DNA from: Gemmatimonadales bacterium
Lineage (GTDB): Bacteria; Gemmatimonadota; Gemmatimonadetes; Gemmatimonadales; GWC2-71-9
Direction: 5' to 3'
DNA length: 44,545 bases
Assembly (NCBI GenBank): GCA_013813435.1
Contig: JACCRS010000081.1
Span: 1 to 44,545 of the forward strand
Part shown: in pieces, positions 1-44,545 of the stretch
How positions within the stretch are numbered: position 1 is the first letter of the stretch
Layout of the letters: every line of letters starts with the position of its first letter
Notes under the pieces: model-generated
Databases searched by the model: none
What the model was told of the DNA's origin: nothing
What the model saw: the letters and a program-made list of their open reading frames with translations, nothing else
Program-made: the position numbers and the translations under genes

Positions 1-2913
1 GCGAGCCGGCATCGGCTGACCCTTACCTAAGGCAAGTGCCGAACGCCGGAGTTCGGCTACCGGCTTTGAAAGCGTCCGCGCTGCCACCTGTGCTCCCGCC
101 AGCGCCGCGGCGACACCGGCCAGGGTAGCGAGCAGCAGGACGAGCGCCAGATCGAGTTGCTGAGCCGCGAGGGAGGAGTCGTCCGCCAGCTGGGGCGTGG
201 CGAGCACGGTCACATCCGCCGGGCGGCCGGGCTGCACCACCCGGTAACCGACGCGTTCCGCCAGTTCCGGAAGTAGGCCTTCGCGGGTAACCTCGAACCG
301 CCCCTCCAGCGCTAAAGCCCTGAACGCACGCGGATCCATCAGTTGGCCGACCACGCCAAGGTCCTCGAGCACCGGTGTGCTCGTTCCTATCAGGGAGCCT
401 CCTCGATACAGGGCAAGATCAGCGTCAATGCCGCGACTCAACTCCTGAAGACGATCCCTTAGGGGAGCTCCGCGGCCCACTAGGGCACCTGAGGTGAGGG
501 CAGCATCGCGCAGTGTCCCGGTAATGAGCCGGTCCCGGCTACGCTCCGCCTCGTCGGCCAGGCGATAGAAACTCCACGCCGCGAACCCTACCGCAGGAAG
601 GATAAAGAATGCGCCCAGGGTAGCCGCGAGCCTGACCCGGAACGAGCGGGAGAGGCTCCGCCACCTCGGCCGCCGGGGACGAGCACCGGCAGCGAGCTCT
701 GCCACGAACCACAGGAGTGCCAGCACGGCGGTGTCCAGCAGCACTACAAGCACTCCGCGGACGAAAAGGGGAACCGGTCCCCGAAGGTCGATGCCGGCGT
801 GAATGGTACGACTGCCACCGGGGACGGTCAGGGGATGCTCGCTGCGAAGTGTCCACCCCTCGCGCCGCCAACGGGTGCCGCGAGGTCGCTCAGGAGTAGC
901 GGATGCGGGGGAGAGGGCAAGGGTGTAGAGTGGCGCGCTGTGGCGCGCCGGGTCGAGCAGGCGACCAACTCGCCCGGGCAGTATGAGCTCCGAGCGAGGA
1001 CCCACCGACGCAGTCAGCACCTGGTCCCGCCCCGTCCGAACCACGAGCACATAGTGCACCCCCGGAATTCGGGCCAGCGGAACTACGCGCAGGCTGTCAG
1101 CCTCGGGCAGGTTGCTGACTATGGCCGAGAGGAGCGAAGGCGGCAGATCGAGTGAGTCGAGTGTAAGCTCATCACGGAGGCCGCCGGCCGAGGACCACAT
1201 GCCCAGATGTGCCGGGTATCTCTGCTTGCCCAGGGAGGACCCGTGCCAGAGGGCGTACATCTCGGAGGCGCTCGCGGGCGAAGGGGAACGCCGCACCTGT
1301 TCGCCGAATCGTTCCAGCAGCGGCAATGCCAGGGGATCAGGCTCTGTCCCCAGACGCGCGATGTCGCGCTGTGCCACCTGCAGCCGGCCCGACATCTCGG
1401 CACCCCAGGTTACCAGCGCAGCCGAGCTCCCCGCCACCAATGCCACACCGCCGATGGTGGCCCAGCGACTCGCTGGAAGTGTCACCAACAACAGAGCCGG
1501 GGTCCAGAGGAAGGTGTACCATCCGGGCCACCCCCCGCCCCGCGGCGTCCACACCAGAACTCCGATCATCGCTGCCGCGAAGGCGATGCTGACGCCCGCC
1601 ACGATCCGCCAACGGATATGGCTCTCGGGTCCGTTCCCCCTAAACAGCGCGGCGGCGGGAACGATTAGCGCTGACACCGAGACCAGAAGCGTGAGCTGCC
1701 AGGTGAGCCAGAGGCCGAGGGCAACACCTTGCGCAGGAGGAGTAATCCCGCGCCCCAGGCTGCTGATCAGATAGGGAGATGCGAGCAGCAGAGCCACTCC
1801 CGTCACGACGCCATACCAGCGCCGGGGAAGGCGCCGCCGCCAGAGCCACACGCCCGCCATGGTAAGCAGGATACCGGTGAGGGCCAAAACCCCGGCGGAG
1901 GCCGACAGTGCTCCGAGCAGCGGACGGAAGAACGTGGCAGGCGAGAACAGCGGCTGCAGGCCCAGGGCCGCGCCGGCCGGGGCGCGCACGGCCAACCAGA
2001 GCAGAAGCGGAAGCAACAGAAAGCGCTCGGCGGGCCGGGTCGCCTGACTTAGCGCGATCGTAAGGGCCACCAGTACCAGCAGGCTCACTGTTCGGCTGCC
2101 GCGCTCGAAGGCCAGCTCCTTGGCGGCTCCTTGCTCCGGCGGTATGGGCTGGACGCTGAAGAGAAGACGGGGCCCGGCAGTGGTGGGCTCCTCGTAATCG
2201 AAGACGTCGGGACTCTCGGGCCCTGCGCCCCGGGGGTACACGGCGAGCCCCACCCCGGTCCGGCGCCGTAACAGTTCGGCCAGGCTCCGGTCCCGGTCAG
2301 GAACGGCGGGGTGAGCCCAGATCAGAACCGTCGCCGCAGCGCCGCGACCTTCGGCCGAGTGGCGCCGCGCCTCGAGCACGACGTAATATCCACTGGCCCG
2401 GGAAGCGATCGAGTCTCCCACTTTTAGCGGCGGCAGCCGGTGGCGCCCGGCCCAAGCCCAGGGATCGCCACGTTGGTCGAAAACCACCACGCTCATTTCA
2501 GGTCCGCCGGCAGGCACCAGCCTATCCAGCACCTGAAGCGCGGCGGCGCGATCGTTCGAGGGTGTGTTGACCGCGGCTTCGGCCAGCCGCTCGGCGCGGC
2601 GGAGGACCGAGCGAAGGTCGCCTGCCAGACGCTGTGACGCGGCTGTCACGCGGCCTTCCCGGACATCGGCCCAGCGCGTCTCGATGGCCGTGAGCTGCCG
2701 CTGGCTAATCGTGAGGCTCAGTGCCAGGCACGCGAGTGTTATAACGAGGGCGCGAGGGCGCCAGCCTCTGAAGGGATATAGCGCCACGCCAGCGGCCAGG
2801 ACGCACGTCCACCCGATCCACATCCATAGCTGCGACGGCTGCCGAAGCCATTCGGCCGCGGCCCCGACCGCCGCCAACACGACCACGACCCACGATCGCG
2901 CGCGATGACTCAA
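1..2913 (-). CDS. Large multi-TM sensor protein, probable sensor histidine kinase (5' part only; HAMP-like segment at window edge, C-terminus outside window)
   Basis: Hand translation of the minus frame whose codons start at coordinates divisible by 3 gave no stop in the segments I read. It contains hydrophobic segments (e.g. VVTGVALLLASPYLISS) and ends in LALVLLLATLAGVAAALAGAQVAARTLSKPVAELRRSALALGKGQPMPAR, a TM followed by a HAMP-like linker. Not in the ORF track because no stop lies in the window. TTG at 2913 is one possible start; in-frame GTG codons follow. Confidence 0.75.
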   Translation of the reverse strand, partial: MSHRARSWVVVVLAAVGAAAEWLRQPSQLWMWIGWTCVLAAGVALYPFRGWRPRALVITLACLALSLTISQRQLTAIETRWADVREGRVTAASQRLAGDLRSVLRRAERLAEAAVNTPSNDRAAALQVLDRLVPAGGPEMSVVVFDQRGDPWAWAGRHRLPPLKVGDSIASRASGYYVVLEARRHSAEGRGAAATVLIWAHPAVPDRDRSLAELLRRRTGVGLAVYPRGAGPESPDVFDYEEPTTAGPRLLFSVQPIPPEQGAAKELAFERGSRTVSLLVLVALTIALSQATRPAERFLLLPLLLWLAVRAPAGAALGLQPLFSPATFFRPLLGALSASAGVLALTGILLTMAGVWLWRRRLPRRWYGVVTGVALLLASPYLISSLGRGITPPAQGVALGLWLTWQLTLLVSVSALIVPAAALFRGNGPESHIRWRIVAGVSIAFAAAMIGVLVWTPRGGGWPGWYTFLWTPALLLVTLPASRWATIGGVALVAGSSAALVTWGAEMSGRLQVAQRDIARLGTEPDPLALPLLERFGEQVRRSPSPASASEMYALWHGSSLGKQRYPAHLGMWSSAGGLRDELTLDSLDLPPSLLSAIVSNLPEADSLRVVPLARIPGVHYVLVVRTGRDQVLTASVGPRSELILPGRVGRLLDPARHSAPLYTLALSPASATPERPRGTRWRREGWTLRSEHPLTVPGGSRTIHAGIDLRGPVPLFVRGVLVVLLDTAVLALLWFVAELAAGARPRRPRWRSLSRSFRVRLAATLGAFFILPAVGFAAWSFYRLADEAERSRDRLITGTLRDAALTSGALVGRGAPLRDRLQELSRGIDADLALYRGGSLIGTSTPVLEDLGVVGQLMDPRAFRALALEGRFEVTREGLLPELAERVGYRVVQPGRPADVTVLATPQLADDSSLAAQQLDLALVLLLATLAGVAAALAGAQVAARTLSKPVAELRRSALALGKGQPMPAR

Positions 2914-3621
2914 GAGCAGCGCCCCTGGCGTTTGAAGGAAATGACCCCCGTCGCGGTAGGCGAGCGTTTGCGGGTCCGGCCGACTCTGATCGTGCCGGTG
3001 GGCACGACCGAGCAGCACGGGCCCCACCTGCCGCTGGGCTGCGACACCATAATTGTAGAACGGTTGGCCGACGATTTGTCAGCGGCGCACGGTGTTACCC
3101 GTGCGCCGACAGTCGAGTACGGCATTCACGCCGCGGCACGTCCCTTTCCAGGAGGAGCCGCGCTGCGGCGGCGAACACTTCACCGTGTGATGAATGAACT
3201 TATCGAGTCGTGGGAAGAGGGGGCAGGCGTCCGGGAATTCGTGATTCTCACCGCGCAGTCCAGTGAAGCACACCTGGAAGCGCTCAGCACCATTCGGACC
3301 GATGAGGCAACTGTACAGGTGGTGGACATCTTCAGCCTGAATTTCGGATCGCTTCTGGAGCGCAGTGCGCCGATTCAGGGAGGCGAGCTCGATACGTCTC
3401 TCATGCTATACCTGGCGCCCCATCTAGTACATATGGAGTGGGCCCGGGACTTCGATCTCACCCCGGGAATGATGGCACGGTACCGCCCGGGCCAAAGCCG
3501 CAAACTCCCGCTGGGCTCACCCGGCTCGGTCGGATATCCCAGCTTGGCTTCCCCCCAGAAGGGCGAGCTCCTGTATAGATTTATCCTCGAGCGGGTCGGC
3601 CGCTGCCTCATTCCGTCCTGA
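2905..3621 (+). CDS. Creatininase (creatinine amidohydrolase) family protein
   Basis: VPVGTTEQHGPHLPLGCDTIIVERLADDL and GGELDTSLMLYLAPHLV are typical of the family. Confidence 0.88.
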   Translation: MTQEQRPWRLKEMTPVAVGERLRVRPTLIVPVGTTEQHGPHLPLGCDTIIVERLADDLSAAHGVTRAPTVEYGIHAAARPFPGGAALRRRTLHRVMNELIESWEEGAGVREFVILTAQSSEAHLEALSTIRTDEATVQVVDIFSLNFGSLLERSAPIQGGELDTSLMLYLAPHLVHMEWARDFDLTPGMMARYRPGQSRKLPLGSPGSVGYPSLASPQKGELLYRFILERVGRCLIPS

Positions 3622-3637
3622 CGTAATTGGAGCCGCC

Positions 3638-4285
3638 ATGAGGATCGCTGTGGTTTTGCTTTTGTCACTGCCCGCTGCCCAGGTGACCGCACAGGAGTCG
3701 CTGGAAACCAAGCTGGTGGTCACCCAGGAGGGGCGAGAAACCGGGCGCGAAGAGTTCACTCTGGGATCAGGCCGCGGGAGAGGGGCTCCTGGTTCGACCC
3801 TGATGGCCGTGGCCCGCTATCCGGCAACGAACCCACTATTGAAATTGGGCGCCACACTCGAGCGGACACCCGAATTTGCGCTGGCGAAGTTTCAGCTCGA
3901 TGTGGACGGCCCCAATGGGACCACCATCATACTCGCGGCGGGCTCGGGAGCGCGGCTGATAGTTCGCACCGTTGCCAAGGGATCCGAAGCCGGGCGCGAG
4001 CTACCGGGCGGCCCGGATGTAGTTTTGCTCGATGAGTCGGTGTATTCCCTCTATGCGGCGGTGGCCGACCTCGCTACACCGGCGGGTAAGACCCTGACGG
4101 GAGTGTTTCCCCGGAGTGGCCGGAGGGCTTCGTTCGTGGCTCGTCGGGAGGGAGGCGGCGGGAACAGCGCCCAGGTCACGCTGAGCGGCGACATTAATGG
4201 CACGCTGGACACCGACCCGAAGGGCCGGTTGCGCCGCCTCGAGTTCCCCGGCTCCAACATTCTGGTCACCCGAGCTCAGGACTGA
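3638..4285 (+). CDS. Hypothetical secreted protein
   Basis: N-terminal signal peptide (MRIAVVLLLSLPAAQVTAQ), 215 aa; in line with flanking genes. Confidence 0.7.
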   Translation: MRIAVVLLLSLPAAQVTAQESLETKLVVTQEGRETGREEFTLGSGRGRGAPGSTLMAVARYPATNPLLKLGATLERTPEFALAKFQLDVDGPNGTTIILAAGSGARLIVRTVAKGSEAGRELPGGPDVVLLDESVYSLYAAVADLATPAGKTLTGVFPRSGRRASFVARREGGGGNSAQVTLSGDINGTLDTDPKGRLRRLEFPGSNILVTRAQD

Positions 4286-4425
4286 CAGGGCTTCGGCCCG
4301 GCACTACCTTCCCTCCAATCTGTCGATGCCTAGAACAGTAGACGTGCTTTGTCGCAGGCTGAAACCTCTGCGGCGACGCCCGCGTATTGGGCCCCGTCAC
4401 GTCTCACCACAAAAGGGCCTCTCCC

Positions 4426-5952
4426 ATGATTCGCTGGTTCGCTCTGCTTGTGGTCAGCTTCGCGCTCCCCACCACCGCGCTGACACAGGACTCGAGCCTG
4501 GCATCCTCTCCCCGCAGGTCAGTAGGGCTTTCATTAGCTGAGGCGTTGGAGCAGGCGCGTAAGAACAGCCCGGGCTATCGGCAAACCCTCAACGATGCAT
4601 CGCCGGCCAGGTGGGGGGTTCGCAACGCCTACGGCAACTTGCTGCCGTCTGTAGTCGCCTCCAGCGACTTTGGCTATACCGGTTCGGGACAGTCCAACTT
4701 CGGAGGTGGCTTTACCCGGCCCACGTCCGCTTTCCTAACCTCCGGATACAGTCTCGGCCTGGAGTGGCAGCTCAGCGGCCGCACTCTCCACGCCCCCAGA
4801 CAGCAGCGAGCACTTCAGCGCGCCGTTGACGAGACCATCGGTGCGGCGGGCATCGGCCTCACCGCCGAGATTTCAACTCAATACCTCACCAGTCTTCAGG
4901 CAAGGGCGCAGGTGGCTGTGGCCCACCAGCAGGTACGGCGCAATCAGGACTTTCTTGCGCTCGCCAGGGCGCGACATCAAGTGGGTCAAGCAACGTTGCT
5001 CGATGTGCGTCAGGCTGAAGTCACCAAGGGAGCCTCCGACGTGGCGCTCCTGCGAGCGGTCCAGACCGAAAACGAAGCCAAGCTCGATCTCCTGCGCCGA
5101 ATGGGCATAGAGCCCCCAGCGCCGATCGATCAGATTTTGTTGTCCGACTCTTTTCCGGTGACGCCGCCCCAGTTTCAGTTGGACAGCCTACTGGCTCTGT
5201 CTGACCGGCAGAACCCGCTCCTGCGCTCGCTGCGTGCTCGGGAGCACGCGGCCGGTCTCGACGTCGGCGCGGCAAAGACCGATTTCCTTCCCTCACTTTC
5301 GCTGCGCGCGGGATGGAGCGGCTTCACTCAGCAGTTCACCAACCAGAACGTGCTCCTGGGGCAGACGCTGGCAGAGGCCCAAGCCCAGGCTACCGATTGC
5401 GAGTATAACAACGCCGTACGCACCGGGCTGTCATTGGGAGGCCAAACGTCGAACTGTTTTGCGGCCTCCGGCCTGGCCGACGGTGGTATGGCGTTGCTCG
5501 ACCCGGTGGCGCAGCAGATCCGGAATCAGAACAGCGTTTTTCCCTTCTCGTATACCGGCCAGCCGTTCGGAGCCAACTTGACCATCTCGCTTCCGATCTT
5601 TACCGGCTTCAGCCGCTCGCTCCGGCTCTCTCAGGCGCGGGCGGAGGAAGATGACGCCGAAGAAGAGGTTCGAGCGCGCCGGCTTCAGGTGCGCACCGAC
5701 GTACACTCGCGCTTCCTGGCTCTTCAGACCGCATTTCAGGCCATTGGGGTTCAAGGCACCAGCCGGGAGGCGGCCCAGGACCAGCTTCGGCTGGCACAGG
5801 ACCGCTATCGGCTGGGGGCGGGCACCGCGCTCGAGGTCTCGGATGCGCAGAACGCGGTTCAGCAGGCTGAAGGTGATTACGTCAATGCGGTATACGATTA
5901 CCACAAAGCCATCGCCGCTCTTGAAGCCGCGGTCGGCCGCCCTCTCCGCTAA
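4426..5952 (+). CDS. TolC family outer membrane efflux protein
   Basis: Signal peptide MIRWFALLVVSFALPTTALTQD; repeated coiled-coil pattern (LTAEISTQYLTSLQARAQVAVAHQQV...; QDQLRLAQDRYRLGAGTALEVSDAQNAVQQAE). Start moved to ATG 4426 from the track's 4387. Confidence 0.92.
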   Translation: MIRWFALLVVSFALPTTALTQDSSLASSPRRSVGLSLAEALEQARKNSPGYRQTLNDASPARWGVRNAYGNLLPSVVASSDFGYTGSGQSNFGGGFTRPTSAFLTSGYSLGLEWQLSGRTLHAPRQQRALQRAVDETIGAAGIGLTAEISTQYLTSLQARAQVAVAHQQVRRNQDFLALARARHQVGQATLLDVRQAEVTKGASDVALLRAVQTENEAKLDLLRRMGIEPPAPIDQILLSDSFPVTPPQFQLDSLLALSDRQNPLLRSLRAREHAAGLDVGAAKTDFLPSLSLRAGWSGFTQQFTNQNVLLGQTLAEAQAQATDCEYNNAVRTGLSLGGQTSNCFAASGLADGGMALLDPVAQQIRNQNSVFPFSYTGQPFGANLTISLPIFTGFSRSLRLSQARAEEDDAEEEVRARRLQVRTDVHSRFLALQTAFQAIGVQGTSREAAQDQLRLAQDRYRLGAGTALEVSDAQNAVQQAEGDYVNAVYDYHKAIAALEAAVGRPLR

Positions 5953-5964
5953 CGAGGAACTGAC

Positions 5965-7248
5965 ATGTCGCGCAGGACCAAAGTGGGGTTGGTGGTGGTG
6001 ATCGTGGCTCTTGCGGCCGCTGGAGTGGTGGCGTTCCGCATCAACAAAAGCAGGAATGCAGGCACTGAGGTGCGGCTGGAGCAGGTCGCCCGACGTGACC
6101 TTATCAGTGCCGTTACCGCCAGCGGGAAGATCGAGCCCAAGACCGCGGTCGACATCAGCGCCGACATCACCGGCCGCATCATCGACATCGCCGTTCGGGA
6201 GGGCGACTTGGTGAAACGGGGTCAATTCCTACTGCAGATTGACCCGGCACAGTATCAGGCAGCCGTAGCGCGGGCGCAGGGGGCGGTTTCCTCTACCCAG
6301 GCAATCCTGCTCCAGACCCGCGCCAGCCGGGACCAGGCTCAGCGGGCCTGGAACCGCGCCAAACAGCTCACCGAGCTGGGGGAGAACCTCATTGCTCCGG
6401 AGACAGCCGAGCAGTCGCAGACGGCACTGGAGGTAGCGGAGGCAAACTATCAGTCCAGCAGGGCGCAACTCGAGCAGGCGCGTGCCGGGCTTCAGGAAGC
6501 CAAGGACAACCTGGCGAAGACCCGGCTGACCGCTCCCATAGCCGGACGGGTAGTTAGGCTGGCAGTGGAAGAGGGCGAGGTGGCGGTTCCGGGTACCTTC
6601 TCGCGCGAGACCGGCCTGCTTATGACCATCGCGGATCTGTCGGTGATCCTGGCCAAGGTTCAAGTCGACGAGACGGACGTCGTGCGGCTTAAACCGCGAG
6701 ACTCGGTCGAGGTTAACATCGATGCTTACCCTGACACAACCTTTTCCGGGCAGGTCACCAAGGTGAGCCACAGCGCCAAGCTGACGGCGACGCAAACCGC
6801 CTCCGGCTCGAACGATCGAGCGGTTGACTTCGACGTCGAGATTACGCTCAAGCAACCGCCCGCAGATATCCGGCCGGACCTGAGCTGCACAGCACGAATC
6901 GTCACCGACACCCGCGCCAACTCGCTGAGCATACCGATCATCGCCCTCACCGTGCGAGACCACGAAGAGGTCCCCAACGAGACCGATGCCGGTCCCGCGG
7001 TGGATACCCTCCGGGAGCGCTTCGAGGATAAGGAGGCCGAGGGTGTGTTTGTGGTGCGGTCAGGGTTGGCCGTCTTTCGTCCGGTCAAGGTGGGCGTGGC
7101 TGGAGATGACTACTTCGAGGTCCTCGATGGACTGCGCGAGGGCGAGACGATCGTGGCGGGCACCTACCAGGCTATCAGGGATCTGAAGGATGGCGCCAAG
7201 GTGCGCCAGGCAGATACCACCAAGACGCGGGAAGCGACGGCTTCCTGA
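5965..7248 (+). CDS. HlyD/MacA-type efflux periplasmic adaptor subunit
   Basis: N-terminal TM, biotinyl-lipoyl-like GKIEPKTAVDISADITGRIIDIAVREGDLVKRGQFLLQID, coiled-coil, then LTAPIAGRVVRLAVEEGE. Confidence 0.93.
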   Translation: MSRRTKVGLVVVIVALAAAGVVAFRINKSRNAGTEVRLEQVARRDLISAVTASGKIEPKTAVDISADITGRIIDIAVREGDLVKRGQFLLQIDPAQYQAAVARAQGAVSSTQAILLQTRASRDQAQRAWNRAKQLTELGENLIAPETAEQSQTALEVAEANYQSSRAQLEQARAGLQEAKDNLAKTRLTAPIAGRVVRLAVEEGEVAVPGTFSRETGLLMTIADLSVILAKVQVDETDVVRLKPRDSVEVNIDAYPDTTFSGQVTKVSHSAKLTATQTASGSNDRAVDFDVEITLKQPPADIRPDLSCTARIVTDTRANSLSIPIIALTVRDHEEVPNETDAGPAVDTLRERFEDKEAEGVFVVRSGLAVFRPVKVGVAGDDYFEVLDGLREGETIVAGTYQAIRDLKDGAKVRQADTTKTREATAS

Positions 7249-8489
7249 TGCGGCTGCTGGAAGCCGTCCGGATGGCATTCAGAACCATCCGTGCTCAGAA
7301 GTTGAAAAGCTTCTTCTCCCTGATCGGTGTCCTCATCGGAGTGACGTTCCTGATAGCCGTCGTGTCGATAGTCCAGGGAATGAACCAGTACATGGTGGAG
7401 CGCTTTGCCAACACACTGGTCGGGGCCAATACCTTTGAGCTGCGGCAGCGGCCGAGTATCACGACCGGCAACATTACCGACGATGTGTGGCTGGCCTGGC
7501 GGCGCCGGCCCAGGATCAGTTACGACGATGCCGATTACGTCCGGGAGCGCGTCCGTACCTCGGCAACGTTCGCCAAGTTCTGCGAGGATCGAGTAGCGGT
7601 CCATTACCGCGGCAAGATCGCCCGTGACGTCAACCTGGTCGGCACCGAGGACACCTACTTCAAGATCAGAAGCTATCAGATCGCCACAGGCCGGGCCTTC
7701 ACGGCCCAGGAGGTCAGGACGGCTCAGCTGGTGGTGGTCATCGGCCAGGAGCTGGCAGACAAGCTGCTCAAGGGCATCGATCCGCTCGACAAGAAGATCG
7801 TAATCGGAGGCCTTCCCTACCGCGTCATCGGCGTGGTGGCCAAGCAGGGTAATCTCTTCGGTATCTCCCTCGACAAGTTCGCCGTTATGCCTTTCAGTGC
7901 CCCGGGCCGAAGGCTGATCTGCCCGATCAACATCCTGGACGCGCTGATCGTGCAGACCAACGATCCGGTACAGATGCAGCTCGCCATGGGGCAGGCAGAA
8001 GCGATCATGCGGAGCCGGCGCCAGCTCAAACCTGGAGAAGAGAGCAACTTTGCTTTCCAGACCGCGGAAGGCGCCCTGGGAACCTGGCAGAAGATCTCGC
8101 GGGTGCTGTTCCTGGCTTTGCCTGGGTTGGTGGCCATCTCGCTGGTAGTCGGCGGAATCGTGATCATGAACATAATGCTCATGGCCGTGAGCGAGCGCAC
8201 CCGCGAAATCGGCATCCGGAAGGCGCTAGGTGCCCGGCGGCGTGATATCCTGGCCCAGTTCGTGGTCGAGTCCGCCACCCTCTCCGCGGTAGGAGCGATC
8301 TTCGGCATCGCTCTCGGCATCGGCCTGGCATTCGTGGTGAAGGCGACCACGCCTCTTCCGGCAGCCGTGGCTCCCTGGTCGATTGCTGCAGGGGTCCTGC
8401 TGGGCGTGAGCGTGGGAATAGCCGCCGGTGTTTATCCGGCCAGCCGGGCCTCTCGGCTCGATCCAATCATCGCGCTACGGGCTGAATGA
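7248..8489 (+). CDS. ABC transporter permease, MacB/FtsX type (copy A1)
   Basis: MAFRTIRAQKLKSFFSLIGVLIGVTFLIAVVSIVQGMN and VVGGIVIMNIMLMAVSERTREIGIRKALGARRRDI; TGATG-type overlap with the upstream gene. Confidence 0.93.
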   Translation: MRLLEAVRMAFRTIRAQKLKSFFSLIGVLIGVTFLIAVVSIVQGMNQYMVERFANTLVGANTFELRQRPSITTGNITDDVWLAWRRRPRISYDDADYVRERVRTSATFAKFCEDRVAVHYRGKIARDVNLVGTEDTYFKIRSYQIATGRAFTAQEVRTAQLVVVIGQELADKLLKGIDPLDKKIVIGGLPYRVIGVVAKQGNLFGISLDKFAVMPFSAPGRRLICPINILDALIVQTNDPVQMQLAMGQAEAIMRSRRQLKPGEESNFAFQTAEGALGTWQKISRVLFLALPGLVAISLVVGGIVIMNIMLMAVSERTREIGIRKALGARRRDILAQFVVESATLSAVGAIFGIALGIGLAFVVKATTPLPAAVAPWSIAAGVLLGVSVGIAAGVYPASRASRLDPIIALRAE

Positions 8490-9748
8490 TGGCCCACCGG
8501 GGTGGAAGCGCGGTTACCCGGATGCTGGAAGGAGCCGCCATCGCGATCGACTCTATCCGATCAAACAAGGTGCGTGCCGCGCTGACCATTCTCGGTGTGG
8601 CCATCGGAGTCACCGTCGTGATCGCCATGGCGTCGGCCATCACCGGAATCAATCAAAGCATCACGAACATCCTCGAGGCAGCCGGCCCCAAGACCTTCTT
8701 CGTCTACCGGTACTTCTCAGGAGGGCTAGACGTGTCGGACGGTTCGGATGAGATGTCGCCGTGGCGGCGGATGCCCTGGCTGACCATGGAAGAAGCGGAG
8801 CTCATTCGCGGCTTGCCTGCCGTTCGGGACGTCAACGTGGGGGAATACACCAGCGGTCCAGTGAGCTTCGAGGCGGTAAACCTTAAGAGCGTGGACATAG
8901 CCGGCATGAGCCCGAGCTGGAATCAGGTCAATGGAGGAGACATTCTGGCGGGACGGAACTTTACCCCGATGGAGTATGCGGGGGGAGCCAGAGTGGCGGT
9001 GATCAACGACAAGCTGGCTGAGTCGCTGTTTCCCGGGCGCAACCCGGTAGGAAGGAGAATCAAGATCTTCAGTCAGCCATTTGATGTGGTGGGCATGCAC
9101 GCCGAAGCGGCCTCGCTCTTCAGCAACGCGGATCAGCCGCGTCTGGCCATTCCCCACACGACGTTCACCAAAGTGGCCGAGTACTGGAAGGGCTGGATGG
9201 AGATAGCCGTGCTGCCGACTGAAGCTGCCACCGTTCAAGATGCGCAGGACGAGGTGACCACCGCCCTTCGGACCAGCCGCGGCCTGCGCCCGGGACAGCC
9301 AGACAATTTCGCTATCGTAAGCCAGGATCGTATTCTCGACACCTTCAACAAGATTACCGCGGCATTCTTTGTGGTTATGATAGCGCTGTCCAGCGTGGGA
9401 CTTATGGTCGGCGGTGTGGGCGTAGTCGCCATCATGATGATTTCGGTCACCGAGCGCACCCGCGAGATCGGCGTCCGGAAGGCGCTGGGGGCCACTCGTC
9501 GGGAGATCATGTTTCAATTCCTGGTGGAGGCCGCCACGCTGACGCTGGTCGGGTGCCTGGTCGGCATTGCGGCAGGGGCTTCGATTGCATTCGGCATACG
9601 GTCGTTCAGCCCCATTCCCGCGACTGTACCCTTGCTCTCCGTCGTGGCCGCGGTGGTGGCTTCTATCCTGACCGGAGTGCTTTTCGGCATCTACCCCGCC
9701 AGTAAGGCATCGAGGCTGGACCCGGTGGAGGCGCTGCGGTACGAGTAG
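8486..9748 (+). CDS. ABC transporter permease, MacB/FtsX type (copy B1)
   Basis: IAIDSIRSNKVRAALTILGVAIGVTVVIAMASAITGINQSI and VTERTREIGVRKALGATRREIMFQFLVEA; ATGA overlap. Confidence 0.93.
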   Translation: MMAHRGGSAVTRMLEGAAIAIDSIRSNKVRAALTILGVAIGVTVVIAMASAITGINQSITNILEAAGPKTFFVYRYFSGGLDVSDGSDEMSPWRRMPWLTMEEAELIRGLPAVRDVNVGEYTSGPVSFEAVNLKSVDIAGMSPSWNQVNGGDILAGRNFTPMEYAGGARVAVINDKLAESLFPGRNPVGRRIKIFSQPFDVVGMHAEAASLFSNADQPRLAIPHTTFTKVAEYWKGWMEIAVLPTEAATVQDAQDEVTTALRTSRGLRPGQPDNFAIVSQDRILDTFNKITAAFFVVMIALSSVGLMVGGVGVVAIMMISVTERTREIGVRKALGATRREIMFQFLVEAATLTLVGCLVGIAAGASIAFGIRSFSPIPATVPLLSVVAAVVASILTGVLFGIYPASKASRLDPVEALRYE

Positions 9749-9864
9749 GCGGGTCAGCGGGTCCGCGGGTCAGGATAAGGAAATTGTCACCCTAAGCGCA
9801 GCGAAGGGGCAAAGTCTCACTCCGGCTTCGCCACTCAAACCGTCGCCTGTCCCGCTGTCCCGCT
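9749..9864. repeat. Inverted octamer-array element #1 between permease B1 and A2
   Basis: Left array GCGGGTCA-GCGGGTCC-GCGGGTCA-GG (9749-9774). Right array CCTGTCCCGCTGTCCCGCT (9846-9864), reverse complement AGCGGGACAGCGGGACAGG; 16/19 match to the left arm. The 71-nt spacer holds GTCACCCTAAGCGCAGCGAAGG. Confidence 0.75.
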
Positions 9865-9874
9865 AAATTCCCGC

Positions 9875-11119
9875 ATGCCCTTCAGCGAAGCCCTGCGGCT
9901 CGCCCTCCAGACCATCTGGCACAGCAAGCTCCGCTCCTTCTTTACCCTGCTCGGTATCATCGTTTCGGTCGGATTTCTGGTAGTGGTCGTGGCCGTCATC
10001 CAGGGGATGAACGCATACGTCAAGGAAAACCTGACCGGTGCCATGATCGGTACCAATGCTTTTCAAGTCCGGCGGTCTCCCATCTCGGTTGGCCTGCTGG
10101 ACGAAGAGCAGCTGAGACAGATCAATAAACGCCCCCTGATCTCTGCTGACGACGCCGCAGCCGTGCGCAGGGCAGTACCCGAGGCACGAGCCGTGTCACT
10201 GCAATCCGGTTGGCCTACCCCGGTCAGCGACGTTGAATATCGCAACCGCACCGTTGGCAGCGTCCTCATCTTCGGCGTAACGCCCCCCTATCAGATCGTG
10301 CAGGACTACCTGTTCGCCGCCGGCAGTCCCCTGGGCGAGCCCGATGTTCGCGGGCGGCAGCCGGTGGCGGTCATCGGGTACGACGTAGCCGACAAGCTCT
10401 TCGACGTGCCTGAGAGCGGTGTAGGGCGAAAGATCCGCATAGCCGGCAACGAGGTGCTGGTAAAGGGGATCATCGCCCGAAAGGGACGCGTGCTGGGACA
10501 GTCGTTCGACGGCTTTATTTTGCTGCCTCTCAGTACCTTCGAGGCGAGGTATGGCCGCAGGAAGACCACGGTAGTGTCGGTCAAGATGTCTAGCGCGGAT
10601 GCCATCCCTGGAGCCATGTCCCGGGCTCAGGAAGCCATGCGGATCGCTCATCGACTGAGGCCCGGCGAGCCGGACGATTTCACGGTGGACAAGGCGGACG
10701 CCCTGGTGGCATTCTGGAGGCAGCTGACTCGCCTACTATTCACCGCCATTCCAGCCGTAGTCTGCATCGGAATTGTCGTGGGCGGGATCGTGATCATGAA
10801 TATCATGCTCATGACGGTAAACGAGCGCACCCGCGAGATCGGAATTCGCAAGTCGCTCGGAGCTACCCGGTCCGACATCAGACGCCAGTTTCTGATCGAA
10901 GCCGTGGTCCTCACGACTATTGGCGGACTGCAGGGAGTGCTGGGGGGATGGGCGCTGGCTGCGGCCGTCTCCAACCTCACGCCGCTGCCGGCAAGAGTAA
11001 CCCTCTGGTCCGTGGGGGTGGCTTTGGGGCTCGGTGCCGGGGCGGGCATACTGTTCGGCGTTTTCCCCGCCACCCGCGCCGCCCGGCTGGATCCGATCAC
11101 GGCGCTGCGAGCCGAATGA
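9875..11119 (+). CDS. ABC transporter permease, MacB/FtsX type (copy A2)
   Basis: LALQTIWHSKLRSFFTLLGIIVSVGFLVVVVAVIQGMNAYVKE and VNERTREIGIRKSLGATRSDIRRQFLIEA. Confidence 0.93.
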   Translation: MPFSEALRLALQTIWHSKLRSFFTLLGIIVSVGFLVVVVAVIQGMNAYVKENLTGAMIGTNAFQVRRSPISVGLLDEEQLRQINKRPLISADDAAAVRRAVPEARAVSLQSGWPTPVSDVEYRNRTVGSVLIFGVTPPYQIVQDYLFAAGSPLGEPDVRGRQPVAVIGYDVADKLFDVPESGVGRKIRIAGNEVLVKGIIARKGRVLGQSFDGFILLPLSTFEARYGRRKTTVVSVKMSSADAIPGAMSRAQEAMRIAHRLRPGEPDDFTVDKADALVAFWRQLTRLLFTAIPAVVCIGIVVGGIVIMNIMLMTVNERTREIGIRKSLGATRSDIRRQFLIEAVVLTTIGGLQGVLGGWALAAAVSNLTPLPARVTLWSVGVALGLGAGAGILFGVFPATRAARLDPITALRAE

Positions 11120-12351
11120 TCCGCAATGCAGGCGAAGGCGTGTCGATCGCTGTCGACTCCATTCGGGCAAACAAACTCCGGTCGTTCCTCACCATACTCG
11201 GTGTGGTGATAGGTGTCAGCACGGTCATGACCATCGCCTCGATGGTCCAGGGCATCCGCACTCAGATCTTCAACGCCATCGAGACAGCGGGGCCGACCGC
11301 GTTCTACGTGGTCCGGTTCTTCTCCCAGACACCGCTTAACCCCGACCGGCTGCCATACGAAGTCCGGATACGGCCGGTAGTGCAAACGAGCGACGCGGAG
11401 GCCATCAGCCGGGTTCCCCAAATCGGCTACAGCGCCATGTGGGTTCAGCTCTTTCAGCGGATGGAGTACCAGGGAGAGCGCACCGGCGGCGTGGCCATCT
11501 TCGGAGCGGATTCGCGTTACATGGAGATTCAGGGTGGGACGCTGCTGCGGGGCCGGTTCTTCACCCGGGCGGAGCTAAAGGGCGCTCTGGTGATGGTGCT
11601 GGAGACCGATGTGGCCGAGCGTCTCTTTGGTCGCCTCGATCCGCTGGACCGCGTACTGCGAATCGGCGATAAGCCGGTTCGCGTAATCGGCATCTACCAG
11701 AAGCCGGGCAACATCTTCGAGCCTCCAGGCCAGGAGGTCGGTGGCGTAATCCCTTTTGAGAGTGCGCGCCAGAACTTCAGGTACGATGAGACAAACAGTC
11801 TTTTCATCGCTGTGAAGCCGCGCAGCGGCGTCACGGTGGCTGAGGCCCAGGATCTGGTCACGGTGGCGCTGCGGCAGGCCCGCAACCTTCGGCCGGGAAC
11901 GCCCAACACCTTCGATATGATCACCCAGGATCAGATCCTCGAGGTAGTGGGGAACTTTACCTCGTATTTTTTCGTCGCAATGGTGGCGCTGTCGAGCGTG
12001 GCTCTCCTGGTGGGCGGCATTGGCGTGATGGCCATAATGATGGTATCGGTGACCGATCGGACCAAAGAGATAGGGTTGCGCAAGGCGCTCGGCGCCACCC
12101 GTCGGGAGATACTCTGGCAGTTCCTGATCGAGGCGGCAACGCTCACGCTCATCGGCGGACTATTCGGCATAGTGCTGGGGCTCGCAGCCGGCGAGCTGTT
12201 GAAGCACGGGCTGGCTCTGCAATCCGGCGTGCCGCTCTGGAGCGCGGCGCTGGCGTGCGCCGTCAGCATCGGCATCGGGCTCGCCTTCGGTCTCTACCCC
12301 GCCAACCGGGCGGCGCGGATGGACCCGGTGGAGGCTCTGAGGCATGAGTGA
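11116..12351 (+). CDS. ABC transporter permease, MacB/FtsX type (copy B2)
   Basis: Start set at ATG 11116 (ATGA overlap with the A2 stop) instead of the track's 10948. IAVDSIRANKLRSFLTILGVVIGVSTVMTIASMVQGIRTQIF; VTDRTKEIGLRKALGATRREILWQFLIEA. Confidence 0.92.
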   Translation: MIRNAGEGVSIAVDSIRANKLRSFLTILGVVIGVSTVMTIASMVQGIRTQIFNAIETAGPTAFYVVRFFSQTPLNPDRLPYEVRIRPVVQTSDAEAISRVPQIGYSAMWVQLFQRMEYQGERTGGVAIFGADSRYMEIQGGTLLRGRFFTRAELKGALVMVLETDVAERLFGRLDPLDRVLRIGDKPVRVIGIYQKPGNIFEPPGQEVGGVIPFESARQNFRYDETNSLFIAVKPRSGVTVAEAQDLVTVALRQARNLRPGTPNTFDMITQDQILEVVGNFTSYFFVAMVALSSVALLVGGIGVMAIMMVSVTDRTKEIGLRKALGATRREILWQFLIEAATLTLIGGLFGIVLGLAAGELLKHGLALQSGVPLWSAALACAVSIGIGLAFGLYPANRAARMDPVEALRHE

Positions 12352-12437
12352 AAACGAGGGTAAGCGCCCAATGCCATCCCCTGCACTGTGCAAGCCGCAC
12401 GGGCATCCGCATCTCCTGTGCTCCCCAAGGAGGCACC

Positions 12438-13328
12438 ATGCGAGCGCAGATGATGGTAATTGGCCTGTTCCAGGCTGCCCTGTTGATGGCGTGCGGCCGT
12501 TCTGAGCGGGCTTCAGAACTCGGCAATTCCGCCGACACCTTCCCCGCCAATGCGTCCAGCCCGGCAGCGATGAACACGGCACCCGACCGAGCGATATCGC
12601 AACAGGAAACTTCGGCCGGCGTGCCGCGAACCGGCCAGTGGCAGAGTCCCGTGGCGTTCGATCCGACCTCGAGGCTCATCGTTCGTACCGGGCAGGCGAG
12701 CATCGAGATCGACTCGCTCGAATCTTCCATGGCCGAACTGCGGCGGACCGTGCAGCGGGTAGGAGGCTTCGTGGCGGACGCCTCGGTGCAGAGCGGCCGC
12801 AACCAGAACCGCTCGGCAACGTTGGAACTGAAGGTGCCGGCGTCGCGTTTCGACGAGCTCACCGCGGCGCTCGAGCCGCTGGGACGGCTGCAGTTTGTCA
12901 ACGTGGGGGCCGAGGATGTGAGCGAGGAGTTTGTGGACTTGACTGCACGGGTGGCTAACGGCCGCCGCCTCGAGGACAGGTTGGTTGAGCTCCTGCGGAC
13001 CCGCACCGGCAAGCTTCAGGACGTACTCTCGGTTGAGCGTGAGCTCGCGCGGGTGCGCGAAGAGATCGAGCGAATGGAAGGCCGGCTGCGCTTTCTCAAG
13101 ACCAGTGCACAGTTGAGCACGCTCTCGGTCAATCTCTACGAACCGCCGCCACTCCTCACCTCTCATCCGGGGCGCAACCCCATCGTCGAGGCGTTTAAGA
13201 CCGCCTGGGGTAATTTCGTCGCTGTGGTGGCAGGGGCAATCGCCTCACTCGGCTTCGTAGCTCCGCTGGGGATGCTCGCCTGGGGCGCGTTGATAGTGGG
13301 GCGGAGGTACAGACGTAGAACCACCTGA
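12438..13328 (+). CDS. DUF4349-like domain lipoprotein
   Basis: Start at ATG 12438 after AAGGAGG. Signal/lipobox LLMACGRS; TGQASIEIDSLESSMAELRRTVQRVGGFVADASVQ; coiled-coil; C-terminal TM. Confidence 0.82.
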   Translation: MRAQMMVIGLFQAALLMACGRSERASELGNSADTFPANASSPAAMNTAPDRAISQQETSAGVPRTGQWQSPVAFDPTSRLIVRTGQASIEIDSLESSMAELRRTVQRVGGFVADASVQSGRNQNRSATLELKVPASRFDELTAALEPLGRLQFVNVGAEDVSEEFVDLTARVANGRRLEDRLVELLRTRTGKLQDVLSVERELARVREEIERMEGRLRFLKTSAQLSTLSVNLYEPPPLLTSHPGRNPIVEAFKTAWGNFVAVVAGAIASLGFVAPLGMLAWGALIVGRRYRRRTT

Positions 13329-13336
13329 ACAGCAAA

Positions 13337-13397
13337 CGTTGAACGGTAAGCGGGCCTCTCGCCGCCCCGTTCACTGTTCACCGTTCACCGCTCACGC
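13337..13397. repeat. Inverted heptamer-array element #2 upstream of bshB1
   Basis: Right array GTTCACT-GTTCACC-GTTCACC-GCTCACG (13369-13396). Left arm CGTTGAACGGTAAGCGGG (13337-13354), reverse complement CCCG-CTTACC-GTTCAAC-G; 14/18 match to 13366-13383 across an 11-nt spacer. Confidence 0.7.
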
Positions 13398-13409
13398 TTT
13401 ATTTCCACC

Positions 13410-14126
13410 ATGACCGTCGACATCCTGGCCATCGCCGCTCACCGTGACGATGTCGAGCTGACCTGCGCCGGCACCCTGCTGAAGGCCGTTGACGCCGGTT
13501 ATCAGGCCGGCATCCTCGATCTGACAGCTGGGGAGATGGGCACCCTTGGTAGTGCCACGCTGCGAGCAGAGGAAGCGGCGCGTGCCGCTCAGATTCTGGG
13601 GGTGGCGGAACGGCGGAACGCGCAGCTTCCCGACGCCGGCCTCCACAACACGGAGGAGGCCCGGCGCATCGTGGTGGAGCATATTCGCCATTTCGCTCCC
13701 AGGCTGGTCATTCTTCCCTTCCCCATCGGGCGACATCCCGACCACCGCATCGCATCCGAGTTGGGACGCGACGCCTGCTACCTCGCCGGCCTGGCCCGTT
13801 ACGCCGCGGGCGGTAACCCTCACCGGCCTCACAAGCTGATGTACGCTCTCTCCTACCGTGAAGATCCCATCAAGCCGACGTTCGTGGTGGACATCACTGC
13901 TCAATTCGAGCGCAAGCTCTCCGCCATCAAGTGCTACGGCAGCCAGTTCGACGGCGCCAAAGCTGCCGGCGAGATTTTTCCAACCGGCCAGGATCTCTAC
14001 TCCCTGGTAGAGATTCAGAATACCCACGTGGGATCGCTCATCCGGAAGCGCTACGGCGAGCCCTTCTTTACTCATGAGACCATGGAGGTGCAAGACGTTA
14101 TGAAGCTTGGGGTACAAAGTATGTGA
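13410..14126 (+). CDS. bshB1: Bacillithiol biosynthesis deacetylase BshB1
   Basis: VDILAIAAHRDDVELTCAGTLLKAVDAGYQAGILDLTAGEMGTLGSATLRAEEAARAAQILGV and FPIGRHPDHR. Confidence 0.9.
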   Translation: MTVDILAIAAHRDDVELTCAGTLLKAVDAGYQAGILDLTAGEMGTLGSATLRAEEAARAAQILGVAERRNAQLPDAGLHNTEEARRIVVEHIRHFAPRLVILPFPIGRHPDHRIASELGRDACYLAGLARYAAGGNPHRPHKLMYALSYREDPIKPTFVVDITAQFERKLSAIKCYGSQFDGAKAAGEIFPTGQDLYSLVEIQNTHVGSLIRKRYGEPFFTHETMEVQDVMKLGVQSM

Positions 14127-14229
14127 GAGTCGGTGTCTTTCGAGCCGGGCGAGAATTGGGTGGGCTTACGTTGACTCGCGAGGGACCAAGGCGTTCTCCA
14201 CCCGTCGTTTCGCCGCTATCTTTCTTCCA

Positions 14230-15474
14230 ATGCGCCCACCGGTCTACCTCGACTATGCTGCCACTACTCCGGTTCGTCCCGAAGTATTGGAAGCCATGCT
14301 TCCCTACCTCACGGCGAACTCTTTCGGCAACCCGTCCAGCGCGCACCGGTTCGGGCGGGCGGCCCGAGCGGGTATCGAGATGGCTCGCCGTCAGGTGGCG
14401 GAAGCAGTTGGTGCTGAGCCCAACCAGGTCGTATTTACCTCGGGTGGCACTGAGGCAGACAACCTCGGCATAGTGGGCGCCGCCCTTGCTGCGCGGGATC
14501 GAGGCGCCACAATGTGCGCCGTGGTCTCCGCAGTCGAGCACAAGGCCGTGCTCGCAGCGGCTCACGCTGTCTGCCATCTGGGCGGACGTGAGGTGCTGCT
14601 TCCGGTAGATGCCGGTGGCCGAATCGATTTTACGGCATTAGAGGCCGCCTTGGCGGATAGGCCGGCTGTGGTCTCGGTGATGTGGGTCAATAACGAGACC
14701 GGCGTTATCCAGCCGATAGGTGAGATAGCCGCACGATGCCGGGACGCTGGAGTCATTTTCCATACTGACGCGGTGCAGGCGCTTGGCAAGGTTCCACTTA
14801 CGGCTAACGGGTTGTCCTGTACGCTGCTCACGATTTCTGGACACAAGATCGGGGCTCCCAAGGGCATCGGTGCCTTGATCGTGCGCGACCGTAAGGCGGT
14901 GGAGGCCATCATCCACGGTGGGGGGCAGCAGTTCGGCATTCGGCCGGGTACGGAGAACGTGGCCGGGGCCGTGGCCTTGGGCCGCGCGGCCCAGCTGGCC
15001 GGGGCCGAGCAAGCGTCTTTGGCGGAGCGGCTCTGCCTCCTAAGAGATGAGATGGCCGCGCGCCTTCGGCGAGCAGTGCCCGACCTGGTAGTCATCGCCG
15101 AGGAAAGCCCCCGCGCGCCACACCTCCTGAGTATCGCGGTACCTGGGGCCGACAGTGAGGCTCTGCTTATGCATCTGGACCTGGCCGGTATCGCGGCGTC
15201 CAGCGGCTCCGCCTGCTCGACCGGGGCGGTGGAGCCTTCGCACGTGCTGCTGGCCATGGGAGTGCCCTACGATCTTGCGCTCGGCGCAATCCGCTTCAGC
15301 TTCGGCCGGGAGAGCACCGATGATGATGTCGATCGGGCGGTGGAGGTGGTGCCGGCGGTAGTGGATAAAGTTCGCCGGCTCGCGGGAGTTCTGGGGCGGG
15401 CGGAGGGGCGGACCCGCGGACAGGCTGATCATGGTCAGGGGGGAACGGCGGAAGCAGCAGGCATCGGACGATGA
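14230..15474 (+). CDS. Cysteine desulfurase (NifS/IscS family)
   Basis: Start at ATG 14230: MRPPVYLDYAATTPVRPEVLEAMLPYL; TSGGTEADNLGI; SGHKIGAPKGIGALIV; SSGSACSTGAVEPSHVLLAMG. Confidence 0.95.
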   Translation: MRPPVYLDYAATTPVRPEVLEAMLPYLTANSFGNPSSAHRFGRAARAGIEMARRQVAEAVGAEPNQVVFTSGGTEADNLGIVGAALAARDRGATMCAVVSAVEHKAVLAAAHAVCHLGGREVLLPVDAGGRIDFTALEAALADRPAVVSVMWVNNETGVIQPIGEIAARCRDAGVIFHTDAVQALGKVPLTANGLSCTLLTISGHKIGAPKGIGALIVRDRKAVEAIIHGGGQQFGIRPGTENVAGAVALGRAAQLAGAEQASLAERLCLLRDEMAARLRRAVPDLVVIAEESPRAPHLLSIAVPGADSEALLMHLDLAGIAASSGSACSTGAVEPSHVLLAMGVPYDLALGAIRFSFGRESTDDDVDRAVEVVPAVVDKVRRLAGVLGRAEGRTRGQADHGQGGTAEAAGIGR

Positions 15475-16529
15475 GTAAGCGAGTGCTCGTAGCCATGTCC
15501 GGCGGGGTAGACAGCTCCGTGGCGGCAGCCCGCCTCGTCGAGCAGGGATATGACGTGGTGGGCGCTACGATGAAGCTCTTTTGTTACGGCGACGATGTGC
15601 CGGACCGCCCCTGTTGTTCGCTGGACTCGATCAATGATGCTCGGGATGTGGCGCATACCATAGGCATCCCGCATTACGTTCTCAATCTCGAGGACCGCTT
15701 CGATCTGCACGTCATCCAGAATTTCGTCAGCGAGTACAGCCGGGGCAGAACACCGATCCCCTGCGTACGGTGTAATTCCTTCACCAAATTTCGCGATCTC
15801 CTGGCCCACGCCGATGCACTGGACTGCGATTATATCGCGACGGGGCACTACGCCATTGCCCGCAATGGCGAACTCTACCGCGGCAGCGATCCCACCAAGG
15901 ACCAGAGCTATTTCCTGTGGGGTATCGATCAGCAGGTGGTGGCGCGGATGCTGACGCCGGTAGGCGAGTTGTCGAAGTCGGAGACCCGTGCCTACGCCCA
16001 TCGACTGGGACTAACGACGGCAGACAAAGAGGAATCGGTCGAGATTTGCTTCGTGCCCAACGATGACTACGCGTCGGTGCTCGAGCGCCATCTCCCGGCG
16101 GATGCTCCGGCGCTCTCTCCCGGTCCACTGGTGACCACTACCGGAGAGGTGATCGGTAAGCACCGGGGTTACGCGCGGTACACCATCGGTCAGCGCAAGG
16201 GACTACCCGGAGGATCTCCATCGGCAAGATACGTTGTGGCGATTCGTCCGGAGCGTCGCGAGGTCGTAATTGGCAGCGTCGAGGAGCTTGCCGGCCACAG
16301 CATTCGCCTGGAGGAGCTCAACTGGCTCGCTCCCGCGCTCGAGGCCGGCGATACCTGCCTGGTGCAGATCCGCTATCGAGCCCGAGCCGTGCCCGCCACC
16401 GTGCTGCAGATCCAGGAGGAGTTCCTGACCCTGGCGCTCACCACCCCGGTGCGAGCCATCACCCCCGGTCAATCCGGGGTTTTGTACCGACCACAGGGCC
16501 AGGTACTCGGCGGCGGTGTAATCGGCTAG
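15471..16529 (+). CDS. mnmA: tRNA 2-thiouridine(34) synthase MnmA
   Basis: MSGGVDSSVAAARLVEQGYDVVGATMKL; CVRCNSFTKF; DCDYIATGHYA; KDQSYFLWG. ATGA overlap with the upstream desulfurase. Confidence 0.95.
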   Translation: MSKRVLVAMSGGVDSSVAAARLVEQGYDVVGATMKLFCYGDDVPDRPCCSLDSINDARDVAHTIGIPHYVLNLEDRFDLHVIQNFVSEYSRGRTPIPCVRCNSFTKFRDLLAHADALDCDYIATGHYAIARNGELYRGSDPTKDQSYFLWGIDQQVVARMLTPVGELSKSETRAYAHRLGLTTADKEESVEICFVPNDDYASVLERHLPADAPALSPGPLVTTTGEVIGKHRGYARYTIGQRKGLPGGSPSARYVVAIRPERREVVIGSVEELAGHSIRLEELNWLAPALEAGDTCLVQIRYRARAVPATVLQIQEEFLTLALTTPVRAITPGQSGVLYRPQGQVLGGGVIG

Positions 16530-16574
16530 CCTCTTGCCTGAACGCATTCAAAGCGACGCCTTGCTCGTCAGCTC

Positions 16575-17684
16575 TCAATGCGGCAAGCCGGCCGACTCGG
16601 CAAACTTCTTCATCAGATCCTCCTGCTCCGGCGTCAGCTTATCGGGTACCGTCACCTGGATTCCAACCAGCTGATCTCCTTTCCTGCCATTCTTCTCGAT
16701 CCCCTGCCCTTTGATCCGAAATTTTCGGCCTGGCTGGGTACCCGGTGGGATCCTGAGCAGAACTTTCTTTCCGTCCAGGGTGCGGACTCTTAATCGGGTG
16801 CCCAGGGTTGCCTGCGCCAGATTGATCGGCACATCCGCGACTATGTCCAGTCCTTCACGGCGGAAGAACCGGTCGGGCTGAACCTGGAAGGTGATGACCA
16901 GGTCTCCCGACGCACCACCGGGCCGGCTGGGCTGCCCCTGCCCACGAAGCAGTACCCTCGAGCCGGTTTCGGTACCCGAAGGCACGGTGATCACGATCTT
17001 CCGTTCGGCGCGGGCCTCGCCTGCACCGCGGCAAGTTAGGCACTTCTCGGAGGGAATTTTCCCCCGTCCCCGGCACTGGGGGCACGGGCGGCTTACGGCA
17101 AAGCTGCCTTGACCGAACGAGATGGTGCCCCGCCCCTGGCACTCGGGACAGGTCGAGAAAGTTGCTCCGGGTGCGCCGCCGCTTCCGCTACAGGTGGGAC
17201 AGGTTTCGGTAACCGGCAGCGTCACCGGAATCTTGCCGCCCATCATGGCAACCCGGAACGGTACTTCCACAACCGCCTCCAGGGTGTCACCCTCAGCTTC
17301 CTCCCCGCCCGATCGGCGTCCCCGGCCGAACATGGAGGAGAAAATGTCACCCAGACCGCCGAGGTCGCCGAAGTCGAAGCCCTGCGCGTCTTCGGCCCCC
17401 ATACCCGGTCCACCGCCCCGCCTGGCACCGGCGCTGGCGGGGCGCTGGCGCAGTCCATCGAACGCGCCGTAGCGGCGCATCTGATCGTATTGTTTGCGCT
17501 TTTCTGGATCGGAGAGGGTGCTGTGCGCTTCGGAGATCTCTTTGAAGCGCTCCGCCGCACCGGTGTTACTCGGATTGGCGTCGGGGTGGTACTGCTTCGC
17601 CAGCTTCCGGTAGGCCTTCTTGATCTCGTCCTGGCTGGCTGAGTCCGACACGCCGAGGACCTGATAAAAGTCCTTGGCAGCCAC
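16575..17684 (-). CDS. dnaJ: Molecular chaperone DnaJ
   Basis: J-domain [35 protein letters not shown]; four zinc motifs [32 protein letters not shown]. Confidence 0.96.
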
Positions 17685-17685
17685 G

Positions 17686-18333
17686 TTAGTGCTGGCCCTG
17701 GTCGGAATAGACCTGCACCCGGGCGGGGCGTACCAAAACGCCCTTGAACCGGTAGCCTGGCTGGAACGTGGCGCTCACCTGCTGGTCTCGAGATCGATCT
17801 GGTGCCGGCGCGGTCGATACGGCTTCATGCTGACCGGGGTCGAACGGGCTTCCGGTGGGGTCGATTCGCTCGACCCCGGCGTCCTCCAGCTCCTTCCAGA
17901 GCTTTCGGTCTATGGCACTGAGACCTTCTCTCAGGGATGGGAGAGACGTTGCCGGATCGCTTGCCACGAGACGATCCATATCGTCGAGCACGTCCAGCAG
18001 CCGGGTTACAAAGCTGGCCTGCGCCCGGTTGGTCAGCTCCGCGCGCTCGCGGTTGATGCGCTTCCGGTAATTATCGAACTCAGCCGCCAGCCGGAGGTGC
18101 CGGTCCTTCAGCTCGGCGACCTCGCCCTCCAGCTTCCCCTCCCGGCCTCCGAGGAACGTCGGCTGGGTGCTTTCGGTGCGGGACGAAGGCTCAGCACTCA
18201 TGTCGGTGGCTGCGATGTCGGCACCGTCCGCACTTCGGCCAGTGGGGGCGGCGGGATCGGCCATGCCTGCGGGGGTATGGATAGGCGGGGAGTCGGTATC
18301 GAAATCCCCTTTCAAATCGGTTTTCTTAGTCAC
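17686..18333 (-). CDS. grpE: Nucleotide exchange factor GrpE
   Basis: [33 protein letters not shown] and [16 protein letters not shown]. Likely GTG start at 18333 ([14 protein letters not shown]...); the track start 18585 runs into cinA. Confidence 0.9.
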
Positions 18334-18373
18334 CGGAAAACACTCTCTTGTAGGACTAAGCAAGATAATAGCC

Positions 18374-19621
18374 TCAGGACACTGGCCCGGCCGACAGCTT
18401 TCGGTACAGGAGAAGTAGCGCCGCCTGAGCGGCCCGCGCACGGACTTCGTGCCGAGTGCCGGCAAACCGGCTGCGGCGGGTCTCCACCACCCCTCCCAAG
18501 GCGCATCCGACCCATACGGTTCCCACCGGTTTCTCCGGGGTTCCACCGCCGGGCCCCGCCACCCCGGTGACCGACAGTGCTGCACTCACTCCAAGCCGTT
18601 TGACGGCGCCCTCCGCCATCGCCCGGGCAACGGGCTCGCTGACTGCACCGTGTTCCGCCAGGGTGGCCTCGGGCACGCCGAGCAGCTCCATCTTGATCGC
18701 ATTGTGGTAGGCAATCACCCCGCCCATAAAAATGTCGGAGCTCCCCGGGACCTCCGTCAGCCGCGCACCGAGCAGTCCGCCGGTGCACGACTCAGCCACT
18801 CCTAACCGCAGACCCCGCGCGCGGGCTCCATCGAGGACCAGTTCTGCCAGATCACTCTCGCCCTGGCCATACACGTGGTTTCCGGCGCGCTCTCGCAGCA
18901 ATCGGGCGGCCGAACCCAGCCGTCGATCGGCTTCCTCCGGCGCAAGTTCCCACGCGCTCAACCGCAGATCTACTCCTTCGAGACCGGGCAGGTAGGCCAG
19001 GGTGATCGGTTCGATCTCGCTTTCGATATCGCCTATCTGTTCCGCCAAACTTGATTCCGGAACCCCCGACGTCCGCACGAGGAGTGACCGAATAACTGAC
19101 CGGTTTTCAGGTGGAGCGAGCCGGGGGAGAACCTCATGCTCCAGCAGCCGGCGCATCTCGAGTGGTACGCCGGGCAGCATGATGACCAGACCAGGCTGGC
19201 CGGTTAGCCACAAGCCCGGCGCCGTCCCCCACCGGTTGGGCAGCACCGTAGCGCCCCGCGGCACCTCAGCCTGGCTCCGGTTGCTCTCTGCCGGCTTCCG
19301 TTCCAGCCGGGCGAAGCGTTCGAGCAGGCTGTCCCAGACGCCAGCATCGAACTCGAGTGGAGCATCGAACAGGTCGGCCACCACCTTCTTGGTAATGTCG
19401 TCCCGCGTGGGACCCAGTCCCCCAGTGGTAAGCACAGCGCCGGTGCGACCCAGTGCTTCCTTAACGGCGGCCCGGATCTCCTCACCTCGGTCGGCCACCG
19501 AGGTCCGGCGGGTTACCCGCACACCTCGAGCCGCGAGGTGGCGGGCTATTTCCGCGCTGTTGGTGTCAACGGTCAACCCGAGCAGCAGCTCGGTGCCGAT
19601 GGTGACGAGCTCGATGTTCAT
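18374..19621 (-). CDS. cinA: CinA family protein (competence/damage-inducible, nicotinamide-nucleotide amidase type)
   Basis: MNIELVTIGTELLLGLTVDTNSAEIARHLAARG; TTGGLGPTRDDITKKVVADLF; C-terminal GVAESCTGGLLGARLTEVPGSSDIFMGGVIAYHNAIK. Confidence 0.95.
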   Translation of the reverse strand: MNIELVTIGTELLLGLTVDTNSAEIARHLAARGVRVTRRTSVADRGEEIRAAVKEALGRTGAVLTTGGLGPTRDDITKKVVADLFDAPLEFDAGVWDSLLERFARLERKPAESNRSQAEVPRGATVLPNRWGTAPGLWLTGQPGLVIMLPGVPLEMRRLLEHEVLPRLAPPENRSVIRSLLVRTSGVPESSLAEQIGDIESEIEPITLAYLPGLEGVDLRLSAWELAPEEADRRLGSAARLLRERAGNHVYGQGESDLAELVLDGARARGLRLGVAESCTGGLLGARLTEVPGSSDIFMGGVIAYHNAIKMELLGVPEATLAEHGAVSEPVARAMAEGAVKRLGVSAALSVTGVAGPGGGTPEKPVGTVWVGCALGGVVETRRSRFAGTRHEVRARAAQAALLLLYRKLSAGPVS

Positions 19622-19648
19622 GCGGGACTGGTGTTGGCTATAGTCGGA

Positions 19649-19699
19649 GGCTATTGGCTATTGTCGAAGAACGGCATCGGGGCGGCATAGCCAATAGCC
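19649..19699. repeat. Inverted heptamer-array element #3 between pgsA and cinA
   Basis: GGCTATTGGCTAT (19649-19661) and its perfect 13-bp inverse ATAGCCAATAGCC (19687-19699), 25-nt spacer; the heptamer GGCTATT is tandemly repeated. Confidence 0.8.
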
Positions 19700-19702
19700 G
19701 AG

Positions 19703-20335
19703 CTACTGGCTCCGGAAGAGCCGGCGATTGCGGTAGAGGTAGAGCGCGAAGGAGTAGACCGTCAGCAGGGCGGCGACGGCGAGTGTCACCGCCACGAAAC
19801 CCCCGTGGAACTCGTTCCAGAACTGCGCGTAGGGATTGTGTTCCCAGCCCAGCGGCTTGCGCGCGTCCCGGAACGCGAACCACAGGATGACGGCGCCGAC
19901 GAAGACGTTCTGGATGGTAGTCTTGAGCTTTCCCGCATTCCCCGCCGGTATGATAACGCCACGGCGGCTGGCCCACCATCGGAATCCGGTCATGGCCAGC
20001 TCGCGCCCGATGAGCAGCAGGCAAACCCAGAGGGGAATGCTGCCCCAGATTGGAATGTCGTACAGGTCGTGACGCTGCCGGGAGATCCAATAGATGGGAA
20101 TAAGCATGGCGAAGAGCAGGAGCTTGTCGGCGATGGGATCGAGCATCTTGCCCAGATCAGTGATCTCGTTCCGGCTACGAGCCAGATGGCCGTCAATGAC
20201 ATCGCTCACAGCGGCGGCAATGAAGATGAAAAACGCGATCAGCTTGGGCCAGTACCCCTCGATGAATGGCAGCAGGGCTATGACGGGCGTGAAGCAGATG
20301 CGAACCAGGGTGATGATATTGGGCAAGGTCCACAT
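19703..20335 (-). CDS. pgsA: CDP-diacylglycerol--glycerol-3-phosphate 3-phosphatidyltransferase
   Basis: MWTLPNIITLVRICFTPVIALLPF; DVIDGHLARSRNEITDLGKMLDPIADKLL (CDP-alcohol phosphatidyltransferase motif). Confidence 0.93.
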   Translation of the reverse strand: MWTLPNIITLVRICFTPVIALLPFIEGYWPKLIAFFIFIAAAVSDVIDGHLARSRNEITDLGKMLDPIADKLLLFAMLIPIYWISRQRHDLYDIPIWGSIPLWVCLLLIGRELAMTGFRWWASRRGVIIPAGNAGKLKTTIQNVFVGAVILWFAFRDARKPLGWEHNPYAQFWNEFHGGFVAVTLAVAALLTVYSFALYLYRNRRLFRSQ

Positions 20336-20343
20336 TGCGCCCC

Positions 20344-21018
20344 CTATCCCAGTGTCTTAACAACGTTTTTGCTGATACCCTTCAGAGTATCGAAGACCCC
20401 GTCACCGGTCATAGCCACGGCCTCGAAGTAGGGTGCCCGCTCGACCCAATGCCCGTCTTCCTGAGCAACGAGGAACTGGGATTCGTGGTGGGGATCAGGC
20501 AGCGTCCGCTGCTTCATGGGCTCGGTGACGGGCCAGCCGGGGTTGAGCGCAGCCTGGAGCTCCGGTATCGGAGCCGCGTTGGGAAGATCCCGCTTGTTGT
20601 ACTGGATAGCGAACGGAATCTTGCTCAGGTCATACCCATGCTGCGTCATGTTCTCATACAGATTCTGCATGGCCTCGATGTTCGCGTCCATCCGCTCGAT
20701 CTGACTGTCCGCCACGAACACCACGCCGTCTACCCCCTTGAGGATGAGTTTGCGGGATGCATTGTAATAGACCTGTCCGGGCACCGTGTACAGGTGAAAT
20801 TTGACCTTGAACCCTCGGATGGTGCCCAGGTCGACCGGCAGAAAATCGAAGAACAGCGTCCGTTCGGTTTCCGTGGCCAGGGAGATCATCTTCCCGCGGG
20901 CACCGGGCGCCACTTTGTTGTAGACGTGCTCCAGATTCGTGGTCTTCCCGCCCAGGCCGGGGCCGTAGTAGACCAGTTTGCAGTTGATCTCGCGTGAAGC
21001 GTAGTTGATCATCGACAT
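20344..21018 (-). CDS. mglA: MglA-like small Ras-family GTPase
   Basis: [96 protein letters not shown]. Confidence 0.94.
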
Positions 21019-21032
21019 GGGTGGCTTTCTCC

Positions 21033-21533
21033 TCAGGCTCCGAAGAGTTTGTCGATCTCGTCTTCCGCCTCATCCAGGAACTCGGACTCGACTCCCGGGG
21101 CACTGGTGCCATCGCGGTTGAACATTTCGATAAACACTTGCGTCAGCTGCAGGACCGCGGCCTTCACCCGCAGCTTTACCAGTCCCAACGTGGTTCGGTT
21201 GTCGAAAAGCACCACCAGGATGACCCGGTGGGCAATGTCCGCCAGGTACATCGACTCCCGCTCGCCCTGATGGAAGAGCGCCCCGAACTCCGACTCCCCC
21301 AGCATGCGGGCGAGCTGATCGTTGGCGCTGAAGTCAGCCGCCGTAAGGGAAGCGAACGCGGTAGGATCGAACGCCGGAGCCTCGCCCACCGTGGCCACCA
21401 TCTGGCCGGTGCGGTCGACGATGAGGGCGGTCCGGGCATTGGACTCTCCCAGGAAGCCGCTCAGAATTGTCTGGATGCGCTTGGCGTCGTCCTCCCGGAA
21501 TGACCAGCTGGAGGCACCGCTCATGGGGCGCAC
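21033..21533 (-). CDS. Roadblock/LC7 domain protein (MglB-like)
   Basis: [81 protein letters not shown]; next to mglA. Confidence 0.85.
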
Positions 21534-21534
21534 C

Positions 21535-21804
21535 TCATACCAGGGTGGCTTCCATCCGCCGCACTATTGCCTCTGCTCGACGGCGCAGCATCGGCTGGCG
21601 CTCCCAGGCGAGATAGTCTCTGAGGAGCCGCACCGTGTCCACCCCATCCTGTCCTGCCAGAAACCCGAGCGCGGCTAGCCGGCGGAGAGGACGAGGGCTG
21701 AACAGGTCCCGCCGGTGATAGCTGAACCGCTGTTGCCCCAGCAGCCAGCCCGTCGTGGCGCCAGCCAGCATCCCGCCCACGAACATCCAGCTGCGGGAGC
21801 GCAT
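21535..21804 (-). CDS. Small membrane-anchored protein of unknown function
   Basis: 89 aa with N-terminal TM (WMFVGGMLAGATTGWLLG), tightly packed between recR (start codon overlap at 21804) and the mglB-like gene. Confidence 0.7.
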   Translation of the reverse strand: MRSRSWMFVGGMLAGATTGWLLGQQRFSYHRRDLFSPRPLRRLAALGFLAGQDGVDTVRLLRDYLAWERQPMLRRRAEAIVRRMEATLV

Positions 21805-22394
21805 CAGCCGAGGTTCTGGCGCGCAACCAGCGCGTGAGCGAGAGTGACGCCATCGACGTATTCGAGGTCGCCTCCCATGGGAAGCCCGCGAGCCAATCGG
21901 GTTACCCGCACGTCCATCCCGGCCAGCAGCTGCTGAATGTAGGTGGCGGTCACCTCACCCTCCATTGACGGATTGGTTGCCAGGATGACCTCGCGGATTC
22001 CGCCATCGCGGACCCGTTGCACCAGACGATCGAGCCGCAATGCATCGGGCCCGATGCCATCGAGGGGGGACAGGCGGCCCCCGAGCACATGGTAGTGGCC
22101 CCGGAACTCAGTGGAACGATCCACCACGCCCACAGTGGACGGTTCCTCGACCACGCAAATCAGGGTCCGATCCCGGCGCGGATCGCGACAAATATCGCAG
22201 GGCTGGCCCTCGGTGAGATTACCACACTCCTCACACGGGCGGACGCGCTCGCTTACCGACGCGAGGATCGAACCCAGCCGCTGAGCCTGTTCAGGAGATT
22301 GCTGGAGCAGATGAAAGGTGAGCCGCTGAGCCGTTTTCCGGCCTATTCCCGGGAGCCTGGCAAGTTCGGTGATCAGCTCCTCGATTGCGCCCAC
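21804..22394 (-). CDS. recR: Recombination protein RecR
   Basis: LIAELARLPGIGRKTAQRLTFHLL-type N-terminus; zinc finger CEECGNLTEGQPCDIC; Toprim segment. Confidence 0.96.
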   Translation of the reverse strand: MGAIEELITELARLPGIGRKTAQRLTFHLLQQSPEQAQRLGSILASVSERVRPCEECGNLTEGQPCDICRDPRRDRTLICVVEEPSTVGVVDRSTEFRGHYHVLGGRLSPLDGIGPDALRLDRLVQRVRDGGIREVILATNPSMEGEVTATYIQQLLAGMDVRVTRLARGLPMGGDLEYVDGVTLAHALVARQNLG

Positions 22395-22397
22395 CGG

Positions 22398-22727
22398 TCA
22401 GAAAGGCGACGTAAAAGGCAGCTGAGGAACTTTCCGCATCTCCGCTTGGAGCATCTCGGCTGCGCGTCGCTGAGCCTCAGCCACAGCGGTCAGCACCAGC
22501 TCGCTCAGGAACTCTGCGTCATGGTCGTTGAAGATCGCGGGATCTATGACCACCGCGCGCACGGTTCCGCGCCCGTCGGCGGTGACTTTCACCATTCCAC
22601 CGCCGGCGGAAGTCTCGATCGTGCGAGTAGCCAGCTCGGTTTGGAGCTGCTGCAGCCGGCCTTGCACCTGCTGGCCCAATTGAAACAACTGCTGGAGATC
22701 TGCCATGCTCTCTGGTAGTCCTGCCAT
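22398..22727 (-). CDS. ybaB: YbaB/EbfC family nucleoid-associated protein
   Basis: QLFQLGQQVQGRLQQLQTELATRTIETSAGGGMVKVTADGRGTVRAVVIDPAIF; adjacent to recR and dnaX. Confidence 0.93.
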   Translation of the reverse strand: MAGLPESMADLQQLFQLGQQVQGRLQQLQTELATRTIETSAGGGMVKVTADGRGTVRAVVIDPAIFNDHDAEFLSELVLTAVAEAQRRAAEMLQAEMRKVPQLPFTSPF

Positions 22728-22781
22728 TTGAGGCCAAAGTAGGAAGAATGTCAGAGGACTGCAACGATCTGCAGTCTAAGA

Positions 22782-22844
22782 GTCCAGGGTCTAGAGTCTA
22801 GGGTCTGGCGTCCGGTATTCGACCCTGGACCCTCGACTCTGGAC
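22782..22844. repeat. Inverted heptamer-array element #4 between ybaB and dnaX
   Basis: Left GTCCAGGGTCTAGAGTCTAGGGTC (22782-22805), right GACCCTGGACCCTCGACTCTGGAC (22821-22844). 20/24 positions match in inverse orientation; each arm has a ~7-bp period (GGTCTAG-AGTCTAG-GGTCTGG). Confidence 0.75.
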
Positions 22845-22850
22845 CTTCTT

Positions 22851-24509
22851 TCAATCCATTATCTCCAAATCTAACGCATCCGCCGCCGTGTCGAGGGCCG
22901 GATCCTTCGAGCGGAACTCGCGTAACCGCTCGGCCTTGAGACTGGATTCGGACATGCGCCGGGCCTTGGTACCGATCGCGACTCCAGAAGACTCTCCGGC
23001 GGCCACTCGAAGCCGCATCGCCTCACCCAAGCTTCGGCTCAGGACCTCCTCAACCTTACTCGCCTCCTGGTGGAGCCGGTCGGCGAATAGGGCATTCGGC
23101 TCGGCCATGAGCACCGTCAGCCGGGAGCCGTCGAGTGAGGCCGGTTGGGTGGCCGCCAGAGCCTCTCCCAAAAAGCGGCTTTGAGCCCTCGTAGCGGCAA
23201 TGACGGCAGGCCAGGCAGCGCGGATGGCTTCGAGGGAAGCGGGGCCGCGGGGCAGCGGGGCAGCGGGGCTGCTGCTCGGCAAAGCAGCGACCCCTGGCGC
23301 TGAACGCTCCGTCGGCGTCAAAGCCGGTACCGGGTCGATCGCTCTCTCGGCCGTGCTCCTGCTGCCCCGCTGCCCCGCTGCCCCGCCGCCCGCGAGCACC
23401 TGCTCCAGATCGACAATGCGATCGAGCATCGCCCAGCGAAGCAACAGGGTTTCCACCGCCAGGCGAGGATTCACGCTCCTGCGGATGCCCATCTCGTTCT
23501 CGGCCAGGAGCCGAAGCATGCGGAGCACGTCGCCGGGTACCAGGCGGCCCTGGTAGCTCTCGAGCGTGGTACGCAGCGCCTCGGTCATTCCTTCCGGACG
23601 GGCGCCGACCTGAAGCATGAGAAGCCCCCTCAACGCCTCAGCGGTTCCGGCCATGAATTCCGCGAGGTCCACTCCTGCTTCCATGAGCCTATCAACCAGA
23701 GCAAAGACCGCCTCGGGACGCCGCTCGATCACCAGCCGAAGCACCTCCGAATAAAGCTCGTCGTCCACCAGACCGAGCACCTCACGCACCCGTTCTGCTG
23801 TGACGGCGCCCTCTCCAAAGCTTAGGCACTGGTCCAACACCGACAGCGCGTCCCGCATACCGCCATCCGCGTGGCGGGCAATGAGAGTCAGAGCATCGTC
23901 GTCGGCCGCGATTCCTTCGGCGGCGAGAACCTGCCGCAGCCGCTCACTTATAGCCGTTGGTCCAATTCTCCGAAAGTCAAACCGCTGCAGCCGCGACATG
24001 ACCGGAGCCGCGGCCGCCGCAATTTTCTGGGGCTCGGTGGTGGCAAATACGAATACCACGCCGGGGGGCGGCTCTTCGAGGATCTTGAGCAGGGCGTTCC
24101 ACGCCTCGCGGGTGAGCATGTGAGCTTCGTCGACGATGTAGACCTTGTGATGCCCCTCCTGCGACGCCGCGTACATGGCTCGCTCGCGCAGCTCCCGTGC
24201 GTCCTCTACTCCGCGATTGCTGGCGGCATCGATCTCGACGACGTCGATATTGGCCGAGCCGTTCCAGACCCGCACACAGTTCTCGCACTCCCCACACGGT
24301 TCGCCCGACGACTCACGACTCGGGCAGTTGAGCGCCATAGCAAGGATCCGTGCGGCCGTGGTCTTTCCGACCCCGCGCGGTCCGGTAAGGAGATACCCAT
24401 GGCCCACTCGCCCTCTGGCAACGGCGCCGCGCAGCACGGCCACGACATGGTCCTGGACCAGGAGATCGGTGAAGCGTTTGGGGCGGTATCGGCGGGCGAG
24501 AGCGATCAT
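22851..24509 (-). CDS. dnaX: DNA polymerase III subunit gamma/tau
   Basis: MIALARRYRPKRFTDLLVQDHVVAVLRGAVARGRVGHGYLLTGPRGVGKTTAARILAMALNC; zinc-module cysteines; DEAHMLTREAWNALLKILEEPP. Confidence 0.96.
   Translation of the reverse strand: MIALARRYRPKRFTDLLVQDHVVAVLRGAVARGRVGHGYLLTGPRGVGKTTAARILAMALNCPSRESSGEPCGECENCVRVWNGSANIDVVEIDAASNRGVEDARELRERAMYAASQEGHHKVYIVDEAHMLTREAWNALLKILEEPPPGVVFVFATTEPQKIAAAAAPVMSRLQRFDFRRIGPTAISERLRQVLAAEGIAADDDALTLIARHADGGMRDALSVLDQCLSFGEGAVTAERVREVLGLVDDELYSEVLRLVIERRPEAVFALVDRLMEAGVDLAEFMAGTAEALRGLLMLQVGARPEGMTEALRTTLESYQGRLVPGDVLRMLRLLAENEMGIRRSVNPRLAVETLLLRWAMLDRIVDLEQVLAGGGAAGQRGSRSTAERAIDPVPALTPTERSAPGVAALPSSSPAAPLPRGPASLEAIRAAWPAVIAATRAQSRFLGEALAATQPASLDGSRLTVLMAEPNALFADRLHQEASKVEEVLSRSLGEAMRLRVAAGESSGVAIGTKARRMSESSLKAERLREFRSKDPALDTAADALDLEIMD
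23239..23386. repeat. Inverted octamer-array element #5 inside dnaX
   Basis: GCGGGGCC-GCGGGGCA-GCGGGGCA-GCGGGGCT (23239-23270) facing TGCCCCGC x3 (23363-23386), the exact inverse of GCGGGGCA, across a 92-nt spacer. Confidence 0.85.
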
Positions 24510-24513
24510 ATCA

Positions 24514-24610
24514 GCGGGGCCGCGGGCAGATGGGCAGCGGGGCAGTGAGAGCTCAGGGAGTTACGCCGGAGAGCAATCTGCCCTCCTGCCCTGCCGCCCC
24601 GCTGCCCCGC
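24514..24610. repeat. Inverted octamer-array element #6 between dnaX start and ffs
   Basis: GCGGGGCC-GCGGGCA-GATGGGCA-GCGGGGCA (24514-24544) facing TGCCCTCC-TGCCCTGC-CGCCCCGC-TGCCCCGC (24579-24610). Same unit as element #5. Confidence 0.8.
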
Positions 24611-24618
24611 TAAGAAAA

Positions 24619-24720
24619 GTGCCTCAGGCACCCCGAAGCGACACCGGGCATCGCTTAGCGCTGCTACCGGCGAGGTCCTGACGCGGTTCACGCGCCGGCG
24701 CCCTTCGGACCTGAGGCATC
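24619..24720 (-). ncRNA. ffs: Bacterial small signal recognition particle RNA (4.5S-type)
   Basis: Minus strand GATGCCTCAGGTCCGAAGGGCGCCGGCGCGTGAACCGCGTCAGGACCTCGCCGGTAGCAGCGCTAAGCGATGCCCGGTGTCGCTTCGGGGTGCCTGAGGCAC. It has the GUCAGG...GGUAGCAGCGCUAAGCG domain IV signature, closing stems GCCTCAGG/CCTGAGGC and CCGAAG/CTTCGG, a T-rich tract after the 3' end, and lies upstream of dnaX. Ends approximate. Confidence 0.87.
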
Positions 24721-24766
24721 TCCAATATAACCGGCAGCACCTCGAGAAGGAATCTGTGGTCGGGAA

Positions 24767-25285
24767 TCAATGCTGGAGAGTGAGATTGGAGCTGTACATA
24801 TCGACCACGTACTTCCAGCTGCCGTCCGCCTGCTTCTTCAGGATCTCCAGGAACTTGCCCTCATCCGCCACACCCGGGACACCCTTGGCCTTGGGTACTG
24901 CGGTGAAGCGATAATGGCCCTGATTGTAGGCCAGGTCTCCCCGCCCCTCGATGGTATCCGACGCTACCTCAAAACGCACCGTGTAGGCGTCGAGAAAACC
25001 AGCCCAGAATGCCTTGACCGCATTGCGGCCCTTCTGAGGCGGAAGGTTGGGTGCGAGCAGAGCCCCCTCCTCGGCATAGACCTCCGCCATCTTCTCAGCG
25101 TCACCGGCATTGGCGGCGGCCATGAAGGCCGAGTCGGCCGACCTGATGCCGGCCACGTCCGCAGGAGTGAGCGACGCGACCACCGCGTCTTGCCTGCTTT
25201 CACCCGTGTCGTTCGGGCGGCACCCGTTTGACATTCCGAGAGCCAGGACTCCCCAGAGCACCGCAGATGTACCGTGGATGGCCAT
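24767..25285 (-). CDS. SnoaL-like / DUF4440-type secreted protein
   Basis: Start at ATG 25285 with signal-like MAIHGTSAVLWGVLALGMSNGC; ADSAFMAAANAGDAEKMAEVYAEEGALLAPNLPPQKGRNAVKAFWAGFLDAY. Confidence 0.82.
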   Translation of the reverse strand: MAIHGTSAVLWGVLALGMSNGCRPNDTGESRQDAVVASLTPADVAGIRSADSAFMAAANAGDAEKMAEVYAEEGALLAPNLPPQKGRNAVKAFWAGFLDAYTVRFEVASDTIEGRGDLAYNQGHYRFTAVPKAKGVPGVADEGKFLEILKKQADGSWKYVVDMYSSNLTLQH

Positions 25286-25338
25286 GTGTACCTCCAGCGA
25301 ACGAGTAAAGTGATGTGCAGAAGCAGTCGCGGAGGGAT

Positions 25339-26274
25339 TCAGCTCATAATCGCCCGCTGACGCTCCTGCATGTTCCGGAGCTCCCACGTCTCCGCTACCA
25401 CCGCGCCCAGTAAGAAGACGATAGCCGTGTAGTAGACCCACAGGATGAACAGGGCGGCTGCGGCCAGGTTGGCGTCTCCACCCCAGGTATCGAAGGTCGT
25501 AAAGTTTGCGAGGTACAAGGCGTACAGCCGCTTGGCGATCTCGAAGAGCACAGCAGTGAAGGTTGCGGCAAGCAACGCCGTCTTCCAGGGGAGCCGGCGG
25601 GCCGACGCGTAGCGATAGGTCACATAGAAAAGCGAAACAGAGAAGGCGAAGGCAAGGAGTTCAGTGACGATGCGACCCACTGTGGACACGAAGAAAGCCA
25701 ATTGGGGGACGGTCGCGGTTCCACGGCTCTGGAGTATCGCGAGGCCAGTGGTGAGGAGAGTGTTCATCAGGAATAGAACGACAGTGCCGATCACCATGAT
25801 CGCGTCGCGCACCTTCGCGTGGAGGTACACCGCTATGAATCCCCGCGGACGCGCGGGCCGGAGCGACACATCGTAGATGTCGTTGAGCGCGGTTCTGATG
25901 CCGGCGAACAGCCGGGTACTGAACCAGAGAAAGGCCGGTGCCGCATACAGCGACAATTGACCCCGGTTCTGCGTAATGCCAGTCAGCAGGCGCTCGATGA
26001 TCCCGAACGGAGCTCCATCCGAAGCGCCGACGTGGGGTGGAAGAAAGCGACGGAAGAGGAGGACGGTGTCGACCGGCGGGCCGTGGGTAACAGCCTGAGC
26101 CAGGTGCGTGAGCCCGATAAGCACCAGGAGTATGAAAGGTACCGAGGCCAGCAGAGCGTCGAAGGTCAGCGCGCTGGCGAGAAAGGGAATGTTGTTTTCG
26201 TCAGCCGCTTGAAGAGTACGGGCCGTAAAGCCGGCGGGCGACCGATACCACCCACCGCGCCGCGATCCGTTCAG
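25339..26274 (-). CDS. YihY/virulence factor BrkB family membrane protein
   Basis: Family N-terminus ADENNIPFLASALTFDALLASVPFILLVLIGL lies upstream of the track start (GTG 26124). In-frame CTG at 26274 overlaps the upstream stop (CTGA). Confidence 0.83.
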   Translation of the reverse strand: MNGSRRGGWYRSPAGFTARTLQAADENNIPFLASALTFDALLASVPFILLVLIGLTHLAQAVTHGPPVDTVLLFRRFLPPHVGASDGAPFGIIERLLTGITQNRGQLSLYAAPAFLWFSTRLFAGIRTALNDIYDVSLRPARPRGFIAVYLHAKVRDAIMVIGTVVLFLMNTLLTTGLAILQSRGTATVPQLAFFVSTVGRIVTELLAFAFSVSLFYVTYRYASARRLPWKTALLAATFTAVLFEIAKRLYALYLANFTTFDTWGGDANLAAAALFILWVYYTAIVFLLGAVVAETWELRNMQERQRAIMS

Positions 26275-26678
26275 GCGAGCGGTTCCTCGAGATCATCAGG
26301 CGACCGCCGCCGGGCCCTGGCGTCCGCTAAACGCCGCTCGAGCTCTTCCCGGGGAGAGGTTGCGGCCTGGCTCCTGCCGTAAAACTCACTCTCTTCGTCC
26401 TCACCCTCCAGATCATCTTCCTCCTCGTCTTCCAGCAGTCCACCCAGCGACTCCTTGGCGCCGCCCAGCTGCTGGGTCAGCTCGTCCAGCTTTTCTTCGG
26501 TCATGGCCCGAAACTTCCAGAGCTTGCGCTGCAGGTTCCGGCGCGTGTCCTCGCCTTTGCCCGGCGCGTACAAAAGCGCGACCCCGGCACCAAGGAGTGC
26601 GCCCCAGAAAAGCCACTTGGCGGAGGTATCCCCACCGCGCTCGACGTACACCACCTCTCTTTGCTTCCTGCCGCGCAT
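26271..26678 (-). CDS. YtxH domain-containing protein
   Basis: WLFWGALLGAGVALLYAPGKGEDTRRNLQRKLWKF (glycine-rich TM plus APxxGxxTR motif). Confidence 0.82.
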   Translation of the reverse strand: MRGRKQREVVYVERGGDTSAKWLFWGALLGAGVALLYAPGKGEDTRRNLQRKLWKFRAMTEEKLDELTQQLGGAKESLGGLLEDEEEDDLEGEDEESEFYGRSQAATSPREELERRLADARARRRSPDDLEEPLA

Positions 26679-26686
26679 GACTCCCC

Positions 26687-28102
26687 CTATTCCCCGGCAT
26701 CCGGGTCGTCGGCCGCCGCCACCAGCACCGGCTTGAGTGCCGCGTGATGCTGCATCGGGGCCTGAATGAATCGGTTTACCTGCTCCTGAGTTCCGTTCAC
26801 GTTCAACTGCTCGAACAGAAATGCGAAATTCTTTTCCAAATCGGTCGCGATGGCGTTGCGCACGTCCTCAGGAAGCGACCAGAAATCCCGCTTGAACGGT
26901 CCTATCGCTTTCTTGCGGGCCTTATAGTAGAACTGTTCGTTGGTGTCCCCGCTCTTCCGCTCGCCTCCGGCATTTTCGTCCAGCCAGGTTCGAATACGCT
27001 CCTTCAGCTCCGCCGGAAGCCGGGGATGGTCAAACACGATGTTCTGGAAATTGGTTGCCAGGTGAATCTCGGCGGTCTCGATTCGGGGAAAACTGCCAAA
27101 GGCGTTCGACGGGAGAGTACTTGCACCGTGCTGCACTGCTCCCGCCAGTCCGTACTCGTCTCGTGCTGCCTGAGAGAGGGCAGCCAGCGCCTGGAGGTCC
27201 AGCTTGACGTCCGCCATAGTGCCGTCGGGAAGCACCACCCCACCGTGCGAGGTACCGGTCTGCACCGAGATCTTGCTGATGCCGGCGTGATCGCCCAGCG
27301 CCGCAATACTCTGGTTATAACCCCTCATGAAAGCATGCAGCTCCTCCACGGTGCTGTTCTTCATGCCCACCTCGCCGATCTCTGCGCCCACCGAAACCGT
27401 CACCCCTTCGGGCTCCTGCTCCCGGATGAAAGCCGTAATCTCGGCCGCGTGCTCGTAGTTCAGGCGTTGCTGGTCCTCGAGCGACGCATGCGACAGGTCT
27501 ACCAGAGTGGACGTGTCCACATCGATGTTGTAGAACCCGGCACCAACTTCCTCGGCGATCAACTTCTTCACCTCCCCGATCTCTCCGGAAGGAGCGGCCT
27601 GATACTTCTTGTGGTTCACCTGGCAGTGGTCGCCCTGAATGAAGATCGGCAGGGTGTAGCCCTCGCGCAGCGCAGCTCCAATTATCACAGAGACGTACTC
27701 CGCAGGACGCTGCTCGGTGTAGGCAATCTCTGATCGTGCGATCTCCAGGATGACAGCGCCGGCCTTTCCCGCGCGCGCCACCCGGAAGATGGCCCGCGCC
27801 GTATCATAGGCCATCATCCGGACGTTGATTGCCGGCACCGTGAATCCGCCGCATTCTCCCCGTCCCCTTGCCAGGTAGAGATCGTTGATCGAGGCAGGGC
27901 GGGCTCCCGTCACCTGCCCCAGCTCCCAGAGGAGCCATCGGGCTGCATCGCGATCGTCACCGGATTCGAACACTGCCTGCCAGACCAGCCGGTCGGTGGC
28001 AGGAGACCGCAGCTTGGACTGGTCTCGCACCTGGACCCCACCGGGTACGAGCGCCACCCCGCCTCCATAGAGATCGATCACGCGTTGGGTTGCATCAGGC
28101 AT
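26687..28102 (-). CDS. Class II fructose-bisphosphate aldolase family protein
   Basis: Start at ATG 28102 (MPDATQRVIDLYGG). IFIQGDHCQVNHKKY, YNIDVDTSTLVDL, VQTGTSHGGVVLPDG, VQHGASTLPSNAF. Confidence 0.88.
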   Translation of the reverse strand: MPDATQRVIDLYGGGVALVPGGVQVRDQSKLRSPATDRLVWQAVFESGDDRDAARWLLWELGQVTGARPASINDLYLARGRGECGGFTVPAINVRMMAYDTARAIFRVARAGKAGAVILEIARSEIAYTEQRPAEYVSVIIGAALREGYTLPIFIQGDHCQVNHKKYQAAPSGEIGEVKKLIAEEVGAGFYNIDVDTSTLVDLSHASLEDQQRLNYEHAAEITAFIREQEPEGVTVSVGAEIGEVGMKNSTVEELHAFMRGYNQSIAALGDHAGISKISVQTGTSHGGVVLPDGTMADVKLDLQALAALSQAARDEYGLAGAVQHGASTLPSNAFGSFPRIETAEIHLATNFQNIVFDHPRLPAELKERIRTWLDENAGGERKSGDTNEQFYYKARKKAIGPFKRDFWSLPEDVRNAIATDLEKNFAFLFEQLNVNGTQEQVNRFIQAPMQHHAALKPVLVAAADDPDAGE

Positions 28103-28185
28103 GCACGTCCATCCTCTTAGAACAGGGCCCGCGGTGTGTGCCAAAGGTAGGGCGGGAACTGTGGGCTCGCAACGCGTGCGCGGCC

Positions 28186-29586
28186 CTACACCTCGTCGGC
28201 TGAAGTCTGATTTTCCGAGCCGGCCGGTTCGTAGCCAGGCCTCCCCATGGCAGCGTAAGTCAGTCGCTTGCCGAGCTCCACGCCGGGCTGATCGAAGGGA
28301 TCTATGCCGTACCATGCACCCGCGTACCCGGTAGCGAGCTGGAAGAACATGATGACCTCTCCGAGGGTATCGGCGGTGAGATCGGGAAGGGCCAAACTGC
28401 AGCTCATCCGCCCCATCTGCGCCAACGCCGCCGAGGTAGCCTCATACTCCGCCCGCAGCAGCTCACCTAAAGTGTGGCCCTGCAAGTACTCCAGGTCAGG
28501 AGGCAGTCTCGCAGCCGTTGGGTCGGCGGACCGATCAGGGATAGCTACGTCCACCCCCAGGTCGTTCACTGTGGCAAAGGTGATGACCTTGTCGAAGGGT
28601 CCTTCCATGAAGAGCTGCACCTGACTGTGCTGATCAGTGGCGCCCACGGCTCCTATGGGGGTGGGGCCGACGTGGACCACTTTCCCCTCTCGGTCGACCC
28701 GTTTGCCCAGGCTTTCGGCCCACAGCTGCCGGTACCATTCGGCCAGCTCCCGCAGCCGGTCGGTATAAGGCATCAGCACATGCACCCGGGCTCCCAGGCC
28801 GGTATCGGCGGCCCAGTGCAACGCGGCGTAGAGCGCAGCGGGATTTTGCAGCAGGTCGTCGGGTTCCGACCGCTCCACTGCGCGCCGGGCGCCGGCCAGT
28901 AACCCCGCCACATCGATACCCACCAGCGCCGCCGGAAGCAGCCCAACCGGGGAAAGCACGCTGAAGCGTCCCCCGACCGCGGGAGGCACATCGAGTGTAG
29001 GAATTCGGTCCTGTTGGGCGAGCTCACGCAGGGCGCCGCGGGCCGGGTCGGTGGTAAACACCACATGCCGGGACGCGGCGGCGCCGAGCGCGTCGTGCAG
29101 CCACTGTCGCACAACAAGGTACTGGGCCATCGTCTCGGCCGTGCCACCAGATTTGCTGATCACGTTAACCAACACCCGGCGCGGATCGATTCGCGCCAGC
29201 GCGGCTGCCACCGAAGTGGGATCGACATTCTCGAGAATGGTGAGCCGGGGAAAGAAGTCGCGCCCCTCATCATCCCATTCGTTCCACGCCGGCCGGCGGA
29301 GCGCATTCAGCAAAGCTTTCGTGCCCAGAGCAGACCCGCCGATGCCGAGCACCAGCACGTGATCGTGAGCCTGGCCCAGACCCTCAGCAAACGCCTTGAT
29401 CTGGCGGACGGTGTCGTCCTGGTCGACCAGCTGGTAAAATCCGTATTCCCCCGCCGTGCGGCGATGGCTCACCTCCGTCCGGATAGCTCCGAAGCGAAGC
29501 GCCAGTTCGGTCAGTCGCGCCCGACTGAGTCCGTGCTCCCCGTCCAGCTGGTCCTGGAACATCCGTCCGTAGCGCAGCTTTATCAC
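28186..29586 (-). CDS. pgi: Glucose-6-phosphate isomerase
   Basis: VLVLGIGGSALGTKALLNAL; VNVISKSGGTAETMAQYLVVRQWL; GRFSVLSPVGLLPAALVGID. Confidence 0.93.
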   Translation of the reverse strand: MIKLRYGRMFQDQLDGEHGLSRARLTELALRFGAIRTEVSHRRTAGEYGFYQLVDQDDTVRQIKAFAEGLGQAHDHVLVLGIGGSALGTKALLNALRRPAWNEWDDEGRDFFPRLTILENVDPTSVAAALARIDPRRVLVNVISKSGGTAETMAQYLVVRQWLHDALGAAASRHVVFTTDPARGALRELAQQDRIPTLDVPPAVGGRFSVLSPVGLLPAALVGIDVAGLLAGARRAVERSEPDDLLQNPAALYAALHWAADTGLGARVHVLMPYTDRLRELAEWYRQLWAESLGKRVDREGKVVHVGPTPIGAVGATDQHSQVQLFMEGPFDKVITFATVNDLGVDVAIPDRSADPTAARLPPDLEYLQGHTLGELLRAEYEATSAALAQMGRMSCSLALPDLTADTLGEVIMFFQLATGYAGAWYGIDPFDQPGVELGKRLTYAAMGRPGYEPAGSENQTSADEV

Positions 29587-30359
29587 GCCACCTCCACCGT
29601 CAAGCCGTCGTAGGCGGGGAGAACTCCGGGTGGGAGCTGCCCCTCGAGCTCCGCATGCCCGGTCTCATGCGTCAGATGGGTGAGATAGGTGCGCCGGGCA
29701 CCGATTGCACGGGCGGCGTCCACCGCCTCGGAGATACTGAGGTGCGTGGGATGGGGCCTCCACCACAGCGCATTCAGCACCAGCACATCGAGTCCACGCA
29801 GCCGCTCGTGAGCCGATTCGGGGATCTCCTTGACGTCGGTGATATAGGCCAGTCCTCCACATCGGTAGCCGAAAACGCGAAGATGTCCGTGGTGGAAGGC
29901 GAGTGGGAGGACTTCGACGCCGGCCACGGCAACCGGCCGTCCCGGCTCCGTCGGGTGAAGACTGAGCCGCGGCTTGGACGTTCCCTCGTAGGGACGCACC
30001 GCATCGTCAAAGATGTAGTTGAATGACGCCCGCACTCGCTCCAGCGTCTCGGCCGGCCCGTAGATCGGGAGTGGTTGATGCCGGCGAATCGAGAAGATCC
30101 TGAGGTCATCGATGCCGTTTATATGGTCGGCGTGCTCGTGAGTATAGATCACAGCGTCGATCCGGGAAAAGCCCCCGGCGATCAGCTGCAGTCTGAGCTC
30201 CGGAGGCGTGTCGATGAGAATTGTGGATCCACCGGCCTGGAGGATAGCACCGGAGCGGGTGCGTCTATCTCGCGGATCTGTGGAGCGACAGACGGCGCAG
30301 GTACACCCGATCTGGGGCACGCCGAACGACGTGCCCGTGCCGAGGAACGTAAGGCGCAT
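29583..30359 (-). CDS. MBL-fold metallohydrolase (PhnP/RNase Z-like)
   Basis: MRLTFLGTGTSFGVPQIGCTCAVCRSTDPRDRRTRSGAIL; YTHEHADHINGIDDLR; YLTHLTHETGH. Confidence 0.92.
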   Translation of the reverse strand: MRLTFLGTGTSFGVPQIGCTCAVCRSTDPRDRRTRSGAILQAGGSTILIDTPPELRLQLIAGGFSRIDAVIYTHEHADHINGIDDLRIFSIRRHQPLPIYGPAETLERVRASFNYIFDDAVRPYEGTSKPRLSLHPTEPGRPVAVAGVEVLPLAFHHGHLRVFGYRCGGLAYITDVKEIPESAHERLRGLDVLVLNALWWRPHPTHLSISEAVDAARAIGARRTYLTHLTHETGHAELEGQLPPGVLPAYDGLTVEVA

Positions 30360-30362
30360 TCC

Positions 30363-31826
30363 CTAAACTGCTTCGACCTTGAGCAGGTTGGTAGTACCGG
30401 GCATGTCGAACGGGACGCCCGCCGTTACCACCAGGCGCTCACCCGGCTGCGCGAGCTGCCGCTCCAGGATCTGTTGACGCGCCACCGCGAGCATGGTGTC
30501 GTAGTTGGTAGAATGTTCGGTGAGCGCCGACGTAACACCCCACACGAGCGCCAGCTGGCGGAAGGTTTCAGGTTCGGGGGTGCAGGCAAACACCGGGACG
30601 GTGGGCCGGCAGGTGGCCACCTTGCGAGCAGTGAAGCCGCTGCTGGTAAAACAGACGATCAACGGTGCGGAAAGCATCTCGGCGGCCGCGCACACCGCGA
30701 CCGCTATGGCGTCCTCCGTCCTGATGGGGCCGGTCTGCTGCGATCGATGGAGCGTCAGCGCTCCGTCTCCAGCAGCGCGTCTGCCAAGAGCCACATCGAT
30801 AGTTGCTCCGCGGGGCTGTCGCTGACTTTCCATTTCGCGGGCGATCCGATCCATCGCCTGCACCGCCTCCAACGGGTATTCACCGACCGCGGTTTCGGCT
30901 GAGAGCATCACCGCATCCGTCCCGTCGAGAATCGCATTGGCAACGTCGGACGCCTCGGCGCGGGTGGGCCGGGGAGCGTGGACCATCGACTCCAGCATCT
31001 GGGTTGCGGTGATGACCGGCTTTCCGTGAAGGCTCGCTTCCCGTATGATCTGCTTCTGGATCAGCGGCACCTCTTCGAACGGCAGCTCGACGCCCAGGTC
31101 GCCCCGGGCAACCATGATGGCATCGGAGACGTCCAGGATGCCGCACAGATTCTTCAGCGCGGTGTCCTTCTCGATCTTCGCGATCAGCTTGATGCCCTGG
31201 GGGACCAACGCGCGGAGCTGTTCCATGTCCTCGGGCCTTCGAACGAACGACAGCGCGATGTAATCGACCCCCAGCTCGGCGGCCCGCTGAACGTCCTCTA
31301 TATCCTTATCGGTCAGCGCGGGGGCACTGACTTCGATGCCAGGCAGGTTCATCCCCTTGTTCGCCTTCAGGTCGCCGCCGTAGTGCACCACCGCTTCAAC
31401 CCGCTCATCTCGAATGCCTCGAACCTCCAGCGCCAGCAGGCCATCGTCCAGGAGGATGCGGGAGCCGACCCGCACATCCTTGGCGAGGTCGTCGTAGGTG
31501 GTCGGGATCTCACGCGGTTCCGCGTTGTGCTCGGGAGCAAACACGACCCGCTGTCCCGGCTCGAGCCGGATGGGTGCCGGAAGGGCCCCGATACGAATAC
31601 GCGGACCCTGCAGGTCCAGAAGAAGGGCCGCAGCCGAGCGCCGGCTGGCAAGCACGGGCCGAAGCTGGGTGATCCAGCGACCGCGAATCTCAGGAGTGCC
31701 ATGGGACGCGTTGATCCGAACGACGTCGACACCGGCGTCGAGCAGCGCGATCATCTGTGCGGGATCTTCCCAGGCAGGACCGAGGGTAGCAACGATTTTA
31801 GTCCGGCGAATCGGCGTGCGCGGCAT
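30363..31826 (-). CDS. pyk: Pyruvate kinase
   Basis: RRTKIVATLGPAWEDPAQMIALLDAGVDVVRINASHG; IMVARGDLGVELPFEEVPLIQKQII; ATQMLESMVHAPRPTRAEASDVANAILDGTDAVMLSAETAVGEYP. Confidence 0.96.
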   Translation of the reverse strand: MPRTPIRRTKIVATLGPAWEDPAQMIALLDAGVDVVRINASHGTPEIRGRWITQLRPVLASRRSAAALLLDLQGPRIRIGALPAPIRLEPGQRVVFAPEHNAEPREIPTTYDDLAKDVRVGSRILLDDGLLALEVRGIRDERVEAVVHYGGDLKANKGMNLPGIEVSAPALTDKDIEDVQRAAELGVDYIALSFVRRPEDMEQLRALVPQGIKLIAKIEKDTALKNLCGILDVSDAIMVARGDLGVELPFEEVPLIQKQIIREASLHGKPVITATQMLESMVHAPRPTRAEASDVANAILDGTDAVMLSAETAVGEYPLEAVQAMDRIAREMESQRQPRGATIDVALGRRAAGDGALTLHRSQQTGPIRTEDAIAVAVCAAAEMLSAPLIVCFTSSGFTARKVATCRPTVPVFACTPEPETFRQLALVWGVTSALTEHSTNYDTMLAVARQQILERQLAQPGERLVVTAGVPFDMPGTTNLLKVEAV

Positions 31827-31849
31827 GGCATGAGTCTAATGGAGGCGGC

Positions 31850-33418
31850 TCACACTCGCATCACCACCTGGCCGCCGACGATGGTGAGCACGGCGTGGCC
31901 CTGGCGGAAGGCCTCGCCATCTCCATTCTCGGCCGACGAGTCTACCGACCAGGCCACGAGGTCGGCGTCGAATCCAGGGGCGAGCACCCCGCGGCGGTGC
32001 GTCGCGCCGGCTGCATAGGCCGCCCCCAGGGTGTACGCACCGAGTGCTTCGGAGAAAGACAACTTTTCCTCGGGCCGCCATCCGCCGGCCGGCGCGCCAT
32101 CGAATCCCCTCCGTTCCATTGCCGCGTGAATGCCGACGCGTGGATCCATTGATGCCACCGGGACGTCACTTCCAAAGGCCAGCCGTGCGCCGTGCTGTAA
32201 CAGAGAGCGGAAGGCGTAAGCCCCCTCGCCCCGCTCCCCCCAGTGGCGCTCAACCAGATGGATGTCGGTGAGCAGGTGTGCCGGCTGCATCGAAACCACG
32301 ATTCCACCAGCCGCCCGGCCGATATCGGCGGGATGCACACATTGGAAGTGCTCGATGCGGTGGGGAATCGGAAGTCTCGGGAGCCCGCTCATGAGGTCGA
32401 GCGCACGACGCACGGCGGCGTCGCCGATAGCGTGGACCGTAGTGGAGATGCCGGCTGCAGCCGCCGCAACCATCGCATCACGCGCCTGGGATTCGCTTGT
32501 AATGGGCATTCCTCTATCACGGCTACCGGTGTAAGGCTCGAGCATCCAGGCCGTACGACTCCCAAGGCTGCCATCCAGAAACATCTTCACGCCCCCGAGC
32601 GACAGCCATTCGGAACCCTGCCCGCTCCGCACCCCACGCTGGATTAATGTCGGCAGGGCCGCAACGGGTGGATGAAAGAGAACGCGGAGCCGCAACTCTC
32701 CCGCAGCGTCGAGCCGCTGAAACGCCGCGAGCGTTGCCATGCTTTCCATGACGTGAACCCCGGTTATCCCCAGGCGGTGCGCCGCCGTCTGGGCCCCGGC
32801 CAAAGCTTGTGTGAGCAGCTCGACAGGAGTGTCCGGCAGGTATGGTGTCACCAGCTCTACAGCTCGCTCCAGCAGCAGACCGCTAGGGTCTCCACTGGCA
32901 TCCCGAACGATCCGTCCTCCGAACGGATCAGGCGTTTTCCGGTTGATTCCGGCAGCCGCGAGCGCCGCGCTGTTAAGCCAGGCGGAATGCACATCAATTG
33001 AGTCGAGGTATACCGGTCCTGACTGCACTCGGTCGAGGGCAAAGCGATCCGGCGGTGAAGACCACCCGTTCGCATCCCATCCCTGCCCCAGTATCCACCC
33101 CTGGTCCGGTTCAGCAGAGGCTATGCGAGCCAGGACCTCCTCCTGGGTACGAACGCCGGCCAGCTGGACCCTGCGCCGGTTGACTGCCCACATGCCGAGG
33201 TGGGTATGTCCGTCAGTCAGGCCCGGCGTTATCAAAGCATCAGGTAGCTCAAACCGGGGGACCTGACGCGGCACCGCGCGATCCAGCTCTGCCGCCAATC
33301 CCACTCCCTGAATACGACCATTAAGCCACCAGACGCAGTCGCCTTCAGAACCAGGAACCAGTGAAAAAACTCTCCGGGCCCGAAGCAGTCCAGATCCTGC
33401 GGATCGCATGTCAATCAT
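31850..33418 (-). CDS. Amidohydrolase (YtcJ-like)
   Basis: LITPGLTDGHTHLGMWAVNRRRVQLAGV; GVKMFLDGSLGSRTAWM; FGSDVPVASMDPRVGIHAAMERR; VLAPGFDADLVAWS. Start 33418 or 33460. Confidence 0.9.
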   Translation of the reverse strand: MIDMRSAGSGLLRARRVFSLVPGSEGDCVWWLNGRIQGVGLAAELDRAVPRQVPRFELPDALITPGLTDGHTHLGMWAVNRRRVQLAGVRTQEEVLARIASAEPDQGWILGQGWDANGWSSPPDRFALDRVQSGPVYLDSIDVHSAWLNSAALAAAGINRKTPDPFGGRIVRDASGDPSGLLLERAVELVTPYLPDTPVELLTQALAGAQTAAHRLGITGVHVMESMATLAAFQRLDAAGELRLRVLFHPPVAALPTLIQRGVRSGQGSEWLSLGGVKMFLDGSLGSRTAWMLEPYTGSRDRGMPITSESQARDAMVAAAAAGISTTVHAIGDAAVRRALDLMSGLPRLPIPHRIEHFQCVHPADIGRAAGGIVVSMQPAHLLTDIHLVERHWGERGEGAYAFRSLLQHGARLAFGSDVPVASMDPRVGIHAAMERRGFDGAPAGGWRPEEKLSFSEALGAYTLGAAYAAGATHRRGVLAPGFDADLVAWSVDSSAENGDGEAFRQGHAVLTIVGGQVVMRV

Positions 33419-33440
33419 GCGCTTAAAGATACGGGAGGTC

Positions 33441-33469
33441 CGCCCAAGGGCGGTTTCCACATGTGGAAA
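33441..33469. promoter_or_regulatory. Adjacent palindromes, candidate operator upstream of the amidohydrolase gene
   Basis: CGCCC-AA-GGGCG (33441-33452) and perfect 16-bp palindrome TTTCCACATGTGGAAA (33454-33469). Confidence 0.4.
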
Positions 33470-33814
33470 AGCCTCGGAAGTGCATATCTTATTTAGGGGG
33501 AAAACCTGAGAAAATGCGTAAGGAAGGGCGAATACTCCGCTTTAGCTTCTGTATAGTAAGTGCAAGTGATTACATCTGTTATGTAAGTCGTCGTCAGTTA
33601 CTTCTAAACAAGATGACAGTGTCGCCTGTGTCAAACTAATTATACAGATAATCTAATTATGAACATCCTCGACATTCGATCCGGCGTGCTACCTTGGTTC
33701 ATGCACCAGAGGGTGTGACAGGGGAATTAGCGGTGAGGATCCCAGCAAGGAGATAGAACTGACGGATGGATGGGTAGAACGGAACGGCCTTCGGTGAGCG
33801 GCTTAGTCTAAAAC

Positions 33815-34654
33815 TTACCGGGAAAATCGAAGCACGCCTCCCCCGCCGGTGTAAAGCGGGCCTACGAAACGGGTGGGAGAATGCTTCAGGGCTTTGGCCA
33901 GATCATCCTTCCCTTCCACGCTCAGGACGCCTACCAGTGGTCTGGTCCAAGCGGGCCGCATATCGGCTCGGATTCGCCAGGTAGTACCGCTTGCGCCCCG
34001 CGCGAGCCAGAGCTCCTCGATTGGATGCACGACGGCGGTGCTATCCCCGGCAGCCCTGCCATTCCAGACCAGCCGCGTGTTTCCTAATTTCACGTTGTAA
34101 AGATCATTGCCACTCCCCGCAACCTTCGATACCCCCGAGCGCGCTTCTCTGAACTTCACCTTTGCCCGCTCGGCGGCCTGAACCAGATCTCCTCCGGTAC
34201 CGAACAGTTCGAGCACGATGTCCCGCCGGGCGGTAGTTGCCTGCTCAACGGCAGCCATATTCCAAAAACCCAGCAACTGCTTCTTGCGAGGATCCTTGTT
34301 ACCAAACCTTTGCGCTCCCAGGTGGATGGCATCGGCATAGAACAAGCACAGAGAAGCTGGCGTCCATGGCGCGAATTCCGGCTGGGCGTCTACTACGCTG
34401 CGGATGGCGGGATGTAGACCTTGATCCCCATCGGCGCGGACCGGACGGAACCCGGCAGGAGTTTCGTCTCCCGCAACTGCCGGATCCATGAGGAAGCGAA
34501 CGCACTGACCGGCTCGAAGGCCTTCTACGGTCCACAGTGGCCCTCCCCGCCCTTCCCTGCCCTGCAGTGCCGCCAAGGGCCAGGCCCCGCAGAAGGTGGC
34601 CGCAGCCAGGCTAATAGCGGCGTGCGAGGCCCCCCGACCCGGGAGGAGCCGCAT
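33815..34654 (-). CDS. Hypothetical secreted protein
   Basis: 279 aa with N-terminal hydrophobic segment; start codon overlaps the peroxiredoxin stop. Confidence 0.75.
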   Translation of the reverse strand: MRLLPGRGASHAAISLAAATFCGAWPLAALQGREGRGGPLWTVEGLRAGQCVRFLMDPAVAGDETPAGFRPVRADGDQGLHPAIRSVVDAQPEFAPWTPASLCLFYADAIHLGAQRFGNKDPRKKQLLGFWNMAAVEQATTARRDIVLELFGTGGDLVQAAERAKVKFREARSGVSKVAGSGNDLYNVKLGNTRLVWNGRAAGDSTAVVHPIEELWLARGASGTTWRIRADMRPAWTRPLVGVLSVEGKDDLAKALKHSPTRFVGPLYTGGGGVLRFSR

Positions 34655-35238
34655 CAGGTGCCGGATACGGATTTGACGGCGGTGCGGAGTTCGGAGTAGG
34701 CCCGGGGATCGAGCGCATTGAACTTCATGTTCCGATACTTCACTCGACCGTCTGGGCCAACCACATACACTGTACGACGGTTGTACCCTCCGGCATCCTT
34801 GCTGGAGTACTGCTTGGAGATCCGTTGGTCAGGGTCGCTCAGCAAGCGAAACGGCAGACCCAGGCTGGCCGCGAAGCGGCTGTGGGTGGAGACAGAGTCG
34901 GTGCTTATACCGACCAGCGTCACGTCGGGCCCAAAGAGGCTGTCGTACTGCTCGCCGAACGTCTGCAGCTGGGCGGTACACCCCTTGGTAAAATCCCGGG
35001 GGTAGAAGGCGATGACCACTGTTCTACCCCGATCGCTGGCCAACTGATACGGTGATTCGATTGGTCCCACACCTTCCCGGCTGGCCCACGGCAGTGAGAA
35101 GTCGGGAGCGCGTTTGCCCACTTCGGGGCCACCCACGAGAACAACCGTGACGTTGCTGTCCTTCTGGGCGGAAGCCAGTGGGACACCGGTGACCAGCAGC
35201 AGAGCAGTAAATGTGAGTATGATCTGGTATGCGCGCAT
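34654..35238 (-). CDS. Exported peroxiredoxin (AhpC/TSA-like)
   Basis: Start at ATG 35238 with signal peptide MRAYQIILTFTALLLVTGVPLASAQ; VVIAFYPRDFTKGCTAQLQTFGEQYD. Confidence 0.9.
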   Translation of the reverse strand: MRAYQIILTFTALLLVTGVPLASAQKDSNVTVVLVGGPEVGKRAPDFSLPWASREGVGPIESPYQLASDRGRTVVIAFYPRDFTKGCTAQLQTFGEQYDSLFGPDVTLVGISTDSVSTHSRFAASLGLPFRLLSDPDQRISKQYSSKDAGGYNRRTVYVVGPDGRVKYRNMKFNALDPRAYSELRTAVKSVSGT

Positions 35239-35266
35239 GTAGAATCGGTCCTGTAGTGGTGGTGAA

Positions 35267-35770
35267 TTACTTGCTCGTGATCCGGCGCAGAACCGGGTCG
35301 AACTCCTGAGTGCCGCCACTTCCCGTGTAAGCGATATTGCCCTTCCGGTCCACGATAACCACGTACGATGTGGCAGGCACCTGATAGGCTCGCGTACTGG
35401 TCCCCTCATCATCATATAGAGTGCGGAACCCCGGCTTATGCTGTTCGAGGTAGCGCCGAACTCTGGCAGGGGTCTGGTTTACGGTAACGTTGATACCGAA
35501 GAACTCGACTTCTTTACCGTATGCGGTTCGAGCGGCGCGGATACGCGGCAGGAGTTCCTCGCAAAGTTCGCACCAGGTAGCCCAGAACTCGAGGAATACC
35601 GGCTTCTTCCCAATATACTGTCCCAGGTCCACCGACCTGCCGTCAAGATCTCGCACCGCAACCACGGGGGCTTTGGACCCCACCGCCATGCTCGATTCCT
35701 GCCCCAGCAGCGGCGCTGCCCCGGCAATGGTGCCGGCGAACATCAGAGTCACTCCCAGGCATCTTGTCAT
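35267..35770 (-). CDS. TlpA-family thioredoxin-like protein, exported
   Basis: Start at ATG 35770; signal peptide then FLEFWATWCELCEELLPRI (WCELC). Confidence 0.92.
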   Translation of the reverse strand: MTRCLGVTLMFAGTIAGAAPLLGQESSMAVGSKAPVVAVRDLDGRSVDLGQYIGKKPVFLEFWATWCELCEELLPRIRAARTAYGKEVEFFGINVTVNQTPARVRRYLEQHKPGFRTLYDDEGTSTRAYQVPATSYVVIVDRKGNIAYTGSGGTQEFDPVLRRITSK

Positions 35771-36483
35771 AGTACGCTTCCCATTCTGACAAAGTAGTAC
35801 TCGGCCATCAGCAGCAAGAGCACCCCTCCCGCCCGTTTGATCCAAAGGGTCCATCTTCCGCCCTGCGGCAGCGCGGCGAGGTTGCCGCTGAAAAGTCCGA
35901 CGGCGACCAGCAAAGCGGTAAGGCCGATGGAGAAAACAAAGAGGTACAGAAAACCGAGCATTGCGCTGCCGGTAGTGCTGACGAAGGTGAGCACGGCGGC
36001 AAAGGCCGGGGCACCACACGGAGCCGCCACCAGACCCGATGTGGCCCCCAGAGCGAAGACGCCCGCCACCGAGTCACTCGCCAGACGTCCCGACCAGGCG
36101 GCGAGTCGGGCAGGAGCGTTCAAGGTAAAGACGTCGAGCAGGGCCAGACCAAACACCAGCAGCAGGTTTCCCATGATAAAGAAAGCCCAGGGGCTGGAGC
36201 TTACCGTGCCAAACAGCGTGCCGGATAACCCTGCAAGAAGACCTAGCGTGGAGTACGTGAGCGCCAACCCAAGCACGTAGACCATTGTCAGTGCCATGGT
36301 GCGCCCGCGTGAGCGCCGGGTGGAACCCACTCCGCCGAGGATGCCGGCGGTGATGGGAATCATGGGGTAAACGCAGGGAGTGAGGCTGGTGGCCAGGCCG
36401 GCACCGAATAAAACCACCAGGGCAACGAGAGGCTGGTCCCGTAAGGTCGCCTCGAGTCCTGAGCCCAGGGCCAGGAGCGGCAC
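35767..36483 (-). CDS. CcdA/DsbD-type cytochrome c biogenesis transmembrane protein
   Basis: GTG start; GLATSLTPCVYPMIPITAGILGG and ATSGLVAAPCGAPAFAAVLTFVSTTGS, multiple TMs; 4-nt overlap with tlpA-like gene. Confidence 0.92.
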   Translation of the reverse strand: MPLLALGSGLEATLRDQPLVALVVLFGAGLATSLTPCVYPMIPITAGILGGVGSTRRSRGRTMALTMVYVLGLALTYSTLGLLAGLSGTLFGTVSSSPWAFFIMGNLLLVFGLALLDVFTLNAPARLAAWSGRLASDSVAGVFALGATSGLVAAPCGAPAFAAVLTFVSTTGSAMLGFLYLFVFSIGLTALLVAVGLFSGNLAALPQGGRWTLWIKRAGGVLLLLMAEYYFVRMGSVL

Positions 36484-36488
36484 CAGGC

Positions 36489-37724
36489 TCAGCGCCTTGC
36501 CGCGGACTCGGCGGCACCGTAGTGGGACGCCACATAGTCTTCCAGAATTCCCAGGAACTCAGTTACGATTTCGTCACCTCTCAAGGTCACCAGGAGACGC
36601 CCGTCTACATATACCGGCGCCTTGGGATCCTCTGCCGTGCCCGGAAGGGAGATCCCGATGTCGGCGTGCTTCGACTCTCCGGGGCCATTTACGACGCAGC
36701 CCATTACAGCCACCTTCATGTTTTCCACGCCCGGGCGCTCGCCGCGCCATACCGGCATCTTCTCTCGCAAATAGTCCTGAATTTCCTGAGCCATCTGCTG
36801 GAAGAAAGTGCTGGTGGTGCGGCCGCACCCGGGGCAGCTGGTAACCTGCGGAGTGAAGCTCCTGAGGCCGAGCGACTGCAGCACCTGTTGGGCAACCCTG
36901 ACCTCTTCAGTCCGGTCTCCTCCAGGCGAGGGGGTGAGCGACACGCGGATGGTATCGCCGATACCCTCCTGGAGCAGGATACTGAGCCCGGCGGCGCTGG
37001 CAATAATTCCTTTGCTTCCCAGGCCCGCTTCCGTCAGGCCCAGATGAAGCGGATAATCGCAGCGGGACGCGAGCAGGCGATACACCTCGACCAGATCCTG
37101 TACCCCCGAAACCTTGGCACTCAGCACGATGCGGTCGTGCCCCAGACCGGTAGCCTCGGCCAGGGCGGCCGACTGAACCGCGCTTTCCACCATGGCTTCC
37201 ATCACGACTGCACGGGCATTCCGGGGAGCAGCGTGGCGGGCGTTGGCATCCATCAGCCGGGTGAGGAGGCTCTGGTCGAGCGACCCCCAGTTGACTCCGA
37301 TACGCACCGGCTTGTCGTACGCCAGCGCCACCTCCACTATGGCGCGGAAGTTCTCGTCATGCCGCTTGCCACCGACGTTGCCGGGATTGATCCGATACTT
37401 GGCTAGCGCCTTAGCGCATTCGGGATACTTGATGAGGAGCAGGTGTCCGTTGTAGTGGAAGTCGCCGATGATCGGGACCTGCACCGTGAGACGGTCCAGC
37501 TCCTCTACGATGGCGGAAACAGCGGCTGCCGAGGCTTCGTTGTTCACCGTCACCCGCACCAGCTCGCTGCCCGCGCGGGCGAGGTCTGCCACCTGACGCA
37601 CCGTGCCGTCAATATCGGCCGTGTCAGTGTTTGTCATCGATTGGACGACGACAGGGTGATCGGATCCCACCGAAACACCACCGATGACGGCGGTGACGGT
37701 TCGGCGGCGAGTCAGGGCAGGCAT
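36489..37724 (-). CDS. ispG: 4-hydroxy-3-methylbut-2-en-1-yl diphosphate synthase
   Basis: Start at ATG 37724; [71 protein letters not shown]. Confidence 0.95.
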
Positions 37725-37790
37725 GCGGGGAATATAAGGAGGGATTGACCCCCCTGGCCCAGTGTCTGGTCCCTGGTTACCGATTGCCGG

Positions 37791-38816
37791 ATGCTGATAC
37801 ATTCGAGCATGCTAGACCAGCCCCCGGCAACGCCAGCGCGTGCCGCTATCACGGCGGTTTCGTCGTACGTGCCGGAGCGCGTTCTCACCAACGCCGACCT
37901 ATCCCAGCGGCTCGATACGTCCGATGAGTGGATCTTTACGCGAACGGGGATCCGCGAGCGCCGCATCGGCGCCCCCGGTGAAACGACATCCATGATGGGT
38001 GCGGAAGCAGTGCGGCGCCTTATGGGTCGGCGCGGCCTGGGGGCTGACGAGGTGGACGCGATCATCGTAGCCACCGTAACGCCCGATATGCTCTTCCCCG
38101 CCACCGCCTGCCTCATCCAGGACCAGCTCACCCTCAGCCGGGCCTGGGGTTTCGACTTATCCGCCGCCTGCTCGGGGTTTCTCTACGGGCTGACTGTCGG
38201 GGCGCAACTCGTCGCCAGCGGCTCTCACGAGCGCGTCGTGGTAGTGGGGGCGGATCTCATGAGCTCCATCATCGACCCGCTCGACCGCACTACTGCCGTG
38301 CTTTTCGGCGATGGAGCCGGCGCCGCACTGCTGGAACGCGCCGAGTCGGGATACGGCATTCTGGATTTTCATCATCGGGTCGATGGCAGCGGACGCAACG
38401 ATCTGATGATGCCGGCCGGTGGAAGCCTCCTTCCGCCGAGCATGGCGACAGTGGCGGCCCGCCAGCACTTCCTGAAGCAGAACGGAAGGGCGGTCTTCAA
38501 ATTTGCCGTAACCAACATGGTGGAGAGCGTGCAGGTTCTCCTGGAACGCAACGGTCTTGCAGCCTCGGATCTGGCCATGGTAATCCCTCACCAGGCCAAT
38601 CAGCGAATTCTCGACGCCACGGCTCAGCGTCTGGGCCTGCCCTGCGAGAGGGTCGCGACGGTATTGGCGGCCTACGGGAACACCACTGGGGCCACCCTCC
38701 CGCTGGCGCTGGACGATGTGGTCAGGAATGGAAGGATCGCGCGGGGTGATCTGGTGATGTTTACTGCGGTGGGCGCGGGATTGACCTCCGGCGCGACGTT
38801 GGTACGGTGGCAATGA
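37791..38816 (+). CDS. fabH: 3-oxoacyl-ACP synthase III
   Basis: [72 protein letters not shown]. Start 37791 or 37809. Confidence 0.95.
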
Positions 38817-38821
38817 TGGTC

Positions 38822-38847
38822 GAGCCGCCTGCGGCTCAGCCTAGGCT
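38822..38847. terminator. Hairpin between convergent fabH and aldo/keto reductase genes
   Basis: GAGCCGC-CT-GCGGCTC (38822-38837) followed by palindrome AGCCTAGGCT (38838-38847); no clear T-tract. Confidence 0.4.
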
Positions 38848-39758
38848 CGCGAGAAATCCGCTGCCGTGATGGCCGAGAGGTCCGCCTCGCTCAATGCCAG
38901 CTCCGCTGCTCCGGTGCTGTCGCGGGCATGCTCCACCGTGCGTGCGCTTGGAATGACCAGGATGTCCGGTGAGTGCGCCAGCACCCACGCGAGCACCAGG
39001 GCATGCGATGTGACCCCGAGTCGGGCGGCCATCGGCTGAAGAACCGGATGGGCCGGGAGCTTGCGATTGAGTCGCCCACCACCCGTGGGGCTATACGCCA
39101 GAAATCCAATGCCTTGCTCGGCGCAATACTCCACCACTCCGTCGGCCAGCGCCTCGCGAAAAAACGGATTCAGCCGGTTCTGTACGCTCGTTATCGCCAC
39201 CACCGTCCCAGCCTCCTCGATCTCAGCCACCGAAACGTTGGAGAGCCCAATCCAACGGATCTTTCCCTCACGCTGGAGATCGGCTAGCTCACCAACGCTT
39301 TCGGCGAGTGGAACCCGCGGGTCGGGCGCGTGGAGCTGATAGAGATCGATCCGCTCGACCCCCAGAGCCTCGAGCGAGCGCTCACAGGCGGCGCGCAGCT
39401 GCCGCGGCCGTCCGTCCGGTTCCCAGCGGCCATGGGGGCGTGTGAGCCCGCCCTTGGTGGCGACTATCACGTCACTGATATCGTGCTGCCAGTTCTTGAG
39501 CGCTCGGGCCACCAGTCGCTCATTATGCCCGACATCCCGGTGGTCGAGACAGTAGACATCGGCGGTGTCGATCAGCGTGACGCCGGCATCCAGTGCCGCG
39601 TGGATAACGCGGATCCCCTGATCCTCGGGGGGACGATCCTGAATCGAGAGATGCATCCCGCCGTATCCCACTGCCGACACCCGCGGAGCGCCCAAGCCGA
39701 GGCTCCGCCGAGGGATCGTTCCGGGAGTCTGGACGGGGAAGGCCCGCGCTTCGCTCAC
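38841..39758 (-). CDS. Aldo/keto reductase
   Basis: VIHAALDAGVTLIDTADVYCLDHRDVGHNERLVARAL; RSLEALGVERIDLYQLHAPDPRVPLAES; IRWIGLSNVSV. Confidence 0.93.
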   Translation of the reverse strand: MSEARAFPVQTPGTIPRRSLGLGAPRVSAVGYGGMHLSIQDRPPEDQGIRVIHAALDAGVTLIDTADVYCLDHRDVGHNERLVARALKNWQHDISDVIVATKGGLTRPHGRWEPDGRPRQLRAACERSLEALGVERIDLYQLHAPDPRVPLAESVGELADLQREGKIRWIGLSNVSVAEIEEAGTVVAITSVQNRLNPFFREALADGVVEYCAEQGIGFLAYSPTGGGRLNRKLPAHPVLQPMAARLGVTSHALVLAWVLAHSPDILVIPSARTVEHARDSTGAAELALSEADLSAITAADFSRA

Positions 39759-40027
39759 GCGAGGCCCAACTGCCTGGTGAGTCGCTGCCAGTCGGCGGCG
39801 GAGACGGTGCCTTCGTTCATCAGTGGGGTGAGTGTGGCCAAGATTTCGGCCCGGCTGCCATCGATTCGCCGATCGCGCAGCTCGCCGATCATGCGGGCAA
39901 ACCGGTGCTCATACTCATCGGCATCGAGAGTGCCGTCCTTCCGCTGACTACTGAGCTTCCTGAGCTCGTCCGCGACGCGCGCCGGCGTCACGGGCTTGAG
40001 AGCGCCCCCCTGCTTGTCAGCCGACAT
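39755..40027 (-). CDS. Hypothetical small protein
   Basis: 90 aa, charged, overlaps the aldo/keto reductase start by 4 nt. Confidence 0.65.
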   Translation of the reverse strand: MSADKQGGALKPVTPARVADELRKLSSQRKDGTLDADEYEHRFARMIGELRDRRIDGSRAEILATLTPLMNEGTVSAADWQRLTRQLGLA

Positions 40028-40115
40028 GTCGTCCCTCTCTCCATAGCCGTGAACGGGTTAATACCAGTGCCTGCATTATCGCTGGACCTGCCGCACCACG
40101 TCCAGAGCCGGCGTT

Positions 40116-40652
40116 TCAGTTAGTACCTGGCGGCGCGACCCCTTGCGCGGTGAGGATGATCGGCACCGGGAACTGGAGCGTGTTGTTCCCTTCGCTCGAT
40201 TCGGAGACCGCACCGGTCACATCGAGAATCGACCCGACGTAGTAGGGCCCGGCCGGCGTGCTCGCACGCAGCTTCTTGTGTCGCAGATAACTATCCTCGC
40301 CTCCCGGAAGAAGCTCTCGGGGAGCCGAGAAGTGGTCGATCTGGATGTCAGCAGAGTCGATCGTCCGGTCTTGGGAAAGCATGACGCGAATGACCCACCC
40401 GGGATTCACCACGCGAGTGCCACCATTTCTCACTCCGATGGTCATCTCCAGGATCGAGTCGAGCCGGACCTGGTCGGGTACTTCGATCGGTCCGGCGAAG
40501 AGGTCGGCCTCGAGACCGGGCCCGGGCTCCGTCGGGTTGCGTCCAACAGTGGGTCCCTCCGAACCGGCGACGCAGCTCCCGAGCGAGGCGGTGAGCATCA
40601 GGCCCCAGGTCCATCGCGAAAATTGGGAGTATCCCGGGCCAGGAGGGGTCAT
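40116..40652 (-). CDS. CARDB-like domain lipoprotein
   Basis: Lipobox-like LTASLGSCVAG; LDSILEMTIGVRNGGTRVVNPGWVIRVMLSQDRTIDSADIQID...SEGNNTLQFPVPI; start overlaps upstream stop. Confidence 0.7.
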   Translation of the reverse strand: MTPPGPGYSQFSRWTWGLMLTASLGSCVAGSEGPTVGRNPTEPGPGLEADLFAGPIEVPDQVRLDSILEMTIGVRNGGTRVVNPGWVIRVMLSQDRTIDSADIQIDHFSAPRELLPGGEDSYLRHKKLRASTPAGPYYVGSILDVTGAVSESSEGNNTLQFPVPIILTAQGVAPPGTN

Positions 40653-42937
40653 CGGGCGCTCGCAATGCCGCCGGCAAGCTGCTTGTCAACCGGAAGGCTC
40701 CGAATCCGGCGGCGGGTTGCCGAGAAAATTGCGTTACACAGCGCGGGAGCTACCGGAGGAACCCCTGGTTCGCCCACACCGCCGGGCTGCTCCGTGCTGG
40801 GAAGTATGTGTACGCCGAACTCGCGCGGCGCGGCATCGATCCGGGCTACGCGGTAGTCGGTGTAGTTGGATTGGACCGGTCGCCCCTCCTTGAAGGTGAT
40901 CTCGCCATAGAGTGTATTGCCGATTCCCATGATGGTAGCGCCTTCCATCTGGGCGCGTACCCGTTCCGGATTCACGACCGTACCGGCATCGATGGCGACG
41001 TCTACACGCGGAATGGTGACGGTGCCGTCAGCCTTGATTTCCACCTCGATCACCGTTGCGACGTAGCTGAGAAAGCTCCGGTGTACCGCGATTCCCCTCC
41101 CGCGGCCGCTGCCGAGCGGCTTGCCCCAGCCCGACTTCTCGGCAACCAGCTCGAGAACCTTCCGGTAGCGCCCGGTGTCGATCGGGTAATCCTCGAAGCT
41201 GCGATCGTAGTTCGACGGCTTTGCCACCAGCCCGGCCTTGGTCATGTCAATGATCCGGTCCGGGCCGATGAGCTCGAGCAGGAAACCCTTGGGATCCTTG
41301 CCTGCGGCATGGGCCAGCTCGTCGGCAAACGAAGAGATGGCGAATGCGTGCGGGATGTTGATCACCGAACGGTACCAGCCGATGCGGGTCAGTGCGGCGG
41401 CGGGACCATTCTCACACCGAAGGTTCGGCACGGCGAACGGGAGGTCGGTGATGCCCTGGCCCACCTCTCCGTCCCCGGCGTAGACGGTGCCCGGAACGAA
41501 CGTGGCCATGATGGAGGGGAACGCGGTTCGGTGGAGCCACGAAGTTACTTTGCCGTTCGCGTCCAGACCGCCCTCGAGGTGTTGGGCCGCTACGGTGTGG
41601 AAGTAGTCGTGCTGGATGTCGTCCTCCCGGGTCCAGACAACCTTGACGGGCTTGCCGACTTCCCGGGCCAGCAGGGCCGCCTCCACGATGAAATCGGGCT
41701 TCGACTTCCGGCCAAATCCGCCACCCAGCAAGGTCACGCTGACTCGCACATTCTCCACCGGGATCTTTAGCGCGAGCGCTACGGTATCGCGGGCAGCCTG
41801 CGGGTGCTGGGTGGGTGCCCAGATGTCGCACTTGCCGTTCTCGAAGGTAGCGAGCGCCGCGAGTGGCTCCATCTGCGCGTGGCTCAGGTGCGGAACGTAG
41901 TAGTCTGCCTGCAGCCGCTTCGAAGCACTAGCCAGCGCCCGGGCAGCGTTTCCCTGGCTGCGGACGACCTTGCCGGCGCGCCGCACGCTGCGCTCCAGTT
42001 CGGTGCGGAACACCGCCGAGTCGTAGGTAGCATGGGGCCCGTGGTCCCAGTCGATTTTGAGTTTCTGCCGCCCTTGCAAGGCCGCCCAGGTGCTTCGGGC
42101 CAACACGGCCACACCACCAAGCGGCATGAAGGCCGAGGGAGGCGGGGCGGAGTCGAGCTGAACCACGCGCTCGACGCCCGGCACTTTTTCCGCCGCCGAG
42201 GAGTCCACCGACTTTACGGCCCCACCATAGACCGGCGGACGCGCGATCACTGCCACCAGCATGCCCTCGCGCCGGAGATCCATTCCGTACAGTGCCGCTC
42301 CGGAAATCATATCGGCCATGTCTACGCTGGGCATGTCCTTGCCGATATAACGAAACTGCTCCGGCCGCTTGAGCCGTATTGCCGCTTTGCCCGGCATGGG
42401 GAGCTCACGCGCAGTGGCCACCAGTTCCCCGTAGCCGAGCGTCCGCCCGCTGGAGCGGTGAGTCACTACATGCTGCCGGGCCTCGACCTCGGAAGCCGGT
42501 ACGCTCCACTGCTTCGCCGCCGCCGCCTCGAGCAGTGCGCGGCCGGTGGCGCCGGCCTCACGCAGCGCCCCATAGAAGTCCCGAATACTTCGCGAGCCAT
42601 CCGTGTTCTGAGATCCATAGGTTTTCTCATCTCCCAGTGCCTGCTCCACCTTCACCTGGCTCCAGTCGGCATCGAGCTCGTCGGCCACGATCATGGCCAC
42701 TGACGTGCGTATCCCCTGCCCCATCTCCGAGCGGTGGCAGATCACCGTCACGGTGCCGGTATCGTCCAGCCGGAGGTACGCGGCCGGTGTTACCGACGTC
42801 GTGGCGGCCTTGGGTGCTCCCCGCAACGCATCGCTCAGGCGCCGGCATCCGCTCAGCGACACCGCGAGAACCAGCCCGCCAGCGCCGAGCAGCTGCACGA
42901 ACTCGCGCCGTTCCATGCTCGTACTCTGGGAGTTCAT
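40649..42937 (-). CDS. Molybdopterin-binding hydroxylase large subunit (isoquinoline 1-oxidoreductase beta / xanthine dehydrogenase family)
   Basis: RREFVQLLGAGGLVLAVSLSGC leader; GQGIRTSVAMIVADELDADWSQVKVEQA; VTLLGGGFGRKSKPDFIVEAALLAREVGKPVKVVWTREDDIQHDYFH. Confidence 0.93.
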   Translation of the reverse strand: MNSQSTSMERREFVQLLGAGGLVLAVSLSGCRRLSDALRGAPKAATTSVTPAAYLRLDDTGTVTVICHRSEMGQGIRTSVAMIVADELDADWSQVKVEQALGDEKTYGSQNTDGSRSIRDFYGALREAGATGRALLEAAAAKQWSVPASEVEARQHVVTHRSSGRTLGYGELVATARELPMPGKAAIRLKRPEQFRYIGKDMPSVDMADMISGAALYGMDLRREGMLVAVIARPPVYGGAVKSVDSSAAEKVPGVERVVQLDSAPPPSAFMPLGGVAVLARSTWAALQGRQKLKIDWDHGPHATYDSAVFRTELERSVRRAGKVVRSQGNAARALASASKRLQADYYVPHLSHAQMEPLAALATFENGKCDIWAPTQHPQAARDTVALALKIPVENVRVSVTLLGGGFGRKSKPDFIVEAALLAREVGKPVKVVWTREDDIQHDYFHTVAAQHLEGGLDANGKVTSWLHRTAFPSIMATFVPGTVYAGDGEVGQGITDLPFAVPNLRCENGPAAALTRIGWYRSVINIPHAFAISSFADELAHAAGKDPKGFLLELIGPDRIIDMTKAGLVAKPSNYDRSFEDYPIDTGRYRKVLELVAEKSGWGKPLGSGRGRGIAVHRSFLSYVATVIEVEIKADGTVTIPRVDVAIDAGTVVNPERVRAQMEGATIMGIGNTLYGEITFKEGRPVQSNYTDYRVARIDAAPREFGVHILPSTEQPGGVGEPGVPPVAPALCNAIFSATRRRIRSLPVDKQLAGGIASAR

Positions 42938-42938
42938 G

Positions 42939-43391
42939 TCACGCCTCCACTGCCGCCGCCCGGATGGCGGCGCGGATGCGGACGTAAGTTCCGCAGCGGC
43001 AGATGTTGCCCGCCATGGCCTGATCTATCTCGGCATCGTTCGGCTTCGGGGTGGCCTCCAGCAGCGCCGCGGCCTGCATGATCTGCCCCGTCTGGCAGTA
43101 CCCGCACTGCGGAACGTTGTGCGCCCGCCATGCCCGCTGCACCGGATGAGACCCGTCTTTGCTAAGCCCCTCGATGGTGATGACTTTTCGCCCCTCCACC
43201 GCCGACACCGGTGTGACACACGCGCGTACGGCCTTCCCGTCGAGGTGAACGGTACAGGCACCGCAGGCCGAGACTCCGCAGCCGAATTTGGTGCCGGTAA
43301 GCCCGAGCTCGTCTCGGAGGTACCACAACAACGGCATCGCCTCGTCGCCGCTGAATTCCTGGCGCCTGCCGTTCACGGTCATGCTGATCAT
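42939..43391 (-). CDS. (2Fe-2S)-binding hydroxylase small subunit (isoquinoline 1-oxidoreductase alpha-like)
   Basis: [66 protein letters not shown]. Confidence 0.95.
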
Positions 43392-43619
43392 GGATCAACT
43401 CCTGATTCACTGTGCGGGCGGGCGGCGGGAACGGCTCGGCGGGGCAGTGCTCCGGGGCTTTCGGCGCCGTCATAAGGAGGTCTCCTGCAATCTGCTGTCT
43501 CGCCGGCTCAGCGCAAGAACATGGCGACGACCGAGGGCCCCCTCGCTGAACTCGGGGCAGGTCTGGCGGTGGAGGCGGGCCCGGTGCTATGCTGACGATC
43601 CTCCGATCCCGAGCCTGCC

Positions 43620-43871
43620 ATGCGATTTCCCATCTGCCTTTCCGTAGCACTACTGGTCGCTTGCGGCGCATCCGATCGGAAGCGACAGGTTGCCGAGTGC
43701 GTGGACATTTATCGAACCGCCTACGTGACTGGCGGGGTCCGTGAGTGCCTGGTCAAGCGCCACGGCTGGTCTGCTGAGGCCGCCGCCGACGCCCAGCGCG
43801 ATCTGGAGAGCCACCCGGACAGCGCGGCGTTGGGCGACAGTGGACAGGTGGGCGACAGCCTGCGGAGATAG
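43620..43871 (+). CDS. Small hypothetical lipoprotein
   Basis: 83 aa with MRFPICLSVALLVACGASDRKR lipobox-like leader. Confidence 0.55.
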   Translation: MRFPICLSVALLVACGASDRKRQVAECVDIYRTAYVTGGVRECLVKRHGWSAEAAADAQRDLESHPDSAALGDSGQVGDSLRR

Positions 43872-43876
43872 TTCGA

Positions 43877-43964
43877 GTCATTGCGAGGGCGCTCAGCGCC
43901 CGAAGCAATCCAGCTGTCGGAACAACTGGATCGCCACGCGGGCCTAGGGCCCGCTCGCGATGAC
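43877..43964. repeat. REP/MITE-like nested palindrome
   Basis: GTCATTGCGAG...CTCGCGATGAC outer arms; CGAAGCAATCCAG...CTGGATCGCCACG inner arms; each arm has its own hairpin: GGGCGC-TCA-GCGCCC (43887-43901) and GCGGGCC-TAG-GGCCCGC (43938-43954). Confidence 0.75.
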
Positions 43965-44000
43965 TGGGTACTTGGCCCATTTGCGGGTTACGAGGCCGCT

Positions 44001-44545
44001 CTACTCCAGCTCTCCGGCCGTCACCTCCGGGTCCACCACGACAGTTGGGGTCGGAGCCGATGTCTCGACGCCCGGGGCAGGCGCCTTGCTCCCGTCGCCC
44101 TCGTCTTCCCGCTTCTCTCCTTTGACGTCGTCCAACGTTTCCTTTCTGATCCAGCCATGCGCCGCGGCGTGCCGTGCCGCCGCGAGGGTGTCGTCGGCCA
44201 GCACCAGCGTCGACCCGGCACCGACTATCCGCTCCGCCAGCGTGCGCATCGCCGGCGAATCCTCGGGATGCTGCCGGACGTTCCGGATGTACACGGCAAG
44301 AATGCGCTGCGGATGCGCTGCCACGATGTCGGCATAGATCTCCGAATCTTCTTGGGCGCTGTCCCCGATCAGGATGAACGGGAGGGACGGGTAGGTGGCG
44401 AGAATCTCGCGGATGATGCCGGTCTTGTAGCCGGCGTTTCGAAGCAGCGAGGGGGCCAGATCCCAATCGCGGAGCAGGAGTGGCCCGGTTGGGATCCGCT
44501 GGGCGTCGAGGAACTCCGCAATCACGTCGTACAGGTTCCAGGGAC
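44001..44545 (-). CDS. App1-like phosphatase domain protein (DUF2183-type), N-terminus outside window
   Basis: Frame stays open to the edge: PWNLYDVIAEFLDAQRIPTGPLLLRDW...ILATYPSLPFILIGDSAQEDSEIYADIVAAHPQRILAVYIR. Confidence 0.85.
   Translation of the reverse strand, partial: PWNLYDVIAEFLDAQRIPTGPLLLRDWDLAPSLLRNAGYKTGIIREILATYPSLPFILIGDSAQEDSEIYADIVAAHPQRILAVYIRNVRQHPEDSPAMRTLAERIVGAGSTLVLADDTLAAARHAAAHGWIRKETLDDVKGEKREDEGDGSKAPAPGVETSAPTPTVVVDPEVTAGELE

Follow-up and report, generated by a model that had tools for sequence, protein, structure and literature searches.

What kind of sequence is an inverted pair of short G-rich repeat arrays that lies in frame within dnaX, and does it act in the dnaX message or is it tolerated in the protein that it encodes? 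We approached this question in a window of 44,545 nucleotides, which is the whole stretch of DNA analysed, as well as in its source genome (G000, a MAG of 2.86 Mb from an uncultured Gemmatimonadales bacterium) and in related genomes.

The repeat arrays in the dnaX reading frame

The gene and the parts of the element within it are located as follows.

22851–24509, minus strand: dnaX (DNA polymerase III gamma/tau), intact, 552 aa
23234–23272, plus strand: left arm (plus strand G-rich), made of four GCGGGGCN octamers in register
23273–23360, no strand: core between the arms, single copy genome-wide
23361–23391, minus strand: right arm (plus strand C-rich), with three inverse octamers together with variants

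On the plus strand, GCGGGGC starts at 23239, 23247, 23255 and 23263, with C, A, A and T as the respective eighth bases. The minus-strand heptamers of the right arm are at 23364, 23372 and 23380. These positions agree with the four octamers and three inverse octamers reported by the first-pass annotation, and the spacing between the arms is about 93–94 nt. The arms form an inverted repeat of 31 nt (23242–23272 and 23361–23391) with 94% complementarity, or of 23230–23267 and 23358–23395 with looser boundaries. The repeat period is exactly 8 nt and is out of codon phase. The single heptamer GCGGGGC is not enriched in the window, where 26 copies were observed and 27.35 expected; seven of these 26 are in register inside 148 nt of dnaX. 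By sequence, the left arm has four GGGG tracts with 4-nt spacers, a putative G-quadruplex pattern. When the 94-nt core at 23270–23363 was compared with the whole genome, it matched only itself, and the next match was 20 nt long with an E value of 0.43.

The element spans codons 373–426 and the reading frame is open throughout, as the first-pass annotation had also noted. The Pfam domains found in DnaX are DNA_pol3_delta2, DNAX_ATPase_lid, DNA_pol3_gamma3, which extends to residue 369, and DnaX_C, which begins at residue 421. The AlphaFold2 model has pLDDT values below 50 at residues 374–417. The element falls exactly in the disordered linker that joins domain III to the C-terminal domain of tau. 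Because of these domain limits and the low pLDDT values, it appears to replace or constitute the disordered gamma-tau linker.

A dispersed and variable family in the source genome

A search of the source genome with GCGGGGCAGCGGGGCAG, allowing at most two mismatches, returned 188 matches, compared with 7 for a reversed-pattern control. The octamer arrays occur on both strands and also between genes. In a 582-kb sample of this genome, which was picked partly for octamer hits, a de novo scan for periodic inverted repeats found 30 in the real sequence and 0 in first-order Markov copies. Tandem Repeats Finder detected 121 strand-biased arrays with a period of 7 or 8 and many units in the sampled DNA. 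The units include GCGGGGCA, GGGTCTA, GGGAGTC, GCGGTGA, GGCGGTAC, GGAAGGGA and others, and several families with different G-rich 7- or 8-nt units coexist in the genome.

The neighbouring array pairs in the sampled DNA were convergent in 23 of 23 cases, with the G-rich arm 5' and the C-rich arm 3'. When 17 sampled genomes were considered, 39 of the 43 pairs with a period of 7 or 8 were convergent, and there were no pairs at a period of 5–6 and five at a period of 9–12. Many arrays had no detected partner inside 170 nt. The arms of one element mostly have a common unit; an element in a radical-SAM gene mixes units, its left arm being built of GCGGGGCA and its right arm of GGGAAGGA. All ten cores tested against the whole genome matched themselves only, and the cores that are not unique are those holding another palindromic repeat. 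The dispersed entity is the array and its geometry rather than a fixed element. The window itself has further convergent pairs, which are listed here with the RNA gene next to one of them; the first-pass annotation had overlooked the two that adjoin dnaX.

9749–9864, no strand: convergent octamer pair GCGGGTC / GCGGGACA, enclosing a degenerate GTCACCCT-type palindrome
19649–19699, no strand: short convergent heptamer pair GGCTATT / AATAGCC
22781–22845, no strand: convergent heptamer pair of the GGGTCTA/GAGTCTA type, shortly after the stop codon of dnaX; this type of unit recurs in further pairs of the genome
24513–24611, no strand: another convergent octamer pair, more degenerate than the first, lying between the small SRP RNA and the start of dnaX
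24619–24716, minus strand: bacterial small SRP RNA directly upstream of dnaX; the Rfam match (RF00169, E value 2.6e-7) exceeds the gathering score

Whole convergent pairs were found in frame in other conserved proteins of the source genome, at disordered linkers or in loops. They lie between the ligase and polymerase domains of LigD, within the PHP region of a DnaE2-like polymerase, between domains of an Fe-S/CCG-domain protein and directly past the kinase domain of a kinase, and a radical-SAM protein holds two of them. Two Lhr-type helicases, and likewise two lipoyl E2 linkers, have single arrays in frame. Pfam domains adjoin or flank the in-frame elements in LigD and in the DnaE2-like, radical-SAM, Fe-S/CCG, kinase and lipoyl E2 proteins. 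LigD-like ligase, polymerase and phosphoesterase paralogues are numerous in the genus, with 12 matches in the source genome (L088 on contig C149, for example), and Ku adjoins one of its LigD genes.

The end of contig C151 and the start of C209 represent one radical-SAM locus, with identical flanks of 23 and 54 nt around an element that is strongly diverged between the two and carries an 18-nt in-frame indel. This locus is polymorphic inside the element while its flanks are identical. Contigs C63 and C19 overlap with 2 differences, both within arrays; this was the sole variant overlap when six contig ends in or near arrays were compared. Both cases may represent strain alleles, and C151 and C209 could also be paralogues. 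Octamer arrays, or strain variation within them, seem to break the assembly of this genome. Many of its contigs end in or beside octamer arrays (C19, C54, C56, C63, C66, C75, C110, C135 and C147).

Units and linkers across Gemmatimonadota

The family is genome-wide and lineage-specific. Counts for GCGGGGCA arrays were 188 in the source genome, 294 in G009, 71 in G016 and 49 in G006, while most of the 61 relatives were at control level. A different unit, GTCGGACG, is expanded in G019 (302 versus 3 in the control), G027 (144), G002 (138) and G035 (79). G027 also has 82 matches to GGGGACT arrays against 9 in the control, and the related GGGGACG has 49 against 9 in G035. G052, an order-level relative in another family, has 377 GGGGACT matches with 1 in the control, and this is a large independent expansion.

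Among named records, the dnaX genes nearest to that of the window come from Gemmatimonadales MAGs. We surveyed 96 distinct dnaX genes of Gemmatimonadota, 87 of which have usable linkers. A convergent pair is present in the linker of 13 of these 87, compared with 0/96 in a conserved dnaX stretch that was screened equally. No array of any kind was found in 69 of the 87 linkers, including those of most of the genus. On a dnaX tree built without the linker, at least six changes are required to explain the convergent-pair label, which occurs in two distant clades. The units in the linkers of other species include GGGGAC[T/A], GGGGAA[A/G], GCGGGAT, GTCGGACG and GGACGGCC, and two close sister species (L047 and L196) have dnaX linkers with different units in both arms. 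For analysis of arm matching, complementarity played no part in calling the arms. The eight two-armed linkers called in this way were all G-first, and a gene's own arms matched better than shuffled ones, with only 1 in 20,000 permutations as good. In the species tested, the unit of the dnaX linker is the one expanded genome-wide, namely GCGGGGCA in the source genome, GTCGGACG in G019 and GGGGACT in G027; the unit in G035 agrees broadly with its expanded unit.

Alignment with relatives gave different answers in different genes as to whether the repeat block is present or absent as a unit. The radical-SAM gene gives a clean pattern and the DnaE2-like gene an almost clean one; in both, the site has tens of residues in the source genome and a few in most relatives. 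In dnaX, however, the pattern is not clean because the linkers of all relatives, which are of low complexity, vary in length. Since the DnaX linker of the source genome is no longer than those of its relatives, insertion and local rewriting of the linker are inseparable at this gene. Convergent pairs were present at 4 of 18 LigD loci, the source genome included. Elements with other units occupy the radical-SAM site in G006 and G010 and the DnaE2-like site in G008. Since related species use different repeat words at corresponding sites of these proteins, fast-changing repeats repeatedly write new linkers.

Origin and relation to known repeats

From the dispersal of the arrays, their convergence, the unique cores, the in-frame sites and the polymorphic locus, we infer a hypervariable, dispersed, foldback-like repeat that is tolerated in frame. 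The feature in dnaX is probably one copy of this fast-evolving repeat, with convergent G-rich 8-mer arrays around a unique core, that would have spread by copying and is carried as a tolerated passenger. Tolerance in a protein linker, one of two suggestions made when the sequence was first annotated, is well supported by the dispersed family, the disordered site and the other-unit arrays found there in other species.

The orientation of the arms, the unique cores, the one mixed-unit element (that of the radical-SAM gene) and the fact that the genome has Ku and LigD are consistent with copying at break ends or forks. Ku and LigD are present in many bacteria. Copies would spread during error-prone synthesis of DNA at stalled forks or breaks, with existing arrays as templates. 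Before rejoining, G-rich repeats that are prone to slippage would be added to each 3' end, and the product would be a G-rich arm, a filler and a C-rich arm. The two arms of the hairpin could then be kept alike, and change fast, through slippage and template switching between them. Within genes, only stop-free copies that keep the frame in flexible linkers would survive, which would make the dnaX copy a tolerated passenger turned linker and not a regulatory element. Much more tentatively, an undescribed process might write convergent G-rich repeats of 7–8 nt on both sides of a break, like a capping of 3' ends before rejoining, with a lineage-specific vocabulary of units, and might repeatedly rewrite the linkers of dnaX, LigD, radical-SAM and DnaE2 proteins in frame.

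A classical MITE or foldback transposon, that is, a discrete element, moved by a transposase, whose terminal inverted repeats are tandemly repetitive and whose copies insert in frame, would account for the inverted termini, the dispersal and the whole blocks absent from relatives. The source genome has a Y1 transposase (Y1_Tnp), and eukaryotic foldback transposons with tandemly repetitive arms are described in the reports on Tetris (PMC4079207) and Galileo (PMC3573991). We nevertheless consider such an element unlikely here. Cores are not common to copies even where the arms are nearly perfect, units differ among loci of one genome and at times between arms, and no constant ends were seen; movement by copy and paste is disfavoured because the cores are unique. 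The Y1 family was found in G000 and G006, whereas G009, the genome richest in octamer arrays (81% complete), gave no match; a RAYT/Y1 transposase link was dropped since Y1 presence does not follow the arrays consistently. The unique cores, together with arms that are alike within a locus, the near-universal period of 7–8 nt and the strong local hypervariability, fit with a purely local origin, in which slippage and hairpin-templated correction act on chance quasi-palindromes with no transfer between loci, the likeness of units reflecting composition and polymerase bias. Yet one exact unit is present at scores of loci in a genome while its count in congeners is close to that of the control, and dnaX linkers carry the unit expanded in their own species, and we regard this origin as quite improbable. 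Two other sources were considered and set aside: for a core captured from elsewhere there is no donor in the assembled source genome, and for writing by a reverse transcriptase (telomerase-like, retron or DGR), PF00078 was not found in G000 or G009.

The second suggestion of the first-pass annotation was an RNA structure within the dnaX message. The mRNA of the element is predicted to fold very stably (-124.8 kcal/mol, z = -7.1), and such a structure is physically possible, whereas a function of the structure is without support. A functional RNA, or a G-quadruplex or hairpin, could set the tau/gamma ratio or cause pausing at the domain III/tau boundary. The location of the element exactly between DNA_pol3_gamma3 and DnaX_C would favour such a role, as would the stop codon met 71 nt into the element in one shifted frame and the recurrence of paired arrays with arms matching within species at the dnaX linker in two distant clades. 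The other shifted frame, however, is open for more than 300 nt, and no X XXY YYZ slippery heptamer is present from 40 nt upstream through the element. A regulatory role is not supported on these two grounds and because most dnaX orthologues are without the structure; similar elements also occur in LigD, DnaE2-like and radical-SAM genes and in intergenic DNA. An Rfam search over 23227–23397 gave sub-threshold matches to miRNA models only and no family at gathering score. A programmed frameshift in dnaX is rejected, as there is no slippery site and the stem-loop is not kept, and a functional RNA of any of these kinds is very unlikely. Tolerance in a flexible linker is supported and a tau/gamma role is not. 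As for ordinary Ala/Pro/Gly/Ser codon usage in the linker of a GC-rich genome, the low complexity of the linker in every relative is what it would predict; it can hardly produce an exact 8-nt period out of codon phase with an inverted second arm, or the dispersal over both strands and intergenic DNA. It is rejected by the genome-wide family, the Markov controls and the conserved-dnaX control, and we give it practically no chance.

Cyanobacterial STRR sequences are dispersed tandem arrays of heptamers. The TAACTGA repeats of Beggiatoaceae are likewise dispersed bacterial tandem arrays, but they almost always occur as lone direct arrays between genes (169 direct sets and one inverted) and are not G-rich (PMC4679880). 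The closest geometry is that of Xanthomonas GGGAATC arrays, which occur as 70–75 convergent inverted pairs per genome, described as always having one array per strand, form G-quadruplexes in vitro, and were left open as to origin and function in 2015 (Rehm et al. 2015, PMC4692102). GGGAATC and GGGGA(C/T)T of Xanthomonas and Nostoc are dispersed G-rich 7-nt arrays, often of four units, with lengths that vary between close relatives (PMC4692102). The G-rich units of our source genome are similarly tandem and genome-dispersed, and their neighbours are convergent with one per strand. In contrast, the dnaX unit is the octamer GCGGGGCN and not a GGGNATC or GGGGANT heptamer, and other units of the genome differ as well. 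Also unlike the Xanthomonas and Nostoc arrays, many octamer and heptamer units exist in one genome, the unit at one site turns over between species, and complete pairs recur in frame within conserved proteins. Rickettsia palindromic elements (RPE), of about 150 bp, are in frame in unrelated conserved genes at presumably tolerated surface positions (Ogata et al. 2000, 2002, reviewed in PMC10969869). They share with the present repeats the in-frame position inside conserved protein genes (dnaX, LigD, DnaE2-like, radical SAM and others); RPE, however, form recognisable sequence families, while here the core and the peptide are unconserved and only the array unit and the geometry are kept. The Drosophila elements Foldback/Galileo and Tetris (PMC3573991, PMC4079207) have a variable middle part flanked by inverted arms that consist of short tandem repeats. 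Their terminal inverted repeats of short tandem units resemble ours, but these are eukaryotic DNA transposons, and the present repeats have unique cores, no linked transposase and no sequence common to copies. The element of the source genome has Xanthomonas-type geometry and RPE-type coding tolerance, and it lacks both the sequence conservation of RPE and the Xanthomonas unit. Our literature searches on Gemmatimonadota repeats found no description of it.

With many units, species-level turnover, co-changing arms, strain-level alleles and recurrent sites in conserved genes, this clade is a natural experiment that makes the origin of convergent G-rich arrays testable. It shows a route from dispersing DNA repeats to new disordered protein linkers. 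It also carries two warnings: where the linkers of DnaX, LigD or lipoyl-E2 orthologues differ in this clade, the difference may be repeat DNA instead of adaptation, and arrays of this kind may interrupt the assembly of MAGs.

A palindromic repeat of another type, GTCATTGCGAGG..., is present in the window at 43870–43960. Related palindromes of the GTCA(T/C)CC(T/C)GAG type form cores between octamer arrays on contigs C101 and C140 and, as judged by the encoded peptides, are also in loops of LigD in G003 and of the DnaE2-like protein in G001.
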